64,000 nt of DNA, taken from the NCBI RefSeq assembly GCF_030285785.1, contig NZ_CP127247.1:3433501-3497500 (forward strand), written 5' to 3'. The DNA comes from Parasedimentitalea psychrophila. Its GTDB lineage: Bacteria; Pseudomonadota; Alphaproteobacteria; Rhodobacterales; Rhodobacteraceae. The position numbers and the translations under genes were made by a program. The notes under the pieces were generated by a model. That model worked only from the letters and a program-made list of their open reading frames with translations, made no database searches and was not told the origin of the DNA. Shown piece by piece: positions 1 to 64,000 of this stretch (the stretch's first letter is position 1; each line of letters opens with the position of its first letter).

Positions 1-82
1 TTCGCGCACCGCGGCTGACCTGCCCCCGAAACGTCCCTCACTTTGAAGAAGAGTTTGCGCAACCTCTGAGAGGAGCAAACAG

Positions 83-262
83 ATGCGAAAGAGCCGGCTT
101 ACAGAGGCGCAGATTATTCACTGCCCGGCAGGGTATTGCGTCGCAATGTCCCGAGAGGGGATGATTAGGGAACAAGAAGGTGGGATGCCAGCTGCTGAGC
201 TGTGCCGCAGGAACGGTCTGTGTCCAGCGTCGTTCTAAAAGTTCAAAGCCAGCTTGTATTGT
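83..262 (+). pseudogene. IS3-family transposase orfA, broken
   Basis: Translation starts MRKSRLTEAQII, typical of IS3-family OrfA helix-turn-helix proteins, and resumes after the palindrome at 119-160 as MIREQEGGMPAAELCRRNGL and PASF. A stop codon at 236-238 (TAA) sits where the family has a tyrosine codon. The sequence continues KFKAS and then degenerates. It carries an insertion and a nonsense change and is not functional. Confidence 0.7.
119..160 (-). repeat. Transposase-associated palindrome, copy 1
   Basis: A 42-bp element, from CACTGCCCGGCAGGG to CCCGAGAGGGG, with an inner stem ATTGC/GCAAT. It lies inside orfA of the IS3 remnant, between the codons for AQII and MIREQE. On the minus strand it reads in the consensus direction (CCCCTCTCGGG first). 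Confidence 0.8.
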
Positions 263-369
263 CAGTGAGCGAGCCAATGTCCGCCATTGGTCCGAGGACA
301 ATGGCCAGCGGAACGGAGATCACCAGTCTCGCGATCTTGAAGTGGGCTGGCGATGACGATGAGGAATGA

Positions 370-535
370 CATTATATCGATCCTGGAAAACCTCGGTGGA
401 ACGCCTTTATCGAGTCTTTCAACGTTAGCCTGCGCCCCTCTCGGCAGATTGCTTTGCGATACCCTGCCGGGCAATGGACGAGTGATTGAACAGGGAGTTG
501 ATCGATACGTTGGATGACGCAACCCGCAGACACTC
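370..535 (+). pseudogene. IS3-family transposase orfB, C-terminal remnant
   Basis: The frame reads YIDPGKPRWNAFIESFNVSLR, a well-known stretch of the DDE integrase domain of IS3 OrfB (GKP..NAFIESFNG.LRDE). After the palindrome at 435-476 it resumes as DE, stop, LNRELIDTLDDATRR. The catalytic N-terminal part is missing. The palindrome separates the codons for LR and DE almost exactly. Confidence 0.7.
435..476 (+). repeat. Transposase-associated palindrome, copy 2
   Basis: A 42-bp copy in the consensus direction, CCCCTCTCGG to CCCTGCCGGGCAATG. The inner stem ATTGC/GCGAT is weakened relative to other copies. It is inserted in the orfB remnant between CTGCG and GACGAG, which would be contiguous in an intact transposase. 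Confidence 0.8.
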
Positions 536-834
536 GTTGTGAATGAGGGAGCCTTGGCGGGCAAATCAGTTGGCAAATCAGGGGGGCAAATCAGGGGGGC
601 AGGTCACGGCCAATGGCAGTGTCGCTGTCCCAATTTGACAGAGGTTTGCGGGTTGATATTGGTGTTGGGGGTCTCTTTTGGCGCTGACCTGTCGCCGCCC
701 TGGGCCATGTTTGTGCGCTGAATTGAGCGGCCTCCCTTGCAACCTTGGGCCGGCCAAATGATTATGACTGGCAAATGAATATGACTGGCAAACACGCGGG
801 CCAATTCTGGACGCGGTGGGATGGGGGATTTTGG

Positions 835-1899
835 ATGATCTATACAACTGAAGGCCGGGGGCGGCTGTTTGACAACGTCTTGCAGACCATTGGCGACACG
901 CCGACCATCCGCCTGAACCGGGTAGCGCCGCAGGGTGTTGATATCTATGTGAAATTTGAGGCTTTCAATCCCGGTGGTTCGGTCAAGGACCGGCTGGCGC
1001 TGAACATCGTTGAGGCCGGTGAGCGCGAGGGTCGGTTGCAGCCGGGGCAAACCGTGGTCGAGGCCACCAGCGGCAATACCGGCATTGGTCTGGCGATGGT
1101 CTGCGCCGCCAAGGGCTATCCGCTGGTGATCACCATGCATGACGGGTTCTCGGTTGAGCGGCGTCAGGTGATGCGGATGCTGGGGGCCAAGGTGGTGCTG
1201 ACCCGCAAGGAAGACAAGGGATTGGGCATGGTGCTCAAGGCTAAGGAGCTGGCTGAGGCCAATGGCTGGTTTCTGGCGCATCAGTTTGAAACCAAGGACA
1301 ACGCCGATATTCATGAGGTCACCACGGCGCGTGAAATTCTGGGTGATTTTAACGGCAAATCACTGGATCAAGTGGTGCTGGGCTTTGGCACTGGCGGCAC
1401 TGCAACCGGTTTGGGGCGGGTGCTGAAACAGGCACGTCCCGGTCTGAAGATCATCCTGAGCGAGCCGGAAAACGCCACACTGGTTGGATCGGGCACCGCG
1501 CAGGCGCGCAACGACGAAGGCGAGCCGAGCGAGAGCCATCCGGCGTTTGCGCCGCATCCAGTGCAGGGCTGGACACCTGACTTTATCCCGCTGGTGTTGC
1601 AAGAGGCGCTGGATCAGGGCTATTTCGACGGCTTGCAGCCGGTGAGCGGCGCCGAGAGCATTGCCATGTCGCGCCGTTTGGCGGCTGAGGAAGGCATTCT
1701 GGCGGGGATTTCCGGCGGTGCTTCGGTTGCGGCGGCGGTGAAGGTGGCGGAGACTGCACCCAAGGGTTCGGTCATTCTGGCGATCCTGCCGGATACCGGC
1801 GAGCGCTATCTGTCAACGCCGCTGTTTGACGGCATCGAGACCGAGATGGACGCGGCTGAGCTGGCGCTGTCGCAGTCAACACCGGGGTTCAGGTACTGA
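835..1899 (+). CDS. cysK: Cysteine synthase A (O-acetylserine sulfhydrylase)
   Basis: A PLP enzyme that makes L-cysteine from O-acetylserine and sulfide. About 354 residues, slightly longer than typical CysK. The PLP lysine is in NPGGSVKD (K51 from this start), followed by the substrate loop TSGNTG, the glycine-rich GFGTGGTATG phosphate-binding loop and GISGGAS near the C-terminus. The start ATG at 835 is chosen because family similarity begins at RLFDNVLQTIGDTPTIRLN and a GGGGG stretch precedes it; in-frame upstream ATGs at 745 and 775 would add unrelated residues. It is monocistronic and converges on pdhC across a terminator. A related beta-family lyase cannot be excluded, but the motifs fit CysK well. 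Confidence 0.88.
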   Translation: MIYTTEGRGRLFDNVLQTIGDTPTIRLNRVAPQGVDIYVKFEAFNPGGSVKDRLALNIVEAGEREGRLQPGQTVVEATSGNTGIGLAMVCAAKGYPLVITMHDGFSVERRQVMRMLGAKVVLTRKEDKGLGMVLKAKELAEANGWFLAHQFETKDNADIHEVTTAREILGDFNGKSLDQVVLGFGTGGTATGLGRVLKQARPGLKIILSEPENATLVGSGTAQARNDEGEPSESHPAFAPHPVQGWTPDFIPLVLQEALDQGYFDGLQPVSGAESIAMSRRLAAEEGILAGISGGASVAAAVKVAETAPKGSVILAILPDTGERYLSTPLFDGIETEMDAAELALSQSTPGFRY

Positions 1900-2044
1900 T
1901 CAAGGGGCAAGCTCTCTCTTGCATAGACACAGGTGGCGGTCTTGGCATCACAAATGCCCAGGCTGTGCTTGGTGCCACTGTGGGATTTGAGTATTTTTGG
2001 CAAAAAGAAGCAGGGCGCTGGTTTCATACCGCGCATGGCTTACT

Positions 2045-2077
2045 AAAAAGCCCCGGTCGCTGTGACCGGGGCTTTTC
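2045..2077. terminator. Bidirectional terminator between cysK and pdhC
   Basis: Perfect GC stem GCCCCGGTC/GACCGGGGC with a short loop, A-run on the left and T-run on the right, so it can work on both strands. It sits between the convergent ends of cysK (1899) and pdhC (2100). Confidence 0.85.
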
Positions 2078-2099
2078 AATTTCTGTGTCACTGTCTGGC

Positions 2100-3428
2100 T
2101 CAGGCCAGCATGGCAAGGGGGTTTTCCAGATTTTCAACGATGGCTTTCAGCAGGTTGGCCCCCACTGCGCCGTCGATGACACGGTGGTCAACTGACATGG
2201 TGACAGACATCACGGTGGCCACTTTCAGCTCGCCGTCTTCGCCAACCACCGGCTGTTTTTTGCCAGCCCCGACCGCCAGAATACCGGCATGGGGTGGGTT
2301 GACGATGGCGTCAAAGTTGTCGACGCCAAACATCCCCAAGTTAGAGATCGCGAAGGAGCCGCCCTGATATTCGCTGGGCGCCAGTTTGCGCTCGCGGGCA
2401 CGCGACGCCATGTCCTTCATCTGCGCCGACAGGGCTGACAGAGATTTCATGTGGGCATCTTGCAGCACCGGGGTGAACAAGCCGCCCTCAACGGCGACCG
2501 CCACGGCCACATCCGAGGATTTCATCTGCAACACACGATCGCCTGCCCAGACCGCATTGGCCTCGGGCACCTGTTGCAGGGCGATGGCGACGGCCTTGAT
2601 GATGAAATCATTGACCGAGAGCTTTACCCCGCGGGCTGCGAGCTGTTTGTTCAGCTGGGCCCGGAAGACGAGCAGCGCATCCAGCTGGATGTCGCGGCGA
2701 AGGTAGAAATGCGGGATGGTCTGCTTGGCCTCGGTCAGACGTGCGGCGATGATCTTGCGCATGCCGTCGAGGCTGATTTCGTCGTAGTCGCGGTCGGCGT
2801 ACATCTTGGCGACCATTTCGGCCGAAGCCCCGGTTGGCATAGCGGTTGCAGCAGTCGGGGCGGCAGCGGCAGCGGTGACAACCGGAGCCGTTTTGGGCGC
2901 GGCGGCGGCGGCTTCGACATCGGCCTTGACGATACGACCACGCGGGCCGGAGCCGGACAGTGTGGTCAGATCCAGACCTTTGTCCGCCGCGATGCGACGG
3001 GCCAGAGGCGAGGCAAACAGGCGGCTGCCGTCTGCCGCAGCGGGTGCTGCCGGGGCGGTTGCTGTAGCCGGGGCGGTTGCTGCTGACGCAGGTGCGGCGG
3101 CCTCAACCGCTGCAGGAGCGGCCTCACCCGTCGCGGCTGCAGCGGCAGCCGGCGCGGCGCTGGTGGAGATGTCATCGGCGCTTTCGCCGTCTTCCAGCAG
3201 CACGGCGATGGCAGTGTTGACCTTGACCCCTTCGGAGCCCTCAGGGATCAGGATCTTGCCAATCACCCCTTCGTCAACAGCTTCGAATTCCATCGTTGCC
3301 TTGTCGGTTTCAATCTCGGCGATCAAGTCACCGGACGACACGGTGTCGCCCTCTTTGACCAGCCATTTCGCCAGGGTGCCTTCCTCCATGGTGGGGGACA
3401 GCGCAGGCATCAGGATTTCTGTAGGCAT
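2100..3428 (-). CDS. pdhC: Pyruvate dehydrogenase E2, dihydrolipoyllysine acetyltransferase
   Basis: The core of the pyruvate dehydrogenase complex; it moves the acetyl group from E1 to CoA. Of 442 residues, 1-80 form one lipoyl domain with the lipoylated lysine in ETDKATME (K43). An Ala/Pro-rich linker follows, then the E3-binding domain (about 136-172, [14 protein letters not shown] and [12 protein letters not shown]), a second linker, and the acetyltransferase domain from about 215. The catalytic DHRVIDG motif (H415, D419) lies near the C-terminus. The start has a good AAGGAG. It is the last gene of pdhA-pdhB-pdhC, 12 bp after pdhB. The E3 partner gene is elsewhere (62393). Confidence 0.96.
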
Positions 3429-3440
3429 AGCTCTGTCTCC

Positions 3441-4814
3441 TTACCGGTAGGTCACTTGTTTCACTGCGGCAATCACCTCGTCGGTGGTGATCAGCGCCAG
3501 TTTTTCGAGGTTGGCAGCATAGGGCATCGGCACGTCCTTGCCGGTGCAGGTGATGATCGGCGCGTCCAGATAGTCAAACGCCTCGCGTGACACTTCGGAG
3601 GCGATGTAGCTGCCGACCGAGCCCTGCGGCCAGCCTTCCTCGACGGTGACCAGACGGTTGGTCTTCATCACCGATTTGATCACCGTCGGCAGATCCATCG
3701 GCCGCAGGGTGCGCAGGTCGATGACCTCGGCTGAAATACCCTCTTCGGCCAGCTTATCAGCGGCTTCCAGTGCATATTGCATGCCGATGCTGAAGGAGAC
3801 GATGGTGACGTCGGTGCCAGTGCGGCAGATTTTGGCCTTGCCGAAGGGCACGGTGAAATCATCCAGTTTGGGCACGTCAAAGGCGCGACCATAGAGCATT
3901 TCATTCTCCAGAAAGATCACCGGGTTTGGATCGCGGATCGCCGATTTCAGCAAGCCTTTGGCGTCGGAGGCCGAATAGGGCGTCACCACCTTGAGACCGG
4001 GGATCTGCATGTACCAGGCGGCAAAGCACTGGCTGTGCTGGGCGCCAACCCGGGAGGCGGCGCCATTGGCACCGCGGAACACCATGGGCGCCCCCATCTG
4101 ACCACCGGACATATACAATGTCTTGGCTGCCGAGTTGATGATCTGGTCCATCGCCTGCATGGCGAAGTTGAAGGTCATGAACTCGACAATCGGTTTCAGC
4201 CCGCCAAAGGCGGCGCCGACGGCGATGCCGGTGAAGCCGTGCTCGGTGATTGGGGTGTCGATGACGCGCTTGGCGCCAAATTCGTCCAGCAAACCCTGCG
4301 AGATCTTGTAAGCGCCCTGATATTCGGCGACTTCTTCGCCCATCAGAAAGACGTTTTCGTCGGCGCGCATCTCTTCGGCCATGGCGTCGCGCAGGGCTTC
4401 GCGCACGGTGGTTTTCACCAGTTCGGTGCCCTCGGGCCAATCCGGGGTCAGGTCGACCACCGGTGCAGCAGCAACAGCTGCAACTGGAGCGGCGGGCTCT
4501 GCACTTGCCGCAGAGTCCGGGACGGCGGTGACGGGTGGAGCTGCGGCCACCGGTGCGGCATCCAGCGCTTCGCCCTCCTCAATCAGGATGGCGATGGCGG
4601 TGTTAACCTTAACCGCCTCGCTGCCTTCGGCGATCAGGATCTTGCCGATCACCCCCTCATCAACGGCTTCGAACTCCATCGTCGCCTTGTCGGTTTCAAT
4701 CTCGGCCATCACATCGCCGGATTTGACCGTATCGCCCTCTTTGACCAGCCATTTGGCCAGCGTGCCTTCCTCCATGGTGGGGGACAGTGCGGGCATCAGA
4801 ATTTCAGTTGCCAT
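3441..4814 (-). CDS. pdhB: Pyruvate dehydrogenase E1 beta subunit with N-terminal lipoyl domain
   Basis: Forms the E1 heterotetramer with PdhA and catalyses thiamine-diphosphate-dependent decarboxylation of pyruvate. It has 457 residues, longer than plain E1 beta, because residues 1-80 are a complete lipoyl domain nearly identical to that of PdhC (K43 in ETDKATME), followed by an Ala/Pro linker. The E1 beta domain starts near 125 ([11 protein letters not shown]) and contains [30 protein letters not shown] and the C-terminal transketolase domain. This lipoyl fusion is characteristic of alphaproteobacterial PdhB. The ribosome site is GGGGGA, 15 bp after pdhA. Confidence 0.96.
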
Positions 4815-4829
4815 GTTGTATGGTCCCCC

Positions 4830-5819
4830 TCAGGCGTAAATGTCGGTCCAGAGCTCTTCGAGCGCTGGTTCCGGGCTGGTGCGGGCAAAGTCGGCGGCGT
4901 CGTTGACAACCGCTTTGATCTCTTTGTCGATCGCCTTGAGATCATCCTCGGTGGCGTATTTATTGTCCAGCAACAGAGTGCGGACCTGTTCGATCGGATC
5001 GCGTTCCTCGCGCATTTTCTGCACCTCTTCGCGGGTCCGGTACTTGGCGGGATCCGACATCGAGTGGCCACGGTAGCGGTAGGTTTTGACCTCGAGAATA
5101 TAGGGGCCCTTGCCGGAGCGGCAATGGGCCACGGCGCGTTCGCCGGCCTCTTTCACGGCCAGCACGCTCATCCCGTCGACCGCTTCTCCGGGGATACCAA
5201 AGGCCTCGCCACGGGTGTAGATATCCGGGGTGACAGAGGAGCGTTTTTGCGAGGTGCCCATGGCATATTGGTTGTTCTCGATGACAAAGATCACCGGCAG
5301 CTGCCAGAGCGCGGCCATGTTGAAGGTCTCATAGACCTGACCCTGGTTGGAGGCGCCGTCACCGAAATAGGTGAAGGAGACCCGGCCGTTGCCGTTGTAT
5401 TTGTCGGCAAAAGCCAGACCTGCGCCGATGGGCACCTGGGCGCCGACGATACCGTGGCCGCCGTAAAAGTGTTTCTCTTTCGAGAACATGTGCATGGAGC
5501 CGCCCTTGCCCTTGGACAAGCCGCCGGTCCGGCCGGTCAACTCGGCCATGACACCGCCGGCATCCATGCCACAGGCCAGCATATGGCCGTGGTCGCGGTA
5601 GGAGGTCAGACGTTTGTCGCCTTCCTCGGCGGCGGCCTCGAGGCCGACAACCACCGCTTCCTGACCGATGTAGAGATGGCAGAAACCGCCGATCAGGCCC
5701 ATGCCATAGAGCTGGCCGGCCTTTTCTTCGAATCGACGAATGAGCAACATCGAGCGGTAGTGCTCGGTCAGTTCCTCGGCGGAAACATTTGTTTTCTTAA
5801 CGCTTTTTCTCGCAGCCAT
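4830..5819 (-). CDS. pdhA: Pyruvate dehydrogenase E1 alpha subunit
   Basis: The thiamine-diphosphate-binding half of E1. It has 329 residues, normal for alphaproteobacteria. The cofactor motif is intact: GDG at 153-155 in YFGDGASNQG and NN at 182-183 in VIENNQYAMGT. The substrate and regulatory loop YRYRGHSMSDPAKYR is present near 267. GGGGGAG precedes the ATG. It is first in pdhABC, downstream of ftsB on the same strand. A perfect palindrome 24 bp upstream of the start (5843-5868) is a candidate operator for the operon. Confidence 0.96.
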   Translation of the reverse strand: MAARKSVKKTNVSAEELTEHYRSMLLIRRFEEKAGQLYGMGLIGGFCHLYIGQEAVVVGLEAAAEEGDKRLTSYRDHGHMLACGMDAGGVMAELTGRTGGLSKGKGGSMHMFSKEKHFYGGHGIVGAQVPIGAGLAFADKYNGNGRVSFTYFGDGASNQGQVYETFNMAALWQLPVIFVIENNQYAMGTSQKRSSVTPDIYTRGEAFGIPGEAVDGMSVLAVKEAGERAVAHCRSGKGPYILEVKTYRYRGHSMSDPAKYRTREEVQKMREERDPIEQVRTLLLDNKYATEDDLKAIDKEIKAVVNDAADFARTSPEPALEELWTDIYA

Positions 5820-5842
5820 GGTGGCAAACTCCCCCTGTAGGC

Positions 5843-5868
5843 TAGATAGTTTAGTGTTAAACTATCTA
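5843..5868. promoter_or_regulatory. Palindromic operator candidate upstream of pdhABC
   Basis: Perfect 11-bp arms TAGATAGTTTA/TAAACTATCTA separated by GTGT, AT-rich in a GC-rich setting, 24-49 bp upstream of the pdhA start. The size and symmetry suit a dimeric winged-helix regulator; AT-rich sites of this general form are known for MarR-family proteins. No regulator gene lies nearby, so the binding protein is unknown. Confidence 0.5.
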
Positions 5869-6018
5869 ATAAAGGATTTTGAAGCCGGTGGCGAGAGATT
5901 TTGTGACGCGAGGTTTTGGACCGCTAAGTTTTGGCCGGGAGACCGCCGTAGGGCCCATATGAACCGCTGCCTGTTGCAAGGGGTCAGCGTCGGTGGCGCT
6001 GGTGGTGCAGGGGGGGGG

Positions 6019-6345
6019 TTAACGGATCACGATCTCGTCGGCGCGCAATACGCCGAGAACTGACCGGGCCTGTTCGTCGAGGAGGTCCAGATCAAGGAAG
6101 GTGTCGGACAGCCGATGGGTGAGGTTTTCCATCTGCGCGATGTCAAGATTGAGCCGGGTGAGATCGCGGTTCAAGGTCTCTGCCTCTGCCGCGATCTCGA
6201 CCCTGCGAAATAACCCGAAATCCCCCTGCACCGCCGCAAATGTAAAATATGCGCTAAGCGCAAATGCGGCGGCAAAGAAGGGCAATGAACCAAGGTTGGG
6301 TCGATGGTTTCGGGTCAATTGGAAGTGCCTGTATGGTCTGCTCAA
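6019..6345 (-). CDS. ftsB: FtsB-like septum formation initiator
   Basis: A small bitopic division protein of the FtsB/DivIC family, thought to link the FtsQ-FtsL complex to septal wall synthesis. About 108 residues: short cytoplasmic N-terminus, one membrane helix (about 20-39, SLPFFAAAFALSAYFTFAAV), then a coiled coil (about 50-80). The start is uncertain: no ATG fits, and the TTG at 6345 lacks a clear ribosome site. A similar gene sits upstream of pdhA in many alphaproteobacteria, which supports the call. It is the last core gene before the island. Confidence 0.8.
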   Translation of the reverse strand: MSRPYRHFQLTRNHRPNLGSLPFFAAAFALSAYFTFAAVQGDFGLFRRVEIAAEAETLNRDLTRLNLDIAQMENLTHRLSDTFLDLDLLDEQARSVLGVLRADEIVIR

Positions 6346-6492
6346 GTTTTATGTAGCGCCGGTTGATCCCGCGTCTGTCACTGGTATGACACAAGCGAAT
6401 CAGCTTGTGAATCCCCTTTGAGCCCTATGGGGCAAGTTTTTTCGTTAAGGTTTTGGTAGGGTTTGCTGGGGGTTGCTAGGGGTTTAGAGGGC

Positions 6493-6505
6493 GGCCCTGC
6501 GGGCC
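6493..6505. other. Short hairpin in the ftsB-side flank
   Basis: GGCCC/GGGCC with a TGC loop, followed by CTCCGGCGGG. It is part of the intergenic sequence that runs into the proposed attL at 6531. Confidence 0.35.
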
Positions 6506-6530
6506 ACTGCCTCCGGCGGGGATATTTAAG

Positions 6531-6543
6531 GCCGATTTGGCAA
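6531..6543. other. Putative attL core, GATATTTAAGGCC
   Basis: Identical to 47636-47648. To its left is CTCCGGCGGG, which with the sequence right of the other copy (AGATGAAGCC) rebuilds a Roseobacter-type intergenic motif. The integrase gene starts at 6691. Confidence 0.6.
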
Positions 6544-6690
6544 CAAAATAGGAAAGCTGCTTCGGCGTTTCCCTTTGTTTTATAGGGCTATCGTTGGGTT
6601 TTGATAGAAAACTTGCCAGTCCTCCCTCCGATCTGCTACTGATATTTGCTACTACCTCAACTTTAATCACAGCTTTTGAGGGGTCTAAAT

Positions 6691-7953
6691 ATGGAACTGA
6701 TGCGCAGGGGTAAAAAAGGGTTATTCACTCACAAGCGGCCCGTTCCTACCCGTTACCGGGAAATTGAAGGGCGGGCATATGTTTGGACCGCCTTGCACAC
6801 CGACGCCCGTGCGGAGGCACTTCAAAAGGCGCGGGCGATTGTGTTTTTGCAGGATGCCCAATGGGAGGCCGCACTGGCCAAGCAAACCGTAAAGGCATCG
6901 GCCCTATATGCTGAGTTGCGGACGCTGGCGCAGGCGATGGGCTTTGCCTACCTGCCCGAAGCCGATGTGGCAGACCTGCCGGATAAGGAATTCTTGCAGC
7001 GGGTTGAAGCCGGGGTAGCTGGGACTGCCTCGGAGTGCGCCGCAGTGCTTGGGGCCGCCGAGGTGCCTAAGCTGCTTCTCTCGGGCTTGTTTGACGCCTA
7101 CGCCGGTTTCGTTGCTGACAAGATCAGAAAAAAGGACGCGCAACAGCTTCGGAAATGGCGCTCCCCGCGCTTGCGCGCCGTCACCAATTTGATCGGCGTT
7201 ATTGGCGATATGCCAGTGCAGGAAATCACGCGCCAGCACGCCCTAACCTTCCGCGCTCACTGGTGGAGCCGAATGCAGAGCGAAGGCCGGTCAGCGGCCA
7301 CAGGGAACCACGATTTGGGCAATCTCAGTTCAATGGTGAGTGAGGTTTGCATGAAACAAGGATGGGATATGGCGAACCCGTTTTTGCGGCTTTGGTTTGA
7401 ACCAGATGGTGAGCGCCGCCCGGCGTTTTCAGCAGAATGGATCAGTAGCAAAATTCTAGCCCCCGGCGCGCTTGATAATATGAGCGATGAGGAGCGGGCG
7501 ATTTTTCTTGTTGTGGTAAACACCGGCGCGCGGCCTTCAGAAATTATCAATCTGCTACCCGAACGCATCAGGCTTGACGCCAATATCCCGCACATCCAAA
7601 TCCGGGCCGAGGGGCGCACCCTTAAAAACAAATATTCCTCCCGTGATGTGCCGCTGTTGGGCGTATCCCTTGAGGCCATGCGGGCCTTTCCTGATGGCTT
7701 CCCCCGATACAGGACCTTTGGCGATTGGACCGACCATGCGACTGGACATTTAAGGGATAGTGGGCTGCTGGAAAGCGACAAACATACCGCCTATTCACTG
7801 CGTCACTCTATAAGCGACCGTTTGCTTAACAGCGGGTGCCAAGATCGGGTTCGGAAAGAAATTATGGGCCACAAGCCCGAAAAAATGATTTACGGCGAAG
7901 GCTCAAATCTAGACACAAAGCTTGCCGCACTTGCGCCGATAGCCTTGGTTTGA
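6691..7953 (+). CDS. Tyrosine recombinase (phage/island integrase)
   Basis: Catalyses site-specific integration and excision. About 420 residues from the ATG at 6691, which has GAGGGG upstream; an in-frame TTG at 6676 is less likely. Catalytic residues: R281 in NTGARPSEI, R371 in YSLRHSISD (Y replaces the first His of the classic HxxR box, as in some phage integrases), H394 in MGHKPEK and the nucleophile Y401 in MIYGEG. The N-terminal 200 residues form the arm and core DNA-binding part. It is the first gene inside the left repeat and points into the island. It looks intact, so the island might still be excisable if both att sites work. Confidence 0.9.
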   Translation: MELMRRGKKGLFTHKRPVPTRYREIEGRAYVWTALHTDARAEALQKARAIVFLQDAQWEAALAKQTVKASALYAELRTLAQAMGFAYLPEADVADLPDKEFLQRVEAGVAGTASECAAVLGAAEVPKLLLSGLFDAYAGFVADKIRKKDAQQLRKWRSPRLRAVTNLIGVIGDMPVQEITRQHALTFRAHWWSRMQSEGRSAATGNHDLGNLSSMVSEVCMKQGWDMANPFLRLWFEPDGERRPAFSAEWISSKILAPGALDNMSDEERAIFLVVVNTGARPSEIINLLPERIRLDANIPHIQIRAEGRTLKNKYSSRDVPLLGVSLEAMRAFPDGFPRYRTFGDWTDHATGHLRDSGLLESDKHTAYSLRHSISDRLLNSGCQDRVRKEIMGHKPEKMIYGEGSNLDTKLAALAPIALV

Positions 7954-8553
7954 AGCAACGCCATCGCCCGAAAATGTGGGGAGCCCCGAACCAGCAGCGC
8001 GGCCCTGATTTCCTATATCCACTCCCAAATTGACCCATAAGGGCTATCCCCAGCCCCTCGCCGAGTCATGTGCTGCGCTAGGGCCGTCTATGCGGGCCAA
8101 GGGGTCCGTCACTGATAGCACCGGCGCAGCGCGCGCCGTCATCCAGCACCTGCAGAGCCCCCTCGGCGCGCCACGCGGCCACCCAAGACGTGTTTGACGG
8201 CGAACTGTTGCACGGCATTTCCCCGGCTCCAATTTCAACGATCTATGGCAAAAACGTTGCCCCAACAATCATCAGTGGCGAACCTCTTTGCATTGAGTCG
8301 TAAAGCAATATGTGGCCGACTGGCATGGGTGCAACGGCTGGATATGAATCGAAGCGGTGCAAACTGAGCAGCAGGACGGAAAATTTTTTACTAAATTTTT
8401 GTGAACTGCAAAACCAGATTTCAGGGGCGGATTTGATAATCCGCCGCCAAAAGGGCTCGGGTTACAATTGACTTCATAGAGGTGACGACAAAAAAATTGC
8501 CTTGATGACATGGAGGTAAGGCAAACTGGCTGCCACTCGCAGGCCGCAGGGCT
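7954..8553. other. Gene-free stretch after the integrase
   Basis: No convincing gene in any frame. The only structure seen is a perfect 8-bp hairpin at 8426-8445 (GGCGGATT/AATCCGCC, loop TGAT) without a T-run. Confidence 0.4.
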
Positions 8554-8694
8554 TCATCCGCACGTGAAAGCCCGGATAAACCCAGCTTTCAGGCCTCTCC
8601 CGGCCCGTCGTTTGGCAGTATTGGCTATTTCGGCACCAATCTGTTCGGCGGGTCTGCCGCAGATTGGGCAACTGGGGGCGGGGTCAGCCGCCAT
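8554..8694 (-). CDS. Possible small zinc-ribbon-like protein
   Basis: Would encode about 46 residues, with CPICGRPAE near the N-terminus and FTCG at the end. Its ATG overlaps the last 11 bp of the repressor gene, with AAGGAG and GGAGAG just upstream, so translational coupling is possible. The CPICGRP start resembles the N-terminus of YacG-type zinc proteins, but the rest does not. It may be chance. Confidence 0.25.
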   Translation of the reverse strand: MAADPAPSCPICGRPAEQIGAEIANTAKRRAGRGLKAGFIRAFTCG

Positions 8695-8971
8695 TCTCTC
8701 CGCCGCTCCTTGCCTCAATAAGCGCATTGCGCAGGGCCATCGGTAAAGCGTTTTGATCACCTAGATAAATGAAGTCCAACGGCATCCCGTAGGTTTCTCG
8801 AAGCGCCAATGCACCGTCAACGCTTATTCGGTAATCGCCGTTCTCCCAGTTGTTGAGCTGCGCCCGCTTTAACCCGGCTTTTGTGGCATATTCCAATTGC
8901 GTCAGCCCGGTTAGCTTCCGATGCCATACAAGCCGTTGAGCAATATCCGAAAATTTGCGCATTTCCTTCAT
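8684..8971 (-). CDS. XRE/Cro-CI family repressor-like regulator
   Basis: 95 residues. The helix-turn-helix spans about 11-66 (RLVWHRKLTGLTQLEYATKAG, then LKRAQLNNWENGDYRISVDGA), a classic XRE fold. It is divergent from a Cro-like gene across 107 bp that hold two inverted repeats, the usual layout of a temperate-phage control region. Probably the lysogeny repressor of the prophage module; it has no peptidase domain, so induction would not be by RecA-driven self-cleavage. Confidence 0.8.
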   Translation of the reverse strand: MKEMRKFSDIAQRLVWHRKLTGLTQLEYATKAGLKRAQLNNWENGDYRISVDGALALRETYGMPLDFIYLGDQNALPMALRNALIEARSGGENGG

Positions 8972-9009
8972 CTTTTAATCTCCAAAAATGTTACTTGTCG
9001 CTCTGGGAT

Positions 9010-9068
9010 GGCAACAAAGTTGCCACAAATATCAATCCGACCGTCGATTGATGACAATTTGGCTGTCA
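9010..9068. promoter_or_regulatory. Divergent phage control region with two inverted repeats
   Basis: Between the repressor and the Cro-like gene lie GGCAAC-AAA-GTTGCC (9010-9024) and TGACA-N7-TGTCA (9052-9068). Both are plausible operators for the neighbouring helix-turn-helix proteins. The second ends 10 bp before the Cro-like ATG. No clear ribosome site precedes that ATG. Confidence 0.45.
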
Positions 9069-9078
9069 CAAGTATAGC

Positions 9079-9303
9079 ATGGATACAGCAAACATCACAG
9101 CCAAGCAGGTCATCGCGTGCGTCGGCAAAAAGCAAATCATCCGGCGCATCGGGGTGTCCTGGTACTCAGTCAGGGCTGCCAATACGGCGCAGAGTTTTCC
9201 CGCCAATTGGTACGGGCCACTCAGCATTATGTGCTTTGAAAAAGGCATTGATTGCCCACTCCCTCTGTTCAATATGCGCCCGCTCCTTGACGAGGTGTGT
9301 TGA
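9079..9303 (+). CDS. Cro-like helix-turn-helix protein
   Basis: 74 residues. KQVIACVGKKQIIRRIGVSWYSVRAANTAQSFPANWYGPLSIMCFEKGIDCPLPLFN matches the pattern of small phage DNA-binding proteins in which a helix-turn-helix is followed by FPA(N/S)W and DCP..LF. It is divergent from the repressor and first in the rightward direction, so it likely acts as an early-gene switch. No Shine-Dalgarno sequence is visible. Confidence 0.55.
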   Translation: MDTANITAKQVIACVGKKQIIRRIGVSWYSVRAANTAQSFPANWYGPLSIMCFEKGIDCPLPLFNMRPLLDEVC

Positions 9304-9506
9304 CAAAAAAATTATCACCTTGCCCACCGAATGCAAGACCATACCAGATAAATCAAGCCTTTTGCGCCGCACTGCCGGTAATTGAGCACATCGACGCAAA
9401 TTAGCGCCAATCACGAAAACCAAGTCCCACCAGCCAAAAGAGGCGGGTCGAACCTTGTTCGGTCCACGGCTTCTTGCGGCCTATCAAAACCATAGGAACC
9501 CACAAG

Positions 9507-9818
9507 ATGGACGGCAATTTGAGCAATGAGGAATTTCAGGTAGGCGCCAGCGCTTTGCAGGTTCAGCTTGACGAACTGGCAGACTTGGGCGGCACGGTCA
9601 GCGAGGCGAACGGCGATCTGCGCAGCCTCATCAAACAGATTGTTGACGAAGAGGGCTACCACAAGCGCGCCCTCGGTGTGATCCGCGAAATCGACAAAAT
9701 GTCTGAAACCAAGCGGGCCGATTTCCTGCGCACCTTTGGCCCCATGCTGGACGCAATGCGGGCGGGCAAGTGGGACACCGACACCACCGATATGTTCGAC
9801 CCGGCGGTGGCTGAATGA
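9507..9818 (+). CDS. Prophage protein of unknown function, first gene of the replication-type operon
   Basis: 103 residues from the ATG at 9507 (AGGA upstream); an in-frame ATG at 9474 would add 11 residues. Strongly acidic and predicted helical, with LRSLIKQIVDEEGYHKRALGVIREIDKMSETKRADFLRTF. No family recognised with confidence. Its TGA overlaps the next ATG (ATGA), which indicates translational coupling with the genes to 12298. Confidence 0.6.
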   Translation: MDGNLSNEEFQVGASALQVQLDELADLGGTVSEANGDLRSLIKQIVDEEGYHKRALGVIREIDKMSETKRADFLRTFGPMLDAMRAGKWDTDTTDMFDPAVAE

Positions 9819-10486
9819 AAACCCCGCTCACCCCGGCCCAAGTATTAGATGCGCCGTTGCCTGCGGTGTATGAACAGGCCAAGGCGGCGCTGACCCAATG
9901 CGAGACGATTGACGAGTGCAAGGATTGGTCAGATCGGGCGGCGGCGCTGGCGAGCTATGCCAAACAGGCGAACGACGAGACGCTTGAAAAAAAGGCCCGC
10001 CTTATCCGCAACCGGGCAATCCGGCGCATGGGACAGGTTCTTGAACAGATCGAGCCAGCGACCGGGGCACACCTAAAGCGTATGGGCACCCATACGCTTT
10101 CACGCACAGAGGCAGCGGCGCAGGCGGGGCTTTCCAATAACCAAAAAGCGACCGCCTTGCGCCTAGCGAAAATCCCCGAAAATGAATTTGAGAAATTGAC
10201 CAAGCGTGACGGGCCGCAACCGACCGTCACTGAGTTAGCAGAGCGCGGCACGCAGAAGCGCGAAGTCATCGTGATCGACCACACCGGGGGCCGCGACCCG
10301 AAAGTGTTCAACCGGATCATTCACTTCACCAGTGCGCTTGAATGCGCCGTCGCGGAGTTGAGCGGCAACGCCGACTTGCTCGAACACATGTTGGATTGGG
10401 AACTTGCGGAGGCTCTTGAAGCCGCTGCCCGCTTGCGCCTGATCCTTGACAATTTGGAGGAACACAAATGCAAACCGCAAAGCTGA
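9815..10486 (+). CDS. Prophage hypothetical protein, ParB-like helical type
   Basis: 223 residues, highly charged and helical. The central part (IRNRAIRRMGQVLEQIEP and LSRTEAAAQAGLSNNQKATALRLAKIPENEFEKL) resembles the helix-turn-helix region of phage proteins related to ParB, but no catalytic or nuclease motif is seen. It overlaps its neighbours on both sides (ATGA upstream, 18 bp downstream). A DNA-binding role in phage replication or regulation is likely. Confidence 0.6.
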   Translation: MKTPLTPAQVLDAPLPAVYEQAKAALTQCETIDECKDWSDRAAALASYAKQANDETLEKKARLIRNRAIRRMGQVLEQIEPATGAHLKRMGTHTLSRTEAAAQAGLSNNQKATALRLAKIPENEFEKLTKRDGPQPTVTELAERGTQKREVIVIDHTGGRDPKVFNRIIHFTSALECAVAELSGNADLLEHMLDWELAEALEAAARLRLILDNLEEHKCKPQS

Positions 10487-10824
10487 AAACAGACGTTGCC
10501 GCATTCGTCGGGGATTGCACCGGCGACAACGGCAAGGACGATCACGCCATGACCGACGCGGCGGCAATTGGGGATTATGGCTGTGAAACCCTATCACGGG
10601 CACACAGCGTGGCCTCCATGTCCCTATTCAGCGGGAGGGCAGCCATGAATCGCTGTGTCGCCTGTATGACACCTGTGTGGCAGTTTCGGGTGCAAGCCTA
10701 CCTGCGGGCAGGCTCTGGCGTCGACGATATTGCCCTGTTCCTGCTCCGCCCGCTTGTTGGGGGGCGGTATGAGGCGGCCCTATTGCGTGCCGATGGCACC
10801 TTCGCCGTGTGGTGGCCGGTATGA
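10468..10824 (+). CDS. Small prophage hypothetical protein
   Basis: 118 residues with no recognised domain. It starts at an ATG with GGAGG 7 bp upstream, inside the end of the preceding gene, and its stop overlaps the next start (ATGA). The C-terminal half (YLRAGSGVDDIALFLLRPLVGGRYEAALLRADGTFAVW) looks globular and could bind DNA. Conserved coupling with both neighbours supports it being real. Confidence 0.5.
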   Translation: MQTAKLKTDVAAFVGDCTGDNGKDDHAMTDAAAIGDYGCETLSRAHSVASMSLFSGRAAMNRCVACMTPVWQFRVQAYLRAGSGVDDIALFLLRPLVGGRYEAALLRADGTFAVWWPV

Positions 10825-11687
10825 AGGGGTGGGTTCGCGCACAACGCAGCCGCTTTGAGCACCCCCTCTTTGCAGGTGAAAAGCTGTGCCGCCTCTCCGC
10901 TTGGGATTGGTTGATTGCCCACGCCTGTTACCAGCCGCACCGTGTCAGCGTGGCGGGGAAAATCGTGGAACTGCAACGCGGCCAAATGACCTATTCGGTG
11001 CGTTTCCTGGCGAAGGCATGGGGGTGGAGCAAGACCAGCGTCGCCCGGTATCTTACCCGGTTGCAAACCGAGACAATGATTGAGGTAGAAAGCGGGACGA
11101 GCCGGATCACCATAACTGTTTGTAATTATGAGAAATTTCAAACCGAACCATTGACGACCGATACAGGCGATGATGCAGCCCCCGGTACGGCGGCGGGACA
11201 CGACCGGGACTGCCGCGGGACAGCAGCGGGCCACGAGCGGGACAGCAGCGGGACAAATAAGAATACAAACAATACAAACAATACAATTAATACAATTAAG
11301 AACCCCCACCCCCCCCAAGGGGGCCCGTGTGCAAAAGACCTGCAAGCCGAGTTTGACTATCTTTGGACCTACTACCCCCGCAAGGTGGGCAAAGGCGCAG
11401 CCCTCAAAGCCTACAGCAAGGCCCGCAAGCAAACGCAACGCGATGAAATCACTCAACCGCTTGGCCATTTCATCAGGGCAGTGAAAAGCACAGAGATTTC
11501 CAAAATCCCCCACCTCTCAACCTGGCTGAACGAAACCCGTTGGCTTGACGACCAAAGCCACGCGGCCAACCGCTCAATAACCAGCAGCGAAGGTTTGAAT
11601 GATCTGGTGGGTAAGACCCGCAGCGAAGATTTGAACGTGCTTTTCCCGAACGGCTTTGTGCCCAAACGGGTTGAGGGCGGCAAATGA
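10821..11687 (+). CDS. Phage replication protein, replisome-organiser type
   Basis: About 288 residues. The N-terminal 100 residues contain a winged-helix region (ELQRGQMTYSVRFLAKAWGWSKTSVARYLTRLQTE...ITVCNYEKFQ), typical of phage replication initiators and DnaD/replisome organisers. A low-complexity linker rich in Asn and Thr follows (about 145-170). The C-terminal part begins FDYLWTYYPRKVGKGAALKAYSKARK, also seen in phage replication proteins. It is encoded by ATGA overlaps on both sides. It probably recruits the host helicase to a phage origin. Confidence 0.65.
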   Translation: MKGWVRAQRSRFEHPLFAGEKLCRLSAWDWLIAHACYQPHRVSVAGKIVELQRGQMTYSVRFLAKAWGWSKTSVARYLTRLQTETMIEVESGTSRITITVCNYEKFQTEPLTTDTGDDAAPGTAAGHDRDCRGTAAGHERDSSGTNKNTNNTNNTINTIKNPHPPQGGPCAKDLQAEFDYLWTYYPRKVGKGAALKAYSKARKQTQRDEITQPLGHFIRAVKSTEISKIPHLSTWLNETRWLDDQSHAANRSITSSEGLNDLVGKTRSEDLNVLFPNGFVPKRVEGGK

Positions 11688-12298
11688 ATTACCAGGCCCG
11701 CACCACCAAGATTTTCGCCTTTTTCATGGACGAGCACACCGGCCTGCTGCACCGTTACACCCGCCCCAAGCATCTGGACGCCGACCAAGCCCGCGATGAA
11801 ATTAACGACTTGGTTGAAGACCTCAACAGCAACATTCCCGACCACACTAGCGAGGCAGACATTGCCCGGCTGCTGGACGCCCTGCGCCCGGCGCTGCGCT
11901 GCCGTCATGGTTCGCGCACATGGCCAACCACCAAGGTTTTGTTAGCCGCCCTGACTGACGTGCTGAAAGAGATTTCAACCAAGCCAAACAATGGGGACGC
12001 CGAAGAGAACGCGCTTGCCATGCTGACAGACTGGTATCGCAAGTTTGGCGACCAAATGCCCGCCATGGGATCAACGGCCCGCACGGCAGCGCTTGTGGAT
12101 CGTGGCGTGATGACTGCCCGCGAAGCGCGCAACGCGAATTTCATGCTGAGCGACGACCTAAACGAATTCGCCAAAGAACAGCCCATGGGTCACGACGAAT
12201 GGACCCGGCATATGGAGATAATAGCTCGCCTGTGGCGCGTAACATTCACAGAGGCCGTCGAGCGTGATGGAACCCCCGAACCGATGAGGAGTGAATAA
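11684..12298 (+). CDS. Prophage hypothetical protein downstream of replication gene
   Basis: 204 residues, coupled to the replication protein by an ATGA overlap. Helical and charged, with no clear motif. Its position matches phage genes that work with the replisome organiser or in helicase loading, but nothing in the sequence proves that. Confidence 0.55.
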   Translation: MNYQARTTKIFAFFMDEHTGLLHRYTRPKHLDADQARDEINDLVEDLNSNIPDHTSEADIARLLDALRPALRCRHGSRTWPTTKVLLAALTDVLKEISTKPNNGDAEENALAMLTDWYRKFGDQMPAMGSTARTAALVDRGVMTAREARNANFMLSDDLNEFAKEQPMGHDEWTRHMEIIARLWRVTFTEAVERDGTPEPMRSE

Positions 12299-12299
12299 A

Positions 12300-12665
12300 A
12301 TGGTTAAAACGATCACCCGGCACCTGTTGGAGCCATTGTGGCGCGGGCAAGTAAAGCTCAAGAAAATTGCCAAGCTGATCGAAATGACCACGGCCACCAT
12401 CCGCCGCCGCTCCAACCGCTTTGGGCTGCCCAAGCGCAACAATCAAGGCCGCCTGCTTGTTGAGGTGAACAAGGCCACAGCCCCCGAACGCCAGCCCTTG
12501 CCGCCGCATCCCAACTGGACCGCCAAACAGGATGACGAACTTTTCTCAATGGGCCGCAATTGGCAGCATTGGCACAGCTCCGCCCAATCGCACGGCAAAA
12601 TCATAACACCCGCGGTCACCGGATCAGTACCTGTGGCACCTTTGACAAAGGCGCATTTGCTCTGA
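12300..12665 (+). CDS. Truncated helix-turn-helix prophage protein
   Basis: Starts at ATG 12300 with GAGGAG at 12286. The N-terminus (HLLEPLWRGQVKLKKIAKLIEMTTATIRRRSNRFGLPKRN) is a small helix-turn-helix reminiscent of the GcrA DNA-binding domain, ending in the similar RFGLPKR. A second such motif seems to begin at WTAKQDDELFSM but loses sense after about residue 85. The last 30 residues appear to come from IS debris, so the gene is probably cut by the rearrangement that ends the prophage module. Confidence 0.5.
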   Translation: MVKTITRHLLEPLWRGQVKLKKIAKLIEMTTATIRRRSNRFGLPKRNNQGRLLVEVNKATAPERQPLPPHPNWTAKQDDELFSMGRNWQHWHSSAQSHGKIITPAVTGSVPVAPLTKAHLL

Positions 12666-12960
12666 TGCTGAAGGGCTTGGCGGTATGATCCCAGTTCCGG
12701 CACAACCGAAGATCTGGCTGTGGGCGTCACCGACATGCGGCGGGTTTCAACTCATTGGCCGGGATGGAGCAAGGTGCGCTGCATCAAGGTCCATAGCCAG
12801 ATGAAGGTTTCTGAGCGTCGTGTGTGCCGCGTCCTGGGCCAGCACCGATCCACGCAACGTCGAGTAGGGCTCGAAACAGACATTCTCAAGTATTTGGCAC
12901 GATATTATTCCGCGGGAGCGCCAGCACTACGTTGAAGAAGAGGTTGAGCGGTGACGGCTT
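12640..12960 (+). mobile_element. IS debris with IS3-type orfB start fragment
   Basis: No intact gene here. The plus-strand frame at 12806-12880 reads VSERRVCRVLGQHRSTQRR, a motif found near the start of IS3-family OrfB proteins. The flanking sequence is not coherent. This marks the broken right edge of the prophage module. Confidence 0.55.
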
Positions 12961-12987
12961 GGGGGCTGACCTTTCTTCGGTTCAGGC

Positions 12988-13305
12988 TTACGCGCTTCCG
13001 GTAATTTGAAGCTTTCCGCTGACTTTCGCGCCGCTTTGGGTTGTCATGGTCTGAGCTTCGACATCCACTTGAACGTCCGACGTCGACGCAAGTGTGAGGT
13101 CAGCACATTTGATGCTGCCGGTCTGTTTGCCTTCGATGGTCACGGTTTCTGCTGATACTGCCCCGGCTAGTGATCCATTGGTCCGAACTACGACTGACTT
13201 GGCGGAAACATCGCCAATCACCTTTCCCTTGACTTCGACGCTCCCTTGTTCCGATTTCATGTTACCTTCGATGGTCAGGGCTTCTTCGATGATCGAATTG
13301 GACAT
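12988..13305 (-). CDS. Small bactofilin-like protein
   Basis: 105 residues with repeated short beta strands (IEGNMKSEQGSVEVKGKVIGDVSAKSVVVRTNGSLAGAVSAETVTIEGKQTGSIKCADLTL), the signature of the bactofilin (DUF583) right-handed beta helix. GAGAGG precedes the ATG. Bactofilins polymerise without nucleotides and position wall enzymes or other partners. This one lacks the Pro-rich tails of the core bactofilin at 51371 and has no peptidase neighbour. It lies alone between IS debris and a methyltransferase gene, so its partner is unknown. Confidence 0.8.
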   Translation of the reverse strand: MSNSIIEEALTIEGNMKSEQGSVEVKGKVIGDVSAKSVVVRTNGSLAGAVSAETVTIEGKQTGSIKCADLTLASTSDVQVDVEAQTMTTQSGAKVSGKLQITGSA

Positions 13306-13641
13306 TGCGAAAACCTCTCAGTTTTTTCGTGAAAATTGTCATCTTGAACAGCGAGTTTGGACACATTGCGGCGTCTGTGTAAGATGCTAGGCTCAGGCAT
13401 ACAGTCTCCAAAAAATGGAAGATGTAGCCCTTAGGAACCACGGCTATCGCATTGGTGTCCAAGCTGAGGACTTTGGGGGCAGGGCACGCCAAGGTACCAA
13501 TCGTCGAACGGCGGCTGCGCGGACCTTGATGCACTTCGCCTAATCCGACCGAGTGTCGGCTTTCAGCGGCAGAGCGCCAAAACAGTGCGTAGTGACCCAG
13601 CTTAAAATGGGTGACTATTGATCGCACAAAACACTTTGCGG
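13306..13641. other. Gene-free stretch
   Basis: No convincing coding frame or structured repeat seen between the small bactofilin and the methyltransferase, both read leftward. Confidence 0.35.
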
Positions 13642-14457
13642 TCATACTCGCGCATGTACAACATGAGAGACATGCGGAAATGCCAAGGCGTGGCCGTCAT
13701 AGTAGGAGCCAAAAGTATCCAGATATTCCTGAAGAAGGTTTTGGCGTGTCTCTTCGGGCAGATTTGAGATCGCATCGGCGGCAGGCGTTGAGGACATGTT
13801 CCTTGCCACAAAAGCCCTCCCATCAGAGTGCCGCAGTGTAAGTGTAACGCTCTCGATGCTGATTTCGGTAAAACCAGCCTCAGCAAACAGATCGTTAATC
13901 ACACCGGAATCCGACAAGCTGCAAACTGCGCGGATGGCGTTTGCGGCGTCTTCGCCAATGTACCGTGTGAGGATTTCGATTTGGCCGTTCATCAACGGAT
14001 TGTGTTCAAGGCTTCGCGCTACACAGATCACACACCGTCCACCGACGGTAAGAATACGACGAAACTCTTTCAGGGCAGAAAGCTTGTCAGGAAAGAACTG
14101 AAGACCTTGTTGGCAAAAGACAGCGTCGAAGCTTGCATCGTCGAACGGCAAATTTCCTACGTCTGCTTCGACCCAGTCGATCACTTTACCTTCTTCTTTC
14201 GACTTCGACTTGGCTACAGTCAGCATTCCAGCGTTGATATCCGCACCGACCACCTTTGCATCTGGCCCAACTCGATCAGACGCCATTCGCGCCACAATTC
14301 CGGTGCCACAAGCGGCATCGAGGACAGCTTCTCCAGCGACAAGTTCAGCGCGATTTAGTAGTTCCTGCGCCCAAGGAATGAATATGACAGGAACTAAGTT
14401 CTCTTCATACCGCTCTGCGGCTCCCCAAGAGACCTGCCACCTTAAGTTGGCTTCCAT
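13642..14457 (-). CDS. Class I SAM-dependent methyltransferase
   Basis: 271 residues, UbiE/MenG-like Rossmann methyltransferase. Motif I is VLDAACGTGIVARMA (about 46-60), the acidic end of beta 2 is VVGADINAGML, motif post-II is WVEADVGNLPFDDASFDAVFC, followed by LKEFRRILTVGGRCVI. A strong GGGGAGGA site precedes the ATG. The substrate cannot be told from sequence; the family includes quinone, lipid and small-molecule methyltransferases. It stands alone next to an IS110 copy, so it may be cargo from transfer. Confidence 0.8.
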   Translation of the reverse strand: MEANLRWQVSWGAAERYEENLVPVIFIPWAQELLNRAELVAGEAVLDAACGTGIVARMASDRVGPDAKVVGADINAGMLTVAKSKSKEEGKVIDWVEADVGNLPFDDASFDAVFCQQGLQFFPDKLSALKEFRRILTVGGRCVICVARSLEHNPLMNGQIEILTRYIGEDAANAIRAVCSLSDSGVINDLFAEAGFTEISIESVTLTLRHSDGRAFVARNMSSTPAADAISNLPEETRQNLLQEYLDTFGSYYDGHALAFPHVSHVVHARV

Positions 14458-14643
14458 GTTGTTATCCTCCCCTGCGGTTGGTCATCCCGACGGCCTTTTG
14501 CCGAGCATAAGTATCTTAGAAGAAAACCCCCTATTTACCCAGCGACCATGTTGAGCAGATGGGGTGGATGGCTCCTGCTCCGACCGGCGTCGCTTTGCGC
14601 CATAATGCAGGTGTCGAAATCTGCGAATGAGGGGAGCCACCCA

Positions 14644-15704
14644 ATGCAAGTTACAACAGTTGGCCTCGACCTAGCCAAGAACATCTTTCATGTGCACGGT
14701 ATCACTGATGCAGGTGAAGTCGCATTCAATCGCCCGTTGCGCCGTGCGCAGGTGCTGGCATTTTTTAAGCGCCTTGATCCTTGTTTGGTCGGGATTGAAG
14801 CCTGCGGTACCAGCCATCACTGGGCGCGCGAGCTGAGCCAGGTGGGACATGAAGTACGGCTTATCCCGCCGATGTATGTCAAACCTTATGTGAAGCGCGG
14901 CAAGTCTGACGCGATTGATGCGGAGGCTATTTGCGAAGCAGTCACGCGGCCCACGATGCGGTTTGTTGAAATCAAATCGGTTGACCAACAAGCGCTTCTG
15001 TCCTTGCACCGGGCACGAAGTCTGATTGTTCGACAACGCACCCAATTGATCAATGCGCTTCGCAGTCTGTTGGCCGAGTTTGGTATCTACATTGCCCGTG
15101 GCCTCGCACGGGTGATCAGCTTTGCGCAAAGTGTGGTCGAAGGCGTTGAACTGGAACTTCCCACTATTGCGCAGGACGTGTTCCGCAATCTGTGCCAGCG
15201 GCTTGGAGCCCTTCATGAGCAGGTGAGATGGTATGAGACACGTCTGAGATTGGAGGCGAAGCGAGACGCGCGCGTGAGGCTCTTGCAAACAATACCTGGC
15301 GTCGGCACTGTCACGGCATCTGCGATCGCTGCTAGCATTGGCGATGGCCATCAGTTCAGGAATGGTCGAGAGTTTGCTGCGTGGATAGGATTGACGCCTG
15401 CCAACAAATCGAGTGGTGGGAAAGAGCGATTAGGCCGGATCACCATCCCTCTCGGGACATTGCTGCGCAATGCCCTGCCGGGCAAGGGATGGGTGATCAA
15501 TATCTGCGCCAGCTCCTTGTCGTAGGAATGACATCGCTTGTGCGACAGACTCGATCCCACCCGGAACGGGCGAGCAAATGGCTTACAGCCCTTTTGGAAC
15601 GCAAACCAGCACGCTTAGCAACTGTGGCAATGGCGAATAAAACGGCACGGATCGTCTGGGCAGTTTTGACAAAGAATGAGCCGTACACGCCGAGAACAAT
15701 CTGA
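14644..15704 (+). pseudogene. IS110-family transposase, interrupted by a palindromic repeat
   Basis: The reading frame begins MQVTTVGLDLAKNIFHVHG (first Asp of the DEDD site). GIEACGTSHHWARELS and KSDAIDAEAICEAV follow, then the C-terminal Tnp domain (LLQTIPGVGTVTASAIAASIGDGHQFRNGREFAAWIGLTP). At GRIT (15445) the palindrome of about 42-45 bp enters. The protein then resumes in a different frame as GDQYLRQLLVVGMTSLVRQTRSHPERASKWL and runs to TAA near 15704. The net insertion is not a multiple of three, so the product would be truncated. Confidence 0.8.
15447..15491 (+). repeat. Transposase-associated palindrome, copy 3
   Basis: CCCTCTCGGGA, CATTGC, loop TGC, GCAATG, CCCTGCCGGG, then CAAGGGATG. 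The whole unit is an imperfect inverted repeat: CCC-GGG-CATTGC pairs with GCAATG-CCC-GGG, leaving TCTC opposite TGCC. It interrupts the IS110 transposase gene. Confidence 0.85.
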
Positions 15705-15843
15705 AAAGACCTAAACAACACGAGATAGCAAGACCTGCGAAGTGATGGTGCAAAAGTCAGCCGCAACAACCAAGACACCCCGTCGAATGTCCCGGGCGTT
15801 ATTGCCCGCAAAGCAGAAAGGGACTTGGTTCGCGGAACCCATC

Positions 15844-15884
15844 CACTGCCCGGCAGGGCATTGCGCAGCAATGTCCCGAAAGGG
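15844..15884 (-). repeat. Transposase-associated palindrome, copy 4
   Basis: Reverse-orientation copy, CACTGCCCGGCAGGGCATTGC, loop GCA, GCAATGTCCCGAAAGGG, preceded by CCAT. It lies in the non-coding tail of the IS110, 140 bp after the transposase stop and inside the right inverted repeat. Confidence 0.85.
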
Positions 15885-15986
15885 AGGGCCAGCGGTCAAA
15901 ACCGCGCAAACAGGCCGGACACAAGACTGCTTCTGACAAATGCGCGGATCACCGCAAAAATGTCTTGCTATGCAGGAGCCATCCAC

Positions 15987-16575
15987 ACAAGACATTCGCC
16001 GCGTTGCAGAAATTCGGTAATAAAAGCTCAGACCAGGAATTCGCCGCAGTTGTCACGAACGTCTGCTCAGGGCCGTTCTCGACTGTGAGGGGAGAGGACA
16101 GTCGCCTGATTGCTGCACCCTGCACATTTCGACACAAAGGACGGGTTCCGGACCTTCGCTGCAGTCAGCTCCGACGGCAGCAATGCGCAGTTTGCGTACT
16201 TTGCAAAGTTGGGCCCGCCGGACGCCCAGGCAGAGCGCGAACGGCCCTGGGTCCCCTTGACCATGAGCAAGAATGCCGCAGTGCAGCTTCCCCAAAGTAG
16301 CCGTTTGACGCATTGCGCAGCATTTTGAAGCGCTCTAGGCCCACCTTGGCACATCGATGCCGTCGGGCGGCGGTTACATCATTAGAGCCCGTCAACGGCT
16401 TCTGCGGCACGCCACCAACCAGCCTAGCTATTCTTGCAAAAATCTAAAAAATGTGTAGAACTCTGTGCCACGCAGAAAGCTAAGATTCAGGCACGTTATT
16501 GGTCCTGAAGGACCGACAAATAGAAGCGGTCCCGATAGCGACCAGCCCATCGTAGTCTCTAGGAGGAGACACTAC
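15987..16575. other. Non-coding region with diverged island repeat
   Basis: No gene recognised. 16053-16222 resembles the island intergenic repeat seen at 20240 and 24876 (TCAGGGCCGTTCTCGAC, then a TTGCTGCA..TGCACAT stretch) and the segment at 21046 (GGCAGCAATGCGCAGTT). AGGAGGAGA at 16561-16568 is the ribosome site of the next gene. Confidence 0.45.
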
Positions 16576-17634
16576 GTGACTTGGTGCGGCCTCATATTAC
16601 GATATGGAATCTGCGCGCTTATTGCGACGCACTTTAGTTCTGCCGAGGCATCGATTGGGAAGGTGCTTGAGGTCAAAAACGGCGCAAATATTACGAGTGA
16701 CGGGCGAAGACAGCGCATTTCAGCTGGCATGTCGGTGGATACCGGAGACGTCATCAAAACCAACAAGACCGGTCTAGTTCAACTACTTTTCAATGATGGC
16801 ACAAAAATTGCAGTGGGCCCAAATTCCACGATGACCGTTGACGCATCATTCAATCGTAGAAGCAATCGGGCAAGCCAGTTTAACATTAGCGCCATTGGAG
16901 GATCATTCCGTTTTGTATCAGGAAATAGCAGACGCAAAGCATACACTGTAACCACCCCAACTGCCACGATGGGTGTTCGAGGGACAATATTCGATTTTTG
17001 GGTTTTGTCAGATCGCCAAACGTCAATGGCAATACTTAAGGGCTCAGTGCGCATGTGTGGGAGTAGTGGGAGTTGTTCGTTGGTGAGAGGGTCCTGCAAA
17101 ATTGCAGCGACTACACCTCGCGGAACCATCGGCGTCCCGAACGGACCGCAACAAGCAAGCGCGTTACTTTCTTTAGGTTTCCCCTTCATCTTGTCACAAA
17201 GGGCGCTCAATGAACAATTGCATGCACCAACAGCCGGTTGCAGGCGGCACCAAGTTCCACCAAATCGAGCGATTTTTAATCCCCTAATCAGCCCCCCACC
17301 ACCTTTGGTTCCCTTTGTGCAGCCACCGGTTCCTGCCCCACGGCTTGAGCCAGTTCCTCCTTCGACACCAGATGAACCAGAACCACCCGACGACGAAAGG
17401 ACTGGATTTCCGGGCCAAAGTGGTGATGACGGACCAAGCCAAGGACGAGGTGGCGGCGTTAGCGAAGGCCAAAACGGTTTTGGCACCGGAAATGGCCAGG
17501 GCGCTGCAAAAAGAGAAGAAAGTTCAAATAGCAATGGTGGAAAGGGCCGGGACAACGCTGGAGGTAAAAACCGAGGCAACGCAAATGGTCACGGAAACTC
17601 TGCGGAAAATGGAGGTAGAGGGAAGGATCGTTAG
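16576..17634 (+). CDS. Secreted FecR-domain protein
   Basis: About 352 residues from GTG 16576, chosen because AGGAGGAGA ends 7 bp upstream and a signal peptide follows (TWCGLILRYGICALIATHFSSAEA, cleavage before SIGKV); a GTG at 16465 has neither. Residues about 30-160 are a FecR domain (GKVLEVKNGANITSDGRRQRISAGMSVDTGDVIKTNKTGLVQLLFNDGTKIAVGPNSTM... TATMGVRGTIFDF). The rest is a Pro-rich segment and a Gly/Asn/Arg-rich low-complexity tail without a membrane anchor. It lies 2 bp before a CHASE2-cyclase gene. Exported FecR-type proteins often pair with CHASE2 receptors, so it probably supplies or modulates the periplasmic signal. Confidence 0.8.
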   Translation: MTWCGLILRYGICALIATHFSSAEASIGKVLEVKNGANITSDGRRQRISAGMSVDTGDVIKTNKTGLVQLLFNDGTKIAVGPNSTMTVDASFNRRSNRASQFNISAIGGSFRFVSGNSRRKAYTVTTPTATMGVRGTIFDFWVLSDRQTSMAILKGSVRMCGSSGSCSLVRGSCKIAATTPRGTIGVPNGPQQASALLSLGFPFILSQRALNEQLHAPTAGCRRHQVPPNRAIFNPLISPPPPLVPFVQPPVPAPRLEPVPPSTPDEPEPPDDERTGFPGQSGDDGPSQGRGGGVSEGQNGFGTGNGQGAAKREESSNSNGGKGRDNAGGKNRGNANGHGNSAENGGRGKDR

Positions 17635-17636
17635 GT

Positions 17637-19895
17637 TTGTTTTTCAGGTTCTTACGCCGAAGCCGTGCAAAAAAAGCGCTAAAGTGGCGCAGTCGTTGGC
17701 TTCTTCGATTTGGCGGATTAATCTTAATCTGCTCAGGCGTTTATGTGCGAATCTTGGATCCATATCCTGTTGTTGCAACACGGCTCATCTATTTCGACTA
17801 TTTGCAACGTCTCTCCCCTCGATTGTTTGAACCAGATTTGCCGGTTCGTGTCGTCGACATTGACGAGACTTCGCTATCAATCCTTGGACAATGGCCTTGG
17901 CCACGGACATTAGTGGCCGATATGGTTGACCAACTAAACGCCTATGGCGCGGCAAGTGTTGGCTTCGATGTTCTTTTTGCCGAACCCGATAGGTATTCTC
18001 CCGCAAGATTTGCCCAAGATCCCAATTATGCAGAACTTTTTGCGCGAACAGATCAACTTTCACTGCTCGACAATGATGTCAGACTTGCAAATGCGAATGC
18101 TTCGTTGCCAGTCATCCTGGGTGTCGCACTAAAACCTACCGCCGACGAAAGTAACATTCAGTCAAAGGCAGGAGTCATTCAAATCGGGGACAACCCCAGT
18201 AACGGCTTGAATTGGGTAGCCGCGTGGACTTCACTGGCACCTCCACTTGCCGAAACCGCAAGTGGGATAGGCAGTATCAACGTTGCGCCGGGGGATACCT
18301 TTGGCATTGTCCGTACCGTTCCCTTGCTATGGCAAAGCCCCAACGGCTTGATGCCAAGTTTCAGTCTCGAGGCGCTCCGTGTAACGATGCAAGAACCCAA
18401 CATCATACTGGAGGGAGCACATGAGGAGGAGGGAATTGTTCGGTTCATCGAGCTAGGTGGCTTGGTAATTCCAACGACCGAGCAAGGCGAGCTATGGGTT
18501 CGATTTCGCCATGACAACCCTGATTTGTACATCTCCGCTGTCGATGTGATGACCAAATCAAATGACGAATGGATGCGAAATGAGATTGAAGGAAAGATCG
18601 TTCTGGTCGGCACATCTGCTGCCGGATTGCTTGATATCCGCCAGACACCTCTTGGAGAAGCCGTTCCGGGAGTATCCATACATGCTCAAGTCATCGAGCA
18701 ATTGCTTCTAGGTCAATCATTGCATCGCTCAGATACGGTCGCCGGATTAGAGATCTTGTCCTATGTCGCACTTGGTCTTGTTGTAACAACCGTCATGTCT
18801 CTTGGTGGAGCGGTGATGTCATTTGTTGCAGGAGGTGTCGCAGCAGCCTTGGTTCTGTTGGCCAGTTGGCTTGGCTTTCAACACGGTTCGATTTTGTTTG
18901 ACGCAACCTTTCCTCTTGCGGGAGGAATGGTCAATTTCGCAGTACTTTCAGGTTACCTTCATGGCGTTGCCGAACGCGACAAAAGAGCCATCCGCCGATC
19001 ACTTTCGCATTATGTCGCGCCAGGAGTGCTAGAGGAGTTGGATCGAACCGGGCAGGAATTACGCCTAGGAGGGGAAACACAAAACATTACGGTGCTCTTT
19101 TCTGACATTCGCAATTTCACGCCGTTGAGCGAACGCATTTCACCAATTGATTTGGTCGATCTTCTCAACAAGTTATTCACGTGTCTGGCCCGCGAGATCC
19201 AGGCTGAAAAGGGCACGGTCGACAAGTTTATTGGCGATGCGGTCATGGCGTTTTGGAATGCACCACTCAAAATCGAGAACCATCAATTGCATGCGGTTCG
19301 CGCAGCGCTTCGACTACGATCCTCTTTGGAGGATTTCAATCAAGCCTCAGTAAGGCAGGGGCTCCCACCCATTGAACTCGCTATCGGATGTGCTTCGGGG
19401 CAGGCTTGTGTCGGGAACATCGGTTCAGAAAGCCGTTTCAATTACACCGCGATCGGAGATGTTGTAAACGTCGCTTCACGCATCGAAAATATCTGCAGGC
19501 ACGTAGAATTTGATATTGTTGTCTCCAAAACTGTGATGGAAGCAATTGGCGGTGAAATAGGGATGCTCGAAGCTGGCATCGTTAAGCTCAAGGGCAAAAC
19601 CGAGCGAGAACCCATTTACATCGTCGTTGGTGGAAACGAGATCGCAAAATCTAAAGAGTTCACAAAACTTAGATCTCTTCACCAACACTTGATCAAAGAT
19701 CTTTGCGACAACAAAGCTAACAGCAGCTTGGAAACGCAGGTTCAATCTTTCATGGCAATCGCGGGGCAGGTAAACCCACGCCTTCCAAATTTCTATACAA
19801 AAATTATTGCGCGACGTGAGGATTTTTTACAGCCAGCATACAATGGGCTTAGAGCTGTAACGGTTAAAGATCCTATTCCGAACAATAGCCATTAG
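17637..19895 (+). CDS. CHASE2-domain adenylate/guanylate cyclase
   Basis: 752 residues from TTG 17637, 2 bp after the FecR gene with GGAAGGA upstream; no better start exists. One N-terminal membrane helix (about 23-42) is followed by a periplasmic CHASE2 domain (about 65-350, starting DLPVRVVDIDETSLSILGQWPWPR). Three membrane helices lie at about 365-440, then a class III cyclase domain from about 480. Metal-binding Asp residues are in VLFSDIRNF and, opposite, the substrate region has VDKFIGDAVMAFWNAP; GSESRFNYTAIGDVVNVASRIE is also present. It makes a cyclic nucleotide in response to a periplasmic cue. No cAMP-binding target is encoded nearby. Confidence 0.9.
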   Translation: MFFRFLRRSRAKKALKWRSRWLLRFGGLILICSGVYVRILDPYPVVATRLIYFDYLQRLSPRLFEPDLPVRVVDIDETSLSILGQWPWPRTLVADMVDQLNAYGAASVGFDVLFAEPDRYSPARFAQDPNYAELFARTDQLSLLDNDVRLANANASLPVILGVALKPTADESNIQSKAGVIQIGDNPSNGLNWVAAWTSLAPPLAETASGIGSINVAPGDTFGIVRTVPLLWQSPNGLMPSFSLEALRVTMQEPNIILEGAHEEEGIVRFIELGGLVIPTTEQGELWVRFRHDNPDLYISAVDVMTKSNDEWMRNEIEGKIVLVGTSAAGLLDIRQTPLGEAVPGVSIHAQVIEQLLLGQSLHRSDTVAGLEILSYVALGLVVTTVMSLGGAVMSFVAGGVAAALVLLASWLGFQHGSILFDATFPLAGGMVNFAVLSGYLHGVAERDKRAIRRSLSHYVAPGVLEELDRTGQELRLGGETQNITVLFSDIRNFTPLSERISPIDLVDLLNKLFTCLAREIQAEKGTVDKFIGDAVMAFWNAPLKIENHQLHAVRAALRLRSSLEDFNQASVRQGLPPIELAIGCASGQACVGNIGSESRFNYTAIGDVVNVASRIENICRHVEFDIVVSKTVMEAIGGEIGMLEAGIVKLKGKTEREPIYIVVGGNEIAKSKEFTKLRSLHQHLIKDLCDNKANSSLETQVQSFMAIAGQVNPRLPNFYTKIIARREDFLQPAYNGLRAVTVKDPIPNNSH

Positions 19896-20536
19896 AGCCA
19901 TTGCAGCATCGTCAAAATTACAATGATGTGAGCTTGTTAGACGACAGACAGACGTGGCAAATTCGGCAATCCGCAAGCTGCAAGATCAGCTATCAAGCCA
20001 ACTCTCAGCAGAGATAAGTGGCCGTGAGTAGATGAACAATTCCAACTAACCGCAGCAACCTCTGGACGAACCCAGATGCCTAGCCGAAGTGGCAGACCAA
20101 ACACGATCCTCAACGTCAGACAAGATTGAATAGCGGCGTCACTGAATTGCTGTTTCCGACCACACCTCCCGCTCGGAGGTGGGGTCCAACATGCGATTTG
20201 TGCAACAAAGCCCCCCCATAGCCGACGTTCATGCAAAGAGCAGCGAACTCCCGCTTCCCGCCCTTCCTGCTTGATATACCGCGTCATGCTGCACCCAGCA
20301 CCAAGGTCTTAAAAGGGCTGGAACCGGCCATTAGACGGGTTTTGCACGAACGGCCGGTCAGGGCCGTTCTCTACATTTATGGGCGAGTGATGTGGCCCAA
20401 TTGCTGCATTAGACACATTTCGGCACTAGGCTTTCGCGATCAGAGCACTGTGTTGGGTTAGTTACGAACCCGTTTTTTGTTCTGCAAATAAATCAGGTCG
20501 CCCAGAATGTATTGCTTCCCAGCACACCCTGGTTGC
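19896..20536. other. Non-coding region containing an island repeat
   Basis: No gene recognised. The right half is island intergenic repeat copy A (20240-20426). The left half shows nothing. Confidence 0.4.
20240..20426 (+). repeat. Island intergenic repeat, copy A
   Basis: About 187 bp closely similar to 24876-25064. Landmarks are GATATACCGCGTCATGCTGC, then TTAGACGGGTTT, CACGAACGGCCGGTCAGGG, CCGTTCT and CATTTAT, ending in ACACATTTCGGCAC. No coding content is conserved between copies. Confidence 0.7.
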
Positions 20537-20851
20537 TCAACCAAGAAGGATCCAAGCCCACAGCACCTTGCAGCCGACGTGGATAGCTTGGTCAGTGTTA
20601 TAGGAAATACGTCCGGAACACTTGGCGTAATCCGTGGCGGCATGAATAACGAACTCAGCAATGCCCAAGGCAAGCGAACCAGTGATGATACCAACAAACC
20701 CACCGTGGATTGCACAATGGGCCCCAAGGGCGTGATACCAGGGCACTCCACAAATCGGAGCTGTGTGGTTTTTGGCTCGAGCTAGGAAATCTCCCTGCAA
20801 CGGATAGTCCGCCATCGCATGGGCAAAGATCATCAGCGCCAGAATTTCCAT
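20537..20851 (-). CDS. DUF3307-like phage membrane protein
   Basis: 104 residues, hydrophobic, with FAHAMADYPLQGDFLARAKN at the N-terminus and FVIHAATDYAKCSG then DQAIHVGCK. The His/Asp pattern fits the small DUF3307 family common in phages and prophages. Function is unknown. GGGG lies about 8 bp before the ATG. Its sequence stands apart from its neighbours, so it is probably a stray phage gene. Confidence 0.6.
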   Translation of the reverse strand: MEILALMIFAHAMADYPLQGDFLARAKNHTAPICGVPWYHALGAHCAIHGGFVGIITGSLALGIAEFVIHAATDYAKCSGRISYNTDQAIHVGCKVLWAWILLG

Positions 20852-21312
20852 GTGTTGCCCCTACTTGAATATGACTTGCATCGTCCGTGTCAGGCTAGCG
20901 GCGCTTTATAATTTCATCTGTGACCTAGATCACTTTGGGTGCAGCGGCAGGAATTGAACCTGCTACCAAGACCTAAATACCGATCAGTTGTCGCGACAGA
21001 CGTTACAACAACTGCACCACTCCCACAAAAGTCTCGAACCAGCCCTTCGCTGCTATCGGCACCAATGGCAGCAATGCGCAGTTATTGACTTTTGCAAAGT
21101 CGGCCCCCAGGGCGCGCCGACATGTAGCGAATGGCAGGTCAGAGCCCAAGTTTCAAAATGCTGCACGCTGCATCAATGTCCGCTCCTTTGCGCTGAAGAA
21201 AATGTGAATGTGACGGGTCCTTTCGATATGGAATCTCAATCGAGCTGTCATTGCAGCAAAGCCATGTAACCGTAGAAATACGGATTGGTGATTGTGCCCA
21301 CACCTGCGATGA
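20852..21312. other. Non-coding region with tRNA-like sequence and repeat fragment
   Basis: The minus strand at 20940-21018 has a good T-arm (GCAGG-TTCAATT-CCTGC) and partly pairing ends, but no acceptable D-arm or anticodon arm. 21046-21110 resembles 16157-16222 of the island repeat family. Nothing else seen. Confidence 0.35.
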
Positions 21313-22833
21313 ATGCAAATGGCAGTCTTATACTCAATAGTTTCCCGGCGAAACGCTTTGCTATGGGCGTTTGCCGTCATACTCGGGCTCAGCGGGGTGG
21401 CGTTTTTTGAACGGCAAAACGTGGTCCGTGAACTGACGGTCAAAAGTGCAACACTGCATCGCTTGGCCTCCCAGCGGGCGGATCAACATGATGCGCATTT
21501 GACATCTTTGTCTGCGATTTTTGTGGCGGGTGGGGTTGAGCGGCAAGATTTGGTACTGGATGTCGCGGCAACAATCACGCGCTTCTATCCACGTATTACC
21601 TCGGTGAATGTCGTCCCATATGATCCGTCCCAACCGATGATAGAAACGCAGCCCAGTCTCTCGGCACAGGCCAGGGAACGTGTCGTTGAATTGGCGCGCC
21701 GCTCGACAGGGGCTCTGCAAATTGGGCAAATGCCAGATTTGTCGGATCATTACCTGCTTGTGAAACGCACACCCAATTCTGACGTGGCGCAGCATGGTTT
21801 GGCGCTGGTGATCGACGCCCGCGCGCTGATTGCCACAGATGATCCGTTTTGGGAAGCGCCATCGACTTCTTTGCGTCTATCCACACCAGACGGCCAAACG
21901 GTATTGGTGGGTCAGGTTGCATCAGGTGAAACTGGGTTTTCCAAACCGCTTGGAAGTGTGTCTCAGCCTTTGGTATTTGAGACCTCTTTGGCGATCGGGC
22001 TGTCTGACCTCTTGCCAGCCAGGAAAATGTTCTCTGTGATCGCAGTGGTCACAACGCTCTTTTTGCTGTCGGCCTTCGGTTTCAAACAACGCGCGCGCAC
22101 CAAAGATGCAGAAAACCGCGCCAAACTCAGCGCGCAGGAAACGCGGCTCGCCCATGCGTCGCGCGTCAATGCAATGGGCGAAATGGCCAGCGGCATGGCG
22201 CATGAACTGGCGCAACCGCTGACCGCAATCCTGAGCCAAGCACAGGCAGGACGTCATTTGGCGCGGCGCGGTGATGTTGAACGTCTTGGCACTGTGTTGG
22301 ACGACACGGTATCCCAAGCACGGCGCGCAGCGAATATCCTTGATCGCCTGAGACGCTGGAGCAAACCCAACCGTGCGCCTTCTGAGAGCTGTTCTGTCCA
22401 CGAAGCCGCCCAAAGCGTTCAGAACCTGTTGGCATTGGAGGCCAAGACGAAGGGGGCTGCGATTACACTATCGTTGCATGAGGAACCCCTCTTTGTTGAC
22501 GCCGATCCGGTTGAGTTGGAACAGATTGTGTTTAATCTCGTGCGCAATGCGTTTGATGCCTCGGATGCGGCACAGGTCACGATCAGCACGCATATCGATG
22601 GTCCGTCGGCTGTTCTGGATGTCAGCGATACCGGGCCAGGAGTGGCTGAACACCTCAAGCCCCGCATCTTTGAACCTTTCGTGACAGGTAAACCGGACGG
22701 AACGGGGCTTGGCCTCGCGCTGTGTCAAAGGCTGGTCGAGGAAATGAGCGGTGATATCATGCTGTTGGACGACACCAACCAGACCACTTTCCGTCTGTCC
22801 CTGCCGCTTTCAACAAAGGCGGTGGCAACATGA
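21313..22833 (+). CDS. Membrane sensor histidine kinase
   Basis: 506 residues. Membrane helices at about 15-33 and 238-258 flank a periplasmic sensor of about 200 residues. A short linker leads to the HisKA domain, with phospho-acceptor H297 in GMAHELAQPLTAI, and an HATPase domain with N-box LEQIVFNLVRNAFDAS, G1 DVSDTGPGV and G2 GTGLGLAL. The layout resembles DctB/TodS-type kinases. It overlaps the response regulator gene by 4 bp, so the two form one operon and a cognate pair. Two adjacent genes for exported proteins lie downstream, which suggests the ligand or its carrier is periplasmic. Confidence 0.88.
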   Translation: MQMAVLYSIVSRRNALLWAFAVILGLSGVAFFERQNVVRELTVKSATLHRLASQRADQHDAHLTSLSAIFVAGGVERQDLVLDVAATITRFYPRITSVNVVPYDPSQPMIETQPSLSAQARERVVELARRSTGALQIGQMPDLSDHYLLVKRTPNSDVAQHGLALVIDARALIATDDPFWEAPSTSLRLSTPDGQTVLVGQVASGETGFSKPLGSVSQPLVFETSLAIGLSDLLPARKMFSVIAVVTTLFLLSAFGFKQRARTKDAENRAKLSAQETRLAHASRVNAMGEMASGMAHELAQPLTAILSQAQAGRHLARRGDVERLGTVLDDTVSQARRAANILDRLRRWSKPNRAPSESCSVHEAAQSVQNLLALEAKTKGAAITLSLHEEPLFVDADPVELEQIVFNLVRNAFDASDAAQVTISTHIDGPSAVLDVSDTGPGVAEHLKPRIFEPFVTGKPDGTGLGLALCQRLVEEMSGDIMLLDDTNQTTFRLSLPLSTKAVAT

Positions 22834-23438
22834 GCGATCGCGTTTACCTCGTTGATGATGATGAAGCCGTCCGCAACGCATTAAGCCTGCTGTTGGAAAC
22901 CGTCGGGCTGAATGTACGCAGCTTTGCATCGCCCGAGACATTCTTGACGCAAGCGGCAAATCTGACGCCGGGCTGCCTGATCCTTGATATCAGGATGCCC
23001 GCGATTTCGGGCCTGAAACTACAAGAAAAGCTGACCGACCTGGGCGTATCATGGCCCACTGTTATTATCAGCGGGCATGGCGATATCGAGGCATGCAGGC
23101 GCGCGTTTCGCAATGGCGCGATCGATTTTTTGAGCAAGCCGGTAGACGAACAAGACCTGATCGACGCGATCCAGAAGGGTCACCGAGAACTTGAGAGCCT
23201 CCAGCAGGCGTCAGCAGAACGCGCGGAGGCGGTGGCATTGGTGCAGCATCTCTCCACACGCGAACAACAAGTCTTGGAGATGATCGCGAAGGGCCTGACA
23301 ACCAAGCAAATCGCCGATGCGCTCACCCTGTCGCCCCGCACGGTAGAAAGTCACCGCGCAGCGATTGCGGCCAAAGCGGGCACGTCTTCGGCGGCCGAAC
23401 TGACACGGTATTGGCTGGATGCACAGGCCGATCAGTAG
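22830..23438 (+). CDS. FixJ-type response regulator
   Basis: 202 residues. The receiver domain has acidic pocket VDDDEAV, phospho-acceptor D53 in CLILDIRMP and the conserved lysine in DFLSKPVDEQ. The LuxR/FixJ helix-turn-helix spans about 138-195 (LSTREQQVLEMIAKGLTTKQIADALTLSPRTVESHRAAI). The ATG lies within the end of the kinase gene. It is a likely transcription activator, with the downstream secreted-protein genes as the obvious candidate targets. Confidence 0.9.
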   Translation: MSDRVYLVDDDEAVRNALSLLLETVGLNVRSFASPETFLTQAANLTPGCLILDIRMPAISGLKLQEKLTDLGVSWPTVIISGHGDIEACRRAFRNGAIDFLSKPVDEQDLIDAIQKGHRELESLQQASAERAEAVALVQHLSTREQQVLEMIAKGLTTKQIADALTLSPRTVESHRAAIAAKAGTSSAAELTRYWLDAQADQ

Positions 23439-23529
23439 AACTACGGATTCCTTTGCGGAGGCTACGAATTCCGCCAATCTACATGGCAGATTAGAACCGG
23501 AGCATCAGTTCAACAAAAGGAGAAACACG

Positions 23530-24012
23530 ATGATCCGTTCTATTGCTCTTGCGACAGCCCTGCTGACACCAATCGCGGCCTTTGCCCAAGACCTGCCGAC
23601 AGCGCCCTATCTGCCGCTCAATATGGCAACCAAATCCGCACAAGCCGCCGTCGCAGCTTGCTCTGCCGAGGGCTACAATGTCAGCGTCGCAATCGTTGCG
23701 CGCAGCGGCGTGACCAAAGTGCATTTGCGCGCTGACAACGCAGGCCCGCACACAGTTGGCTCCAGCACAGGTAAGGCCTTCACATCCGCTAGCATGGGCC
23801 GTGACACGGCAGGTCTTGCGGGCTTTATCGGCGCCAAACCTGAAAACGGCGGCCTGCGCGATATGGACAGCCGTCTGGTGATCCAGGCAGGCGGATTACC
23901 GATCAAAATCGGTGGCGCTTTGGTCGGTGGCATCGGAGTCGGTGGCGCGCCATCCGGTGCGATTGACGAGACATGTGCGCGCGCAGGTCTTGACGCAATC
24001 GGCGCTGAATAA
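23530..24012 (+). CDS. Secreted HbpS/GlcG-like protein (DUF336)
   Basis: 160 residues with a clear signal peptide (MIRSIALATALLTPIAAFAQ) and AAAGGAG before the ATG. The mature part is the HbpS/GlcG fold: KSAQAAVAACSAEGYNVSVAIVARSG, a conserved TGKAFTSASM, and GGLPIKIGGALVGGIGVGGA. Family members bind heme, and in Streptomyces HbpS feeds redox/heme signals to a two-component system (SenS-SenR). Here the gene sits 91 bp after a kinase/regulator pair of a different family, so an analogous accessory-sensor role is possible but unproven. Confidence 0.8.
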   Translation: MIRSIALATALLTPIAAFAQDLPTAPYLPLNMATKSAQAAVAACSAEGYNVSVAIVARSGVTKVHLRADNAGPHTVGSSTGKAFTSASMGRDTAGLAGFIGAKPENGGLRDMDSRLVIQAGGLPIKIGGALVGGIGVGGAPSGAIDETCARAGLDAIGAE

Positions 24013-24068
24013 TCCAATCGCGGCCCGTCCCGAATTGGGACGGGCCAATCTCATTGAAAGGAAAAATC

Positions 24069-24734
24069 ATGCTTCGTTTTTTGCTGCTCGCTTTGGCAAT
24101 TGGCATCGCTGGCGCTTCCCATGCACAAACGGGCCCGTCTGCGTCGGACATCGTGTCTTATACCGGCCTGCATCTTGCAGCCCATGAGGGCGATGTGGAT
24201 GAGATCAACCGTCTGATCGCAGCAGGTGCTGATCTGAACATCCGTGATCGGTCCCTGCGCACCCCTGCGCATATCGCGGCCTTTGCCTCACATGATGACG
24301 CGCTGACAGCTCTCGCAAACGGTGGCGCAGATATGAATGCCTTGGAAAACGGTATCTATGATGTTCTGACGATAGCAGCGGTGGTGAATGATCCTGAGAT
24401 GGTCTCGCTTGCCATGCAGCTTGGCAATAAGCCCGATCTGATCACCAGCGTTTATGACGGCACCGCCTTGATTGCCGCGGCCCACCTTGGGCACCATGAT
24501 GTCGTGGCGCGTCTGGTGGCTGGTGGCGCACCACTGGATCATATCAACAATCTGACGTGGACGGCTTTGATTGAAGCGGTTGTCTTGGGTGACGGTGGCA
24601 CAGACCACATCAAAACGGTGCAGATCCTCGTTGAGGCGGGCGCAGATAAATCCATCGGAGATCGCGATGGGGTTACACCGCTGCAACACGCCACGTCACG
24701 CGGCTACACCGAAATTGTCGACATCCTGAAATAG
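24069..24734 (+). CDS. Secreted ankyrin-repeat protein
   Basis: 221 residues from ATG 24069 (GAAAGGA upstream). Signal peptide MLRFLLLALAIGIAGASHA, then about five ankyrin repeats (TGLHLAAHEGDVDEINRLIAAGADLNIRD, RTPAHIAAFASHDDALTALANGGADMN, and so on to GVTPLQHATSRGYTEIVDILK). It should sit in the periplasm as a protein-binding scaffold. It lies 56 bp after the HbpS-like gene and is probably cotranscribed. Periplasmic ankyrin proteins are known next to peroxide-detoxifying genes in other bacteria, consistent with a redox theme. Confidence 0.85.
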   Translation: MLRFLLLALAIGIAGASHAQTGPSASDIVSYTGLHLAAHEGDVDEINRLIAAGADLNIRDRSLRTPAHIAAFASHDDALTALANGGADMNALENGIYDVLTIAAVVNDPEMVSLAMQLGNKPDLITSVYDGTALIAAAHLGHHDVVARLVAGGAPLDHINNLTWTALIEAVVLGDGGTDHIKTVQILVEAGADKSIGDRDGVTPLQHATSRGYTEIVDILK

Positions 24735-25532
24735 GATGTATGGCAATGACCCTATCAAGGTGTGATACCTTGAAGGCTGCCGTGCCCACAAAGCTCGTTG
24801 CAACTTTCCCATAGCCGCCGTCGGCGCAACTGCGGCGAATGGCAGCTTCGTCCGCTGACTTGCCGTTAGTGCAGCCCGCAGCGAATGTCGGCTCCCCGCC
24901 CTTTGTGCTCGATATACCGCGTCATGCTGCACCCAGCACGAATGTCGTAGAAGGGCTGGAAGCTGCCGTTAGACGGGTTTGTCACGAACGGCAGGTCAGG
25001 GCCGTTCTCGACATTTATAGGCGAGTGAAGAGGCCCAATTATTGCACCATGCACATATAGGTACTAAGGGCGGGGAGCCGCCGTTCGCTGCGGTGGTAAT
25101 GAACGGCCGGTTCGGGCTTATTCTGTTGAAAAACTCAGTGTTTGGCCAATTGGGTGCATTTTGGCGGAACACCGTCCCGCCGACGCGCCATTCTGCGAAT
25201 AAATTTTGCTGGACGCGCATCCACGAAGCAGTTGTTCCGAATTATGGCGGCGTTTTTCTTGTGAGGGAGCATTTCAACAGAATATGCTGGAAGCACCAGT
25301 TGGACCGGATCTAGAGCGCTTGGTACGGGAGTGGCTATGCCGTGCCACAGGCGTTTGGCACCGTGGAAGTGAGGTGAGAGGAGCTGATGGATATTGTTAG
25401 ATTAGGAAGCATCGGATGTGGTCTTGGGTCTGCGCTTCGCCACGTCACTTAAATACCAGACTAAATCCGCCACATCGGGGCTTGCTGATTTGTGCCGAGG
25501 CGGTCTCTTGGCTGCCCCGACACGTATTGCCG
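24735..25532. other. Non-coding region with island repeat
   Basis: Contains island repeat copy B (24876-25064). The rest (25065-25532) has no convincing gene, though short stretches look like decayed coding DNA. Confidence 0.4.
24876..25064 (+). repeat. Island intergenic repeat, copy B
   Basis: Closely similar to 20240-20426 over its length, including GATATACCGCGTCATGCTGC, TTAGACGGGTTT, CACGAACGGCAGGTCAGGG and CGAGTGAAG. Its right part (from GCCGTTCTCGACATTTATAG) is repeated again at 26401-26465. Confidence 0.7.
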
Positions 25533-25865
25533 TCAGCTACCCGGTGCTTTGTAGGCTTTGGCAATCTCACCCGCCTTTGTTTGCATCGCGGTAAATTCGT
25601 CAGAAGTGAACGCCCGTATGGTCTTGAGATTGCTGACCGCGCCGCTGGCACCAGTCGCCATAAGCCCGGAGATCAGGTCGGTAGCGTCATCAATGGTGAC
25701 TTTGATCGAGAAATCGTTGTCGCCAGTAGTCAGGTAGAAGCTTTCAAGCGTGCCGCCCGCTGCTTCGACAAGGGAGCGGGCTGCCGCTTCTCGGTCACTC
25801 GGATTTTCGACCATCGCCTTCATGGCCGAAGCCGTGTAGCTGCCGGTTACGATATATCTTGGCAT
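25533..25865 (-). CDS. GYD-domain protein
   Basis: 110 residues from the ATG at 25865, preceded by GGGAGGA; longer in-frame starts upstream have no ribosome site and no similarity. MPRYIVTGSYTASAMKAMVENPSDREAAARSLVEAAGGTLESFYLTTGDNDFSIKVTIDD matches the GYD family of small dimeric alpha/beta-barrel proteins, with the motif present here as GDNDF. Biochemical role unknown. It is isolated among repeats. Confidence 0.8.
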   Translation of the reverse strand: MPRYIVTGSYTASAMKAMVENPSDREAAARSLVEAAGGTLESFYLTTGDNDFSIKVTIDDATDLISGLMATGASGAVSNLKTIRAFTSDEFTAMQTKAGEIAKAYKAPGS

Positions 25866-27005
25866 GGATGAATCCTCCCTGAGGTAGCAGACTCGCGAAC
25901 CACACGCCGACACCATGTCTGACATTCCGGAACGCAAGTCGAACTGCGGCATTCTTAGCCGATATCCGCCAAATAGAGCGCCAGGAGGCAATGTCACGCT
26001 ACGGGCGACGTTCATATAATCTGGATCATACATTTGGTGATGGCGGGGCAGTTCAGCCCGCCGCGCTCCGCACCAGCTTGGGCCCGATCGCCGACGTCTG
26101 GGCCGAAGCTGGATACGGAGTGCCATACGAGTTTGTCACTGTGGAGGTGAGTTAGAAAGAACTGATGGGCAGAAATTTTGGCGCTCCGCATGACTGATAG
26201 GTATTTATCCACTCTTGTCGCCAAAGGCCGGAATGGGCCGAGGCTGTGTGAAAACTCAATTCGGCCGCGATTTCTAAGAATACTATTCCAGTATCAGCCG
26301 CTCTGGAGAGCACTTTCCCGAAGGCTCTGAAGCATTGGTGTGTACTGAGAATATCCTCCCGCGGAATTCTCGAAATACCGAGTTTTCCCACAGTCCCAGC
26401 CGTTCTCGACATTTATAGGCGAGTGAAGTGGCCCAATTGCTGCACAATGCACATATAGGTACTAAGGGCCGTTCTTGACAGTAATGGGAGAGGGAAGCGG
26501 GCCGATTGTGCACAGCTAAAATCAACAGATATGAGTCCATCATGCCCCGCTGACCGACCGCACAACCACTGGACAACCGGCGAGACAGCTTAGAATTCCA
26601 ACCCGCTTCCACTCGCCCCTCCCTGCCGCACAAGCACAAGCTACAGCGGACCTAAGGCGCTAGGCGACACACAAGGCCGCATATAGTCATCCGCTCCACA
26701 GAGGCAGGACAGCGCGCGTCAGCTATAGATATGACGCCATCGCCCTTGCCAAAGCCGAGCGTAAACAGCCCGAATTCAGGTACATCCCAAAACGCCCACA
26801 CAGCCCATATCCGGCCCGTGTAGGTGGGGATAGATCACCAGCACCACCGCCCACTCGCCACTCCGATGCCTCCCATGGCCCGCCCGCTGCCCGTGTCTGT
26901 CGCACTGCGTAGGGAGGGGGGGAGGCTCGATCCTTAGCCCCGATTTCCCCCACACCGGCGGCGGAGCTTTCTCCTAACAATGCCAAAACTTCAACAGGGG
27001 GTCGA
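25866..27005. other. Long region without an intact gene
   Basis: Holds island repeat fragment copy C (26401-26465) and a GC-rich stretch leading into the ParB-like stub. A plus-strand frame at about 26720-26930 (YDAIALAKAERKQPEFRYIPKRP) looks like a decayed phage gene but has no intact start or recognised family. Confidence 0.35.
26401..26465 (+). repeat. Island intergenic repeat, fragment copy C
   Basis: CCGTTCTCGACATTTATAGG, CGAGTGAAGTGGCCCAATTG and TGCACATATAGGTACTAAGG match the right part of copy B at 25000-25070. It is followed by GCCGTTCTTGACAGTAATGG, which looks like a partial second start of the same unit. Confidence 0.6.
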
Positions 27006-27221
27006 ATGATCGACTGGCCAGCCAACAAAATCACCAAGCGCAAGGTTGAAAGGCTCGTGCCTTATGCCCGCAACGCCCGCACGCACAGCGCCGAACAGGT
27101 GAAAGAGATTGCCGCCTCGATCAAGGAATGGGGTTGGACAATTACCGTGCTCATTGACGAGGTGGGCGGGATCATTGCAGGCCAACTCTGGCGGGGACTA
27201 TTAGGCCGCATCGTAAACTAG
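27006..27221 (+). pseudogene. ParB/sulfiredoxin-domain stub of a phage DNA methylase-type protein
   Basis: MIDWPANKITKRKVERLVPYARNARTHSAEQVKEIAASIKEWGWTITVLIDEVGGIIAGQ is the start of the ParB-like nuclease domain that heads many phage adenine methyltransferases. After GGIIAG the expected HGR motif is lost (QLWRGLLG) and the frame stops 10 codons later, where IS3 sequence begins. It is truncated. It may be the displaced continuation of the prophage module at 6.7-12.7 kb. Confidence 0.65.
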
Positions 27222-27374
27222 ACACGTTATACTTCCGGCAACCGATGATCTTGAAATAGGTGAAGTCGGTCTGTCACATTTCGCTAATAGCAGTGGTTTT
27301 GTCCGTGAACTCGGCGGCAGTTTTGATCACGGATTTAATCCGGAGAGGTGATCAGGTCAGCTTTCTTCAGAAAA

Positions 27375-27415
27375 CCCTTCTCGGGCATGCTGCGCATACC
27401 CTGCTAGGCAAGGGG
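27375..27415 (+). repeat. Transposase-associated palindrome, copy 5
   Basis: CCCTTCTCGGGCATGC to CCCTGCTAGGCAAGGGG, a diverged copy with an inner stem GCATGC/GCAT. It separates VSESSTY from LKKADLITSP in orfB. Confidence 0.75.
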
Positions 27416-27616
27416 TAAGTCGATGATTCAGAGACAAAATACCTCTTCTCATCCGTGTATTTTGCCGCCAACTTGCGTGTCGTCAGCGCTTCATTTTCAA
27501 GCGCGAACTCGATCAGATCATCCCGCTTGGCCTGAGGGATACTGTTCCAGACAGACTTTAGGCGGGGAGAGCGATCCGCCAAGGCGTCAAAGCCACCTTC
27601 GACATAGCGATCATAT

Positions 27617-27658
27617 CCCGTTGACCTCTCAGTGAATGCAAGCATTCACCGAGAGGGG
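27617..27658 (-). repeat. Transposase-associated palindrome, copy 6 (CTCTC-type at both ends)
   Basis: A 42-bp variant with near-perfect arms CCTCTCAGTGAATGC and GCATTCACCGAGAGG. Both ends carry the CTCTC half. It lies between FYR and YDRYVEGG of orfB with the frame kept on both sides (net gain of 39 bp against an FYRWYDRY original). Confidence 0.8.
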
Positions 27659-27708
27659 CGGTAGAATGTGGTGCGCGGGATGCCCAACATATCCAAAGTC
27701 TGCTCCCC

Positions 27709-27750
27709 CCCCTCTCGGCAATGGAAACATCGCCTGCCGGGCAACGGGAC
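27709..27750 (+). repeat. Transposase-associated palindrome, copy 7
   Basis: CCCCTCTCGGCAATGG to CGCCTGCCGGGCAACGGGAC, 42 bp, with an altered centre. It separates the orfB segments EWFHLS and LDMLG. Confidence 0.75.
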
Positions 27751-27790
27751 AGATGGAACCACTCAACGGTGCGGATGATTTCCAGTTTCT

Positions 27791-27834
27791 CTGTCACCCG
27801 GCAGATTGCCGCGCAATCACCTGCCGGGTGACAG
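27791..27834 (+). repeat. Transposase-associated palindrome, copy 8 (CCGGCAG-type at both ends)
   Basis: A symmetrical variant: CTGTCACCCGGCAG, ATTGC, loop CGC, GCAAT, CAC, CTGCCGGGTGACAG. Both ends carry the CCGGCAG half. It lies at the orfA/orfB junction, just before the codons for TEKLEIIR. Confidence 0.8.
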
Positions 27835-27860
27835 ACACCTCATTCCTCGTATCCCCCATC

Positions 27861-27900
27861 CACTGCCCGGCAGGGCATTGCAAAGCAATCCCGAGAGGGG
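27861..27900 (-). repeat. Transposase-associated palindrome, copy 9
   Basis: CACTGCCCGGCAGGGCATTGC, loop AAA, GCAATCCCGAGAGGGG, preceded by CCAT; 40 bp, lacking the GT seen after the inner stem in copy 4. It is in frame between LLKKS and GGYEE at the end of orfA. Confidence 0.85.
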
Positions 27901-28057
27901 TCTGTAATGCTTTTTTTGAGCAGGCGATTTTCCAATGTGAGGTCCGCAACGCATTCCTTCAGTGCCATCGCCTCGGATCGCAGGTCTTTCACCTCAGGCG
28001 AAGTGGCCTGACGGGCCGTATCACCGGACAAACGCCGCTTCCCAGATTCAAGGAACT

Positions 28058-28095
28058 CCCCTCTCATGCATATAAACATGCACTGCCGGGCAGTG
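28058..28095 (+). repeat. Transposase-associated palindrome, copy 10
   Basis: CCCCTCTCATGCATATAAAC then ATGCACTGCCGGGCAGTG, 38 bp, with the inner stem replaced by GCAT/ATGC. It splits the orfA segments NWSK and EFLESGKRRL precisely. Confidence 0.8.
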
Positions 28096-28436
28096 CTTGG
28101 ACCAGTTGTAATACTGCCCCTCAAAAATGCCTTCGCGGCGGCACAGTGCCGAGATGCTTTCCTCGCCACGCAAGCCCGCTAAAACAATACGGATCTTCTC
28201 CTCGGATGAATAGGTTTGCCGGGTCTTGCGGTGCATGGATTTGACCAGCTTGGTAGCCGAAGCTTTGCTGGTTCCGGATTTCATGTTCATCTTCACTCCT
28301 TAACAGTTACGATGACCCAGAAATCCTCTGTTGTTCAAATCCTAAATTCTGTCCCACAGGTGCCCCCTATGTCAGGGATGTTGTCCGCTGCTCTACTTTT
28401 CCTTTATTTTTCAGGTGGGCGGGATAGGACGATGAC

Positions 28437-28931
28437 ATGGGATATTCACCGGAACGCAAGGCCGCTGTGCTGAAGCGGATGCTTCCGCCGAACAACCTAC
28501 CTGTGCGGCAATTGTCGCAGGAGGAGGGGATTTCGGAGGCGACACTGCACAAATGGCGGTCTCAGGCGCGTGGCAAGGGTCAGCTTTTGCCGAATGCCGA
28601 TGCTGGCCCCGAGGGTTGGGCCTCGCGCGACAAGTTTGCGGCGGTGCTGGAGACGGCTGCGATGAATGACGCCGATCTGGCGGAATACTGTCGCCAGCGC
28701 GGCCTTTTTGCCGAACAGATCAAGACGTGGCGCGTGGCCTGCGAGCAGGCGAACGACTGGGATCGCAGCAGCACGGCCCGAATGAGCCAGGCCACAAGGG
28801 AAGAGAAGAAGCGGATCAAGGTTCTGGAGCGGGAACTGGCCCGCAAGGACCGCGCCCTGGCAGAAACCGCCGCCCTTCTGGTTCTCAGAAAAATGGCTTC
28901 AGCGATCTGGGGGGGCGACGAGGACGCATGA
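28437..28931 (+). CDS. IS3-family transposase OrfA
   Basis: 164 residues. The N-terminal helix-turn-helix (SPERKAAVLKRMLPPNNLPVRQLSQEEGISEATLHKWR) binds the IS ends; the C-terminal part is a coiled coil (EEKKRIKVLERELARKDRALAETAALLVLRKM). Its stop overlaps the OrfB start (ATGA). In this family a programmed frameshift usually makes the OrfAB fusion. Confidence 0.85.
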   Translation: MGYSPERKAAVLKRMLPPNNLPVRQLSQEEGISEATLHKWRSQARGKGQLLPNADAGPEGWASRDKFAAVLETAAMNDADLAEYCRQRGLFAEQIKTWRVACEQANDWDRSSTARMSQATREEKKRIKVLERELARKDRALAETAALLVLRKMASAIWGGDEDA

Positions 28932-29989
28932 TCAGTACCCCACATCGCCAAACCGCCGCCCTGCTGATCGAAGAAGCGGTCACCGCTGGCGCGCGCCGTT
29001 TCAAAGCCTGTGCCGAGATGAAACTCAGCGCGCGGACATTGCGCCGCTGGACGCAGGGCGGTCAGGTTCAGGCTGACCAGCGCCCCCTGGCCCAACGTCC
29101 GGAGCCGCGCAACAAGCTTAGCGCAGAAGAACGCGCCGCCGTTCTGGCTGTCTGCAATAGCGAGGAGTTTGCCAGCCTCCCGCCCAGCCAAATCGTTCCC
29201 AGATTGGCCGATCAAGGGCAATATCTGGCCTCGGAATCCAGCTTTTACCGCATCCTGCGCGCGCAGGGACAGCAGCAGCACCGTGGCCGGGCAAGGCCAA
29301 GCACCCGGCGCAAGCCGCCAACCAGTTACAGAGCTGCCGGTCCTTGCGTGGTCTGGACTTGGGACATCACCTGGATGCCGGGGCCGGTGGCAGGCATGTT
29401 CTTCTACCTGTATCTGATCGTGGACATCTTCAGTCGCAAAATTGTGGGCTGGGAGGTCCATGAACGCGAAGCTGCGGAATTGGCAGCGACGCTGATCCAA
29501 AAGGCAGTCTGGTCCGAAGCCTGCATCTCGCGACCACTGGTTCTGCATGCTGATAACGGCAGCCCTATGAAGGGCGCGACAATGAAGGTAACGCTCGAAA
29601 AGCTGGGCATCGCGGCGTCCTACAGCCGCCCGCGCGTCAGCAACGACAACCCATTTTCCGAGGCGCTATTTCGCACCTGCAAGTATCGCCCGGATTGGCC
29701 CAAAAAGGGTTTTTCCACGAAGACCGATGCCCAGGCCTGGGTGAAATCTTTCGCAACCTGGTACAACAATGATCACTTCCACAGCGCGATCCGCTTCGTC
29801 ACGCCAAACATGCGCCACGGCGGAAAAGACCTCGATGCTCTCGCAAACCGTGCCATTCTCTATGCAAATGCACGGGCGCAAAAACCAGAACGATGGTCAG
29901 GAAAGACGCGCAACTGGAAGCCCGCCGGAGCCGTCTGGCTGAACCCTGAACGCGAAACCGGCGCCCCAGAAATAAGAGACGCCGCATGA
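28928..29989 (+). CDS. IS3-family transposase OrfB (DDE integrase)
   Basis: 353 residues from ATG 28928. The catalytic core begins VVWTWDITWMPG (first Asp) and VDIFSRKIVGWEVHE, then LHADNGSPMKG (second Asp) and SRPRVSNDNPFSEALFRTCKYRP (the Glu). All three acidic residues are present. The frame is also open upstream of the ATG, consistent with expression as an OrfAB fusion by frameshift. Confidence 0.88.
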   Translation: MISTPHRQTAALLIEEAVTAGARRFKACAEMKLSARTLRRWTQGGQVQADQRPLAQRPEPRNKLSAEERAAVLAVCNSEEFASLPPSQIVPRLADQGQYLASESSFYRILRAQGQQQHRGRARPSTRRKPPTSYRAAGPCVVWTWDITWMPGPVAGMFFYLYLIVDIFSRKIVGWEVHEREAAELAATLIQKAVWSEACISRPLVLHADNGSPMKGATMKVTLEKLGIAASYSRPRVSNDNPFSEALFRTCKYRPDWPKKGFSTKTDAQAWVKSFATWYNNDHFHSAIRFVTPNMRHGGKDLDALANRAILYANARAQKPERWSGKTRNWKPAGAVWLNPERETGAPEIRDAA

Positions 29990-30311
29990 AATCGGCGGAC
30001 AACTTCTTTGACAAACACCGGGTGCTGACGTCAGACACTGTACGTCGGCAGAGTTTTTGGGTCTGACGAACAGCGCAAAGTCTCCAGTGAGAAACTTCTG
30101 GACGGTTTGGTGAATTGATACAGTTGATTTCGAGACTTCAAAATGGACCAAGTGATCTTGGTTAGCAATCTTGCTCACAAGACCGCATCGTTGCTGACAG
30201 GGTTGGGGGCGCGGGTCATCAAGACGGCGCGTCCTTCATGGATGGTGCCAATATCAATCCTCCAAAGTAATAAATGGTAACACCGTTGTAGGCCAAGGCA
30301 GTGGTGCCGGT

Positions 30312-31085
30312 CTAACCCACGCCACCGGTTTCGATGTTCACTACCTCACCGCAGTGTTTGCAATGCACCGCGTCCGGGTCATGACGATACAGGCCGCATG
30401 CCTTGCACCTGTGACGCACTTTCTGGGGCGAAAATATAGCCTGCGCCAGCCGCACAAACAGAGCCACACCAACCACCATGATAAAGACTGAAAACAACTT
30501 ACCCGCAGGTGTTATCAGAGTGATGTCGCCAAACCCGGTGGTGGTCAATGTCGCGATGGTGAAATAGAGCGCATCAATATAGGGCGTGTCACTGCTGTCC
30601 ACGTCGATAAAAAAGACCCGCACCGACGTTGCGGTGACAAAGACAAAAACCAGCAGATTGATAGCGGCGATCACCGCGTCCTCGTGTGTGCGAAAAAACG
30701 GGCTGTCCCGCCGTAGATCGCGCAGCAGATGATAGGAGTGGATCAAGCGCAACCCCCGCAAAATCCGTAGGAACGCCAAGTTTCCGGACAACAACGGATC
30801 CAGCAATAGCGACAGAACCACCACCAGATCAGCCAGCGTGTAGATTTGTTTCAGCAAGGCGCGGCGATCTTTGGCGATCCAGAGGCGGGCTGAGAAATCC
30901 ATCAAGATCACCACTCCCACCAGAAAGCTGGTCGTGCTCAGAAAACGACCCTGCTCCATATGTGCGGTGCCAACAAAGAACACGATTGTGACAGCATCAA
31001 ACATGATCAGCACATAGCGAAACTTGACCGAAGTGGACCCGGACCCTGCGTAAAGGCCCCGAACCGTCTGTTTGAACGCGCTCAT
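30312..31085 (-). CDS. Six-helix potassium channel with C-terminal zinc ribbon
   Basis: 257 residues of the voltage-gated cation channel superfamily. Hydrophobic helices run from about 25 to 215. The S4-like helix at 104-126 has spaced arginines (FLRILRGLRLIHSYHLLRDLRR). The pore has selectivity filter TTTGFGD (181-187). After S6, a Cys4 zinc ribbon (C227, C230, C242, C245 in CKACGLYRHDPDAVHCKHC) forms the cytoplasmic end. The start has GGAGGG upstream. It is divergent from a second, two-helix K+ channel gene 203 bp away. The filter is a K+ type; gating is unknown. Confidence 0.88.
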   Translation of the reverse strand: MSAFKQTVRGLYAGSGSTSVKFRYVLIMFDAVTIVFFVGTAHMEQGRFLSTTSFLVGVVILMDFSARLWIAKDRRALLKQIYTLADLVVVLSLLLDPLLSGNLAFLRILRGLRLIHSYHLLRDLRRDSPFFRTHEDAVIAAINLLVFVFVTATSVRVFFIDVDSSDTPYIDALYFTIATLTTTGFGDITLITPAGKLFSVFIMVVGVALFVRLAQAIFSPQKVRHRCKACGLYRHDPDAVHCKHCGEVVNIETGGVG

Positions 31086-31287
31086 ATATTCCCTCCACTA
31101 TTAGAGGTCATGTAAGCGCAAAAAGGGTTGGGCGTGCAAGGTCGGCCGCATCAAGCCCACATAGCCCAGCGTTTCAATGTGAAACCGAAAGCCTATCGGG
31201 CATTTTTTTTGGCGCTTATTTTTTGCATAGGATGCGAGAAAAATTGCATCTATAGTTGTCCAGAAATAGCAACAATAGGAGGAAAAG

Positions 31288-31620
31288 TTGAATTCTCTGA
31301 AGAAACTATTTCGTGGATTGCGCGTGGCGCTAAGGGATGGCCGGGTAAAGAGTATTTTGGCCTTTACGATAGCGATCGTGCTTTGGGCCTCAGTTTTCTA
31401 TCGCTATGTCGAGGGATGGAGTTGGTTGGATTCCATATATTTTTCCGTCGTAACAATTTCGACTGTTGGGTTCGGTGACTTCTCCCCTGAGACCGCGCCT
31501 GGTAAGATCTTCACCATGTTCTACATTGTCATTGGTCTCGGAATTTTTGTGACCGCAGTAACGACAGTAGCGGATTCAATTCTATCTCAAAGTGGCGAAG
31601 GAGAAAGCGACGAACAGTGA
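31288..31620 (+). CDS. Small two-helix potassium channel
   Basis: 110 residues. Starts at TTG 31288 with AGGAGG 6 bp upstream, which decides the start. One membrane helix (about 22-40), a pore loop with the canonical filter TVGFGD (59-64) and a second helix (about 73-96), followed by a short acidic tail. It lacks an RCK/TrkA domain. As a KcsA-like subunit it would need four copies for a pore. Confidence 0.85.
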   Translation: MNSLKKLFRGLRVALRDGRVKSILAFTIAIVLWASVFYRYVEGWSWLDSIYFSVVTISTVGFGDFSPETAPGKIFTMFYIVIGLGIFVTAVTTVADSILSQSGEGESDEQ

Positions 31621-31951
31621 AGACACGTGCGATTCCGATGGGCCCTGCAGCTCCAACGCATTCACTGGCCTTCTATATCCACAGGGAATCGCGCCCAGTT
31701 TTTGGGCAATATGCAGACATTTACTCCGCGTGATTTGTTCTCGCCTGGTAAGATGAAGAACGGAAGAAACGCGTATTAACGGGAGTGTCGCGGGGTCAGT
31801 CGGAACTGCACAAAGGAAGATATCCGCGAACATTCAAAACCTTTGGATATGCATATCAAGCTTTTTGAAGATACAGTGAAGAAAAATGCGAAAAACCTGA
31901 TGGTTGGATCCTGCACTAAAAATTGACGCCAGTGATTGAAAGGGACTTGGG
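31621..31951. other. Gene-free stretch
   Basis: No convincing gene or structure seen between the small K+ channel and the AI-2E-type transporter gene. Confidence 0.35.
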
Positions 31952-33031
31952 ATGGAACGCACGCAAAATGCAAAGTTTGTAGACTTGGCAATTCGAATGA
32001 TTTTTTTGGGGCTATTCGTTTACAGCGCCTTCTTAATGGTGGCCCCATTGGCAAGTGCGGTGATCTGGGCACTCATTCTTTGTGTGGCATTATACCCGTT
32101 ATACGATTGGCTTCAAAGCAAGCTTGGCGGCCGAAAAAAAGTGGCGGCGACTGCACTGGCCCTCATTGGTTTGGCGTTCACATTGGGGCCTGTGGCTTCG
32201 GCCATGTTTGGAGCTACAGAGCTTTGGTCGGAATTCGCAGACAAAGCCGCCGCCGGGGGACTAAAGGTTCCACCGCCACCTGAAGGCCTAAAGGATATTC
32301 CTGTCGTTGGCGCCAAAGCTGCTAGCATCTGGTCGATGTTCGAAAGAAACTTGGATGGGGCACTGGCAAAATACGCCCCCCAGATTCTGGACGTCTCAAA
32401 AACAGTCTTTGGCAAAGTCTTGGGGATTGGTCTCGGTCTGCTGGGAATGGCACTTTCTGTGATTATTATGGGTGTACTTTTTGTACCGGGGCCAAATCTC
32501 GTGCGGGGCCTGCGAAAATTTGGCAACCGCGTCTTTGCTCCGCGCGGTGGTGAGTTCGTTGATTTGGCGGGCGCCACTGTGCGGAACGTGACAAAAGGAG
32601 TCATTGGAGTTGCCGCGATTCAAGCGGTTGTTGTCTGGATCCTACTAAAGATGTTTGGGATTTCGTCGGCCTCTACGCTTGCCTTGATCAGCCTGATCCT
32701 GTCGATCATTCAGATCGGCCCTGGCCTCGTTCTGTTGCCTGTGATCATCTACGCGTGGAGCTCTATGTCGGGCGGTGCCGCTCTTGCGCTGACCGTGCTG
32801 GCGGTTCCGGTGAGCATTATGGACAGTTTCCTGCGTCCGGTCTTTATTTCCAAAGGCTTAGATACACCGATGCTCGTCATCTTGATTGGCGTTTTGGGCG
32901 GGATGATGGCCTATGGCCTGGTCGGTATATTCATTGGCCCGGTGTTGTTAGCCGTTTTCTATGAGTTGTTTGTCCTCTGGATAGAAGCTGAGTCCGAAGT
33001 CGATGAGGTGGTTCCAGGAGACGCAGGATGA
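31952..33031 (+). CDS. AI-2E family transporter (DUF20)
   Basis: 359 residues with about eight membrane helices, the DUF20/AI-2E exporter family. The conserved C-terminal region is present (LISLILSIIQIGPGLVLLPVIIYAW and VLIGVLGGMMAYGLVGIFIGPVLLAVFYELF). Members include TqsA and Na+(Li+)/H+ antiporters, so an ion role is as likely as signal export. GGGA precedes the ATG. The stop overlaps the next gene's ATG (ATGA), making it the first gene of a three-gene transport operon. Confidence 0.85.
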   Translation: MERTQNAKFVDLAIRMIFLGLFVYSAFLMVAPLASAVIWALILCVALYPLYDWLQSKLGGRKKVAATALALIGLAFTLGPVASAMFGATELWSEFADKAAAGGLKVPPPPEGLKDIPVVGAKAASIWSMFERNLDGALAKYAPQILDVSKTVFGKVLGIGLGLLGMALSVIIMGVLFVPGPNLVRGLRKFGNRVFAPRGGEFVDLAGATVRNVTKGVIGVAAIQAVVVWILLKMFGISSASTLALISLILSIIQIGPGLVLLPVIIYAWSSMSGGAALALTVLAVPVSIMDSFLRPVFISKGLDTPMLVILIGVLGGMMAYGLVGIFIGPVLLAVFYELFVLWIEAESEVDEVVPGDAG

Positions 33032-34092
33032 AACGCGCAATCTGGACGACGCTGGCCATTTTGGTGCTGTTCCTTGGCTGGTATATTACGGCTGATCGAC
33101 GGACTCCATTTACTGGAAATGCCAGGGTTAAGGCCGTTGTCACTTACATTGTGCCGCAAGTGTCGGGCACAGTGACCGAGGTTCTGGTCGAGAATGGCCA
33201 AGTCGTGTCCGCCGGTACTGTTCTGGCGCGCATCGACCGCAGGCCGTATGAGATTGGCAAGGCCCGTGCCCAAGCTGATCTGGAAACCGCAACCCAGGAA
33301 GTCGGGGCGTCTTCGGCGCAGGTCAGCGCTGCGCAAGCAAGTATGGCCCGGGCACGAAGCGATCTCGACACAATACGTCTGCAGGCAGAACGGGTGTTTG
33401 CGTTAGAGAAGAAAGGCCTGATTTCACTTGTACGCGCCGATGACGCACGCGGAGAGCTGGCCAAATCTGCGGCCAATCTGGAAAATGCCGCGGCGGATCT
33501 GGAACGCGCAAAACAACAACTCGGTGAAAAAGGTCAGGAAAACCCCAAAATTCAACGGGCCCTCGCCGCTCTGGCAGAGGCGGAGTTGAACTTGGAGTGG
33601 ACCGAGTTGAAGGCGCCTGCCGAAGGGGTCATTTCCAATGTATTGATCGCTCCAGGAACGTATGCCCGCGCCGGACGCGAGCTTTTGACGTTTCTTGATG
33701 CTACGGATGTTTGGATCGAAGCCTATCTGACGGAAAATAATCTGGGTCTCGCAAAGGTCGGCTCCCCGGTTGATGTCGTGCTTGATATGCATCCCGGCAG
33801 GGTCGTTCGGGGCGTTGTCGAGAGTTTCAGCAGTGCTGTCTCGATCAGTGGCGGTGACGAAGTAGGCCAATTGGCCAGTGCCCCCACTTCGAAAGGATTC
33901 CTGCGAGAACCCGAACGCTTTCCTGTGCGGATCGTACTGCCAGGCTATGAAGCCGGGAGCCTGGATGGTGACCTCCGGTTTCAGCTGAATGGGCAGGCGG
34001 ATATCATCATGTATCTCAGTGATAATAAGTTGATGAACGCGATCGGGCGTGCATATATTTGCGTGGTGTCCGTCTTGTCTTATGCGTACTGA
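33028..34092 (+). CDS. HlyD-family membrane fusion protein
   Basis: 354 residues. One N-terminal helix (about 5-22), then a lipoyl-like hairpin domain (VPQVSGTVTEVLVENGQVVSAGTVLARIDRRPYE), a coiled coil (about 80-185), the second lipoyl half (TELKAPAEGVISNVLIAPGTYARAGRELLTFLD) and a beta barrel. The Y-x-A-type pump adaptors of this class (EmrA/YibH-like) work with an inner membrane partner and an outer membrane channel. The partner is the next gene, which overlaps by 11 bp. Confidence 0.9.
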   Translation: MKRAIWTTLAILVLFLGWYITADRRTPFTGNARVKAVVTYIVPQVSGTVTEVLVENGQVVSAGTVLARIDRRPYEIGKARAQADLETATQEVGASSAQVSAAQASMARARSDLDTIRLQAERVFALEKKGLISLVRADDARGELAKSAANLENAAADLERAKQQLGEKGQENPKIQRALAALAEAELNLEWTELKAPAEGVISNVLIAPGTYARAGRELLTFLDATDVWIEAYLTENNLGLAKVGSPVDVVLDMHPGRVVRGVVESFSSAVSISGGDEVGQLASAPTSKGFLREPERFPVRIVLPGYEAGSLDGDLRFQLNGQADIIMYLSDNKLMNAIGRAYICVVSVLSYAY

Positions 34093-35089
34093 AGACCAGC
34101 GATCTGTTATTCGGCTGACCCTCGGAACTACGGGGGTGTTTACACTTGGTTTAGCTTTGGGCTGGCCGCTGGCCTCTATCGGCGCAGTTTTTACCGCGCT
34201 CTTTTTGCAAGCCCCTGCTGGACTGACCTTGAGAGCGTCAGGAATCCTGTTTGCTTTTGGGCTCGCCGTGATGCTGTTTTCTTGGTTACTGTCGTCAATC
34301 CTCGTACCATATCCGGTTGTCTATCTGGCCGCGGTCTGCATTGCGATTGTGATGTCATTTGCCTGGTCCCTGTCCGGAGCAGGACTGTTACCCGGTGTTC
34401 TTGCGCTGATGGCGGCTATGATGGTTCCAAATCTTGTCTTGCAATCGAGAGATTTGGCTCTTGTGCTTGCGGGCTGGATTCCAGTGAACCTGTTGATTGC
34501 AGGATTTACCTCAGGTTTGATGTTCACGCTCTTTCCAGCAAAGCCACAGGCCGCGTCACAAAAGACTAAACAGCCGGCACCGGAATTCGACACGGGCCGA
34601 AGAATGCTGAGAATGTCCTTGGTAACCGTTCCATTTGCTTTTGTGTTCTTTGTTTCCGGCGGCACGGCCCTTTTGGTTTTGTTTTTTGTAGCCTTACTCA
34701 GTCAACAACTGGCTGCGATGCCCGCAGCAGGAAAGAACGTTGCCAAGGCCATGCTAACGGCAAACATGTTAGGCGCCGGCGTCGCGATTTTGTGTTTTGA
34801 GATCAATGTTCTTGCTCCAAGCATCGTAACCCCAGCACTTCTTTGCCTCTTGCTCTGCCTGTCTCTGGGCAGACTGGGTAAATCCAGCAACCGTCTCGCC
34901 CCGGCAGCGGGCTCGGCAATTACAACGGCCCTGATTATCTATGGCGGTTCAATCGCGCCCTTCTCAGACGAAGCAGACGTCAAAAGCGTGACCCGCGTCT
35001 TGCAGATTGCAAGTGCATTATTTTTCGTCATTCTCGCATATGTTGTCGTGGATGAATTTTGGCCAGAAAAAGAACGTCAAAAAGCATAG
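34082..35089 (+). CDS. DUF2955 inner-membrane protein, partner of the HlyD protein
   Basis: 335 residues from ATG 34082, inside the end of the HlyD gene. About ten hydrophobic helices, with a soluble linker near 160-175 (AASQKTKQPAPEFDTG). The family (DUF2955, related to FUSC/aromatic acid exporters) is regularly encoded beside HlyD adaptors and is presumed to be the translocating component. The substrate is unknown. Confidence 0.8.
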   Translation: MRTEDQRSVIRLTLGTTGVFTLGLALGWPLASIGAVFTALFLQAPAGLTLRASGILFAFGLAVMLFSWLLSSILVPYPVVYLAAVCIAIVMSFAWSLSGAGLLPGVLALMAAMMVPNLVLQSRDLALVLAGWIPVNLLIAGFTSGLMFTLFPAKPQAASQKTKQPAPEFDTGRRMLRMSLVTVPFAFVFFVSGGTALLVLFFVALLSQQLAAMPAAGKNVAKAMLTANMLGAGVAILCFEINVLAPSIVTPALLCLLLCLSLGRLGKSSNRLAPAAGSAITTALIIYGGSIAPFSDEADVKSVTRVLQIASALFFVILAYVVVDEFWPEKERQKA

Positions 35090-35223
35090 AGGCTGTCTGG
35101 GGTTTCCAACGGGATCGTTAGGGCGCTCGTTTCTGAAAATCCTCTGGCGCTGGCAATGTCGAGCTTGGTTTTTCAGGCAGCCCGGTACAACATATGGGCG
35201 TGCTATTGAGAGAGGGGACCAAA

Positions 35224-35718
35224 ATGCGAGTACTGGTTGCTATACTATGTTCATTTGGTATTTCAGTATCAGCGTCTGATCTGGAAACCTGGGGAGAAAT
35301 AGGTGTCTGGGAAATTCTGGTTGATGCCGCTGTTGGCAATGGTTGCCTGGCGCAGCGGATTTTTGAAGACGGAACCCTGGTGCAGATAGGCGCAGAACCG
35401 GCGCGAAATGGCGGTTTCTTCGCGGCTTACAATGCCGAGTGGTCCGATATTAAGGACGGAGCGATCGGCATTGTGAATATTGACTTTGGCGATGCTCGGT
35501 TTGCCGGTGACGTGGTTGGCAAGATCAACCAAAACTTGCCGGGCGGGTACGCATTTTTCGATAATCCGAGTTTTGTCACCGAATTTGGCGAGCGCCAATC
35601 GGTCATGATATCGGGCGAAACTGGTCGGTTGATCGAGATTGATCTAACCGGATCCAAGCGCGCAATAGAGGCGGTTTTAGACTGCCAAAAAGAACAGCCA
35701 GAACCTGTCTCAAATTGA
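35224..35718 (+). CDS. Exported protein of unknown function
   Basis: 164 residues from ATG 35224, with GAGAGGGG upstream. Signal peptide MRVLVAILCSFGISVSAS, then a compact alpha/beta domain with two cysteines (NGCLAQRIF and VLDCQKEQ) that could form a disulfide. The pattern of Cys near the N-terminus, FVTEFGERQSVMI and a final ALDLxGS-like strand resembles periplasmic proteins of the invasion-associated locus B type, but similarity is weak. Convergent with the AsmA gene, 9 bp away. Confidence 0.65.
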   Translation: MRVLVAILCSFGISVSASDLETWGEIGVWEILVDAAVGNGCLAQRIFEDGTLVQIGAEPARNGGFFAAYNAEWSDIKDGAIGIVNIDFGDARFAGDVVGKINQNLPGGYAFFDNPSFVTEFGERQSVMISGETGRLIEIDLTGSKRAIEAVLDCQKEQPEPVSN

Positions 35719-35727
35719 TGTGTCAGG

Positions 35728-38442
35728 TTATTCTAACTGCTCAAGATCGGGCACACAGGGTTTGCGATCAGTTGGCATTTCATCCGCTCCATCTGTCCGT
35801 TTGCTCCGTGAACCGCCAATATCCATCTTGAAATTCGGTTCTGAGAGTTTACCCGTTACCTCAAATGGCCAGGCGCTGCGGGCCAGTGGCTTGCCAACCC
35901 GGCGGGGCTCTGCGCGCAGTGCGATTGTGTCCTTTCTCCAGTTAACCGTTCCTCTGGCGACAAGTTGAACACTGGCGGTCTCGGCAACCAGCGAGTCAAA
36001 TGTCACATTCCCCGCATTGATCCGCACCGGGGCGACCACACAAACAATATCGGTGTACCCTTGGTGCAGCTCCTCCGAGAACAGCCATGGGAAAATCCCA
36101 AGACCGGCCAATTCAAGCAGGCTGGTGGCCACATCCCCTTTGCTCATCGAGATCGAGGCCGAGCCATACATGGAATTAATGAAGGTGCTGATCGAACTTC
36201 GGTTACCGGTGACATCAAAACGACCGCGCAGCTTACCGTGGGCGTCGATGCTAAGTCCGACTGCATCAAGAATTTTTCCAAAATCCCATCCGCCGGTGGC
36301 ACCAGATACCGACAAAAGTTCGGGCGTTTCCAGTAGATCCATTTTGGCCTCGATCTTGAAATACCCGCCGCCATAGGTCACTTCGAGTGGACCCAAATGG
36401 GCCTGTCCGTCCCGAGCGATAAATTCGCTTGAAACGCTCGAAACACCCAGTTGACCGGTGATTTCCTTTATGTCGATCAACACCGTCAGATCGGTGTCCA
36501 GAAACAGTTTCTCAAAATCGACCAGATCGGTTGGTTTTCCCTCCTCCTTGGGCAGAACCAGGGGCTGAACCTCAGGTTCCTCTGGTTTGTCTGCTTCGGG
36601 TACACCTACTTCATCTGTTTCTCCAATGCGGCCCAGCTGCACAACGCCAGCAATCGCATTTTTCAGGTCGTCGATATCCAGCCGGTCGCTGAATATGAGC
36701 CCGTCAATCTGGGGGCGACCCTCGGTCACGGTGGTTTCCAGCGAGGCCTCAAGCCGAGAAGTTCCCGCCGCCAGCCCAAGTTTTGTCGAGAATTCCTTGC
36801 CCTGTCCGAGGGCCGAAGCACTGATTTCCAACGGCCCAGTATCCACCTCTTCCAGCTTAAGCGCTCCAAGAAACTGAGCACCGTCCGTGATATCGAGGTC
36901 AAAGTCGAATTCCAAGCCGTCAATATCAATGACATTTCCAAGAGCAACGTGGGCCTTCAGTGCCCAGACCTCTGTGTTGACAGTATAAGCGTCGAGCTTG
37001 TTCAAGCTAATAAACCCCTGGGCATCATCAACTGCAAAATCCGCCTCAACCCCACCAAAAGCCTCTGCGACATCGTCGCCCAAGCCCTTCAGAACCAGCG
37101 AAGCTGGGGCGGCGAGTTTGCCACTGAGATCAAGCTGTATTAGCTGCAACAAGTTCAGGATATTACCTTTGGCGACAATGTAGGGTGCGTCGCGCGGGCC
37201 GGCCTGCAGCGAGATATCTTCAAGTGCAAGCTGCCCTTCGGGCGTGCGGCGGACACGTCCGATTGAAACTGGGCCAACTTGATCCAACCCCTGATCAAAG
37301 GCATTGGTGGCCAGCAGCAATTCGTCAAACTCCAGCGATTGTCCTTCGCTGACGATATGCGCCGAAATGCCTGCCAGTTTGAGGTCTTTCAACTCTTTGG
37401 CTGGTTCCGGAGGTTGTCCTTTAGGGTGAAATCGTGCGTTGAAAGCTACGTCAAATCCGTCCGCTTCCAGCAGGTTTTCCACCGATCCTTCCGCCTTTAT
37501 CTGCTGGCCTTCCGCGAGATCAACGACGGCAGAAAGATTCGAAATCTTTAATGCTCCCGACTGGCTTGTCAGGTCGGCAGAGAGTTTGCCGGTGCCTTCC
37601 AGAACCCGGTCCAAACCAATCACATCCAGAAAATCGCCGAACTCGCCGGTATCCAGGTCCAGCGTTCCGGTGAATCCTCCGCCTTGGTCTGGCGGGATGG
37701 CACTGCCGTCAAAATTCAGCTTCAACTCGCCAAATTTCGCCTGCGTGGTGAAGGGGGCGCCGGTGGGATAGCTGCCCTCAATCTCGAAGACCTGCCCATT
37801 GACCGAGCCAAGGCTGGTGACACCAAGACGATTGCCGTCGTTCAGCTGGTCAAGGTTCAGGTTCTCAAGGTCAAAGACAAAGGAAAACCCTGACACCCGG
37901 TTGTCGATGGTCAACCCGATTGAGGTGAAGGAGACCGTTCGGTGCCGCAAAAATCCAAGGATGCCACCGCTGCTTTGCTTCTGGCTGTCCGGAGCTTCTG
38001 TCTGTGCATTCTCCGCCGTCTCAGTCTTTGGTTTTGCGGTCCTGTTCCTTGGTGTCCAACTGGTGGTTCCGTCCGCTTGGGTCAGCATGTTCAGTTGCAG
38101 ACCATCCACCGTCAGATTGTCCAGATCGACGTGCCCGTTCAGGAGCTCGACAAGGTTCAGGTCCAATTCCAGAAAATTCAGTTCTGCCAGGTTGGTATCG
38201 GGAATATTCTCGCTGGGGATAACGACCCTTGCGACGGTAATCCGGCTGATGGGGCCAGGAACCACACTGACATCGTCCTTGACGTGTAGCGGTTGGCCAA
38301 TCTGCTCGGATAGTACCGTTTCCACAATTCCGCGCCGAAAACCGGAAAAGAACGGTGCCGCAAGGAGCATCCAACCAAGGACAAGCAGGAGGACTGCCGC
38401 CCCAAGTACCCATTTTACGATCCGGGAAATCCACTTAGCCAT
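35728..38442 (-). CDS. AsmA-family envelope protein
   Basis: 904 residues. One N-terminal membrane helix (about 12-33), then a long periplasmic region of beta strands. The N-terminal AsmA domain is seen in VSVVPGPISRITVARVVIPSENIPDTNLAELNFLELDLNLVELLNGHVDLDNLTVDGLQLN. The C-terminal AsmA domain near 690-890 has LRGRFDVTGNRSSISTFINSMYGSASISMSKGDVATSLLELAGLGIFPWLFS and ends in a cysteine. The family is thought to move phospholipids between membranes. It reads leftward like the following OmpA/MscS genes. Confidence 0.88.
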   Translation of the reverse strand: MAKWISRIVKWVLGAAVLLLVLGWMLLAAPFFSGFRRGIVETVLSEQIGQPLHVKDDVSVVPGPISRITVARVVIPSENIPDTNLAELNFLELDLNLVELLNGHVDLDNLTVDGLQLNMLTQADGTTSWTPRNRTAKPKTETAENAQTEAPDSQKQSSGGILGFLRHRTVSFTSIGLTIDNRVSGFSFVFDLENLNLDQLNDGNRLGVTSLGSVNGQVFEIEGSYPTGAPFTTQAKFGELKLNFDGSAIPPDQGGGFTGTLDLDTGEFGDFLDVIGLDRVLEGTGKLSADLTSQSGALKISNLSAVVDLAEGQQIKAEGSVENLLEADGFDVAFNARFHPKGQPPEPAKELKDLKLAGISAHIVSEGQSLEFDELLLATNAFDQGLDQVGPVSIGRVRRTPEGQLALEDISLQAGPRDAPYIVAKGNILNLLQLIQLDLSGKLAAPASLVLKGLGDDVAEAFGGVEADFAVDDAQGFISLNKLDAYTVNTEVWALKAHVALGNVIDIDGLEFDFDLDITDGAQFLGALKLEEVDTGPLEISASALGQGKEFSTKLGLAAGTSRLEASLETTVTEGRPQIDGLIFSDRLDIDDLKNAIAGVVQLGRIGETDEVGVPEADKPEEPEVQPLVLPKEEGKPTDLVDFEKLFLDTDLTVLIDIKEITGQLGVSSVSSEFIARDGQAHLGPLEVTYGGGYFKIEAKMDLLETPELLSVSGATGGWDFGKILDAVGLSIDAHGKLRGRFDVTGNRSSISTFINSMYGSASISMSKGDVATSLLELAGLGIFPWLFSEELHQGYTDIVCVVAPVRINAGNVTFDSLVAETASVQLVARGTVNWRKDTIALRAEPRRVGKPLARSAWPFEVTGKLSEPNFKMDIGGSRSKRTDGADEMPTDRKPCVPDLEQLE

Positions 38443-38479
38443 AGCCCAACGTCCCCTAATTCGAAATTGATCTACTCAC

Positions 38480-38505
38480 GCGGGCGGCGATAATACTCCG
38501 CCCGC
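38480..38505. terminator. Hairpin between the glycine-zipper and AsmA genes
   Basis: Perfect 8-bp stem GCGGGCGG/CCGCCCGC with a 10-nt loop, 52 bp past the glycine-zipper stop in the leftward direction. There is no T-run, so termination is only possible. Confidence 0.4.
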
Positions 38506-38556
38506 CAAAATTTCAATCATAGTCGGTTTCAGGATTCCGACAAACCGGCCCTGATT

Positions 38557-38835
38557 TTAACGGCGGCGGGGACGCCCGGCCCGGCGCCTGACCCGCTTGC
38601 GGACCCTGCTTTTTGTGATCGCGCCGGATACGGCTCCGACGGCGGCACCTATTGCGGCGCCCTGCGCGGGATCACCGTTGGTTACTTCTGCGATCACAGC
38701 ACCCGCTACAGCACCCTGAAGCGCCCGTTTGCCAATTATGCCGGCCTCAACCGGAAGCGGCGCAGAAAAAGTGGCGCATAAGGCCAATGCCGAGGCAACG
38801 CCGATCATCCGTCGGTGGGTCAAAAGATAAGTCAT
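38557..38835 (-). CDS. Glycine-zipper protein with basic tail
   Basis: 92 residues. N-terminal signal or membrane segment (IGVASALALCATFSAPLPVEA), a glycine-zipper (GAVAGAVIAEVTNGDPAQGAAIGAAVGAVSGAI) and a strongly basic C-terminus (KSRVRKRVRRRAGRPRRR). The ATG overlaps the OmpA-MORN stop (ATGA), so they are translated together. Glycine zippers pack in membranes; the basic tail could contact lipid or peptidoglycan. Confidence 0.75.
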   Translation of the reverse strand: MTYLLTHRRMIGVASALALCATFSAPLPVEAGIIGKRALQGAVAGAVIAEVTNGDPAQGAAIGAAVGAVSGAITKSRVRKRVRRRAGRPRRR

Positions 38836-40133
38836 TCCACTTTACTCCCGGAGTTCCATGTTTCAACCGATTGGCTGCCGTCAGGCATCGTGACCAAAAT
38901 GATCCCCTCGGGTTTGCCGTTTATGAAACTCCCTTGGTACGAGGTGCCATCTGGATCAAATGCCGTTCCGGCACCGTTGGGCGATCCACCAGCAAATTTC
39001 CCAAGGAACGAAGATCCGTTTGCACTTTCTAACATTCCGGATCCGCTGGGAGAGCCTTCCTCAAATTCACCTACATAGCTGGTGTCATCAGTGCTCACCA
39101 AAGTGCCAAAACCATGGCGTTGGTTGTTTTCGGCATCGCCAAAGTATATCTCGCCCTCGTCTGACTCGTAGTAGACAAGCAGCGGCCCAACCCCGGTGCC
39201 ATCCATGATTTCGCCATCGACCACCCAGCCTTCGGGCGTCGTCAACTTACCAATGCCATGATCACTGCCCGCGATCAGCTCGCCTTCGAAGGAATAGCCG
39301 TTGCTCGATAGGACCAGGACGTTTCCGATTGGTTCTCCTGACTTGAAAGTGCCTTCGATGCTTTCAAACCCACTACCATCATCGTTGCGATACCAAACCT
39401 TGCCGACACCGTCGGCCTTACCGTTGAGAACATCGCCGTCATAGCGTGTCTCAAATCCCTTGGCGTCCCAATAGATAAGGCTACCACGACCGTTGGCCAT
39501 GCCGTTGATGCAAGATCCTGTCCAGGTTGCGCCTTCACCGGTGACGCTGTCGCCGCTGGTCCAGATCATGCAGTTCGTCAGCGGGTCGCGCAGCCATGAG
39601 CCGTCTGGTCCGGCGGTGGCCTGGCCCGCCTCGTCTTCGTCGATCAGAACAAAGGTGACGCGCCGGTTCAGTGCCTTGCCCTCAGTCGACAGGTTCGAGG
39701 CAATCGGGTCGATGGAGCCCACACCAACCGCGACCAATCGGTCTGGGTTGATGCTATCTGCTGACAGAGCTGTCACGACGGCTTGTGCCCGGTTTTCAGA
39801 CAGCGTGCGGTTGGTTTCAAAATCGCCGGTGTTGTCTGTGTGCCCGACGACCGCCAACCGTGCGTCAGGCAGCACCTTGAGGACACCCGCCAGTTTGGCA
39901 ATGACATTGGCAGAGTTTGCGGTCAGCGCCGCGCTACCGGTCTCAAAGAAGGCGCCGCTCATAGCCACTCGCCCATCCGAGCGCAGAGCGCTTAGCACCT
40001 GCGCCTCAGTCATGTCGCCAATGGCTTGTGTTCCCGCGTCCATGCCGAGCTGCGGCACTGTCTGCGCCGGGGCCATCCCTCCCAAGCTGGTTGATAGCAG
40101 CAATATGGCCGCCGCTGTGGTTCTATTTCGCAT
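38832..40133 (-). CDS. Exported OmpA-domain protein with MORN repeats
   Basis: About 433 residues from the ATG at 40133 (GGGAGAG upstream); an upstream in-frame start lacks these. A signal peptide ends near APAQ. An OmpA-like peptidoglycan-binding domain (FFETGSAALTANSANVIAKLAGVLKVLPDARLAVVGHTDNTGDFETNRTLSENRAQAV) is followed by about seven MORN-type repeats (YDGDVLNGKADGVGKVWY, FEGELIAGSDHGIGKLTT, YVGEFEEGSPSGSGMLES, FLGKFAGGSPNGAGTAFD, YQGSFINGKPEG). MORN repeats usually bind lipid or scaffold proteins. The fusion would tether a scaffold to the cell wall. Confidence 0.88.
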   Translation of the reverse strand: MRNRTTAAAILLLSTSLGGMAPAQTVPQLGMDAGTQAIGDMTEAQVLSALRSDGRVAMSGAFFETGSAALTANSANVIAKLAGVLKVLPDARLAVVGHTDNTGDFETNRTLSENRAQAVVTALSADSINPDRLVAVGVGSIDPIASNLSTEGKALNRRVTFVLIDEDEAGQATAGPDGSWLRDPLTNCMIWTSGDSVTGEGATWTGSCINGMANGRGSLIYWDAKGFETRYDGDVLNGKADGVGKVWYRNDDGSGFESIEGTFKSGEPIGNVLVLSSNGYSFEGELIAGSDHGIGKLTTPEGWVVDGEIMDGTGVGPLLVYYESDEGEIYFGDAENNQRHGFGTLVSTDDTSYVGEFEEGSPSGSGMLESANGSSFLGKFAGGSPNGAGTAFDPDGTSYQGSFINGKPEGIILVTMPDGSQSVETWNSGSKVE

Positions 40134-40299
40134 GATTTCTCTCCCTTTATTGATTACGTATGCAGTTATTGTCACCGTTTCTTATGAGTTCGTGTTCTCA
40201 GTTTCTCTTTGAAATTTGCAGGATGTTCGGAATGCAATTTTGGGATTGTGCCCCCGATGCCGAGCCCACAAGGGGCGCAACATCGAGAGAGCGTTTGTC

Positions 40300-40767
40300 T
40301 CACTTCGTCAGAATCTCCCGGATTTCCGCTGCCTTTTGCTCAAGCGTTTCTGGGGCATCCTTGATCTGTTGAAGCAGAGCGAGGATCTGGTCTTTGGTTT
40401 CATCGTCCAGAGTGCTTGTCTTGATAGCCTTGACCGCGTTGTCATGGCTGTAGCCATCGGCGGAAAGGATATCGGTTTCGTCCCAGGCAGCGATTATCCT
40501 AGCAGCTTCGTTGCTGAACGCAGTCGCCTGCGCGGTCACGTCTTCGGCGATGTCAGCTGCAGCAGCCTGAACATCACTGGTGATTTGCTCGGCGCTTTCC
40601 GCTGCGCTGTCAGAAATGGCTTCGCCTGCGTCTTGTAGGGCGTCTCCAGCAGTTGCGACCGCCTCAGAGAGCCGCTCACCCGGGGTGGGTTCAGGTTTGG
40701 TAAACCAAAAGAATAAGGCGGCCCCGACGCAGACAGCCAGGATGACGGAAATGATGGTCTTGGACAT
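40300..40767 (-). CDS. Membrane-anchored helical protein of unknown function
   Basis: 155 residues. One N-terminal membrane helix (SVILAVCVGAALFFWF), then a long acidic Ala-rich helical region (about 30-155) resembling apolipoprotein or coiled-coil repeats. AGGAGAG precedes the ATG. No known domain. It is read in line with the OmpA-MORN and MscS genes, so it may belong to the same envelope cassette. Confidence 0.65.
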   Translation of the reverse strand: MSKTIISVILAVCVGAALFFWFTKPEPTPGERLSEAVATAGDALQDAGEAISDSAAESAEQITSDVQAAAADIAEDVTAQATAFSNEAARIIAAWDETDILSADGYSHDNAVKAIKTSTLDDETKDQILALLQQIKDAPETLEQKAAEIREILTK

Positions 40768-40934
40768 GAGTTTACTCTCCTAATATCTGGTGGGAGCGAT
40801 ATTTGCCTTGTTCATGTTTTCTCCATTTCAATTATTGTTCGGAAGGGCGGCAGGACGAGGTATTTCGCCGCCCCTCCGATTACTGACCGAAATCGGGATG
40901 GATGCGATCAGTAGTTCCATAAGCATTGCGCCCC

Positions 40935-41816
40935 TTAGCCTCGAATTGGCTCCAAAACTGCCGCACGGGTTACGGCGTCAGGTACGGGAGTAGGTGGATT
41001 TTTTTGAAACGGGTTCTTGACCACAGGGCTGAAGGTAAAGGTGAATTTCCAGTCGGACGCAAAAGCATCAGGCCGCACTGCGTTGTATTCTGCGGCAAAG
41101 TTAAGTTTTACCAACTGCTTGCCAATCGACGTAACTTTGGCGACCGACAGGCCAAACGGAACAGTCCATTCCTGCCCGGACACCGCGTTCCAGTCATAAG
41201 AAATTGTTGGTCCAGTTCCGACTTGCCAACCGTCGCCCAAACCATAGAACAGGAAATACTGGAGCGAAGTGAGGGACACGTCAGCCCCGGAACCACCGAC
41301 TTTTTCGTTGTGAAACGGGAATAGGCCCAAGACGCCCCAGTCCGTTGTTTTAACCGCCAGCGCACTTGGTCCCAACAGCCAGTTTTCCGAGGAAATACTG
41401 CTGCCTGTCGGAACCGATCCCACTACGCCAGCGCCAAAAGTCCAGCCATTGCCACCCCACGAGTAGAGCAAATCATAGGCGATGTCGCCAAATTGACTAC
41501 GACTATCAAAAGCGCTGCCCTCGAAGGCGGGTTGACCGATCACATAGGGAAGGGCAGGGCGAAAGATTAAGTTATGGCCGTTGGGCAGCACAAAGGGGAG
41601 GGCTGGCTGGAAGGTGACAGTCAAGCTATCTTGATTGTCGGCACCCGGTAACGTTCCGCTAAAAGTCCGATATTCAAACTTAAAATTCATCGTTGCATTC
41701 GCTGCCCCAGGGTTTGCCAGTTCTTTGGCCAACTCATCAATATTTGGACCAACCTGAGCGTTAGCGGCCGTGGTAAATACCGCAAATGCGATTGCAGCAG
41801 GGAATGCCAGTTTCAC
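40935..41816 (-). CDS. Outer-membrane porin-like protein
   Basis: 293 residues starting at GTG 41816, which overlaps the MscS stop (GTGA). Signal peptide KLAFPAAIAFAVFTTAANA, then repeated amphipathic beta strands with many aromatic residues (SWGGNGWTFGAGVVG, KVTSIGKQLVKLNFAAEYNAV). It resembles the neuromedin-U/MetA-pathway outer-membrane family, with VGPNIDELAKELANPGAANATMNFKFEYRTFSG at the start of the mature protein. Coupled translation ties it to the MscS gene. Confidence 0.7.
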   Translation of the reverse strand: MKLAFPAAIAFAVFTTAANAQVGPNIDELAKELANPGAANATMNFKFEYRTFSGTLPGADNQDSLTVTFQPALPFVLPNGHNLIFRPALPYVIGQPAFEGSAFDSRSQFGDIAYDLLYSWGGNGWTFGAGVVGSVPTGSSISSENWLLGPSALAVKTTDWGVLGLFPFHNEKVGGSGADVSLTSLQYFLFYGLGDGWQVGTGPTISYDWNAVSGQEWTVPFGLSVAKVTSIGKQLVKLNFAAEYNAVRPDAFASDWKFTFTFSPVVKNPFQKNPPTPVPDAVTRAAVLEPIRG

Positions 41817-43510
41817 TCTGCGGCTCCCTTTTTTCCACTTCGTACTTTGGTGTTTTCAGTGACCTTCAGCTCACCATTCCATGGTGCATCAGGAATTTTG
41901 GGCGTGGCTGGATCGGCTATGTAAGACGGTGTCATGATCTGGGTGCCGTTCTCGTGGAACACGTCTACGATGTTCTCGTGCAGATCGGATTTGATCTGTG
42001 GCAGGCTGGACCCACGCGAGGTGTAGGCATTTATCTCGTAATTGATTGCGTAATCAGCCAACTGTGTCCAAAGCACGAAAGGCGTCGGCCTTTTCTTTAA
42101 TCCGTCTGTGCGGTGCGCCGCCTCGATAAGCATCGCGATTACCTTCTTGGGCGGCTCCTCGTAACCAATCCCAACCGTCGTATGAACCAACAGTCCCTTG
42201 CCGTCGATTTGTCGGGAATAGTTCACCACCTCCGAGTTCAGCAGCTGTGCATTAGGAATGCTGATCATCTCGTTTTTCACAGACTTCAGCAGCGTTTCCA
42301 TCAACTTGATTTCAACAACGTCGCCGACCTTGTCACCGACCTGAATGCGGTCTCCGATGTTGGTGCTACGCCGATAGATAACGAACAAACCGGCCATCAT
42401 ATTGCTGACTACGGTGTTCGACCCCAGCGACAACATTATGCCGGCAAGAATGGTCATTCCCTGAAATGCGCGGGAGTCCGACCCGGGAATATAGGGGTAG
42501 GCAAAGACCAGCGCGAGTAGGATGACAAGCATTTTGGAGAGGAAGAAGGTGGGGGCTATCCAGTGTTTCTCAAATTCACCGAGGTCGAAAGTATCGTTCT
42601 CGACGTTGTTGAAGAATAACTTTATCCTCTGGATGGCGAAGCGAGTCATAAAGGCGATAATGGTAAGAGTGATTAAATTTGGTATATAGGCGACAAACCC
42701 GCGAAGGACACTCATCATCGGGCGGCTGACATTGGCCAGGAGCAGTTCGGCGAAGGCTTGCGTTTCAGCAAATGCTAAGAGAACGAAAGACAAGTAGTAA
42801 TAAAACAGGGTCAAATAGCCAATCCAAAGCAGGATATTAAGCAGATAACTTAGGATCGCCACGATAGCGTTGCTGCGCACCAAGGATTTGGTTGCTTGCT
42901 CAAGATTAGCAGAGCGTTTTTCGATTAATCCGGCTGCATAGGCAATCAAGGTCTTCCTTTTGCGAACGAATGCGAATGTGATCACCGCAAAACCCAAAGT
43001 CCAACCGAGTGCAGCCAGTGCGCTGCCCACCCGAGCTGCGCCGGAACGGTTGTCTCGATAGGTTAGGATCGCGGTTTCAATTGCTTCAGACTGTAGCCCG
43101 GCCAGCACTTCAAGCTCCAGATCCTCGTGCTCGGCATCGGCCTGTGTGGTAATCGTGACCATGCGTCCATCGACTTCGATTTCCTGGCCAAACTCGTTAT
43201 CGAGAATGTCGATTTTCACCCATTTTACATCAGATCTTTCAGCAGCGGCTATGATCCGTTGTTGAACCTTTTCGGCGCGCTCTACGGCAGGCAGCGCGCT
43301 GGATCCACGCACAACAAAAAGAGTGTCTCCGTCGATCACAACCGGTGCCAGATAGGTCTCGTCGGCGGGTTGCTCGGGCAGGGTAGCCGGTGCCGTTTGT
43401 GTGAGGGCAGGGGAGGTCTGCACCGGCAACAAGGCGCAGACTAAAAGCATTAACCCCATCGCTTTCTGGATACGGTGTGGCCACTTATTACGTGCCTTCG
43501 TCTTTATCAT
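41813..43510 (-). CDS. MscS-family mechanosensitive channel, long form
   Basis: 565 residues from the ATG at 43510, which has AGGAG 9 bp upstream; a GTG at 43516 is too close to that site. Signal peptide (ends near SPALTQ), an extracytoplasmic domain (YLAPVVIDGDTLFVVRGSSALPAVERAEKVQQRI), about five helices, then the MscS pore and beta domain (TILAGIMLSLGSNTVVSNMMAGLFVIYRRSTNIGDRIQVGDKVGDVVEIKLMETLLKSVKNEMISIPNAQLL). It opens under membrane tension to release solutes. It directly follows a second MscS gene. Confidence 0.9.
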   Translation of the reverse strand: MIKTKARNKWPHRIQKAMGLMLLVCALLPVQTSPALTQTAPATLPEQPADETYLAPVVIDGDTLFVVRGSSALPAVERAEKVQQRIIAAAERSDVKWVKIDILDNEFGQEIEVDGRMVTITTQADAEHEDLELEVLAGLQSEAIETAILTYRDNRSGAARVGSALAALGWTLGFAVITFAFVRKRKTLIAYAAGLIEKRSANLEQATKSLVRSNAIVAILSYLLNILLWIGYLTLFYYYLSFVLLAFAETQAFAELLLANVSRPMMSVLRGFVAYIPNLITLTIIAFMTRFAIQRIKLFFNNVENDTFDLGEFEKHWIAPTFFLSKMLVILLALVFAYPYIPGSDSRAFQGMTILAGIMLSLGSNTVVSNMMAGLFVIYRRSTNIGDRIQVGDKVGDVVEIKLMETLLKSVKNEMISIPNAQLLNSEVVNYSRQIDGKGLLVHTTVGIGYEEPPKKVIAMLIEAAHRTDGLKKRPTPFVLWTQLADYAINYEINAYTSRGSSLPQIKSDLHENIVDVFHENGTQIMTPSYIADPATPKIPDAPWNGELKVTENTKVRSGKKGAAE

Positions 43511-43516
43511 GCTCAC

Positions 43517-44827
43517 CTACTCCTGTGGGACGGGGATCAAATGCACATCTCGTTGTGGGAACGGGATCGAGATGCCGGTTGCGTCGAACTGTTCCTTGGC
43601 CTGTCCGGTGAGGTCCCAGAAAACGGTCCAGTAATCATCTGACTTCACCCACGGGCGGCAGAAAATATTGACGGAACTTTCGCCCAACTCGCCCACGAAG
43701 ATCTCTGGCCCTGGATCGAGAAGGCACAGATCGTGCGCTTGCACCAGCGATGACAAAACTTCTATTGCCTGGGCGGTGTTGTCGGAATAACCGATGCCAA
43801 ACACCAGGTCGACGCGGCGTTCCGCTGAGGTACTGACATTTGTGATGACGTCGCCCCAGATCTTGGAATTTGGCACCACAATGACTTGGTTGTCAAATGT
43901 CCGGATCCGGGTCGAGACGACGGACATGGCATCCAGAGTGCCCGAGACGCCGGCAGTGTGGATATAATCGCCCGTATCGAATGGCTTGAGAACCATGATC
44001 ATCAGCCCACTGGCGAGGTTGCCCAGCGTGTCCTGGAGCGCAAATCCCAGAATGAAGGACAAGCCACCAAACACGGCAAAGAGCGGCGTGACGTTGACAC
44101 CAAAAAGACCCAGTACAATCAAGATGCCCAAGGCGAACACCAACCAATAAACGGTTGTGACGATGAAGGATTTTAAAAGAAGAGACAGGGTCGAAACTTT
44201 TTCCAGCCCACGGCGAACCATATTGCGCACAAGCTTGGCCAAGAACATCATTGCCCAGATCGACGTCAGGATGGCCAGCAACATCAGCAATACCCACACC
44301 CCACCATCCGGTGCGGTTAGCCAGTTGAGTGCGATCCTCAACAATGTTTTTGTGTCGGTTGCACGTAGCGTGCCTGCAGCCAGAGCGGAGGCAAACAGCC
44401 GATGCTGTTGAAGGTCTGCATCGCTGCCGCCTTTTTGCTCCCAAGCGCCCAGAACCATCTCATAATTGGTGGCTGTTGCAGACATTGCCTCGAGTTTGAC
44501 AACGTGACGGGCCCGTAATTCTTCTGCCTGTCCATCAGAGGCACTATTCAAAGCGATATTGATCTGGGCCAACGCCTCCATCCGGGACTGAAGATGACTC
44601 TGCCTAGCGTCTGCGACCAAAGATAGGTTCTCGGCAGTTAATGGGACCAAGTAGATTGAAAGTTCATCTTCACTGACCGTGCCGTTCTGCGATCTCTCAA
44701 GAGAAGCAAAGGCCTTTGTTGTGACATTGGGTTGGTTTTCTTGCGCCTGCGCGAGTGTCACAGAACAGACCAGATACGATAAGAACAGGAGAATTACATG
44801 TTTAGTATGGCTTGCTAAATATTTCAT
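43517..44827 (-). CDS. MscS-family mechanosensitive channel, short form
   Basis: 436 residues from the ATG at 44827, favoured because GAGGG lies upstream and a signal peptide follows at once (MKYLASHTKHVILLFLSYLVCSVTLAQA); ATG 44848 lacks a site. A helical periplasmic region (about 30-140) leads to three helices and a typical MscS core (GGLSFILGFALQDTLGNLASGLMIMVLKPFDTGDYIHTAGVSGTLDAMSVVSTRIRTFDNQVIVVPNSKIW). The stop lies 6 bp before the next MscS ATG, so the two are one operon. Confidence 0.9.
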   Translation of the reverse strand: MKYLASHTKHVILLFLSYLVCSVTLAQAQENQPNVTTKAFASLERSQNGTVSEDELSIYLVPLTAENLSLVADARQSHLQSRMEALAQINIALNSASDGQAEELRARHVVKLEAMSATATNYEMVLGAWEQKGGSDADLQQHRLFASALAAGTLRATDTKTLLRIALNWLTAPDGGVWVLLMLLAILTSIWAMMFLAKLVRNMVRRGLEKVSTLSLLLKSFIVTTVYWLVFALGILIVLGLFGVNVTPLFAVFGGLSFILGFALQDTLGNLASGLMIMVLKPFDTGDYIHTAGVSGTLDAMSVVSTRIRTFDNQVIVVPNSKIWGDVITNVSTSAERRVDLVFGIGYSDNTAQAIEVLSSLVQAHDLCLLDPGPEIFVGELGESSVNIFCRPWVKSDDYWTVFWDLTGQAKEQFDATGISIPFPQRDVHLIPVPQE

Positions 44828-45000
44828 CTCCCGCCGCCCTCTCTGCATTTTTCTTGTTTTGTTGAGAGGCAGCTTGCCCGAGGTATATTAAGCTGCTGCC
44901 CCTCAACTCTCCGCTGTGCGGAAACAAAAAAATACTTGTTACTTACAACTGTCGAATGCCGACCGGAGAAGGCATTTATGAGATATTCTTAGACCCAAAT

Positions 45001-45310
45001 TCACATCAAACCTCCGGCTGGCCTGTAAATGCCGCCCAAGGCGATGTTCAAAGGAACGTAGTCTATCGCCAGGTTACGTCGGTCCAATGCAAGACTGTTT
45101 TCAGCAGCCAAAGAGGATCGTTCGGCGTCCTGCACTTGCAGAAAATTGGCTTCGCCGACCAAAAAATGCTGTCTGGCGAGGACCAGAACTTTGCGTGTCG
45201 CGTCCTCCGCCAATGCTGCCTGTTTAATAGCCCGCTGATGCCGGTGTAAGGCAAACATTGAGTTGCGCACTTCCTCAACGGCAAGCACAACGTCCTTTTC
45301 CCATTCGGCA
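45001..45310 (-). pseudogene. TolC/NodT-type outer-membrane factor, C-terminal remnant
   Basis: Leftward frame EKDVVLAVEEVRNSMFALHRHQRAIKQAALAEDATRKVLVLARQHFLVGEANFLQVQDAERSSLAAENSLALDRRNLAIDYVPLNIALGG matches the last repeat of RND-type outer-membrane lipoproteins. No start; the 5' part is missing past about 45325. It could be the lost outer channel of a pump. Confidence 0.7.
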
Positions 45311-45339
45311 GGCCTTTCTTCTGCAATATTCGCCTACTT

Positions 45340-45686
45340 GGGAAACCAGACCTTCCCTCGTTTCCGCTGCCCGCGCCATTGCAATACCGTTGCTGTCACA
45401 TGAAGGCGATCTGAGCCAGGCGATTGCGGATGCCCTTGGTGTCAGCATGAATCTGATGGAAAAAACCCTTACTGGCGAAGGCACGTCTCTTAATCGCGAA
45501 ATTAAGACCCTGAAGTGCGAGGTTGCTTGCGAATTATTAGCAGACACTAAATCTCCCATCGCAGACGTTGGCGCGAAAATCGGGTATTCAGAACCTGCCA
45601 ATTTTACGCGGTTCTTCAAATCCCAACTTGGAATAACACCAAATCAATATCGAAAAACTAAGAATCATGAGAGCGACGGCAAGTGA
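45340..45686 (+). pseudogene. AraC-family regulator, C-terminal remnant
   Basis: The frame AIADALGVSMNLMEKTLTGEGTSLNREIKTLKCEVACELLADTKSPIADVGAKIGYSEPANFTRFFKSQLGITPNQYRK is the double helix-turn-helix of AraC proteins. The N-terminal sensor is missing; upstream sequence belongs to the TolC remnant on the other strand, so a deletion fused two broken genes near 45325. Confidence 0.7.
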
Positions 45687-45973
45687 GAAAATCACCCCAA
45701 GTCGGCGTTGGACGCTTGCCCAAGGGTCAGATAGTCTACTCTGAATCTGAGATTGTGTTCTTCGGCCCGTTGATCCTTCCAGACGAAAAACCTTGTAGTG
45801 ATTATGCGCGGGATATCTGAGCGAAACTGTGAACTGGTCAGCCTATCGCAGGGCTCAAGGTCTGCATGAACCACGGACGGTTCGCCAAGGCCTTGAGCTG
45901 GCGTGAATAGACGGTGTCGCGGCGATGTAAGCATACCCGCCAACCGTGTGGTTCTTATTTAGGGAGAGAAACA
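45687..45973. other. Gene-free stretch
   Basis: No gene or clear structure seen; GGGAGAG at 45963 serves the next gene. Confidence 0.3.
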
Positions 45974-46348
45974 TTGGACTTAAGCATTCTGGAAATTCTG
46001 ACAGGGGAAGATGGGCTTCCGCAGTTTGATAAAGCATTGGTCAAATTCAGATCTGGGGACCATGCTTTGATTGAAGGAATGCCCAGAATGTCGGCACATG
46101 AGAACTGTAAACTACTGGTTTTCATCGAGTTGGCCCCTGGATTTTCCAGCGAGACGCGATCTACTGATATCGACCAGATGGTAGTGTGCCTATCTGGCAA
46201 GTTGAGCATTTCCACAGATGATGGTGATACCCAAGATCTGGTGCCCGGGAGCGTTGCGCGATTGAGAAAAACAGATTGCTCGACATATACCATGTCCGTT
46301 GCAAGCGACGCGCCAGCACACCTGATGGTCGTTCAACTTGAAGGATAA
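45974..46348 (+). CDS. Cupin-like small protein
   Basis: 124 residues from TTG 45974, chosen because GGGAGAG lies 6 bp upstream; no ATG fits. The central part (VFIELAPGFSSETRSTDIDQMVVCLSGKLSISTDDGDTQDLVPGSVARLRK) is a cupin barrel with the G(X)5-7 and PG turns, but the His ligands of metal cupins are missing. It may be a non-metal cupin or a sensor-like protein. Isolated in a decayed region. Confidence 0.6.
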   Translation: MDLSILEILTGEDGLPQFDKALVKFRSGDHALIEGMPRMSAHENCKLLVFIELAPGFSSETRSTDIDQMVVCLSGKLSISTDDGDTQDLVPGSVARLRKTDCSTYTMSVASDAPAHLMVVQLEG

Positions 46349-46696
46349 AGTGCGTTTTAAATCCCTGCAATGTGATTGCCGGGAACTTCCTCTTGTAATT
46401 GAAGCCCGCAGCGGTCGTTGGTAAACTGCCGGTGCTTAATAATTGCCACGTAGAAGGCGTCCAGCATATCTTTCGGAACCTCGATCCCAAAGCTAGTCTT
46501 TGGTGTTGGCGTGGACGCCCCTACACGACAGCAAGCCCAATATACGGGGCAACTCGATTTATTGACCTTCTGAGGGCGTAACGGGCTTGTTTTGGTGCTT
46601 TGGGTCATCGGCCTCACCGGATTTGAGGAGGTCAGTGACGATCACTGATCCTCACCGGGCATTGGTAGTACTGATCGCGCCCACATCCTGGTGTTT
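46349..46696. other. Decayed region beside an IS remnant
   Basis: A leftward frame at about 46360-46500 (FGIEVPKDMLDAFYVAIIKHRQFTNDRCGLQLQEEVPGNHIAGI) looks like the end of a real protein but has no start and no family I recognise. The rest is the end of an IS5-like element. Confidence 0.35.
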
Positions 46697-47065
46697 TCAC
46701 GCCGGGAACGGATTCAGGCGGTGCAACTGGCCAAGTCGGCGGATGTTGTAGACGAGGTTTTTCATCCCGATTTTGGCCTTGGCCCGCGCCAGGCCGATGG
46801 TTCGCACCAGCGTGCCACCCATGTCGTTCGCCTGCGCGCCGAACACATGCTCGACACGGACACGAACTGAGAATTTCGTCCTGTTGCTTTTCATTGCCTG
46901 TTCGGTCAAAGGCTTGCCTCGTTTTCCCTTGCGATGGATGCGGCTGGTCAGTCCTCTTGCCCTGAGCTTCGCCTCGATTTCTTCCGACCGGTAAGCTGCA
47001 TCTGCCCTGACCCCGGAGGCGGTGTTGCCGCGCATCAGCAACTCGTCCACCGCCTGACTGTCCAC
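46697..47065 (-). pseudogene. IS5-like transposase, C-terminal half
   Basis: Leftward frame DSQAVDELLMRGNTASGVRADAAYRSEEIEAKLRARGLTSRIHRKGKRGKPLTEQAMKSNRTKFSVRVRVEHVFGAQANDMGGTLVRTIGLARAKAKIGMKNLVYNIRRL is the second half of an IS5-group DDE transposase (the final Glu in RVEHVFG). The first half is missing; the break coincides with palindrome copy 11. Confidence 0.8.
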
Positions 47066-47100
47066 TGCCCGACAGTCGAATGCATCGCATTCGATGAGAG
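47063..47100 (-). repeat. Transposase-associated palindrome, copy 11 (diverged)
   Basis: CACTGCCCGACAGTCGAATGC then CATTCGATGAGAG. Inner arms GAATGC/GCATTC are intact and the outer CACTGCCC and GAGAG ends match the family. It lies exactly at the break of the IS5-like transposase. Confidence 0.6.
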
Positions 47101-47154
47101 TGAGGTGCCCCTAGATTTATCGACGCTTTGCTTGGTAATTTTGGAACCAGGGAG

Positions 47155-47290
47155 AGACGTACATAAGTAAGGGAATGCGTTTACGGACGAGTTCAAACGG
47201 GATGCTGTGGTGCAGGTTGTTGAGCGAGGGTACGCGGTCAGTGAAGTTGCTGAACGGTTGGGGATCAGCGCCAGTGGCCAGATTGCAGAC
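47155..47290 (+). pseudogene. IS3-type orfA fragment
   Basis: Plus-strand frame FTDEFKRDAVVQVVERGYAVSEVAERLGIS is the helix-turn-helix start of an IS3-family OrfA. It ends after about 40 codons. One more piece of the IS graveyard at the right end of the island. Confidence 0.7.
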
Positions 47291-47420
47291 AAGGACGAAA
47301 CCGCTCTTGCGGTAGAGGCGCTTGTTGCTCTGGTAGCGAGTCATTTGGACCGTTGATTTTGTGGATGGGCGCGACTGTCGTTGAATTGGGATCTTCTCAA
47401 TCCAGCGACAGGAGGTTTTC

Positions 47421-47654
47421 ATGTCCAATCATTCGACTTCGGTTTCGGGACACCCAACCCGAGGAGACAATAGGTTTTTTACACTGGGCTGCGCCACCGT
47501 GTTCTTGCTACCTATTCTTGCTACTATCCCCGGTGATTGCACCGATTCAAATTTGGCGCCAAACCCGGCTTATCGCACTGTGATGTACGGACTTTCTGGG
47601 GTTTCGCACAATGGTTTTTTTTTGGGGCTGGCGTTGATATTTAAGGCCAGATGA
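47421..47654 (+). CDS. Possible small membrane protein spanning the island end
   Basis: 77 codons from ATG 47421, which has AGGAGG 6 bp upstream. Contains a hydrophobic stretch (FFTLGCATVFLLPILATIP). No family. Its last codons lie on the proposed attR and the first tandem repeat unit, so the C-terminus is set by the junction. It may be a chance frame. Confidence 0.25.
   Translation: MSNHSTSVSGHPTRGDNRFFTLGCATVFLLPILATIPGDCTDSNLAPNPAYRTVMYGLSGVSHNGFFLGLALIFKAR
47636..47648. other. Putative attR core, GATATTTAAGGCC
   Basis: Exact copy of 6531-6543. The sequence to its right, AGATGAAGCCGGGCC, continues the motif broken at the left copy. The core gene pgk ends 128 bp further on. Confidence 0.6.
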
Positions 47655-47734
47655 AGCCGGGCCAGATGAAGCCGGGCCAGATGAAGCCGGACCAGATGAA
47701 GCCGGGCCAGATGAAGCCGGGCCAGATGAAGCCG
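47645..47734 (+). repeat. Six tandem 15-bp units, GGCCAGATGAAGCCG
   Basis: Units start at 47645, 47660, 47675, 47690 (one change, GACC), 47705 and 47720. In the plus frame they would spell repeats of GQMKP. The first unit overlaps attR by 4 bp. It probably arose from the AGATGAAG part of the intergenic motif. Confidence 0.85.
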
Positions 47735-47775
47735 GGGCAGTGGGCTGTGTAGTTGGCCGGGGGTGGTGGCCAGTG

Positions 47776-48966
47776 TTAGCGGCTCAGGGCGGCAACGCCG
47801 GGCAGTGTTTTGCCCTCCATCCATTCCAGAAAGGCACCGCCTGCAGTGGAAATATAGCTGAAATCAGCGGCGACATTGGCCTGGTTGAGGGCGGCAACCG
47901 TATCACCTCCGCCTGCGACGCTGATCAGGTCGCCGGATTTGGTCAGTGCGGCGGCCTGTTGAGCGGCGGCTGTGGTGGCACCGTCAAAGGGCGGTAGCTC
48001 GAATGCGCCCATGGGACCGTTCCAGATCAGAGTTTTGGCGGTGGCCAATATGGCAGCCATGGCGGCGACGGTGGCGGGGCCGGCATCCAGGATCATCGCA
48101 TCCGCCGGGCAGGCATCGGCGGCGACGGTTTCATTGTCAGCACCGGCTTTGAATTCGCGGGCCACCACGATGTCGCTGGGCAGCAGGATCTGGCAGCCGG
48201 TGGTCTTGGCCTTGGCCATGATGGCGAGGGCAGTGTCGGTCAACTCATGTTCGCACAGGGATTTGCCAACCGCGTGGCCCTGGGCTGCGAGGAAGGTATT
48301 GGCCATGCCGCCGCCGATCACCAGGTGATCCACCTTTTCCACCAGATTGCCGAGCAGGTCCAGTTTGGACGACACTTTGGCACCGCCGACAACGGCCACC
48401 AGGGGCCGCTTGGGCTGAGCCAGTGCGCGCTCAAGCGCCGAGAGTTCGGCCTGCATCAGGCGGCCGGCACAGGCGGGCAGCAAATGGGCCAGGCCTTCGG
48501 TTGAGGCATGGGCGCGGTGGGCGGCGGAGAAGGCATCGTTGCAGTAGATGTCACCAAGCTGCGCCATCTCGGCGGCCAGAGCCGGGTCATTGCTTTCTTC
48601 GCCGCTATGGAAGCGGGTGTTTTCCAGCAGCAGAATCTGACCGGGTTGCAGGGCTGCAATGGCGGCCTGGGCGGCAGGGCCGCGGCAGTCGGCGCAAAAG
48701 ACCACCGGCGCGCCAAAGGCTTCCGCCAGCACGGGTTGCAGTGGCAGCAGGGACATCTCGGGCACCACCTGGCCCTTGGGTCGGCCAAAATGCGCCAATA
48801 GGATCGGGGTGCCGCCCTGTGCCAGAATATCGCTGACAGAGGGCACTACACGGCGGATGCGGCTGTCGTCGCTGACCTGTCCGTTTTCCATCGGTACGTT
48901 GATATCAACGCGCAGCAACACTTTTTTGCCTGCCAGTTCCATATCGTCCAGCGTGTTCCAGCCCAT
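47776..48966 (-). CDS. pgk: Phosphoglycerate kinase
   Basis: 396 residues, normal size. Converts 1,3-bisphosphoglycerate and ADP to 3-phosphoglycerate and ATP. Substrate-binding motif [28 protein letters not shown] at the N-terminus, [14 protein letters not shown], the hinge [12 protein letters not shown], and the C-terminal nucleotide site [15 protein letters not shown] and [20 protein letters not shown] precedes the ATG. It is the first core gene right of the island. Confidence 0.96.
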
Positions 48967-49098
48967 GTGTGTCTCCTCTGAAAACCTATGTCAGTCTGTG
49001 GTTTATGTCAGGGCTTTTGGCTGTGAGGTCAATGCCCCTTGGCAATTGGCGGCGCGCAGATTAATTGTCGGCGCAATCAGTTAAGTCAGGAGAGCCAA

Positions 49099-49605
49099 AT
49101 GGCCGAGATCAAAGATCCAGAAAACACCATCATCATTGAGCTGACAGGCGGCAATGTTGTTATCGAGCTGCTGTCGGATGTTGCGCCGCAACACTGCGAG
49201 CGGATGAAAGAGCTGACCCGCAGTGGTGCTTATAACAATGTTTGCTTTCACCGGGTGATCGACGGTTTCATGGCGCAGACCGGCGATGTGGCCAATGGCA
49301 ACATGGAAGAGGGTTTCAACCTGCGCAGTGCGGGCACTGGTGGGTCTGAACTGCCGGATCTGCCGGCCGAATTTTCCAAGCTGCCGCATGACCGTGGCAC
49401 CATTGGTGCGGCCCGTTCGGCCAACCCGAACAGCGCCAACTCGCAGTTTTTCATCAACTTTGGCGACAACCATTTCCTGAACAACCAGTACACGGTCTAT
49501 GGCCGGGTAATTGAAGGCATGGAACACGTGGATACCATCGTGCGCGGTGAGCCACCTACCGATCCGGATCGGATGATCTCGGTCAAGGTGGCTGCGGATG
49601 CTTAA
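49099..49605 (+). CDS. Cyclophilin-type peptidyl-prolyl isomerase, cytoplasmic
   Basis: 168 residues from ATG 49099 (CAGGAG upstream). Core motifs VCFHRVIDGFMAQTGDV, SANSQFFINFGDNHFLNNQYTVYGRVIEG are those of bacterial PpiB-type cyclophilins; the active Arg is in FHRVI. No signal peptide, so it acts in the cytoplasm. The end overlaps the next cyclophilin by 8 bp. Confidence 0.93.
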   Translation: MAEIKDPENTIIIELTGGNVVIELLSDVAPQHCERMKELTRSGAYNNVCFHRVIDGFMAQTGDVANGNMEEGFNLRSAGTGGSELPDLPAEFSKLPHDRGTIGAARSANPNSANSQFFINFGDNHFLNNQYTVYGRVIEGMEHVDTIVRGEPPTDPDRMISVKVAADA

Positions 49606-50146
49606 GTTAGCAGCGGCGATTGCCCTGTTGGCCAGCCCGGCGCTGGCCTCGGGCATTGAGATCACCATTGCGGGTGAAGGTGCCAACGGTAAGGTTGTGA
49701 TCGACCTGCTGGAGGATGTCGCACCCAAGCATGTGGCGCAGATCACCGCGCTGGCGGCGGACGGCAAATATGACGGGGTGGTGTTCCACCGTGTTATTGA
49801 TGGCTTTATGGCGCAGACCGGTGACGTGCAGTATGGTCTTGAGGGCCAGGACATGAGCCGGGCCGGAACCGGCGGATCTGATCTGGGCAATATCGACGCC
49901 GAGTTCTCGGATCTGCCGTTTGATGCGGGCGTTGTCGGCATGGCACGCAGCCAGAACCCCAACAGTGCCAACTCGCAGTTCTTTATCATGTTTGATGCCG
50001 GGCACTTCCTGAACGGGCAATATACCGTTGTGGGTCGGGTCACCGAAGGCATGGATGTGGTCAATGCGATCAAGCTGGGGCGGGGCCAGAATGGCTCGGT
50101 TGTTGGCGCGCCGGATGTGATGAAAACGGTCACTGTGACCGACTAA
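49598..50146 (+). CDS. Cyclophilin-type peptidyl-prolyl isomerase, periplasmic
   Basis: 182 residues with a signal peptide (MLKLAAAIALLASPALA), then a cyclophilin domain nearly parallel to its neighbour (VVFHRVIDGFMAQTGDVQYG, SANSQFFIMFDAGHFLNGQYTVVGRV). It is the exported paralogue in a translationally coupled pair. Confidence 0.92.
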   Translation: MLKLAAAIALLASPALASGIEITIAGEGANGKVVIDLLEDVAPKHVAQITALAADGKYDGVVFHRVIDGFMAQTGDVQYGLEGQDMSRAGTGGSDLGNIDAEFSDLPFDAGVVGMARSQNPNSANSQFFIMFDAGHFLNGQYTVVGRVTEGMDVVNAIKLGRGQNGSVVGAPDVMKTVTVTD

Positions 50147-50188
50147 ACTGCCCGGCCTTCCTTTTGGGGGAAGGTCTGCCGTTTAAAT

Positions 50189-50220
50189 CGTGAGCAGCCG
50201 ACGGTCGTCGGCTGCTCACG
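50189..50220. terminator. Long perfect hairpin after the cyclophilin pair
   Basis: Fourteen-bp perfect stem CGTGAGCAGCCGAC/GTCGGCTGCTCACG with loop GGTC, 43 bp after the stop. It lacks a T-run. A second, smaller hairpin (CCTTCC/GGAAGG) lies just before it. Confidence 0.55.
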
Positions 50221-50282
50221 TCATTGTTGGGTGCGTGTTACCCTGCAACAGCGCATTCTACCCCTGAGACTGGGGGCGTAGG

Positions 50283-51254
50283 ATGGCAATCAGATCCATT
50301 TTGAGTATAGCACTGATTTGGCTGGGCAGCTTTGTTGCGGCTGATCCTGAACAGTGGCAGCGGCAATGGCCGCATACAGATTTCTCCAGAACAAATGTGC
50401 GCGATTGGGCTGAAATCCTATCGGGGGGACCGCCCAGGGATGGCATTCCGGCGCTGAGTAATCCCGAGTTCATTCGGGTTGGCAAAGAACGTGGCATTGG
50501 TCCGCGTGAGCCGGTGATCACCGTTGAAATGACCGGACAGGTGGCGCGGGCTTATCCGCTGCGGTATCTGACCTGGCATGAAATCGTCAATGACCGTATT
50601 GGCGGTGTTCCGGTGGCGGTGACGTTTTGCCCTCTGTGTAATTCAGCGATGACTTTCGATCGGCGCACTGCGGCCGGGGTGCTGGAGTTTGGGGTGTCTG
50701 GCAAGCTGCGTAACTCGGACATGATCATGTTTGATCGCGAGACCGAGAGCTGGTGGCAGCAGGCGATCGGGCAGGGAATTGTCGGCGAGATGACCGGGGT
50801 CACGCTGAAGACGCTGCCCAGCTGGATGGAAAGCTGGCAGGAGTTTGTTGAGCGCAACCCTGATGGCCTGGTGATGGCCGAGCCCGGCTATAACCGCGCT
50901 TATGGGCGCAATCCGTATCGGGGCTATGACAGTTCTGCGCGGCCGTTCTTGTACAATGGCGAGATGCCGCCGCATGGTATCTCGCCATTGGCGCGGGTGG
51001 TGCGGGTCGGTACCCGCGCCTGGCCGTTGCAGCGATTGGCTGAACTGGGTGAGCTGCGCGAGGGGGGGGTGGTGATCTCCTGGCGCGCCGGGCAGGCCTC
51101 GGCACTGGATAGCGGACAGATTGGCAAAGGCCGGGATGTGGGGTCAATCCGGGTGCGGGACCGGCGGGGGCGCGATCTGGCCCATGACGTGATGTTTGCC
51201 TTTGCCTATCACGCATTTTGGCCGGATGGGCGTTGGATGCTGGGCGGCGAATGA
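50283..51254 (+). CDS. DUF3179-domain exported protein
   Basis: 323 residues. Signal peptide MAIRSILSIALIWLGSFVAA. DUF3179 core: ILSGGPPRDGIPALSNPEF, YPLRYLTWHEIVNDRIGGVPVAVTFCPLCNSAMTFDRR (CPLC like a thiol or metal site) and FDRETESWWQQAIGQGIVGEMTG. Function unknown; the fold is found in many marine bacteria. Downstream of it lies a clear terminator. Confidence 0.85.
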   Translation: MAIRSILSIALIWLGSFVAADPEQWQRQWPHTDFSRTNVRDWAEILSGGPPRDGIPALSNPEFIRVGKERGIGPREPVITVEMTGQVARAYPLRYLTWHEIVNDRIGGVPVAVTFCPLCNSAMTFDRRTAAGVLEFGVSGKLRNSDMIMFDRETESWWQQAIGQGIVGEMTGVTLKTLPSWMESWQEFVERNPDGLVMAEPGYNRAYGRNPYRGYDSSARPFLYNGEMPPHGISPLARVVRVGTRAWPLQRLAELGELREGGVVISWRAGQASALDSGQIGKGRDVGSIRVRDRRGRDLAHDVMFAFAYHAFWPDGRWMLGGE

Positions 51255-51302
51255 GGGCGCTGGTGCCTGCGCGTGTTGGATCGGCTGTTGATTGCCTAAA
51301 AA

Positions 51303-51331
51303 AACGCCGTCGGAGAGTTCCGGCGGCGTTT
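51303..51331. terminator. Bidirectional terminator between DUF3179 and bactofilin genes
   Basis: Stem AACGCCG..CGG/CCG..CGGCGTT with loop AGAGTT, A-run left and T-run right. It separates convergent genes. Confidence 0.8.
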
Positions 51332-51370
51332 TAGAATGTGAGGTCCGGATGGTCAGATCCGCGGGCGCTG

Positions 51371-51892
51371 TCAGCCCTTGGGCCTGGCGGCGGCCGGCGC
51401 GGCGGCGGCTGGTGCGGCGGTCTTAGGGGCCGTGCGGCCGGGGTTCAGCGGATCGTCCTGACGTTGAACAGAGCCTTCGAAGTGGGCGCCGCTTTCGATG
51501 GCGATGGTCTTGTGGATGATGTCACCCTCAACCCGCGCCGAGGCCGTCAGGCGGACCTTGAGACCGCGTACCCGACCAACAATACGGCCGTTGATGACCA
51601 CATCATCGGCGATCACTTCGCCTTTGATGGTGGCGGATTCGCCAATGGTCAGCAGATGAGCGCGAATATCGCCATCGACGGTGCCTTCGACCTGAATGTC
51701 CCCCGTGGTCTTCATGTTGCCAGTCACATGCAGGTCAGAAGACAAAATGGAGACCGGCGGTTTGGCCTTGGGGGCGCTGGCCCGGAAATCGCTTGGTGCC
51801 GGCGCGGCAGGGGTCGAAGACGGAACCGAGGATGTCGGTTTGGCTTCGGGGGTTTTAGCGCTGGGTTCGTTGATTTTGCTTTTAGAAAACAT
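51371..51892 (-). CDS. Bactofilin
   Basis: 173 residues. Disordered Pro/Ala-rich N-terminus (about 1-45), a beta-helix core (ILSSDLHVTGNMKTTGDIQVEGTVDGDIRAHLLTIGESATIKGEVIADDVVINGRIVGRVRGLKVRLTASARVEGDIIHKTIAIESGAHFEGSV) and an Ala/Pro tail. It overlaps the upstream M23 peptidase gene by 11 bp. Bactofilin-M23 pairs are widely conserved; the filament is thought to localise the peptidase. Confidence 0.9.
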   Translation of the reverse strand: MFSKSKINEPSAKTPEAKPTSSVPSSTPAAPAPSDFRASAPKAKPPVSILSSDLHVTGNMKTTGDIQVEGTVDGDIRAHLLTIGESATIKGEVIADDVVINGRIVGRVRGLKVRLTASARVEGDIIHKTIAIESGAHFEGSVQRQDDPLNPGRTAPKTAAPAAAAPAAARPKG

Positions 51893-53324
51893 TGCGTGCA
51901 GCCTTGATATAGATCATCGGGTTAACTGGGTTTCCATTGACCCTAACCTCATAGTGGAGGTGGGTCCCGGTGGACCGTCCGGTGTTACCCATATCACTGA
52001 TGTGATCGCCGCGCGAGACATTTTGGCCGACGCGGACGCGGATGTTGGAGTTATGGGCATATCGTGTTTCGATGCCAAAGGCATGGCGGATGGTGACCAG
52101 CTTGCCGTAGCCGGATTGCCAGCCCGCATGGGTGATAACACCATCGGCGGTGGCGAATATGTCGGTGCCGCTACGGCCGGCAAAATCTGATCCCTTGTGC
52201 AGCCGACGACCGCCCGTTTTGGGGTCGCGGCGATAACCGTAGCCCGAGCTCTGCCGCACCGCACCCAGATTGACCGGGGCGGCAAAGGGCGCCTGTTGGG
52301 CAGCAATGCGATAGAGGTTCAGCTGGTCCATCTGATTGAGCAGAAGATTGGCGCGCATCTCATCCGCGGTGGGTTCTTCACCGCGGGTGGACAGGGAAAA
52401 AGGGTCAAGCGGACCGCCCTGACCGCTATATCCGCGCCGCACCTGTTCCAGGATACGATCGGTGGGCATTCCGGCCGAGCGGAACATTTTGTCGAGCGGT
52501 TCAACCGAAATCACCATCGCCTCTTCGAGCTGGCGGAAAATCTGGTCGTTGCGGTCATCCATCAGCCGGATTTCCAGCTCTAGCGCGTCACGGGCATCCA
52601 AGGCCGTCTGGGCGTCAGCCAGGATCTGATCGCGCTCAAGCGCGGTTTCAGCCAGCACCGTTGCGACAAAATCCATCTGCGCCGGTGCTGCGGAGGCCTG
52701 GGCCTGGGCCTGAGTGTCTGTGTCACTATGGTCTTGCAGTTGGGCCAGCTGCACCACGGCGGCCTTGCGGTCCTGCATGGTTTTGCGCAGCGTGGTCTGG
52801 ATCACTTCGATGCCGGTTTCCAGCTCGTGGCGACGGGTTTCCGACGCCAGAATTTCAGATTGCATCACCGAGATCTGGGTCAGTGCCGCATTGAAGCGGT
52901 CCTGAGCGGCCAGCGCTTCGACGGCCCGGGAATCGCGTTCTATGGAGAGCGCGTTCAACCGTTCACGATAGGTCTCCTGATCGCGTTTGGCCTGTTCGCG
53001 GAAATTGCCCGAGCCAATGCTGTCCATCAGCACAATGGCGGTGGCGACGATGCCCCAGGCGACAATGACGCAGGTGCCGGCCACCGCAACCAACTGGGTT
53101 TCAGGCCGCAGCCGGATAAAGCGCGTATCGGTGTCAGATTTCAGGAAAACGCGCCGTTCGGGGAAGCGCCGCTCCAGAAAGCCGTGAATTTTTATAGCCA
53201 GACGTGTGCGCACGCGCTGATCCTTGTTCCATCCCAACACAAAGGGTCCGCTGCCTGTCTGCGGCCGCCCCCTCGACGCCAATGAATAGCCAGCCGCAAG
53301 AGATTGGGCAAGTCTATTGACCAA
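51882..53324 (-). CDS. M23-family (LytM) peptidoglycan hydrolase with membrane anchor
   Basis: 480 residues if the TTG at 53324 is used; no nearby ATG fits. A membrane helix at about 80-100 (LVAVAGTCVIVAWGIVATAIVL), a long coiled coil (about 110-290) and a C-terminal M23 domain. All four zinc ligands are present: H376 and D380 in HKGSDFAG, H424 in RYAHN, and H457 in HLHYEV (H455 the catalytic His). It cuts peptide cross-links. It is cotranscribed with the bactofilin gene. Confidence 0.88.
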   Translation of the reverse strand: MVNRLAQSLAAGYSLASRGRPQTGSGPFVLGWNKDQRVRTRLAIKIHGFLERRFPERRVFLKSDTDTRFIRLRPETQLVAVAGTCVIVAWGIVATAIVLMDSIGSGNFREQAKRDQETYRERLNALSIERDSRAVEALAAQDRFNAALTQISVMQSEILASETRRHELETGIEVIQTTLRKTMQDRKAAVVQLAQLQDHSDTDTQAQAQASAAPAQMDFVATVLAETALERDQILADAQTALDARDALELEIRLMDDRNDQIFRQLEEAMVISVEPLDKMFRSAGMPTDRILEQVRRGYSGQGGPLDPFSLSTRGEEPTADEMRANLLLNQMDQLNLYRIAAQQAPFAAPVNLGAVRQSSGYGYRRDPKTGGRRLHKGSDFAGRSGTDIFATADGVITHAGWQSGYGKLVTIRHAFGIETRYAHNSNIRVRVGQNVSRGDHISDMGNTGRSTGTHLHYEVRVNGNPVNPMIYIKAARNVF

Positions 53325-53450
53325 TTGCGCCGTTGTCTGGGCGGCGACCGGCAGTCATGGGCAACAACCCGCCGACAGTGCGCAGGCCAGTGCGGGCGGG
53401 GGCGGGCTAGTCCTTTGTCTCGCGGCGGCGAGGACCAACCGGATCTTCTG

Positions 53451-54290
53451 TTAGCGACCAGTCATTGGCCAGTCTTCTGTCAGCGGCCAGTAGAAATCCG
53501 GTGGAATTCCGGCTTCGGCGCGCTTTTCCTCGTTGAAGGGGGGCTTTAGCGTGCTGTGGAAATAGCGTCGCACCAGGCGGTGAAAGGTCTCTTTCGGGTC
53601 GCAGTCTTCGCGGCCACAAAGGAAATGGAACCATTTGCTGCCATAGGCCACATGGCTGACTTCCTCGGCATAGATGATGTCCAGCGTTTCAGTGACCTGC
53701 GGCAGTTTGGCCTTGCGGAAGATCTCGATCATGCCGGGGGTGACGTCGAGCCCGCGCGCCTCCAGCACCATGGGGACCACCGCCAGCCGGCCCATCAGAT
53801 CGTCGGCGGTGTCTTCGGCGGCGCGCCACATGCCATGGTGGGCTGGCAGGGCGCCATAGTGACTGTCCAGCCTATGAAGGCAATCGCAGATGAGATTGAA
53901 GTGCTTGGATTCCTCGTCGGCGGCCTTGACCCAGTCGTCAAAGAACCCCATCGGCATCGGCACATGCGAAAATCGGGCAATGATATCCCAGTGCAGATCA
54001 ACGGCGTTGAGCTCGATATGGGCGACGGCATGCAGCAGGGCGATCCGGCCGGCCGGGGTTCCGGGCTTGCGTTTGGGCACATCCCGGGGTGAGAGCAAGA
54101 CCGGATGCTCTGGCCGGGCCGGGTGCAGGGGCGGTTTGGCGGTGCCGATCTCGATTGGCGCATGGGTGCCGGCCCGGGAGGCCTGCCAATCGGCGGCATG
54201 GCGGCGTGACAGGGCGGTTTTCTCAACCCCGTCTGCGGTGTTCAGCACCTGTGTCGCGCGGTCGGCAAGAGAGAGGTTTGGCTGGGTCAT
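53451..54290 (-). CDS. DUF455 ferritin-like protein
   Basis: 279 residues. Repeated Glu/His helices of the ferritin-like type: AHIELNAVDLHWD, ADEESKHF, VLEARGLDVTPGM and YAEEVSHVAYG, which would bind a di-metal centre. The family is common in alphaproteobacteria and of unknown reaction. The C-terminus (FYWPLTEDWPMTGR) lies next to an out-of-frame echo of itself downstream, a small duplication. Confidence 0.8.
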   Translation of the reverse strand: MTQPNLSLADRATQVLNTADGVEKTALSRRHAADWQASRAGTHAPIEIGTAKPPLHPARPEHPVLLSPRDVPKRKPGTPAGRIALLHAVAHIELNAVDLHWDIIARFSHVPMPMGFFDDWVKAADEESKHFNLICDCLHRLDSHYGALPAHHGMWRAAEDTADDLMGRLAVVPMVLEARGLDVTPGMIEIFRKAKLPQVTETLDIIYAEEVSHVAYGSKWFHFLCGREDCDPKETFHRLVRRYFHSTLKPPFNEEKRAEAGIPPDFYWPLTEDWPMTGR

Positions 54291-54620
54291 GGCTGATGTC
54301 CGGTGGTTGCCAACCCCGCTTGCCCTGATTTAGGGGGCTTTGTCCAGATCCAGCCTCAGACCACCGCCCCAGATTTGGCCCCAGATTTCGCCACGGCCGC
54401 GCCGCGCTTTTGCGCGGCGCCCGGCCCAACGGGAGCGGGCTTTTTTACAAAACCCGGCGACGGGCGGGAGCTGCCGCGGCCGCAGGATCAGCCGAGCTGA
54501 CCCCTGGCGGCCTTGGCGGTGGCGCCGCGCTGGCGCGCGGCGCGGTTGCGACAGATCGCAGGGTCAGCTCACAGGGTCAGCTCACAGGGTCAGCTCACAG
54601 GGTCAGCGCACAGGGTCAGG
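54291..54620. other. Non-coding GC-rich gap
   Basis: No gene recognised. The right half holds five 13-bp tandem repeats. Confidence 0.4.
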
Positions 54621-54624
54621 TCAC
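54560..54624. repeat. Five tandem 13-bp units, AGGGTCAGCTCAC
   Basis: Units start at 54560, 54573, 54586, 54599 (AGCGCAC end) and 54612 (AGGTCAC end). They lie just past the stop of the peroxiredoxin gene, with the last unit overlapping that stop codon. Confidence 0.85.
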
Positions 54625-55085
54625 AGGGCCTGGGCGGCGGCGAGAACCTCATCCACATGGCCATCGACTTTGACCTTTCGCCAGATCTGGGCAATGCGCC
54701 CCTCGGCGTCGATCAGAAAGCTGGACCGCTCAATGCCCCAGTGTGTCTTGCCGTACAGGGTTTTCTCTTTCCAGGTGCCGTAGTCCTCGCAGGTGGTGCC
54801 CTCTGCGTCAGACAGCAGCGGCGTGGTCAGCCCGTGTTTGGCGATGAAATTGTCATGTTTTTTGAGACTATCCTTGGAGATCCCGAACACCTGTGCCCCG
54901 GCCTCGGCAAAAGCCTGCAACTGATTGGAAAATCCGATGGATTCCTTGGTGCAGCCCGGCGTATTATCACGGGGATAGAAAAACAGCACAATGGCTTTGC
55001 CTCGCAGGTCTGTCAGAGAAACCTCGCCGCCATCTGGCGCCAGGGGCAGCGTGAAATCGGGGGCCGGGTCTGAGGTGTTGAGCAT
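54621..55085 (-). CDS. bcp: Thioredoxin-dependent peroxiredoxin (BCP/PrxQ type)
   Basis: 154 residues from the ATG at 55085, with GGAGA upstream. Peroxidatic C45 lies in FYPRDNTPGCTKES. The resolving Cys five residues later (C50 in E. coli Bcp) is replaced by Ile; another Cys lies in GTTCEDYG. So it may use a different resolving partner. Reduces peroxides in the cytoplasm. Divergent from the AsmA-like gene. Confidence 0.9.
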   Translation of the reverse strand: MLNTSDPAPDFTLPLAPDGGEVSLTDLRGKAIVLFFYPRDNTPGCTKESIGFSNQLQAFAEAGAQVFGISKDSLKKHDNFIAKHGLTTPLLSDAEGTTCEDYGTWKEKTLYGKTHWGIERSSFLIDAEGRIAQIWRKVKVDGHVDEVLAAAQAL

Positions 55086-55171
55086 TTTTGACGTCTCCAT
55101 GGAATACTGTGGGGGCTGGCTGCCACAGATCGGTGGCCACAGGCAAAGGAAAAACAAAGATTACGCGTGCC

Positions 55172-58100
55172 GTGAAGATACCGGGCCCAGACCCAGATCC
55201 CGCAGGGTCAACTGTTGCCGCATTCGGTAGCGGAGGCGGCAGGTGGCGTCGGCGTCGGCTGGTGTTGCGCCTGTTGGGCTGGGCTTTGGCGCTGCTCTGC
55301 GCGGTGCTGGCGGGCACCATCTATTTTGGTCTTGGCCGCCGGTTCGACGCGCCTGAATGGCTGCGCCTGCGGGTTGAGGCGCGGATTGAGCGCAGCCTGG
55401 GCGGGATGCAGATCGAATTTGGCCAGATCTATATGGTGGTCAATCATGGCTGGCGGCCCAGAGTGGGGCTGCGGGATGTCAGTCTGCGCCAGGCGGATGG
55501 CACGGTGATGGCGCAGTTGTCGGATGCACAGGTTTCCTTGGCGATGCGGCCGCTGCTGTTGGGGCAGGTGCAGCCCAAGCGGATCAGCATCAGCGGGTTG
55601 TTTGCCACCCTGCGGCGAGACGCAAGCGGTGAGGTGGCGCTGAGCCTGTCCCGGGGCGAGGCGCCATTGCGCCAGGCGGCAGGGCTGCCGCAATTGATCG
55701 AGCAATTTGACAGCCTGCTGATGCTGCCTGCCTTGGCGGCTTTGGTTGAGATTGAGACCGAGGCCCTGACCCTGCAATATGAAGACCTCCGGCAGGACCG
55801 GGCCTGGACCCTCGATGGCGGCCATATGCGGTTACGGCGCGAGAGTCAGGATCTTGAAATTGCCGGCGGCTTCTCTGTTCTGAGCGGCCGTGATTATGCC
55901 AGTACGGTCGAGGCCAGTTACAGCTCGGTGATTGGTGACCCGGCGGCGGAGTTTGGCATTTTGGTCCGTGAGGTTGCCAGCGAGGATATCGCCTTGCAGA
56001 GCCCAGCACTGGGCTGGTTGCAGGTGCTGCGGGCGCCGATCTCGGGATCCTTGCGCGGCGGCATCGGCAGTGACGGGGCGATTTTGCCGTTTTCCTCCAG
56101 CCTGGTGATCGGCACCGGGGTTTTGCAGCCGACGGACCAGACCCTGCCGATCCCGTTCCAGGGCGCCAGCCTTTATGTCACCTATGCGCCGGAAACTCAG
56201 ATCCTTAGCTTTGATGAATTGACGGTGAACAGCGGCTGGGGCTCTGGGACCATGGTGGGGCAGGCGCATCTCAGCGGCGTCGAGACGGGCCAGCTGACCG
56301 ATCTGGTCGGGCAGTTGAAATTTTCCGACCTGCGGCTGAATCCCAAAAACATGTATGACGCGCCGCTGGAGCTGACCGGGGTGAGTGCTGATCTCAAGGT
56401 GGGGTATAACCCGTTTCGACTGCGTCTGGGCGAGATGCTGATCGAGGATGGCGACAGCACTATTCTGCTCAGCGGTGAATTGCGCGCCGGGGGCGAGGGC
56501 TGGGACTATGATCTGACCGGCCATGTGGACCAGGTGGATGTGGAGCGGGTCAAGCAGTTGTGGCCGCAAGCGGCGCCTCCAAAACCGCGCAAATGGGTGC
56601 GCGAGAACCTGTGGCAGGGCACTGCGCGGGATGTCAATCTGGCGCTGCGCGGGCGGGGCGGCAAAAAGCCATTTGTGTCTCTTAACCTTGGGTTTGAGAA
56701 TGGCGTGGTGCAGTTTCAAAAGAACCTGCCGCCGCTGCGCAATGCATCAGGCCAGTTCAGCATCTATGGCAAGCGCCTGGTGGCGATGGCGACCGCAGGC
56801 ACGGTGACGGCGGATCAGGGCGGCGAGATCGATGTCGCCGGCACCTCGTTCATTATCCCCGATATGTCGGTCAAGAAGGGCGGGCCGGGGATTGCCCGGG
56901 TGGTGGCCTCGGGGCCGGTCACGGCTGTGTTATCCCTGTTGAACCGGCCACCGTTATCGGTGCTGAAGAACAGCAATTTGCCGGTGGATCTGGCCTCGGG
57001 GCTGGTGCGGGTGGCCGGAACCCTGTCGCTGCCACTGAAAGAGAAAGTTCCGGTTGAAGAAATCACCTATCATTACCGGGGGCAGATTGAGCAGTTGCGC
57101 AGCACTGTCCTGGTGCCGGGGCATGATCTGACAGCGCCGCGGCTGGAGCTGAGCGGCGATCATCATGGCGTTGAGATCCAGGGCGATGGCTTGATGTCCG
57201 GGGTGCCGGTCACGGCGTCTTGGCGGATGGCGCTTGGCAAAGGGGTGTCAAAGGCAAGCCGGGTCGAGGGCACGGTGGAGCTGTCGCAGGCTGCGGTCGA
57301 TGCGTTCAATCTGGGGCTTCCGGCGGGCACCATCAGCGGTCAGGCAAGGGGGGCATTTTCGGTCGATCTTGCCCCCGAGACAGCGCCCATACTGTCGCTG
57401 CACTCAGATCTGGCCGGCGCCGGGCTGCGCATCCCATCGCTGGGCTGGTCGATGGGCGCTGCGGCCACGGGGGAGCTAAAGCTCACGGCGCAATTGGGCA
57501 AAACTGCTCAGGTGGACCAGCTGTCATTGACCGCGCCGGGCCTGGCGGTGGCAGGCACGATCAGCACCAAGGACGGCGGCGGGCTGGATCGCGCCCGGTT
57601 TAGTGAGGTGACAGTGGGCAACTGGCTGCGCGGTTCAGCTGAGTTGGTGGGACGGGGCGACGCCGGGCCTGCGGTCAATGTGACCAGCGGTGTGCTGGAT
57701 ATGCGCCATATGCCGTTTTCCGGCGCAAGTGGGGCAACGGGCGGCGGCGGCGGCAGTGGCCCGATCAGCCTGAAGCTGGACCGGTTGCAGGTGACCGATA
57801 GCTTTGCGCTGCATGGGTTTCGCGGAGACTTCTCAACCCAAGGCGGCTTCAACGGCCAATTCAGTGGCGCCTTGAATGGGCAGACGGTGATCCAGGGGCA
57901 GGTGGTGCCGAAAAGCGGCGGTGTGGCCACCCGGCTCCGTTCGGCCAATGCGGGCGGCGTGTTCCGCTCGGCGGGGGTTTTGCATCATGGCCGGGGCGGT
58001 GATTTTGATATGACCCTGACCCCCTCAAACACCCAAGGTGAATATGATGGCCGCCTGAAGGTGCAGAATATCCGGGTCAAAGACGCGCCGGCCATTGCCG

Positions 58101-58564
58101 CTTTGATCAATTCCATAAGTCTGGTGGGCCTGTTCGATGAGTTGACCGGGCAGGGGATACTGTTCACTGAGGTCGATGCACGGTTCCGCCTTGGGGCCTC
58201 GCATCTGGTGGTGCATGAAAGCAGCGCGGTGGGGCCCTCAATGGGGCTGTCGATGGATGGCAACTATGATCTGCTGACCGGGGTGCTGAACATGCGCGGG
58301 GTGCTGTCGCCGATCTATATGCTGAATGCCATTGGCCGGGTTTTCACCCGCAAGGGAGAAGGGTTGATCGGCTTTGCCTTTACCCTGCGCGGCACGGCGG
58401 ACGCGCCTCAGGTCAAGGTGAACCCGTTGTCAGGGCTGGCACCGGGGATGCTGCGTGAGATTTTTCGCGGCCAGGCGCCAACCATACCGGGGCAGGTTGA
58501 GCCCGCACAACCGGAACCCGGTGACGGCTTGACGCCAGCCCAACGTGCAAGCGAAGACCGTTAG
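55172..58564 (+). CDS. Large AsmA/YhdP-like envelope protein
   Basis: About 1130 residues. The start is uncertain: a TTG at 55088 would leave 2 bp to the divergent peroxiredoxin gene, so the GTG at 55172 is preferred. One membrane helix ([25 protein letters not shown]) then a long beta-rich periplasmic region, with DUF3971 features in the middle and an AsmA-type C-terminal domain ([74 protein letters not shown]). The family is thought to carry phospholipid to the outer membrane. Confidence 0.85.
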
Positions 58565-58631
58565 GCCGCACGTTAGGCTTCAGTGGCAATCAAATATGGC
58601 CAAGCGGCTGAGAACATCCTATAGCGCGGGC

Positions 58632-59681
58632 ATGAAACTGAGTGATTTTGATTTTGAGCTCCCCGAGGAGCTGATTGCCACCCGGCCTGCCAACCCCCGC
58701 AGCTCGGCGCGGCTGCTGGTGGCCGATGGCGATGTGATCCATGATGGCACGGTCACCGATCTGGCGCATTGGCTGCAGTCCGGCGACCGGCTGGTGTTGA
58801 ATGACACCAAGGTGATCCCGGCGCGTCTCAGCGGGCGGCGCCATCGCAACAGCGCCCAGGGGGCCGTTGCCGCCAAGATCGAAGTGACCTTGCTAGAGCC
58901 GCGGGCCGATGGCTGTTGGAGCGCCTTGCTGAAGCCGCTGAAGAAGATCAAGATCGGCGAAGACATTGTGTTCGGCGATGGGTTCAGCGCCACGCTTGAG
59001 GCAATCGCCGATGGTCAGGGTCGGTTGCGGTTCAATGTGGCGGGCGATGATTTTGATGCCGCGTTAGCCCATGCCGGGGCGATGCCGCTGCCGCCTTATA
59101 TTGCGGCCAAACGCCCGGCGGATGCGCAGGACAAACAGGATTATCAAACGGTCTGGGCGCGCCATTCCGGAGCGGTGGCGGCGCCCACCGCCAGCCTGCA
59201 TTTTGATGACGCCCTGCTGGCGGCATTGGCAGCCAAGGGGGTAACGTTCACCCATGTCACCCTGCATGTGGGCGCGGGCACCTTTCTTCCGGTCAAGGTC
59301 GAAGAAGTGACCAGCCATAAAATGCACGCAGAATGGGGCCGGGTCAGCGCTGAGGCGGCGGCGGAGATCGCCGCAACCAAGGCGGCTGGAGGCCGGGTGA
59401 TCCCGGTGGGCACCACAGCCCTGCGCCTGATCGAAAGCGCGGCGCGCGGCGGCGAGATCGCACCCTGGGAAGGCGACACCGATATTTTCATCTATCCCGG
59501 CTTCACCTTTCACGTGGCTGACGCGCTGATGACCAACTTTCACCTGCCCAAATCAACCCTGATGATGCTGGTCTCGGCACTGATTGGCCAGCAGCGGGTG
59601 CGGGCGATCTATGATCATGCGGTCACGGCTGAGTATCGGTTCTTTTCCTATGGCGATGCGTCGCTTTTGATCCCCGGATGA
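58632..59681 (+). CDS. queA: tRNA preQ1 S-adenosylmethionine ribosyltransferase-isomerase
   Basis: 349 residues from [30 protein letters not shown], the usual QueA start; upstream in-frame ATGs at 58596 and earlier are less likely. Makes epoxyqueuosine in tRNA from preQ1. Motifs [25 protein letters not shown]-type ([15 protein letters not shown]), [16 protein letters not shown] and [28 protein letters not shown] are all present. Confidence 0.95.
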
Positions 59682-59795
59682 CGGAAACCACGCAGACCGA
59701 CGCATAATTCTCGGGGACAAGCGCGCAACTGAGAGGTTGTGCCCCATTAGGGCAGGCCGGATGGTACTGTCCCTAAACGAGAAGGAATATCGAAG

Positions 59796-61064
59796 ATGTT
59801 TCAGGTTCTGTCGAGCGCGTGGGCGTTGTTGCTGGGAATGGGTTTGCTGATGGTCGGGAACGGCCTGCAGGGAACCTTGCTGGGAGTGCGGGGGGGAATC
59901 GAGGGCTTCTCGACGCTGCAGATGTCCTTTGTGATGTCGGCCTATTTTGTCGGGTTCCTGGGTGGGTCACGCATGACGCCAGAACTGATCCGGCGGGTTG
60001 GTCATGTGCGGGTGTTTGCGGCGCTGGCCTCGTTCATCTCGGCGGTGATGATCCTGTACCCGGCGTTCACCAATCCGATAGCCTGGAGCCTGGGACGGGC
60101 GTTGATCGGCTTTTGCTTTTCCGGTGTGTATGTCACCGCTGAAAGCTGGCTCAACAACGCTGCCGACAATCAAAACCGGGGCAAGGCGCTGTCGCTGTAT
60201 ATGATCGTGAATATGTTCGGAATCGTCTCGGCGCAGGGCCTGCTGCTGATTGGCGATCCGGCTGGCTATGAAATCTTCGTGCTGGCCTCGGTTTTGATTT
60301 CGGTTTCATTTGCACCTATTTTGCTGTCGATTTCACCAACGCCGGCCTTTGATACCGCTAAACCGATGAGCCTGCGCCGCTTGATGGAGGCGTCGCCGCT
60401 GGGCTGCGTTGGCATGTTCCTGTTGGGCGGCGTGTTTTCGGCCCAGTTCGGGATGAGCGCGGTTTATGCCGTCAAGGCTGGGCTGAGCCTGGCTGAGGTT
60501 TCGACCTTTGTGGCGACGTTTTATGTCGGCGCAGTGTTGCTTCAGTACCCGATAGGATGGATGTCAGATCGCATGGACCGCCGTGTCCTGGTGTTGTTTG
60601 TCGCGGCATTTGCCTCGGGTGGGTCGGTCCTGGCCATCGTCTTTGGTGGTTATTTCTGGATGTTGCTGATGGCGGCCTTCCTGGTTGGCGGTTTGGCAAA
60701 CCCGCTGTATTCGCTGCTGATTGCCCATACCAACGACTATCTGGACCATGATGATATGGCGGCGGCCTCGGGGGGGTTGGTGTTTATCAACGGTCTGGGG
60801 GCGATTGCCGGGCCGTTGATCATTGGCGGGCTGATGAGCGACACCGTGTTCGGGCCTGCGGGATTTTTCATCTTCATGGCGGTGCTGTTGGCGGCTCTGG
60901 CGATCTATGCCGGCTATCGTATCACGCAGCGTCCCGCGATCCCGGTAGAAGACACCGGTTCCATGGCTCCGATGTGGCCAGCCGGTTCGCCGGTCATGGT
61001 TGAACTGGCCCAGGAATACGCAATCGAAACGGAGCTGGAAGAGCAGGATGCAGCCCAGGGTTAA
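59796..61064 (+). CDS. Major facilitator superfamily transporter (YcaD-like)
   Basis: 422 residues with twelve hydrophobic helices. GAAGGA precedes the ATG. The motif between helices 2 and 3 (GFLGGSRMTPELIRRVGHVRVF) and GRALIGFCFSGVYVTAESWLNNAADNQNRGKALSLYM are typical of the YcaD group. The acidic C-terminal tail is cytoplasmic. Substrate unknown. Confidence 0.88.
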   Translation: MFQVLSSAWALLLGMGLLMVGNGLQGTLLGVRGGIEGFSTLQMSFVMSAYFVGFLGGSRMTPELIRRVGHVRVFAALASFISAVMILYPAFTNPIAWSLGRALIGFCFSGVYVTAESWLNNAADNQNRGKALSLYMIVNMFGIVSAQGLLLIGDPAGYEIFVLASVLISVSFAPILLSISPTPAFDTAKPMSLRRLMEASPLGCVGMFLLGGVFSAQFGMSAVYAVKAGLSLAEVSTFVATFYVGAVLLQYPIGWMSDRMDRRVLVLFVAAFASGGSVLAIVFGGYFWMLLMAAFLVGGLANPLYSLLIAHTNDYLDHDDMAAASGGLVFINGLGAIAGPLIIGGLMSDTVFGPAGFFIFMAVLLAALAIYAGYRITQRPAIPVEDTGSMAPMWPAGSPVMVELAQEYAIETELEEQDAAQG

Positions 61065-61207
61065 GGATGATTGCGCAAACTCGCCGAAACTTTGCCGGGA
61101 CTTTCACAAAATGGTCACACATGTTGCAAAATGTTACCGTAACAGGCTTGTAAATTGGGTGCAAAATAGACTGACTATAAAGGCAGGCAAAAATTGGAGT
61201 ATGACCC

Positions 61208-61786
61208 ATGGTTGGTCCCGATGAGGTTCTGGAGTTCTGGCTCGATGAAGCTGGACCGAAGAGCTGGTATTTACAGGACGCGGCGTTTGACGCTGAGATA
61301 AGAAACCGGTTTGAAGAGGCTTGGGAGGGGCTGTGCGAGGGGAAATTCTCCATGTGGCTGACCTATCCCACCGGGGCGCTGGCCTATCTCATCTTATCAG
61401 ATCAGTTTCCGCGCAATATGTTCCGTGGCTCTGGCACCGCCTTTGCCAGCGACAAGCGGGCGCTGGCCGCCGCCAAGGCCGCGATCAGCAAGAAATGGGA
61501 CATGAAGATCGACGAGCCGGCCCGGCAGTTCTTTTATCTGCCACTGATGCATTCCGAAAACCTCTGTGATCAGGACCGCTGTGTGCGGCTGATGAAGGAT
61601 CGGATGCCGGTTGAAGGCCCCTCAAACATGTTGCACGCCCGCGCCCACCGCGAAGTGATCCGGTTGTTTGGGCGGTTCCCATACCGCAACGAAGCACTGG
61701 AGCGCAGCAGTACCCAGCCGGAGATGAACTATGTCATCGCGGGCGGTTATGGTGAAACCGTGCGCTTGTTGCAGGCCGCAGGCTAA
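61208..61786 (+). CDS. DUF924 family protein
   Basis: 192 residues, helical. VLEFWLDEAGPKSWYLQDAAFDAEIRNRFEEAWE, LILSDQFPRNMFRGSGTAFASDKRALAAAKAAI and FFYLPLMHSENLCDQDRCV are the DUF924 signature. The fold is TPR-like; function unknown. Confidence 0.88.
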   Translation: MVGPDEVLEFWLDEAGPKSWYLQDAAFDAEIRNRFEEAWEGLCEGKFSMWLTYPTGALAYLILSDQFPRNMFRGSGTAFASDKRALAAAKAAISKKWDMKIDEPARQFFYLPLMHSENLCDQDRCVRLMKDRMPVEGPSNMLHARAHREVIRLFGRFPYRNEALERSSTQPEMNYVIAGGYGETVRLLQAAG

Positions 61787-61791
61787 GGCTA

Positions 61792-62190
61792 TCAGTACGG
61801 CGGTGGTTGGCAGCTGGTCAGTTGGCCCAAGTGCCCGACCAGTTCGCTGGCTGCCGTCTGCGCCGCGATCTGAATAATGTCACCGGGCAATTGACGCAGC
61901 TCTGACATCTCGTGCTGAAGCGCTGTCAGGCGCTGGTCCAGTGCGTCCAACTGGCCGCTCACCGCCAGTTCAGGGCGGCTGGTGATGTCACTGCGCAGCC
62001 CGGCGATTTCAAGCCGCAGGCCTTCGATGCGGTGCTGAACCGGGGCAACCTGAGCGATCGCATCAGTGAGTTTTGCGGTCACGTCCTGGACCGACGACAT
62101 CAGCATCCAGCCCAAAAACAGACAGAGCGCCAGCAGCAATAGCGTGGCATTGATCATGGCCTTGAACAGGTCCAGAATGGTTTTTGTCAT
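61792..62190 (-). CDS. Small membrane-anchored coiled-coil protein
   Basis: 132 residues from the ATG at 62190. A membrane helix at about 12-32 (MINATLLLLALCLFLGWMLM) is followed by a predicted coiled coil. No known family. Convergent with the DUF924 gene, 5 bp apart. Confidence 0.6.
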   Translation of the reverse strand: MTKTILDLFKAMINATLLLLALCLFLGWMLMSSVQDVTAKLTDAIAQVAPVQHRIEGLRLEIAGLRSDITSRPELAVSGQLDALDQRLTALQHEMSELRQLPGDIIQIAAQTAASELVGHLGQLTSCQPPPY

Positions 62191-62392
62191 GGCAGTGGCC
62201 TTTGCTTTGAATATGCGCCGCGGGAAATGGACAGTGTGTTTATGACACATGGTTTCAGACCCGGGGGTAAAATGCTATTGAGAACCGCGAAAAACAGCGG
62301 CCGGGCGCAGCGCGGCACTGAATGATTGCAGTCAGAAAAAGAATAGTTTAATGGTGAACTAGTTTTTTAACCGCAGTGCTGAGGGAATTACA

Positions 62393-63787
62393 ATGGCTAC
62401 CAAATCCTTTGATCTGATCGTTATCGGCGCCGGACCGGGGGGCTATGTTGCGGCCATCCGCGGCGCCCAGCTGGGGCTGAAGGTTGCCGTCGTGGAGCGG
62501 GAACACCTGGGCGGCATCTGCCTGAACTGGGGCTGTATCCCAACCAAGGCGCTGTTGCGCAGCTCGGAAGTGTTCCACCTGATGCACCGGGCCAAAGAGT
62601 TTGGCCTGAAAGTGGACAACATCGGCTATGACATTGATGCGGTTGTCAAACGCTCACGCGGGGTGGCCAAGCAGCTGTCCGGCGGCGTTGGCCATTTGCT
62701 GAAGAAGAATAAAGTCACCGTCATTATGGGCGCCGCGACGATCCCGGCCAAGGGTAAGGTCAGCGTTAAAACCGACAAGGGTGGTGAGGAACTAACGGCC
62801 AAGAATATCATTATCGCCACTGGCGCGCGGGCTCGTGAATTGCCGGGCCTGGAGGCGGATGGCGATCTGGTCTGGACCTATAAGCACGCGTTGAACCCAC
62901 CGCATATGCCGAAGAAACTGCTGGTGATCGGCTCGGGCGCGATTGGCATCGAATTCGCCAGTTTCTATAATACGCTGGGCGCTGACACCACTGTGGTTGA
63001 GGTGATGGACCGGGTGCTGCCGGTTGAGGACGTCGAGATTTCAGCCTTTGCCAAGAAGGCCTTTGTAAAGCAGGGCATGAAGATCATGGAGAAAGCCATG
63101 GTCAAGCAGCTGGATCGTGGCAAGGGCACCGTCACCGCGCATATCGAAGTGGGCGGCAAGATCTTGAAGCAGGAGTTTGACACGGTGATCTCGGCTGTGG
63201 GCATCGTCGGCAATGTTGAGGGTCTTGGGCTGGAGGCTTTGGGCGTCAAGATCGACCGCACCCATGTTGTGACGGATGAATTCTGCCGCACCGGCATCGA
63301 CGGGCTCTATGCGATTGGCGACATCGCCGGCGCCCCTTGGCTGGCGCACAAAGCTTCGCACGAGGGCGTCATGGTTGCCGATCTGATCGCCGGTAAACAC
63401 GCGCATCCGGTGAAACCCGAAACCATCGCAGGCTGCACCTATTGTCATCCGCAGGTGGCCAGCGTCGGCTATACCGAGGCCAAGGCCAAGGAATTGGGCT
63501 ATGACATCAAGGTTGGCCGTTTTCCGTTCATGGCCAATGGCAAGGCGATCGCATTGGGAGAGCCGGAGGGGCTGGTGAAGACCATATTTGACGCCAAAAC
63601 CGGCGAATTGCTGGGCGCGCATATGGTCGGGGCCGAGGTGACAGAGATGATCCAGGGCTATGTGATCGGCCGCCAGTTGGAAACCACCGAGGAAGACCTG
63701 ATGAACACGGTGTTCCCGCATCCGACGCTGTCCGAGATGATGCATGAAAGCGTGCTGGACGCCTTTGACCGGGTGATTCACATGTAA
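62393..63787 (+). CDS. lpd: Dihydrolipoyl dehydrogenase (E3)
   Basis: 464 residues. FAD site VIGAGPGGYVAAIR, redox disulfide C43/C48 in GGICLNWGCIPTKALL, NAD site LLVIGSGAIGIEFASFY, second FAD motif GIDGLYAIGDIAG, and the C-terminal base in FPHPTLSEMMHES. Reoxidises lipoyl groups of 2-oxoacid dehydrogenase complexes, so it should serve the PdhABC encoded at 2.1-5.8 kb. Its own promoter is likely, since it has no operon partner. Confidence 0.96.
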   Translation: MATKSFDLIVIGAGPGGYVAAIRGAQLGLKVAVVEREHLGGICLNWGCIPTKALLRSSEVFHLMHRAKEFGLKVDNIGYDIDAVVKRSRGVAKQLSGGVGHLLKKNKVTVIMGAATIPAKGKVSVKTDKGGEELTAKNIIIATGARARELPGLEADGDLVWTYKHALNPPHMPKKLLVIGSGAIGIEFASFYNTLGADTTVVEVMDRVLPVEDVEISAFAKKAFVKQGMKIMEKAMVKQLDRGKGTVTAHIEVGGKILKQEFDTVISAVGIVGNVEGLGLEALGVKIDRTHVVTDEFCRTGIDGLYAIGDIAGAPWLAHKASHEGVMVADLIAGKHAHPVKPETIAGCTYCHPQVASVGYTEAKAKELGYDIKVGRFPFMANGKAIALGEPEGLVKTIFDAKTGELLGAHMVGAEVTEMIQGYVIGRQLETTEEDLMNTVFPHPTLSEMMHESVLDAFDRVIHM

Positions 63788-63916
63788 CCGTGGGTCCATT
63801 GTGATTTTGAATGCCCTCGGCCTGGCCGGGGGTATTTTTTTGACCTGGCCGCAGACGCATTCTCTATACTCGGCGCGGCGATTGTGGTCCTGTGGCGGCA
63901 ACAACCGGAGGGAACA

Positions 63917-64000
63917 ATGCCCAGTCTCAATCGCATTGCCATGGGCAAGTCCAGTCGCGGCATGATCCGTCAACTGGGGCCCAAAAAGCTGCAGGTGGCC
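63917..64000 (+). CDS. Start of an unidentified gene, cut by the window end
   Basis: ATG 63917 follows GGAGGG at 7 bp. The 28 visible codons begin MPSLNRIAMGKSSRGMIRQL. Too short for a family call. Confidence 0.5.
   Translation, partial: MPSLNRIAMGKSSRGMIRQLGPKKLQVA

Follow-up and report, generated by a model that had tools for sequence, protein, structure and literature searches.

A short double-hairpin insert that interrupts transposase genes at exact C|GAY sites

The window analysed here, a 64,000-nt stretch of a 5.0-Mb genome (C1:3433501-3497500), contains copies of a short mobile palindrome of marine Rhodobacteraceae-type bacteria, nearly all copies of which fall within or next to genes for transposases and integrases. 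Insertion is exact, leaves the target unduplicated and occurs at C|GAY; because most inserts shift the reading frame, the genes that receive them are interrupted. Something either steers the element into transposase DNA or retains it there.

Copies in the window and architecture of the element

The original prediction described six related palindromes within about 720 bp of an IS3-family remnant, and all six were confirmed, at the coordinates listed below. As an inventory it was correct in these six and incomplete in that five further copies (starting at 119, 436, 15447, 15844 and 47063) had to be added. All 11 copies found in the window fall within sequence resembling IS3, IS110 or IS5 transposases, in agreement with the earlier remark that no copy was noticed in a non-transposase gene. 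The copies and their hosts are as follows.

27250..28300 (left limit approximate), minus strand: IS3-family orfA and orfB remnant, host of six inserts; from DNA similarity to annotated IS3 family transposases, alignment, comparison with the Hoeflea protein and seed homology to an IS3 orfA fragment
27375..27413, plus strand: degenerate copy inside orfB; read from the sequence and the flanking protein pieces
27619..27657, minus strand: L-L copy, with CTCTC at both ends; from the pattern scan, the site being empty in two relatives and holding other stems in two
27710..27746, plus strand: element, L to R, 37 nt; absent in homologues
27797..27828, no strand assigned: R-R copy, with CCGGCAG at both ends and flanks also inverted; absent in homologues
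27861..27899, minus strand: element, L to R, 39 nt; absent in homologues
28059..28095, plus strand: element, L to R, 37 nt; homologues without it align gap-free
119..159, minus strand: element in IS3-family DNA, by similarity
436..476, plus strand: element bordering the IS3-family match (query 15-434 in the annotated record) that also covers the 119..159 copy
15447..15487, plus strand: element at the C-terminal part of an IS110 gene; pattern scan and Pfam
15844..15884, minus strand: element with a CCCTTTC left end; the DNA around it resembles annotated IS110 records that lack some 40 nt at this point
47063..47102, minus strand: degenerate element in an IS5-family remnant, adjoining 46701-47062
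14446..15522, plus strand: IS110-family transposase frame, a host (PF01548, PF02371)
28437..29989, plus strand: IS3-type orfA/orfB pair, for contrast (PF01527, PF00665)

The 362-bp stretch 46701-47062 is 79% identical to annotated IS5 family transposases; Pfam gave no match in the 152-aa frame beside the 47063..47102 element, nor in the three interrupted fragments tried from the 27250..28300 remnant. Pattern scans gave no copy in the IS3-type pair at 28437..29989, which adjoins the six-insert remnant.

Each insert consists of CCCTCTC on the left (L), a variable self-pairing stem, and CTGCCGGGCARYG on the right (R), in an asymmetric unit of about 37-44 nt whose R end has the tail CARYG. In clean copies the two conserved ends are unlike each other and the stem sequence differs from copy to copy. 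Across 229 copies for which 100 nt of flank was available on either side (loci L059-L066 and L111-L130 left out), insert length was 36-44 nt, and intact window inserts measured 37-41 nt, which revises the predicted 38-44 nt. Length was divisible by 3 in 30 of these 229 inserts, so that most shift the frame.

What had been read as two interchangeable half types proved to be the two unlike ends of one asymmetric element: the genome of the window holds 95 exact L-R matches, as against two L-L and three R-R places, and among the latter three only the window copy resembles the element. The L-L copy at 27619-27657 retains, on the minus strand, the CARYG tail of an R end; one hairpin arm may have been converted by the other during hairpin replication.

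The ATTGC-GCAAT core proposed earlier is not conserved; the stem varies, and it covaries. Folding of five strands from three elements as single-stranded DNA gave, as the best structure, a constant hairpin (CTGC-CGG-GCAG) and a variable hairpin. The z-scores were -1.1 to -2.1; thus stability alone is unremarkable, and what is remarkable is the covariation. For this analysis 30 distinct 41-nt elements were hand-picked for diversity from 64, several of them with broken pairs. Of their 270 stem cells 94.8% were paired, compared with 71.9% in shuffles, and the covariation score was 0.537, compared with 0.139 for shuffled and at most 0.125 for slid alignments; two of the five measures were attained by 42 and 22 of 500 shuffles. 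When all 64 distinct 41-nt elements were taken, 740 of the 768 cells of the 12-pair structure paired. Two IS110 copies in the genome of the window have flanks that are 99.5% identical over 200 nt and elements that differ at five positions, including one compensated pair and the loop. From these near-identical flanks around differing elements we infer that stem turnover can outpace the surrounding DNA, via arm-to-arm correction or replacement.

A search for a larger, autonomous version used 15 distinct R ends that lack an exact L end. Most had a degenerate L end at the usual distance and a few had none, and no longer element was seen at any of them.

Exact insertion into formerly intact genes

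The palindromes had been predicted to be insertions into formerly intact genes, and empty homologues bear this out. When the window IS3 gene was aligned with six plasmid homologues, none of these had an insert at 27710, 27797, 27861 or 28059. The site at 27619 is empty in Hoeflea and Sulfitobacter W027, holds a palindrome with a different stem in Leisingera M527 and S. pontiacus EE-36, and lies beyond the point at which the other two homologues stop. Across 27375, the protein pieces ..SESSTY and LKKADLITSP form one unbroken stretch in the Hoeflea homologue.

In the copy of this IS3 gene on the S. pontiacus EE-36 plasmid, alignment columns 701-740 show a second hairpin-like insertion, unlike the first and about 40 nt long. 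It is absent from the other homologues and perhaps represents another family of the same habit.

Among the 229 copies, an insert-free homologue spanning the junction was found for 149, and one that was also gap-free over 20 nt on either side for 109, which correspond to 69 distinct sites. These unoccupied homologues average 83% identity over 40 nt and are therefore relatives rather than the exact pre-insertion DNA. No duplication or loss of target was found at the gap-free junctions of the 69 sites. The target motif, C|GAY (RTC|G on the other strand), is already present in the unoccupied sequences, which have C at -1 in 41, G at +1 in 57, A at +2 in 51 and C or T at +3 in 64 of 69; thus GAYG belongs to the target and not to the element. 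The sister IS copies without a palindrome, from which the prediction proposed to read off insertion points, were in this way found with exact junctions, and such unoccupied homologues rule out that the palindrome is a normal part of the IS.

One nucleotide can be filled by unrelated stems in homologues from different genomes; at a single IS5 site, 10 copies comprised 8 different elements. Excision and refilling of one old site may explain this recurrence. A guide function for the stem is disfavoured, as one site takes many stems. At a further locus (L023, 1634-1669), the left flank is shared with L021, L035, L055 and L077, but the stem and the right flank are others, and the palindrome there may mark a recombination or deletion junction.

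In one genome, five copies of an IS30 element carry the insert. This multi-copy IS bears on the possibility, allowed for in the prediction, that IS copies carry the palindrome as normal sequence: the palindrome is indeed present in several copies, but three others are palindrome-free, have an open frame of 387-397 codons and are 94%, 94% and 88% identical in alignment, so the palindrome there is an insertion. Four of the five palindrome-bearing copies were compared and had four different left flanks. Unless the same element was inserted into each of them independently, the damaged IS30 has therefore moved since the insertion, and intact copies probably helped it to do so.

Relative to the host gene, the element lies in the same and the opposite orientation in 49 and 36 cases in other genomes, and in 21 and 20 in the genome of the window. 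A function in the transposase mRNA is unlikely since both orientations occur, and the same observation disfavours byps-like translational bypass or splicing.

Abundance and location in transposase DNA

The 95 exact L-R matches in the genome of the window compare with 1 for a reversed-pattern control. A separate scan of reversed sequence also gave 1 hit, and these two controls rule out chance palindromes. The proposed genome-wide collection of copies thus showed that the palindromes reach well beyond the window, and a genome of the same genus (G007) holds 58. Other genomes of the family also stood well above the control, with 35 (G014), 33 (G074), 30 (G006) and 18 (G071) copies. At least one match was present in 80 of 147 genomes, that of the window included, although many of these are chance-like, control counts reaching 5. 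Outside the family, no genome among the 147 searched had more than 4 matches. A longer pattern found at least 120 stretches in named genomes; among 80 listed titles nearly all are Rhodobacterales, and the exceptions among these 80 are two Vreelandella neptunia stretches, one Robiginitomaculum bin and two unclassified alphaproteobacterial records.

The V. neptunia contig (NZ_JAKVTW010000024; L139, L170) has two exact copies in a gammaproteobacterial record, which may reflect either transfer with an IS or assembly contamination. Three IMG/VR viral contigs (L251, L252 and L253) have one exact copy each.

By a flank-identity rule, the copies in the genome of the window represent 46 distinct sites, of which 28 fall inside, or no more than 100 bp from, a frame that Pfam matches to a transposase or integrase, among the part of the frames that was scanned. 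The Pfam host types are IS110, IS5, IS3, IS6, IS30, IS21 and tyrosine integrase, some of the IS names being our interpretation of the models. Homology within 700 bp to 24 seed fragments, drawn from palindrome loci of this genome, covers 41 of the 46 sites, self-matches included; this enrichment is partly circular because the transposase seeds come from palindrome hosts. At the other five sites, L075 matches IS66 transposases, L030 and L037 have transposase matches over short stretches only, L029 was read as IS3 by eye, and L007 is without assignment. L029 (1501-1532) has IS3 orfB, again by eye, as its left flank, and on its right a sulfotransferase-like frame (PF03567) follows after about 40 bp.

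In named other genomes, a transposase or integrase seed match within 700 bp was found at 85 of 128 sites, compared with 2 of 99 control windows drawn from these loci at a distance of more than 2 kb; palindromes were masked in this test. Together with the exact empty sister sites, these counts support the predicted bias of a small mobile palindrome towards transposase genes. Of the remaining 43 sites, 42 were scanned through 122 neighbouring frames (L140, with no frame long enough, and one L247 frame were dropped). The tally, made by family and not by site, covers 25 listed of 27 Pfam families: transposases of IS66, IS256, IS630-like, IS91, IS4/5, IS6, IS3 and IS1182-like types, integrase and helix-turn-helix domains, with MatE and SnoaL_4 the only ones listed outside these classes. 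In the MatE frame, the element is near the upstream end, away from the best domain match.

Three further genomes were sampled by their first ten listed matches each (n = 30). Twenty match seed fragments, one is IS66 by Pfam (ten frames from seven loci scanned), one (L262) was a chance match with no hairpin and was dropped, and eight were judged by similarity to other loci alone or not judged, L264, L267 and L275 among these eight being without assignment. Hosts and immediate neighbours overall include IS3, IS5, IS6, IS21, IS30, IS66, IS91, IS110, IS256, IS630-like and IS1182-like elements and tyrosine integrases, in part by interpretation of models.

Targeting, rival explanations and known palindromes

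The bias could reflect tolerance only, with insertion everywhere, purging from working genes and survival in broken IS genes. IS genes are dispensable, and working genes would lose copies that are mostly frame-shifting. However, survival in dispensable DNA should also have filled intergenic DNA. We took a systematic sample of the genome of the window (400 kb in 20 stretches, with frames called by a simple greedy rule and seeds that are partly circular), which gave 20 matches, or 17 accepted copies after L039, L042 and L043 were dropped as chance-like. IS neighbourhoods (36.5 kb) held 16 of the 17, and the 33.5 kb of non-coding DNA outside them held none; the 17th copy was roughly 0.7 kb outside the nearest such neighbourhood, and an IS110-record match ends some 26 nt short of it. 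The even spread over genes and gaps against which the prediction had been set was thus not seen. The target motif is equally common outside IS (CGAYG density 5.65 per kb in IS tiles, 6.30 per kb elsewhere), which rules out motif density as the cause of the bias. Nor does tolerance sit well with the crowding of six copies into 720 bp of a single IS3 gene that otherwise aligns with its relatives at up to about 75% identity; together with the unrelated stems at one nucleotide, this points to preferred insertion. Known REPs, by contrast, are mainly extragenic (Di Nocera et al. 2013, PMC3733652). We consider tolerance alone unlikely. It is quite unlikely, in our estimate, that insertion is random and only IS-borne copies multiply and spread between genomes. 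Palindrome-bearing IS can be multi-copy, as are the five IS30 copies at separate places, and some groups share the same or a near-identical insert at one site of related IS across genomes. Against this, the 46 distinct sites in the genome of the window fall in several IS families, the 229 copies form 150 site groups with 110 singletons, and unrelated stems recur at one nucleotide, all of which argues for many separate insertions into IS.

A host system that puts the hairpin into transposase genes to disarm them would account for hosts and neighbours that span different chemistries, many IS families and tyrosine integrases, in both orientations. It would also fit an excess of sites directly before in-frame Asp codons (24 of 57, compared with 13.1 expected from all C|GAY sites in the same frames), several of which look, from sequence, like the catalytic Asp of IS3, IS5 and IS66, although this excess may stem from conserved stretches in which empty homologues are more easily found. 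No linked system gene was seen, palindrome-bearing IS still spread, perhaps driven in trans, and the element looks like a selfish family with stem subfamilies; we regard such a defence as improbable. A broader reading, in which element- or host-borne machinery would recognise mobile-DNA genes without homology among its targets (some ten IS families of different chemistry and tyrosine integrases) and write a hairpin at C|GAY, often before Asp, disarming or parasitising them, seems distinctly doubtful to us.

The reading we favour, and hold to be moderately probable, takes the element, about 37-44 nt long, as a non-autonomous mobile double-hairpin that works in the manner of a REP and inserts preferentially into IS DNA, as a hyperparasite of insertion sequences. 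An HUH-like enzyme acting in trans would read the folded single strand and carry out strand transfer, and new insertions would go preferentially into IS DNA, probably because IS DNA is exposed as a target while it moves. The IS would then carry the insert to new places and genomes, with the disarming of transposases as a side effect. Exact insertion without duplication, a short fixed motif, fixed ends and a covarying structure fit the strand transfer of folded single-stranded DNA known from IS200/IS605 and REP systems (PMC8266576).

We looked for the enzyme among Y1 and Y2 candidates and did not find it. The genome of the window has no Y1_Tnp match above the cut-off. Among 39 Y1 matches listed for other genomes, the 20 whose loci were inspected contained no convincing element; two had weak two-mismatch matches that we took as chance. 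A RAYT partner was not found in either set. Y1 matches do occur in four of six searched family genomes with at least 11 copies, compared with four of 49 others (hand count), and this skew towards copy-rich genomes keeps a Y1 enzyme among the candidates. The genome of the window also has three intact IS91-type genes (L304, L305 and L306). Their ends have no clear likeness to the element, which makes an IS91-type Y2 enzyme a weak lead. The left end of the DNA common to the three IS91-type copies contains a hairpin, CCGC-TCTC-GCGG, that bears a faint resemblance to CCC-TCTC-GGG, with which some elements start.

Small mobile palindromes are common, and we know of no other with copies almost only in transposase genes. 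Mitochondrial mobile double-hairpin elements and GC clusters are hairpins of tens of bases, mobile in organelle DNA, for which no bias to transposase genes is known to us. Integron attC sites have the core sites RYYYAAC and GTTRRRY at their ends, whereas the element ends in CCCTCTC and CTGCCGGGCARYG. A MITE would have the terminal inverted repeats of a DDE transposon together with a target site duplication, and no such duplication is present at the gap-free junctions of the element. Exact insertion, the lack of duplication and a fixed short target motif resemble IS200/IS605 single-strand transposition, a likeness of working and not of membership.

The nearest known kind is the CGTC-tagged REPs, which Di Nocera et al. 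2013 (PMC3733652) describe as short, mainly alphaproteobacterial palindromes with no dedicated transposase. They have CGTC (or TGTC, CCTC) at one end, an 8-9 bp stem that starts with complementary AT and a CCA tail, and they are mainly extragenic, with only a few fortuitous associations with transposase genes (PMC3733652). The element shares with them its short palindromes, a mainly alphaproteobacterial range, no dedicated transposase found, subfamilies with complementary stem changes, some copies inside genes and, on one side, a CRTC-like tetranucleotide (target GAYG, other strand). In contrast to the CGTC REPs, its tetranucleotide is present in unoccupied homologues and is thus target, its conserved ends differ (CCCTCTC and CTGCCGGGCARYG), the stem after CCCTCTC is variable with no AT start, the tail is CARYG with no CCA, and copies lie in transposase genes rather than mainly outside genes. 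GTAG REPs with RAYT (TnpAREP) similarly place an imperfect palindrome beside a short motif, and their hairpin recognition and exact single-strand transfer would fit the element (PMC8266576); the element differs in having no GTAG at the hairpin foot in flank logos and, where that system has a RAYT (Y1_Tnp) gene flanked by the repeats, no Y1_Tnp match above the cut-off in the genome of the window. Rickettsia palindromic elements, as summarised in PMC3733652, also lie inside protein genes, but they keep the frame and occur in a wide range of probably functional proteins, whereas the inserts here are mostly frame-shifting and in transposases. The element works like a REP yet does not belong to the known groups by their defining features: it departs from the CGTC REPs in stem start, tail and location, and from the GTAG REPs in tag and RAYT gene. 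In the literature consulted, including the available portions of PMC3733652, PMC8266576 and PMC12306157, no description of it was found.

The CGTC REPs have no known transposase, and their tag might likewise belong to the target and not to the element. If insertion is truly directed, moving DNA would be distinguishable from resident DNA without sequence likeness, and IS elements would have a parasite or brake of their own. If survival or carriage alone is at work, the family still provides a clean marker of the history of IS elements.
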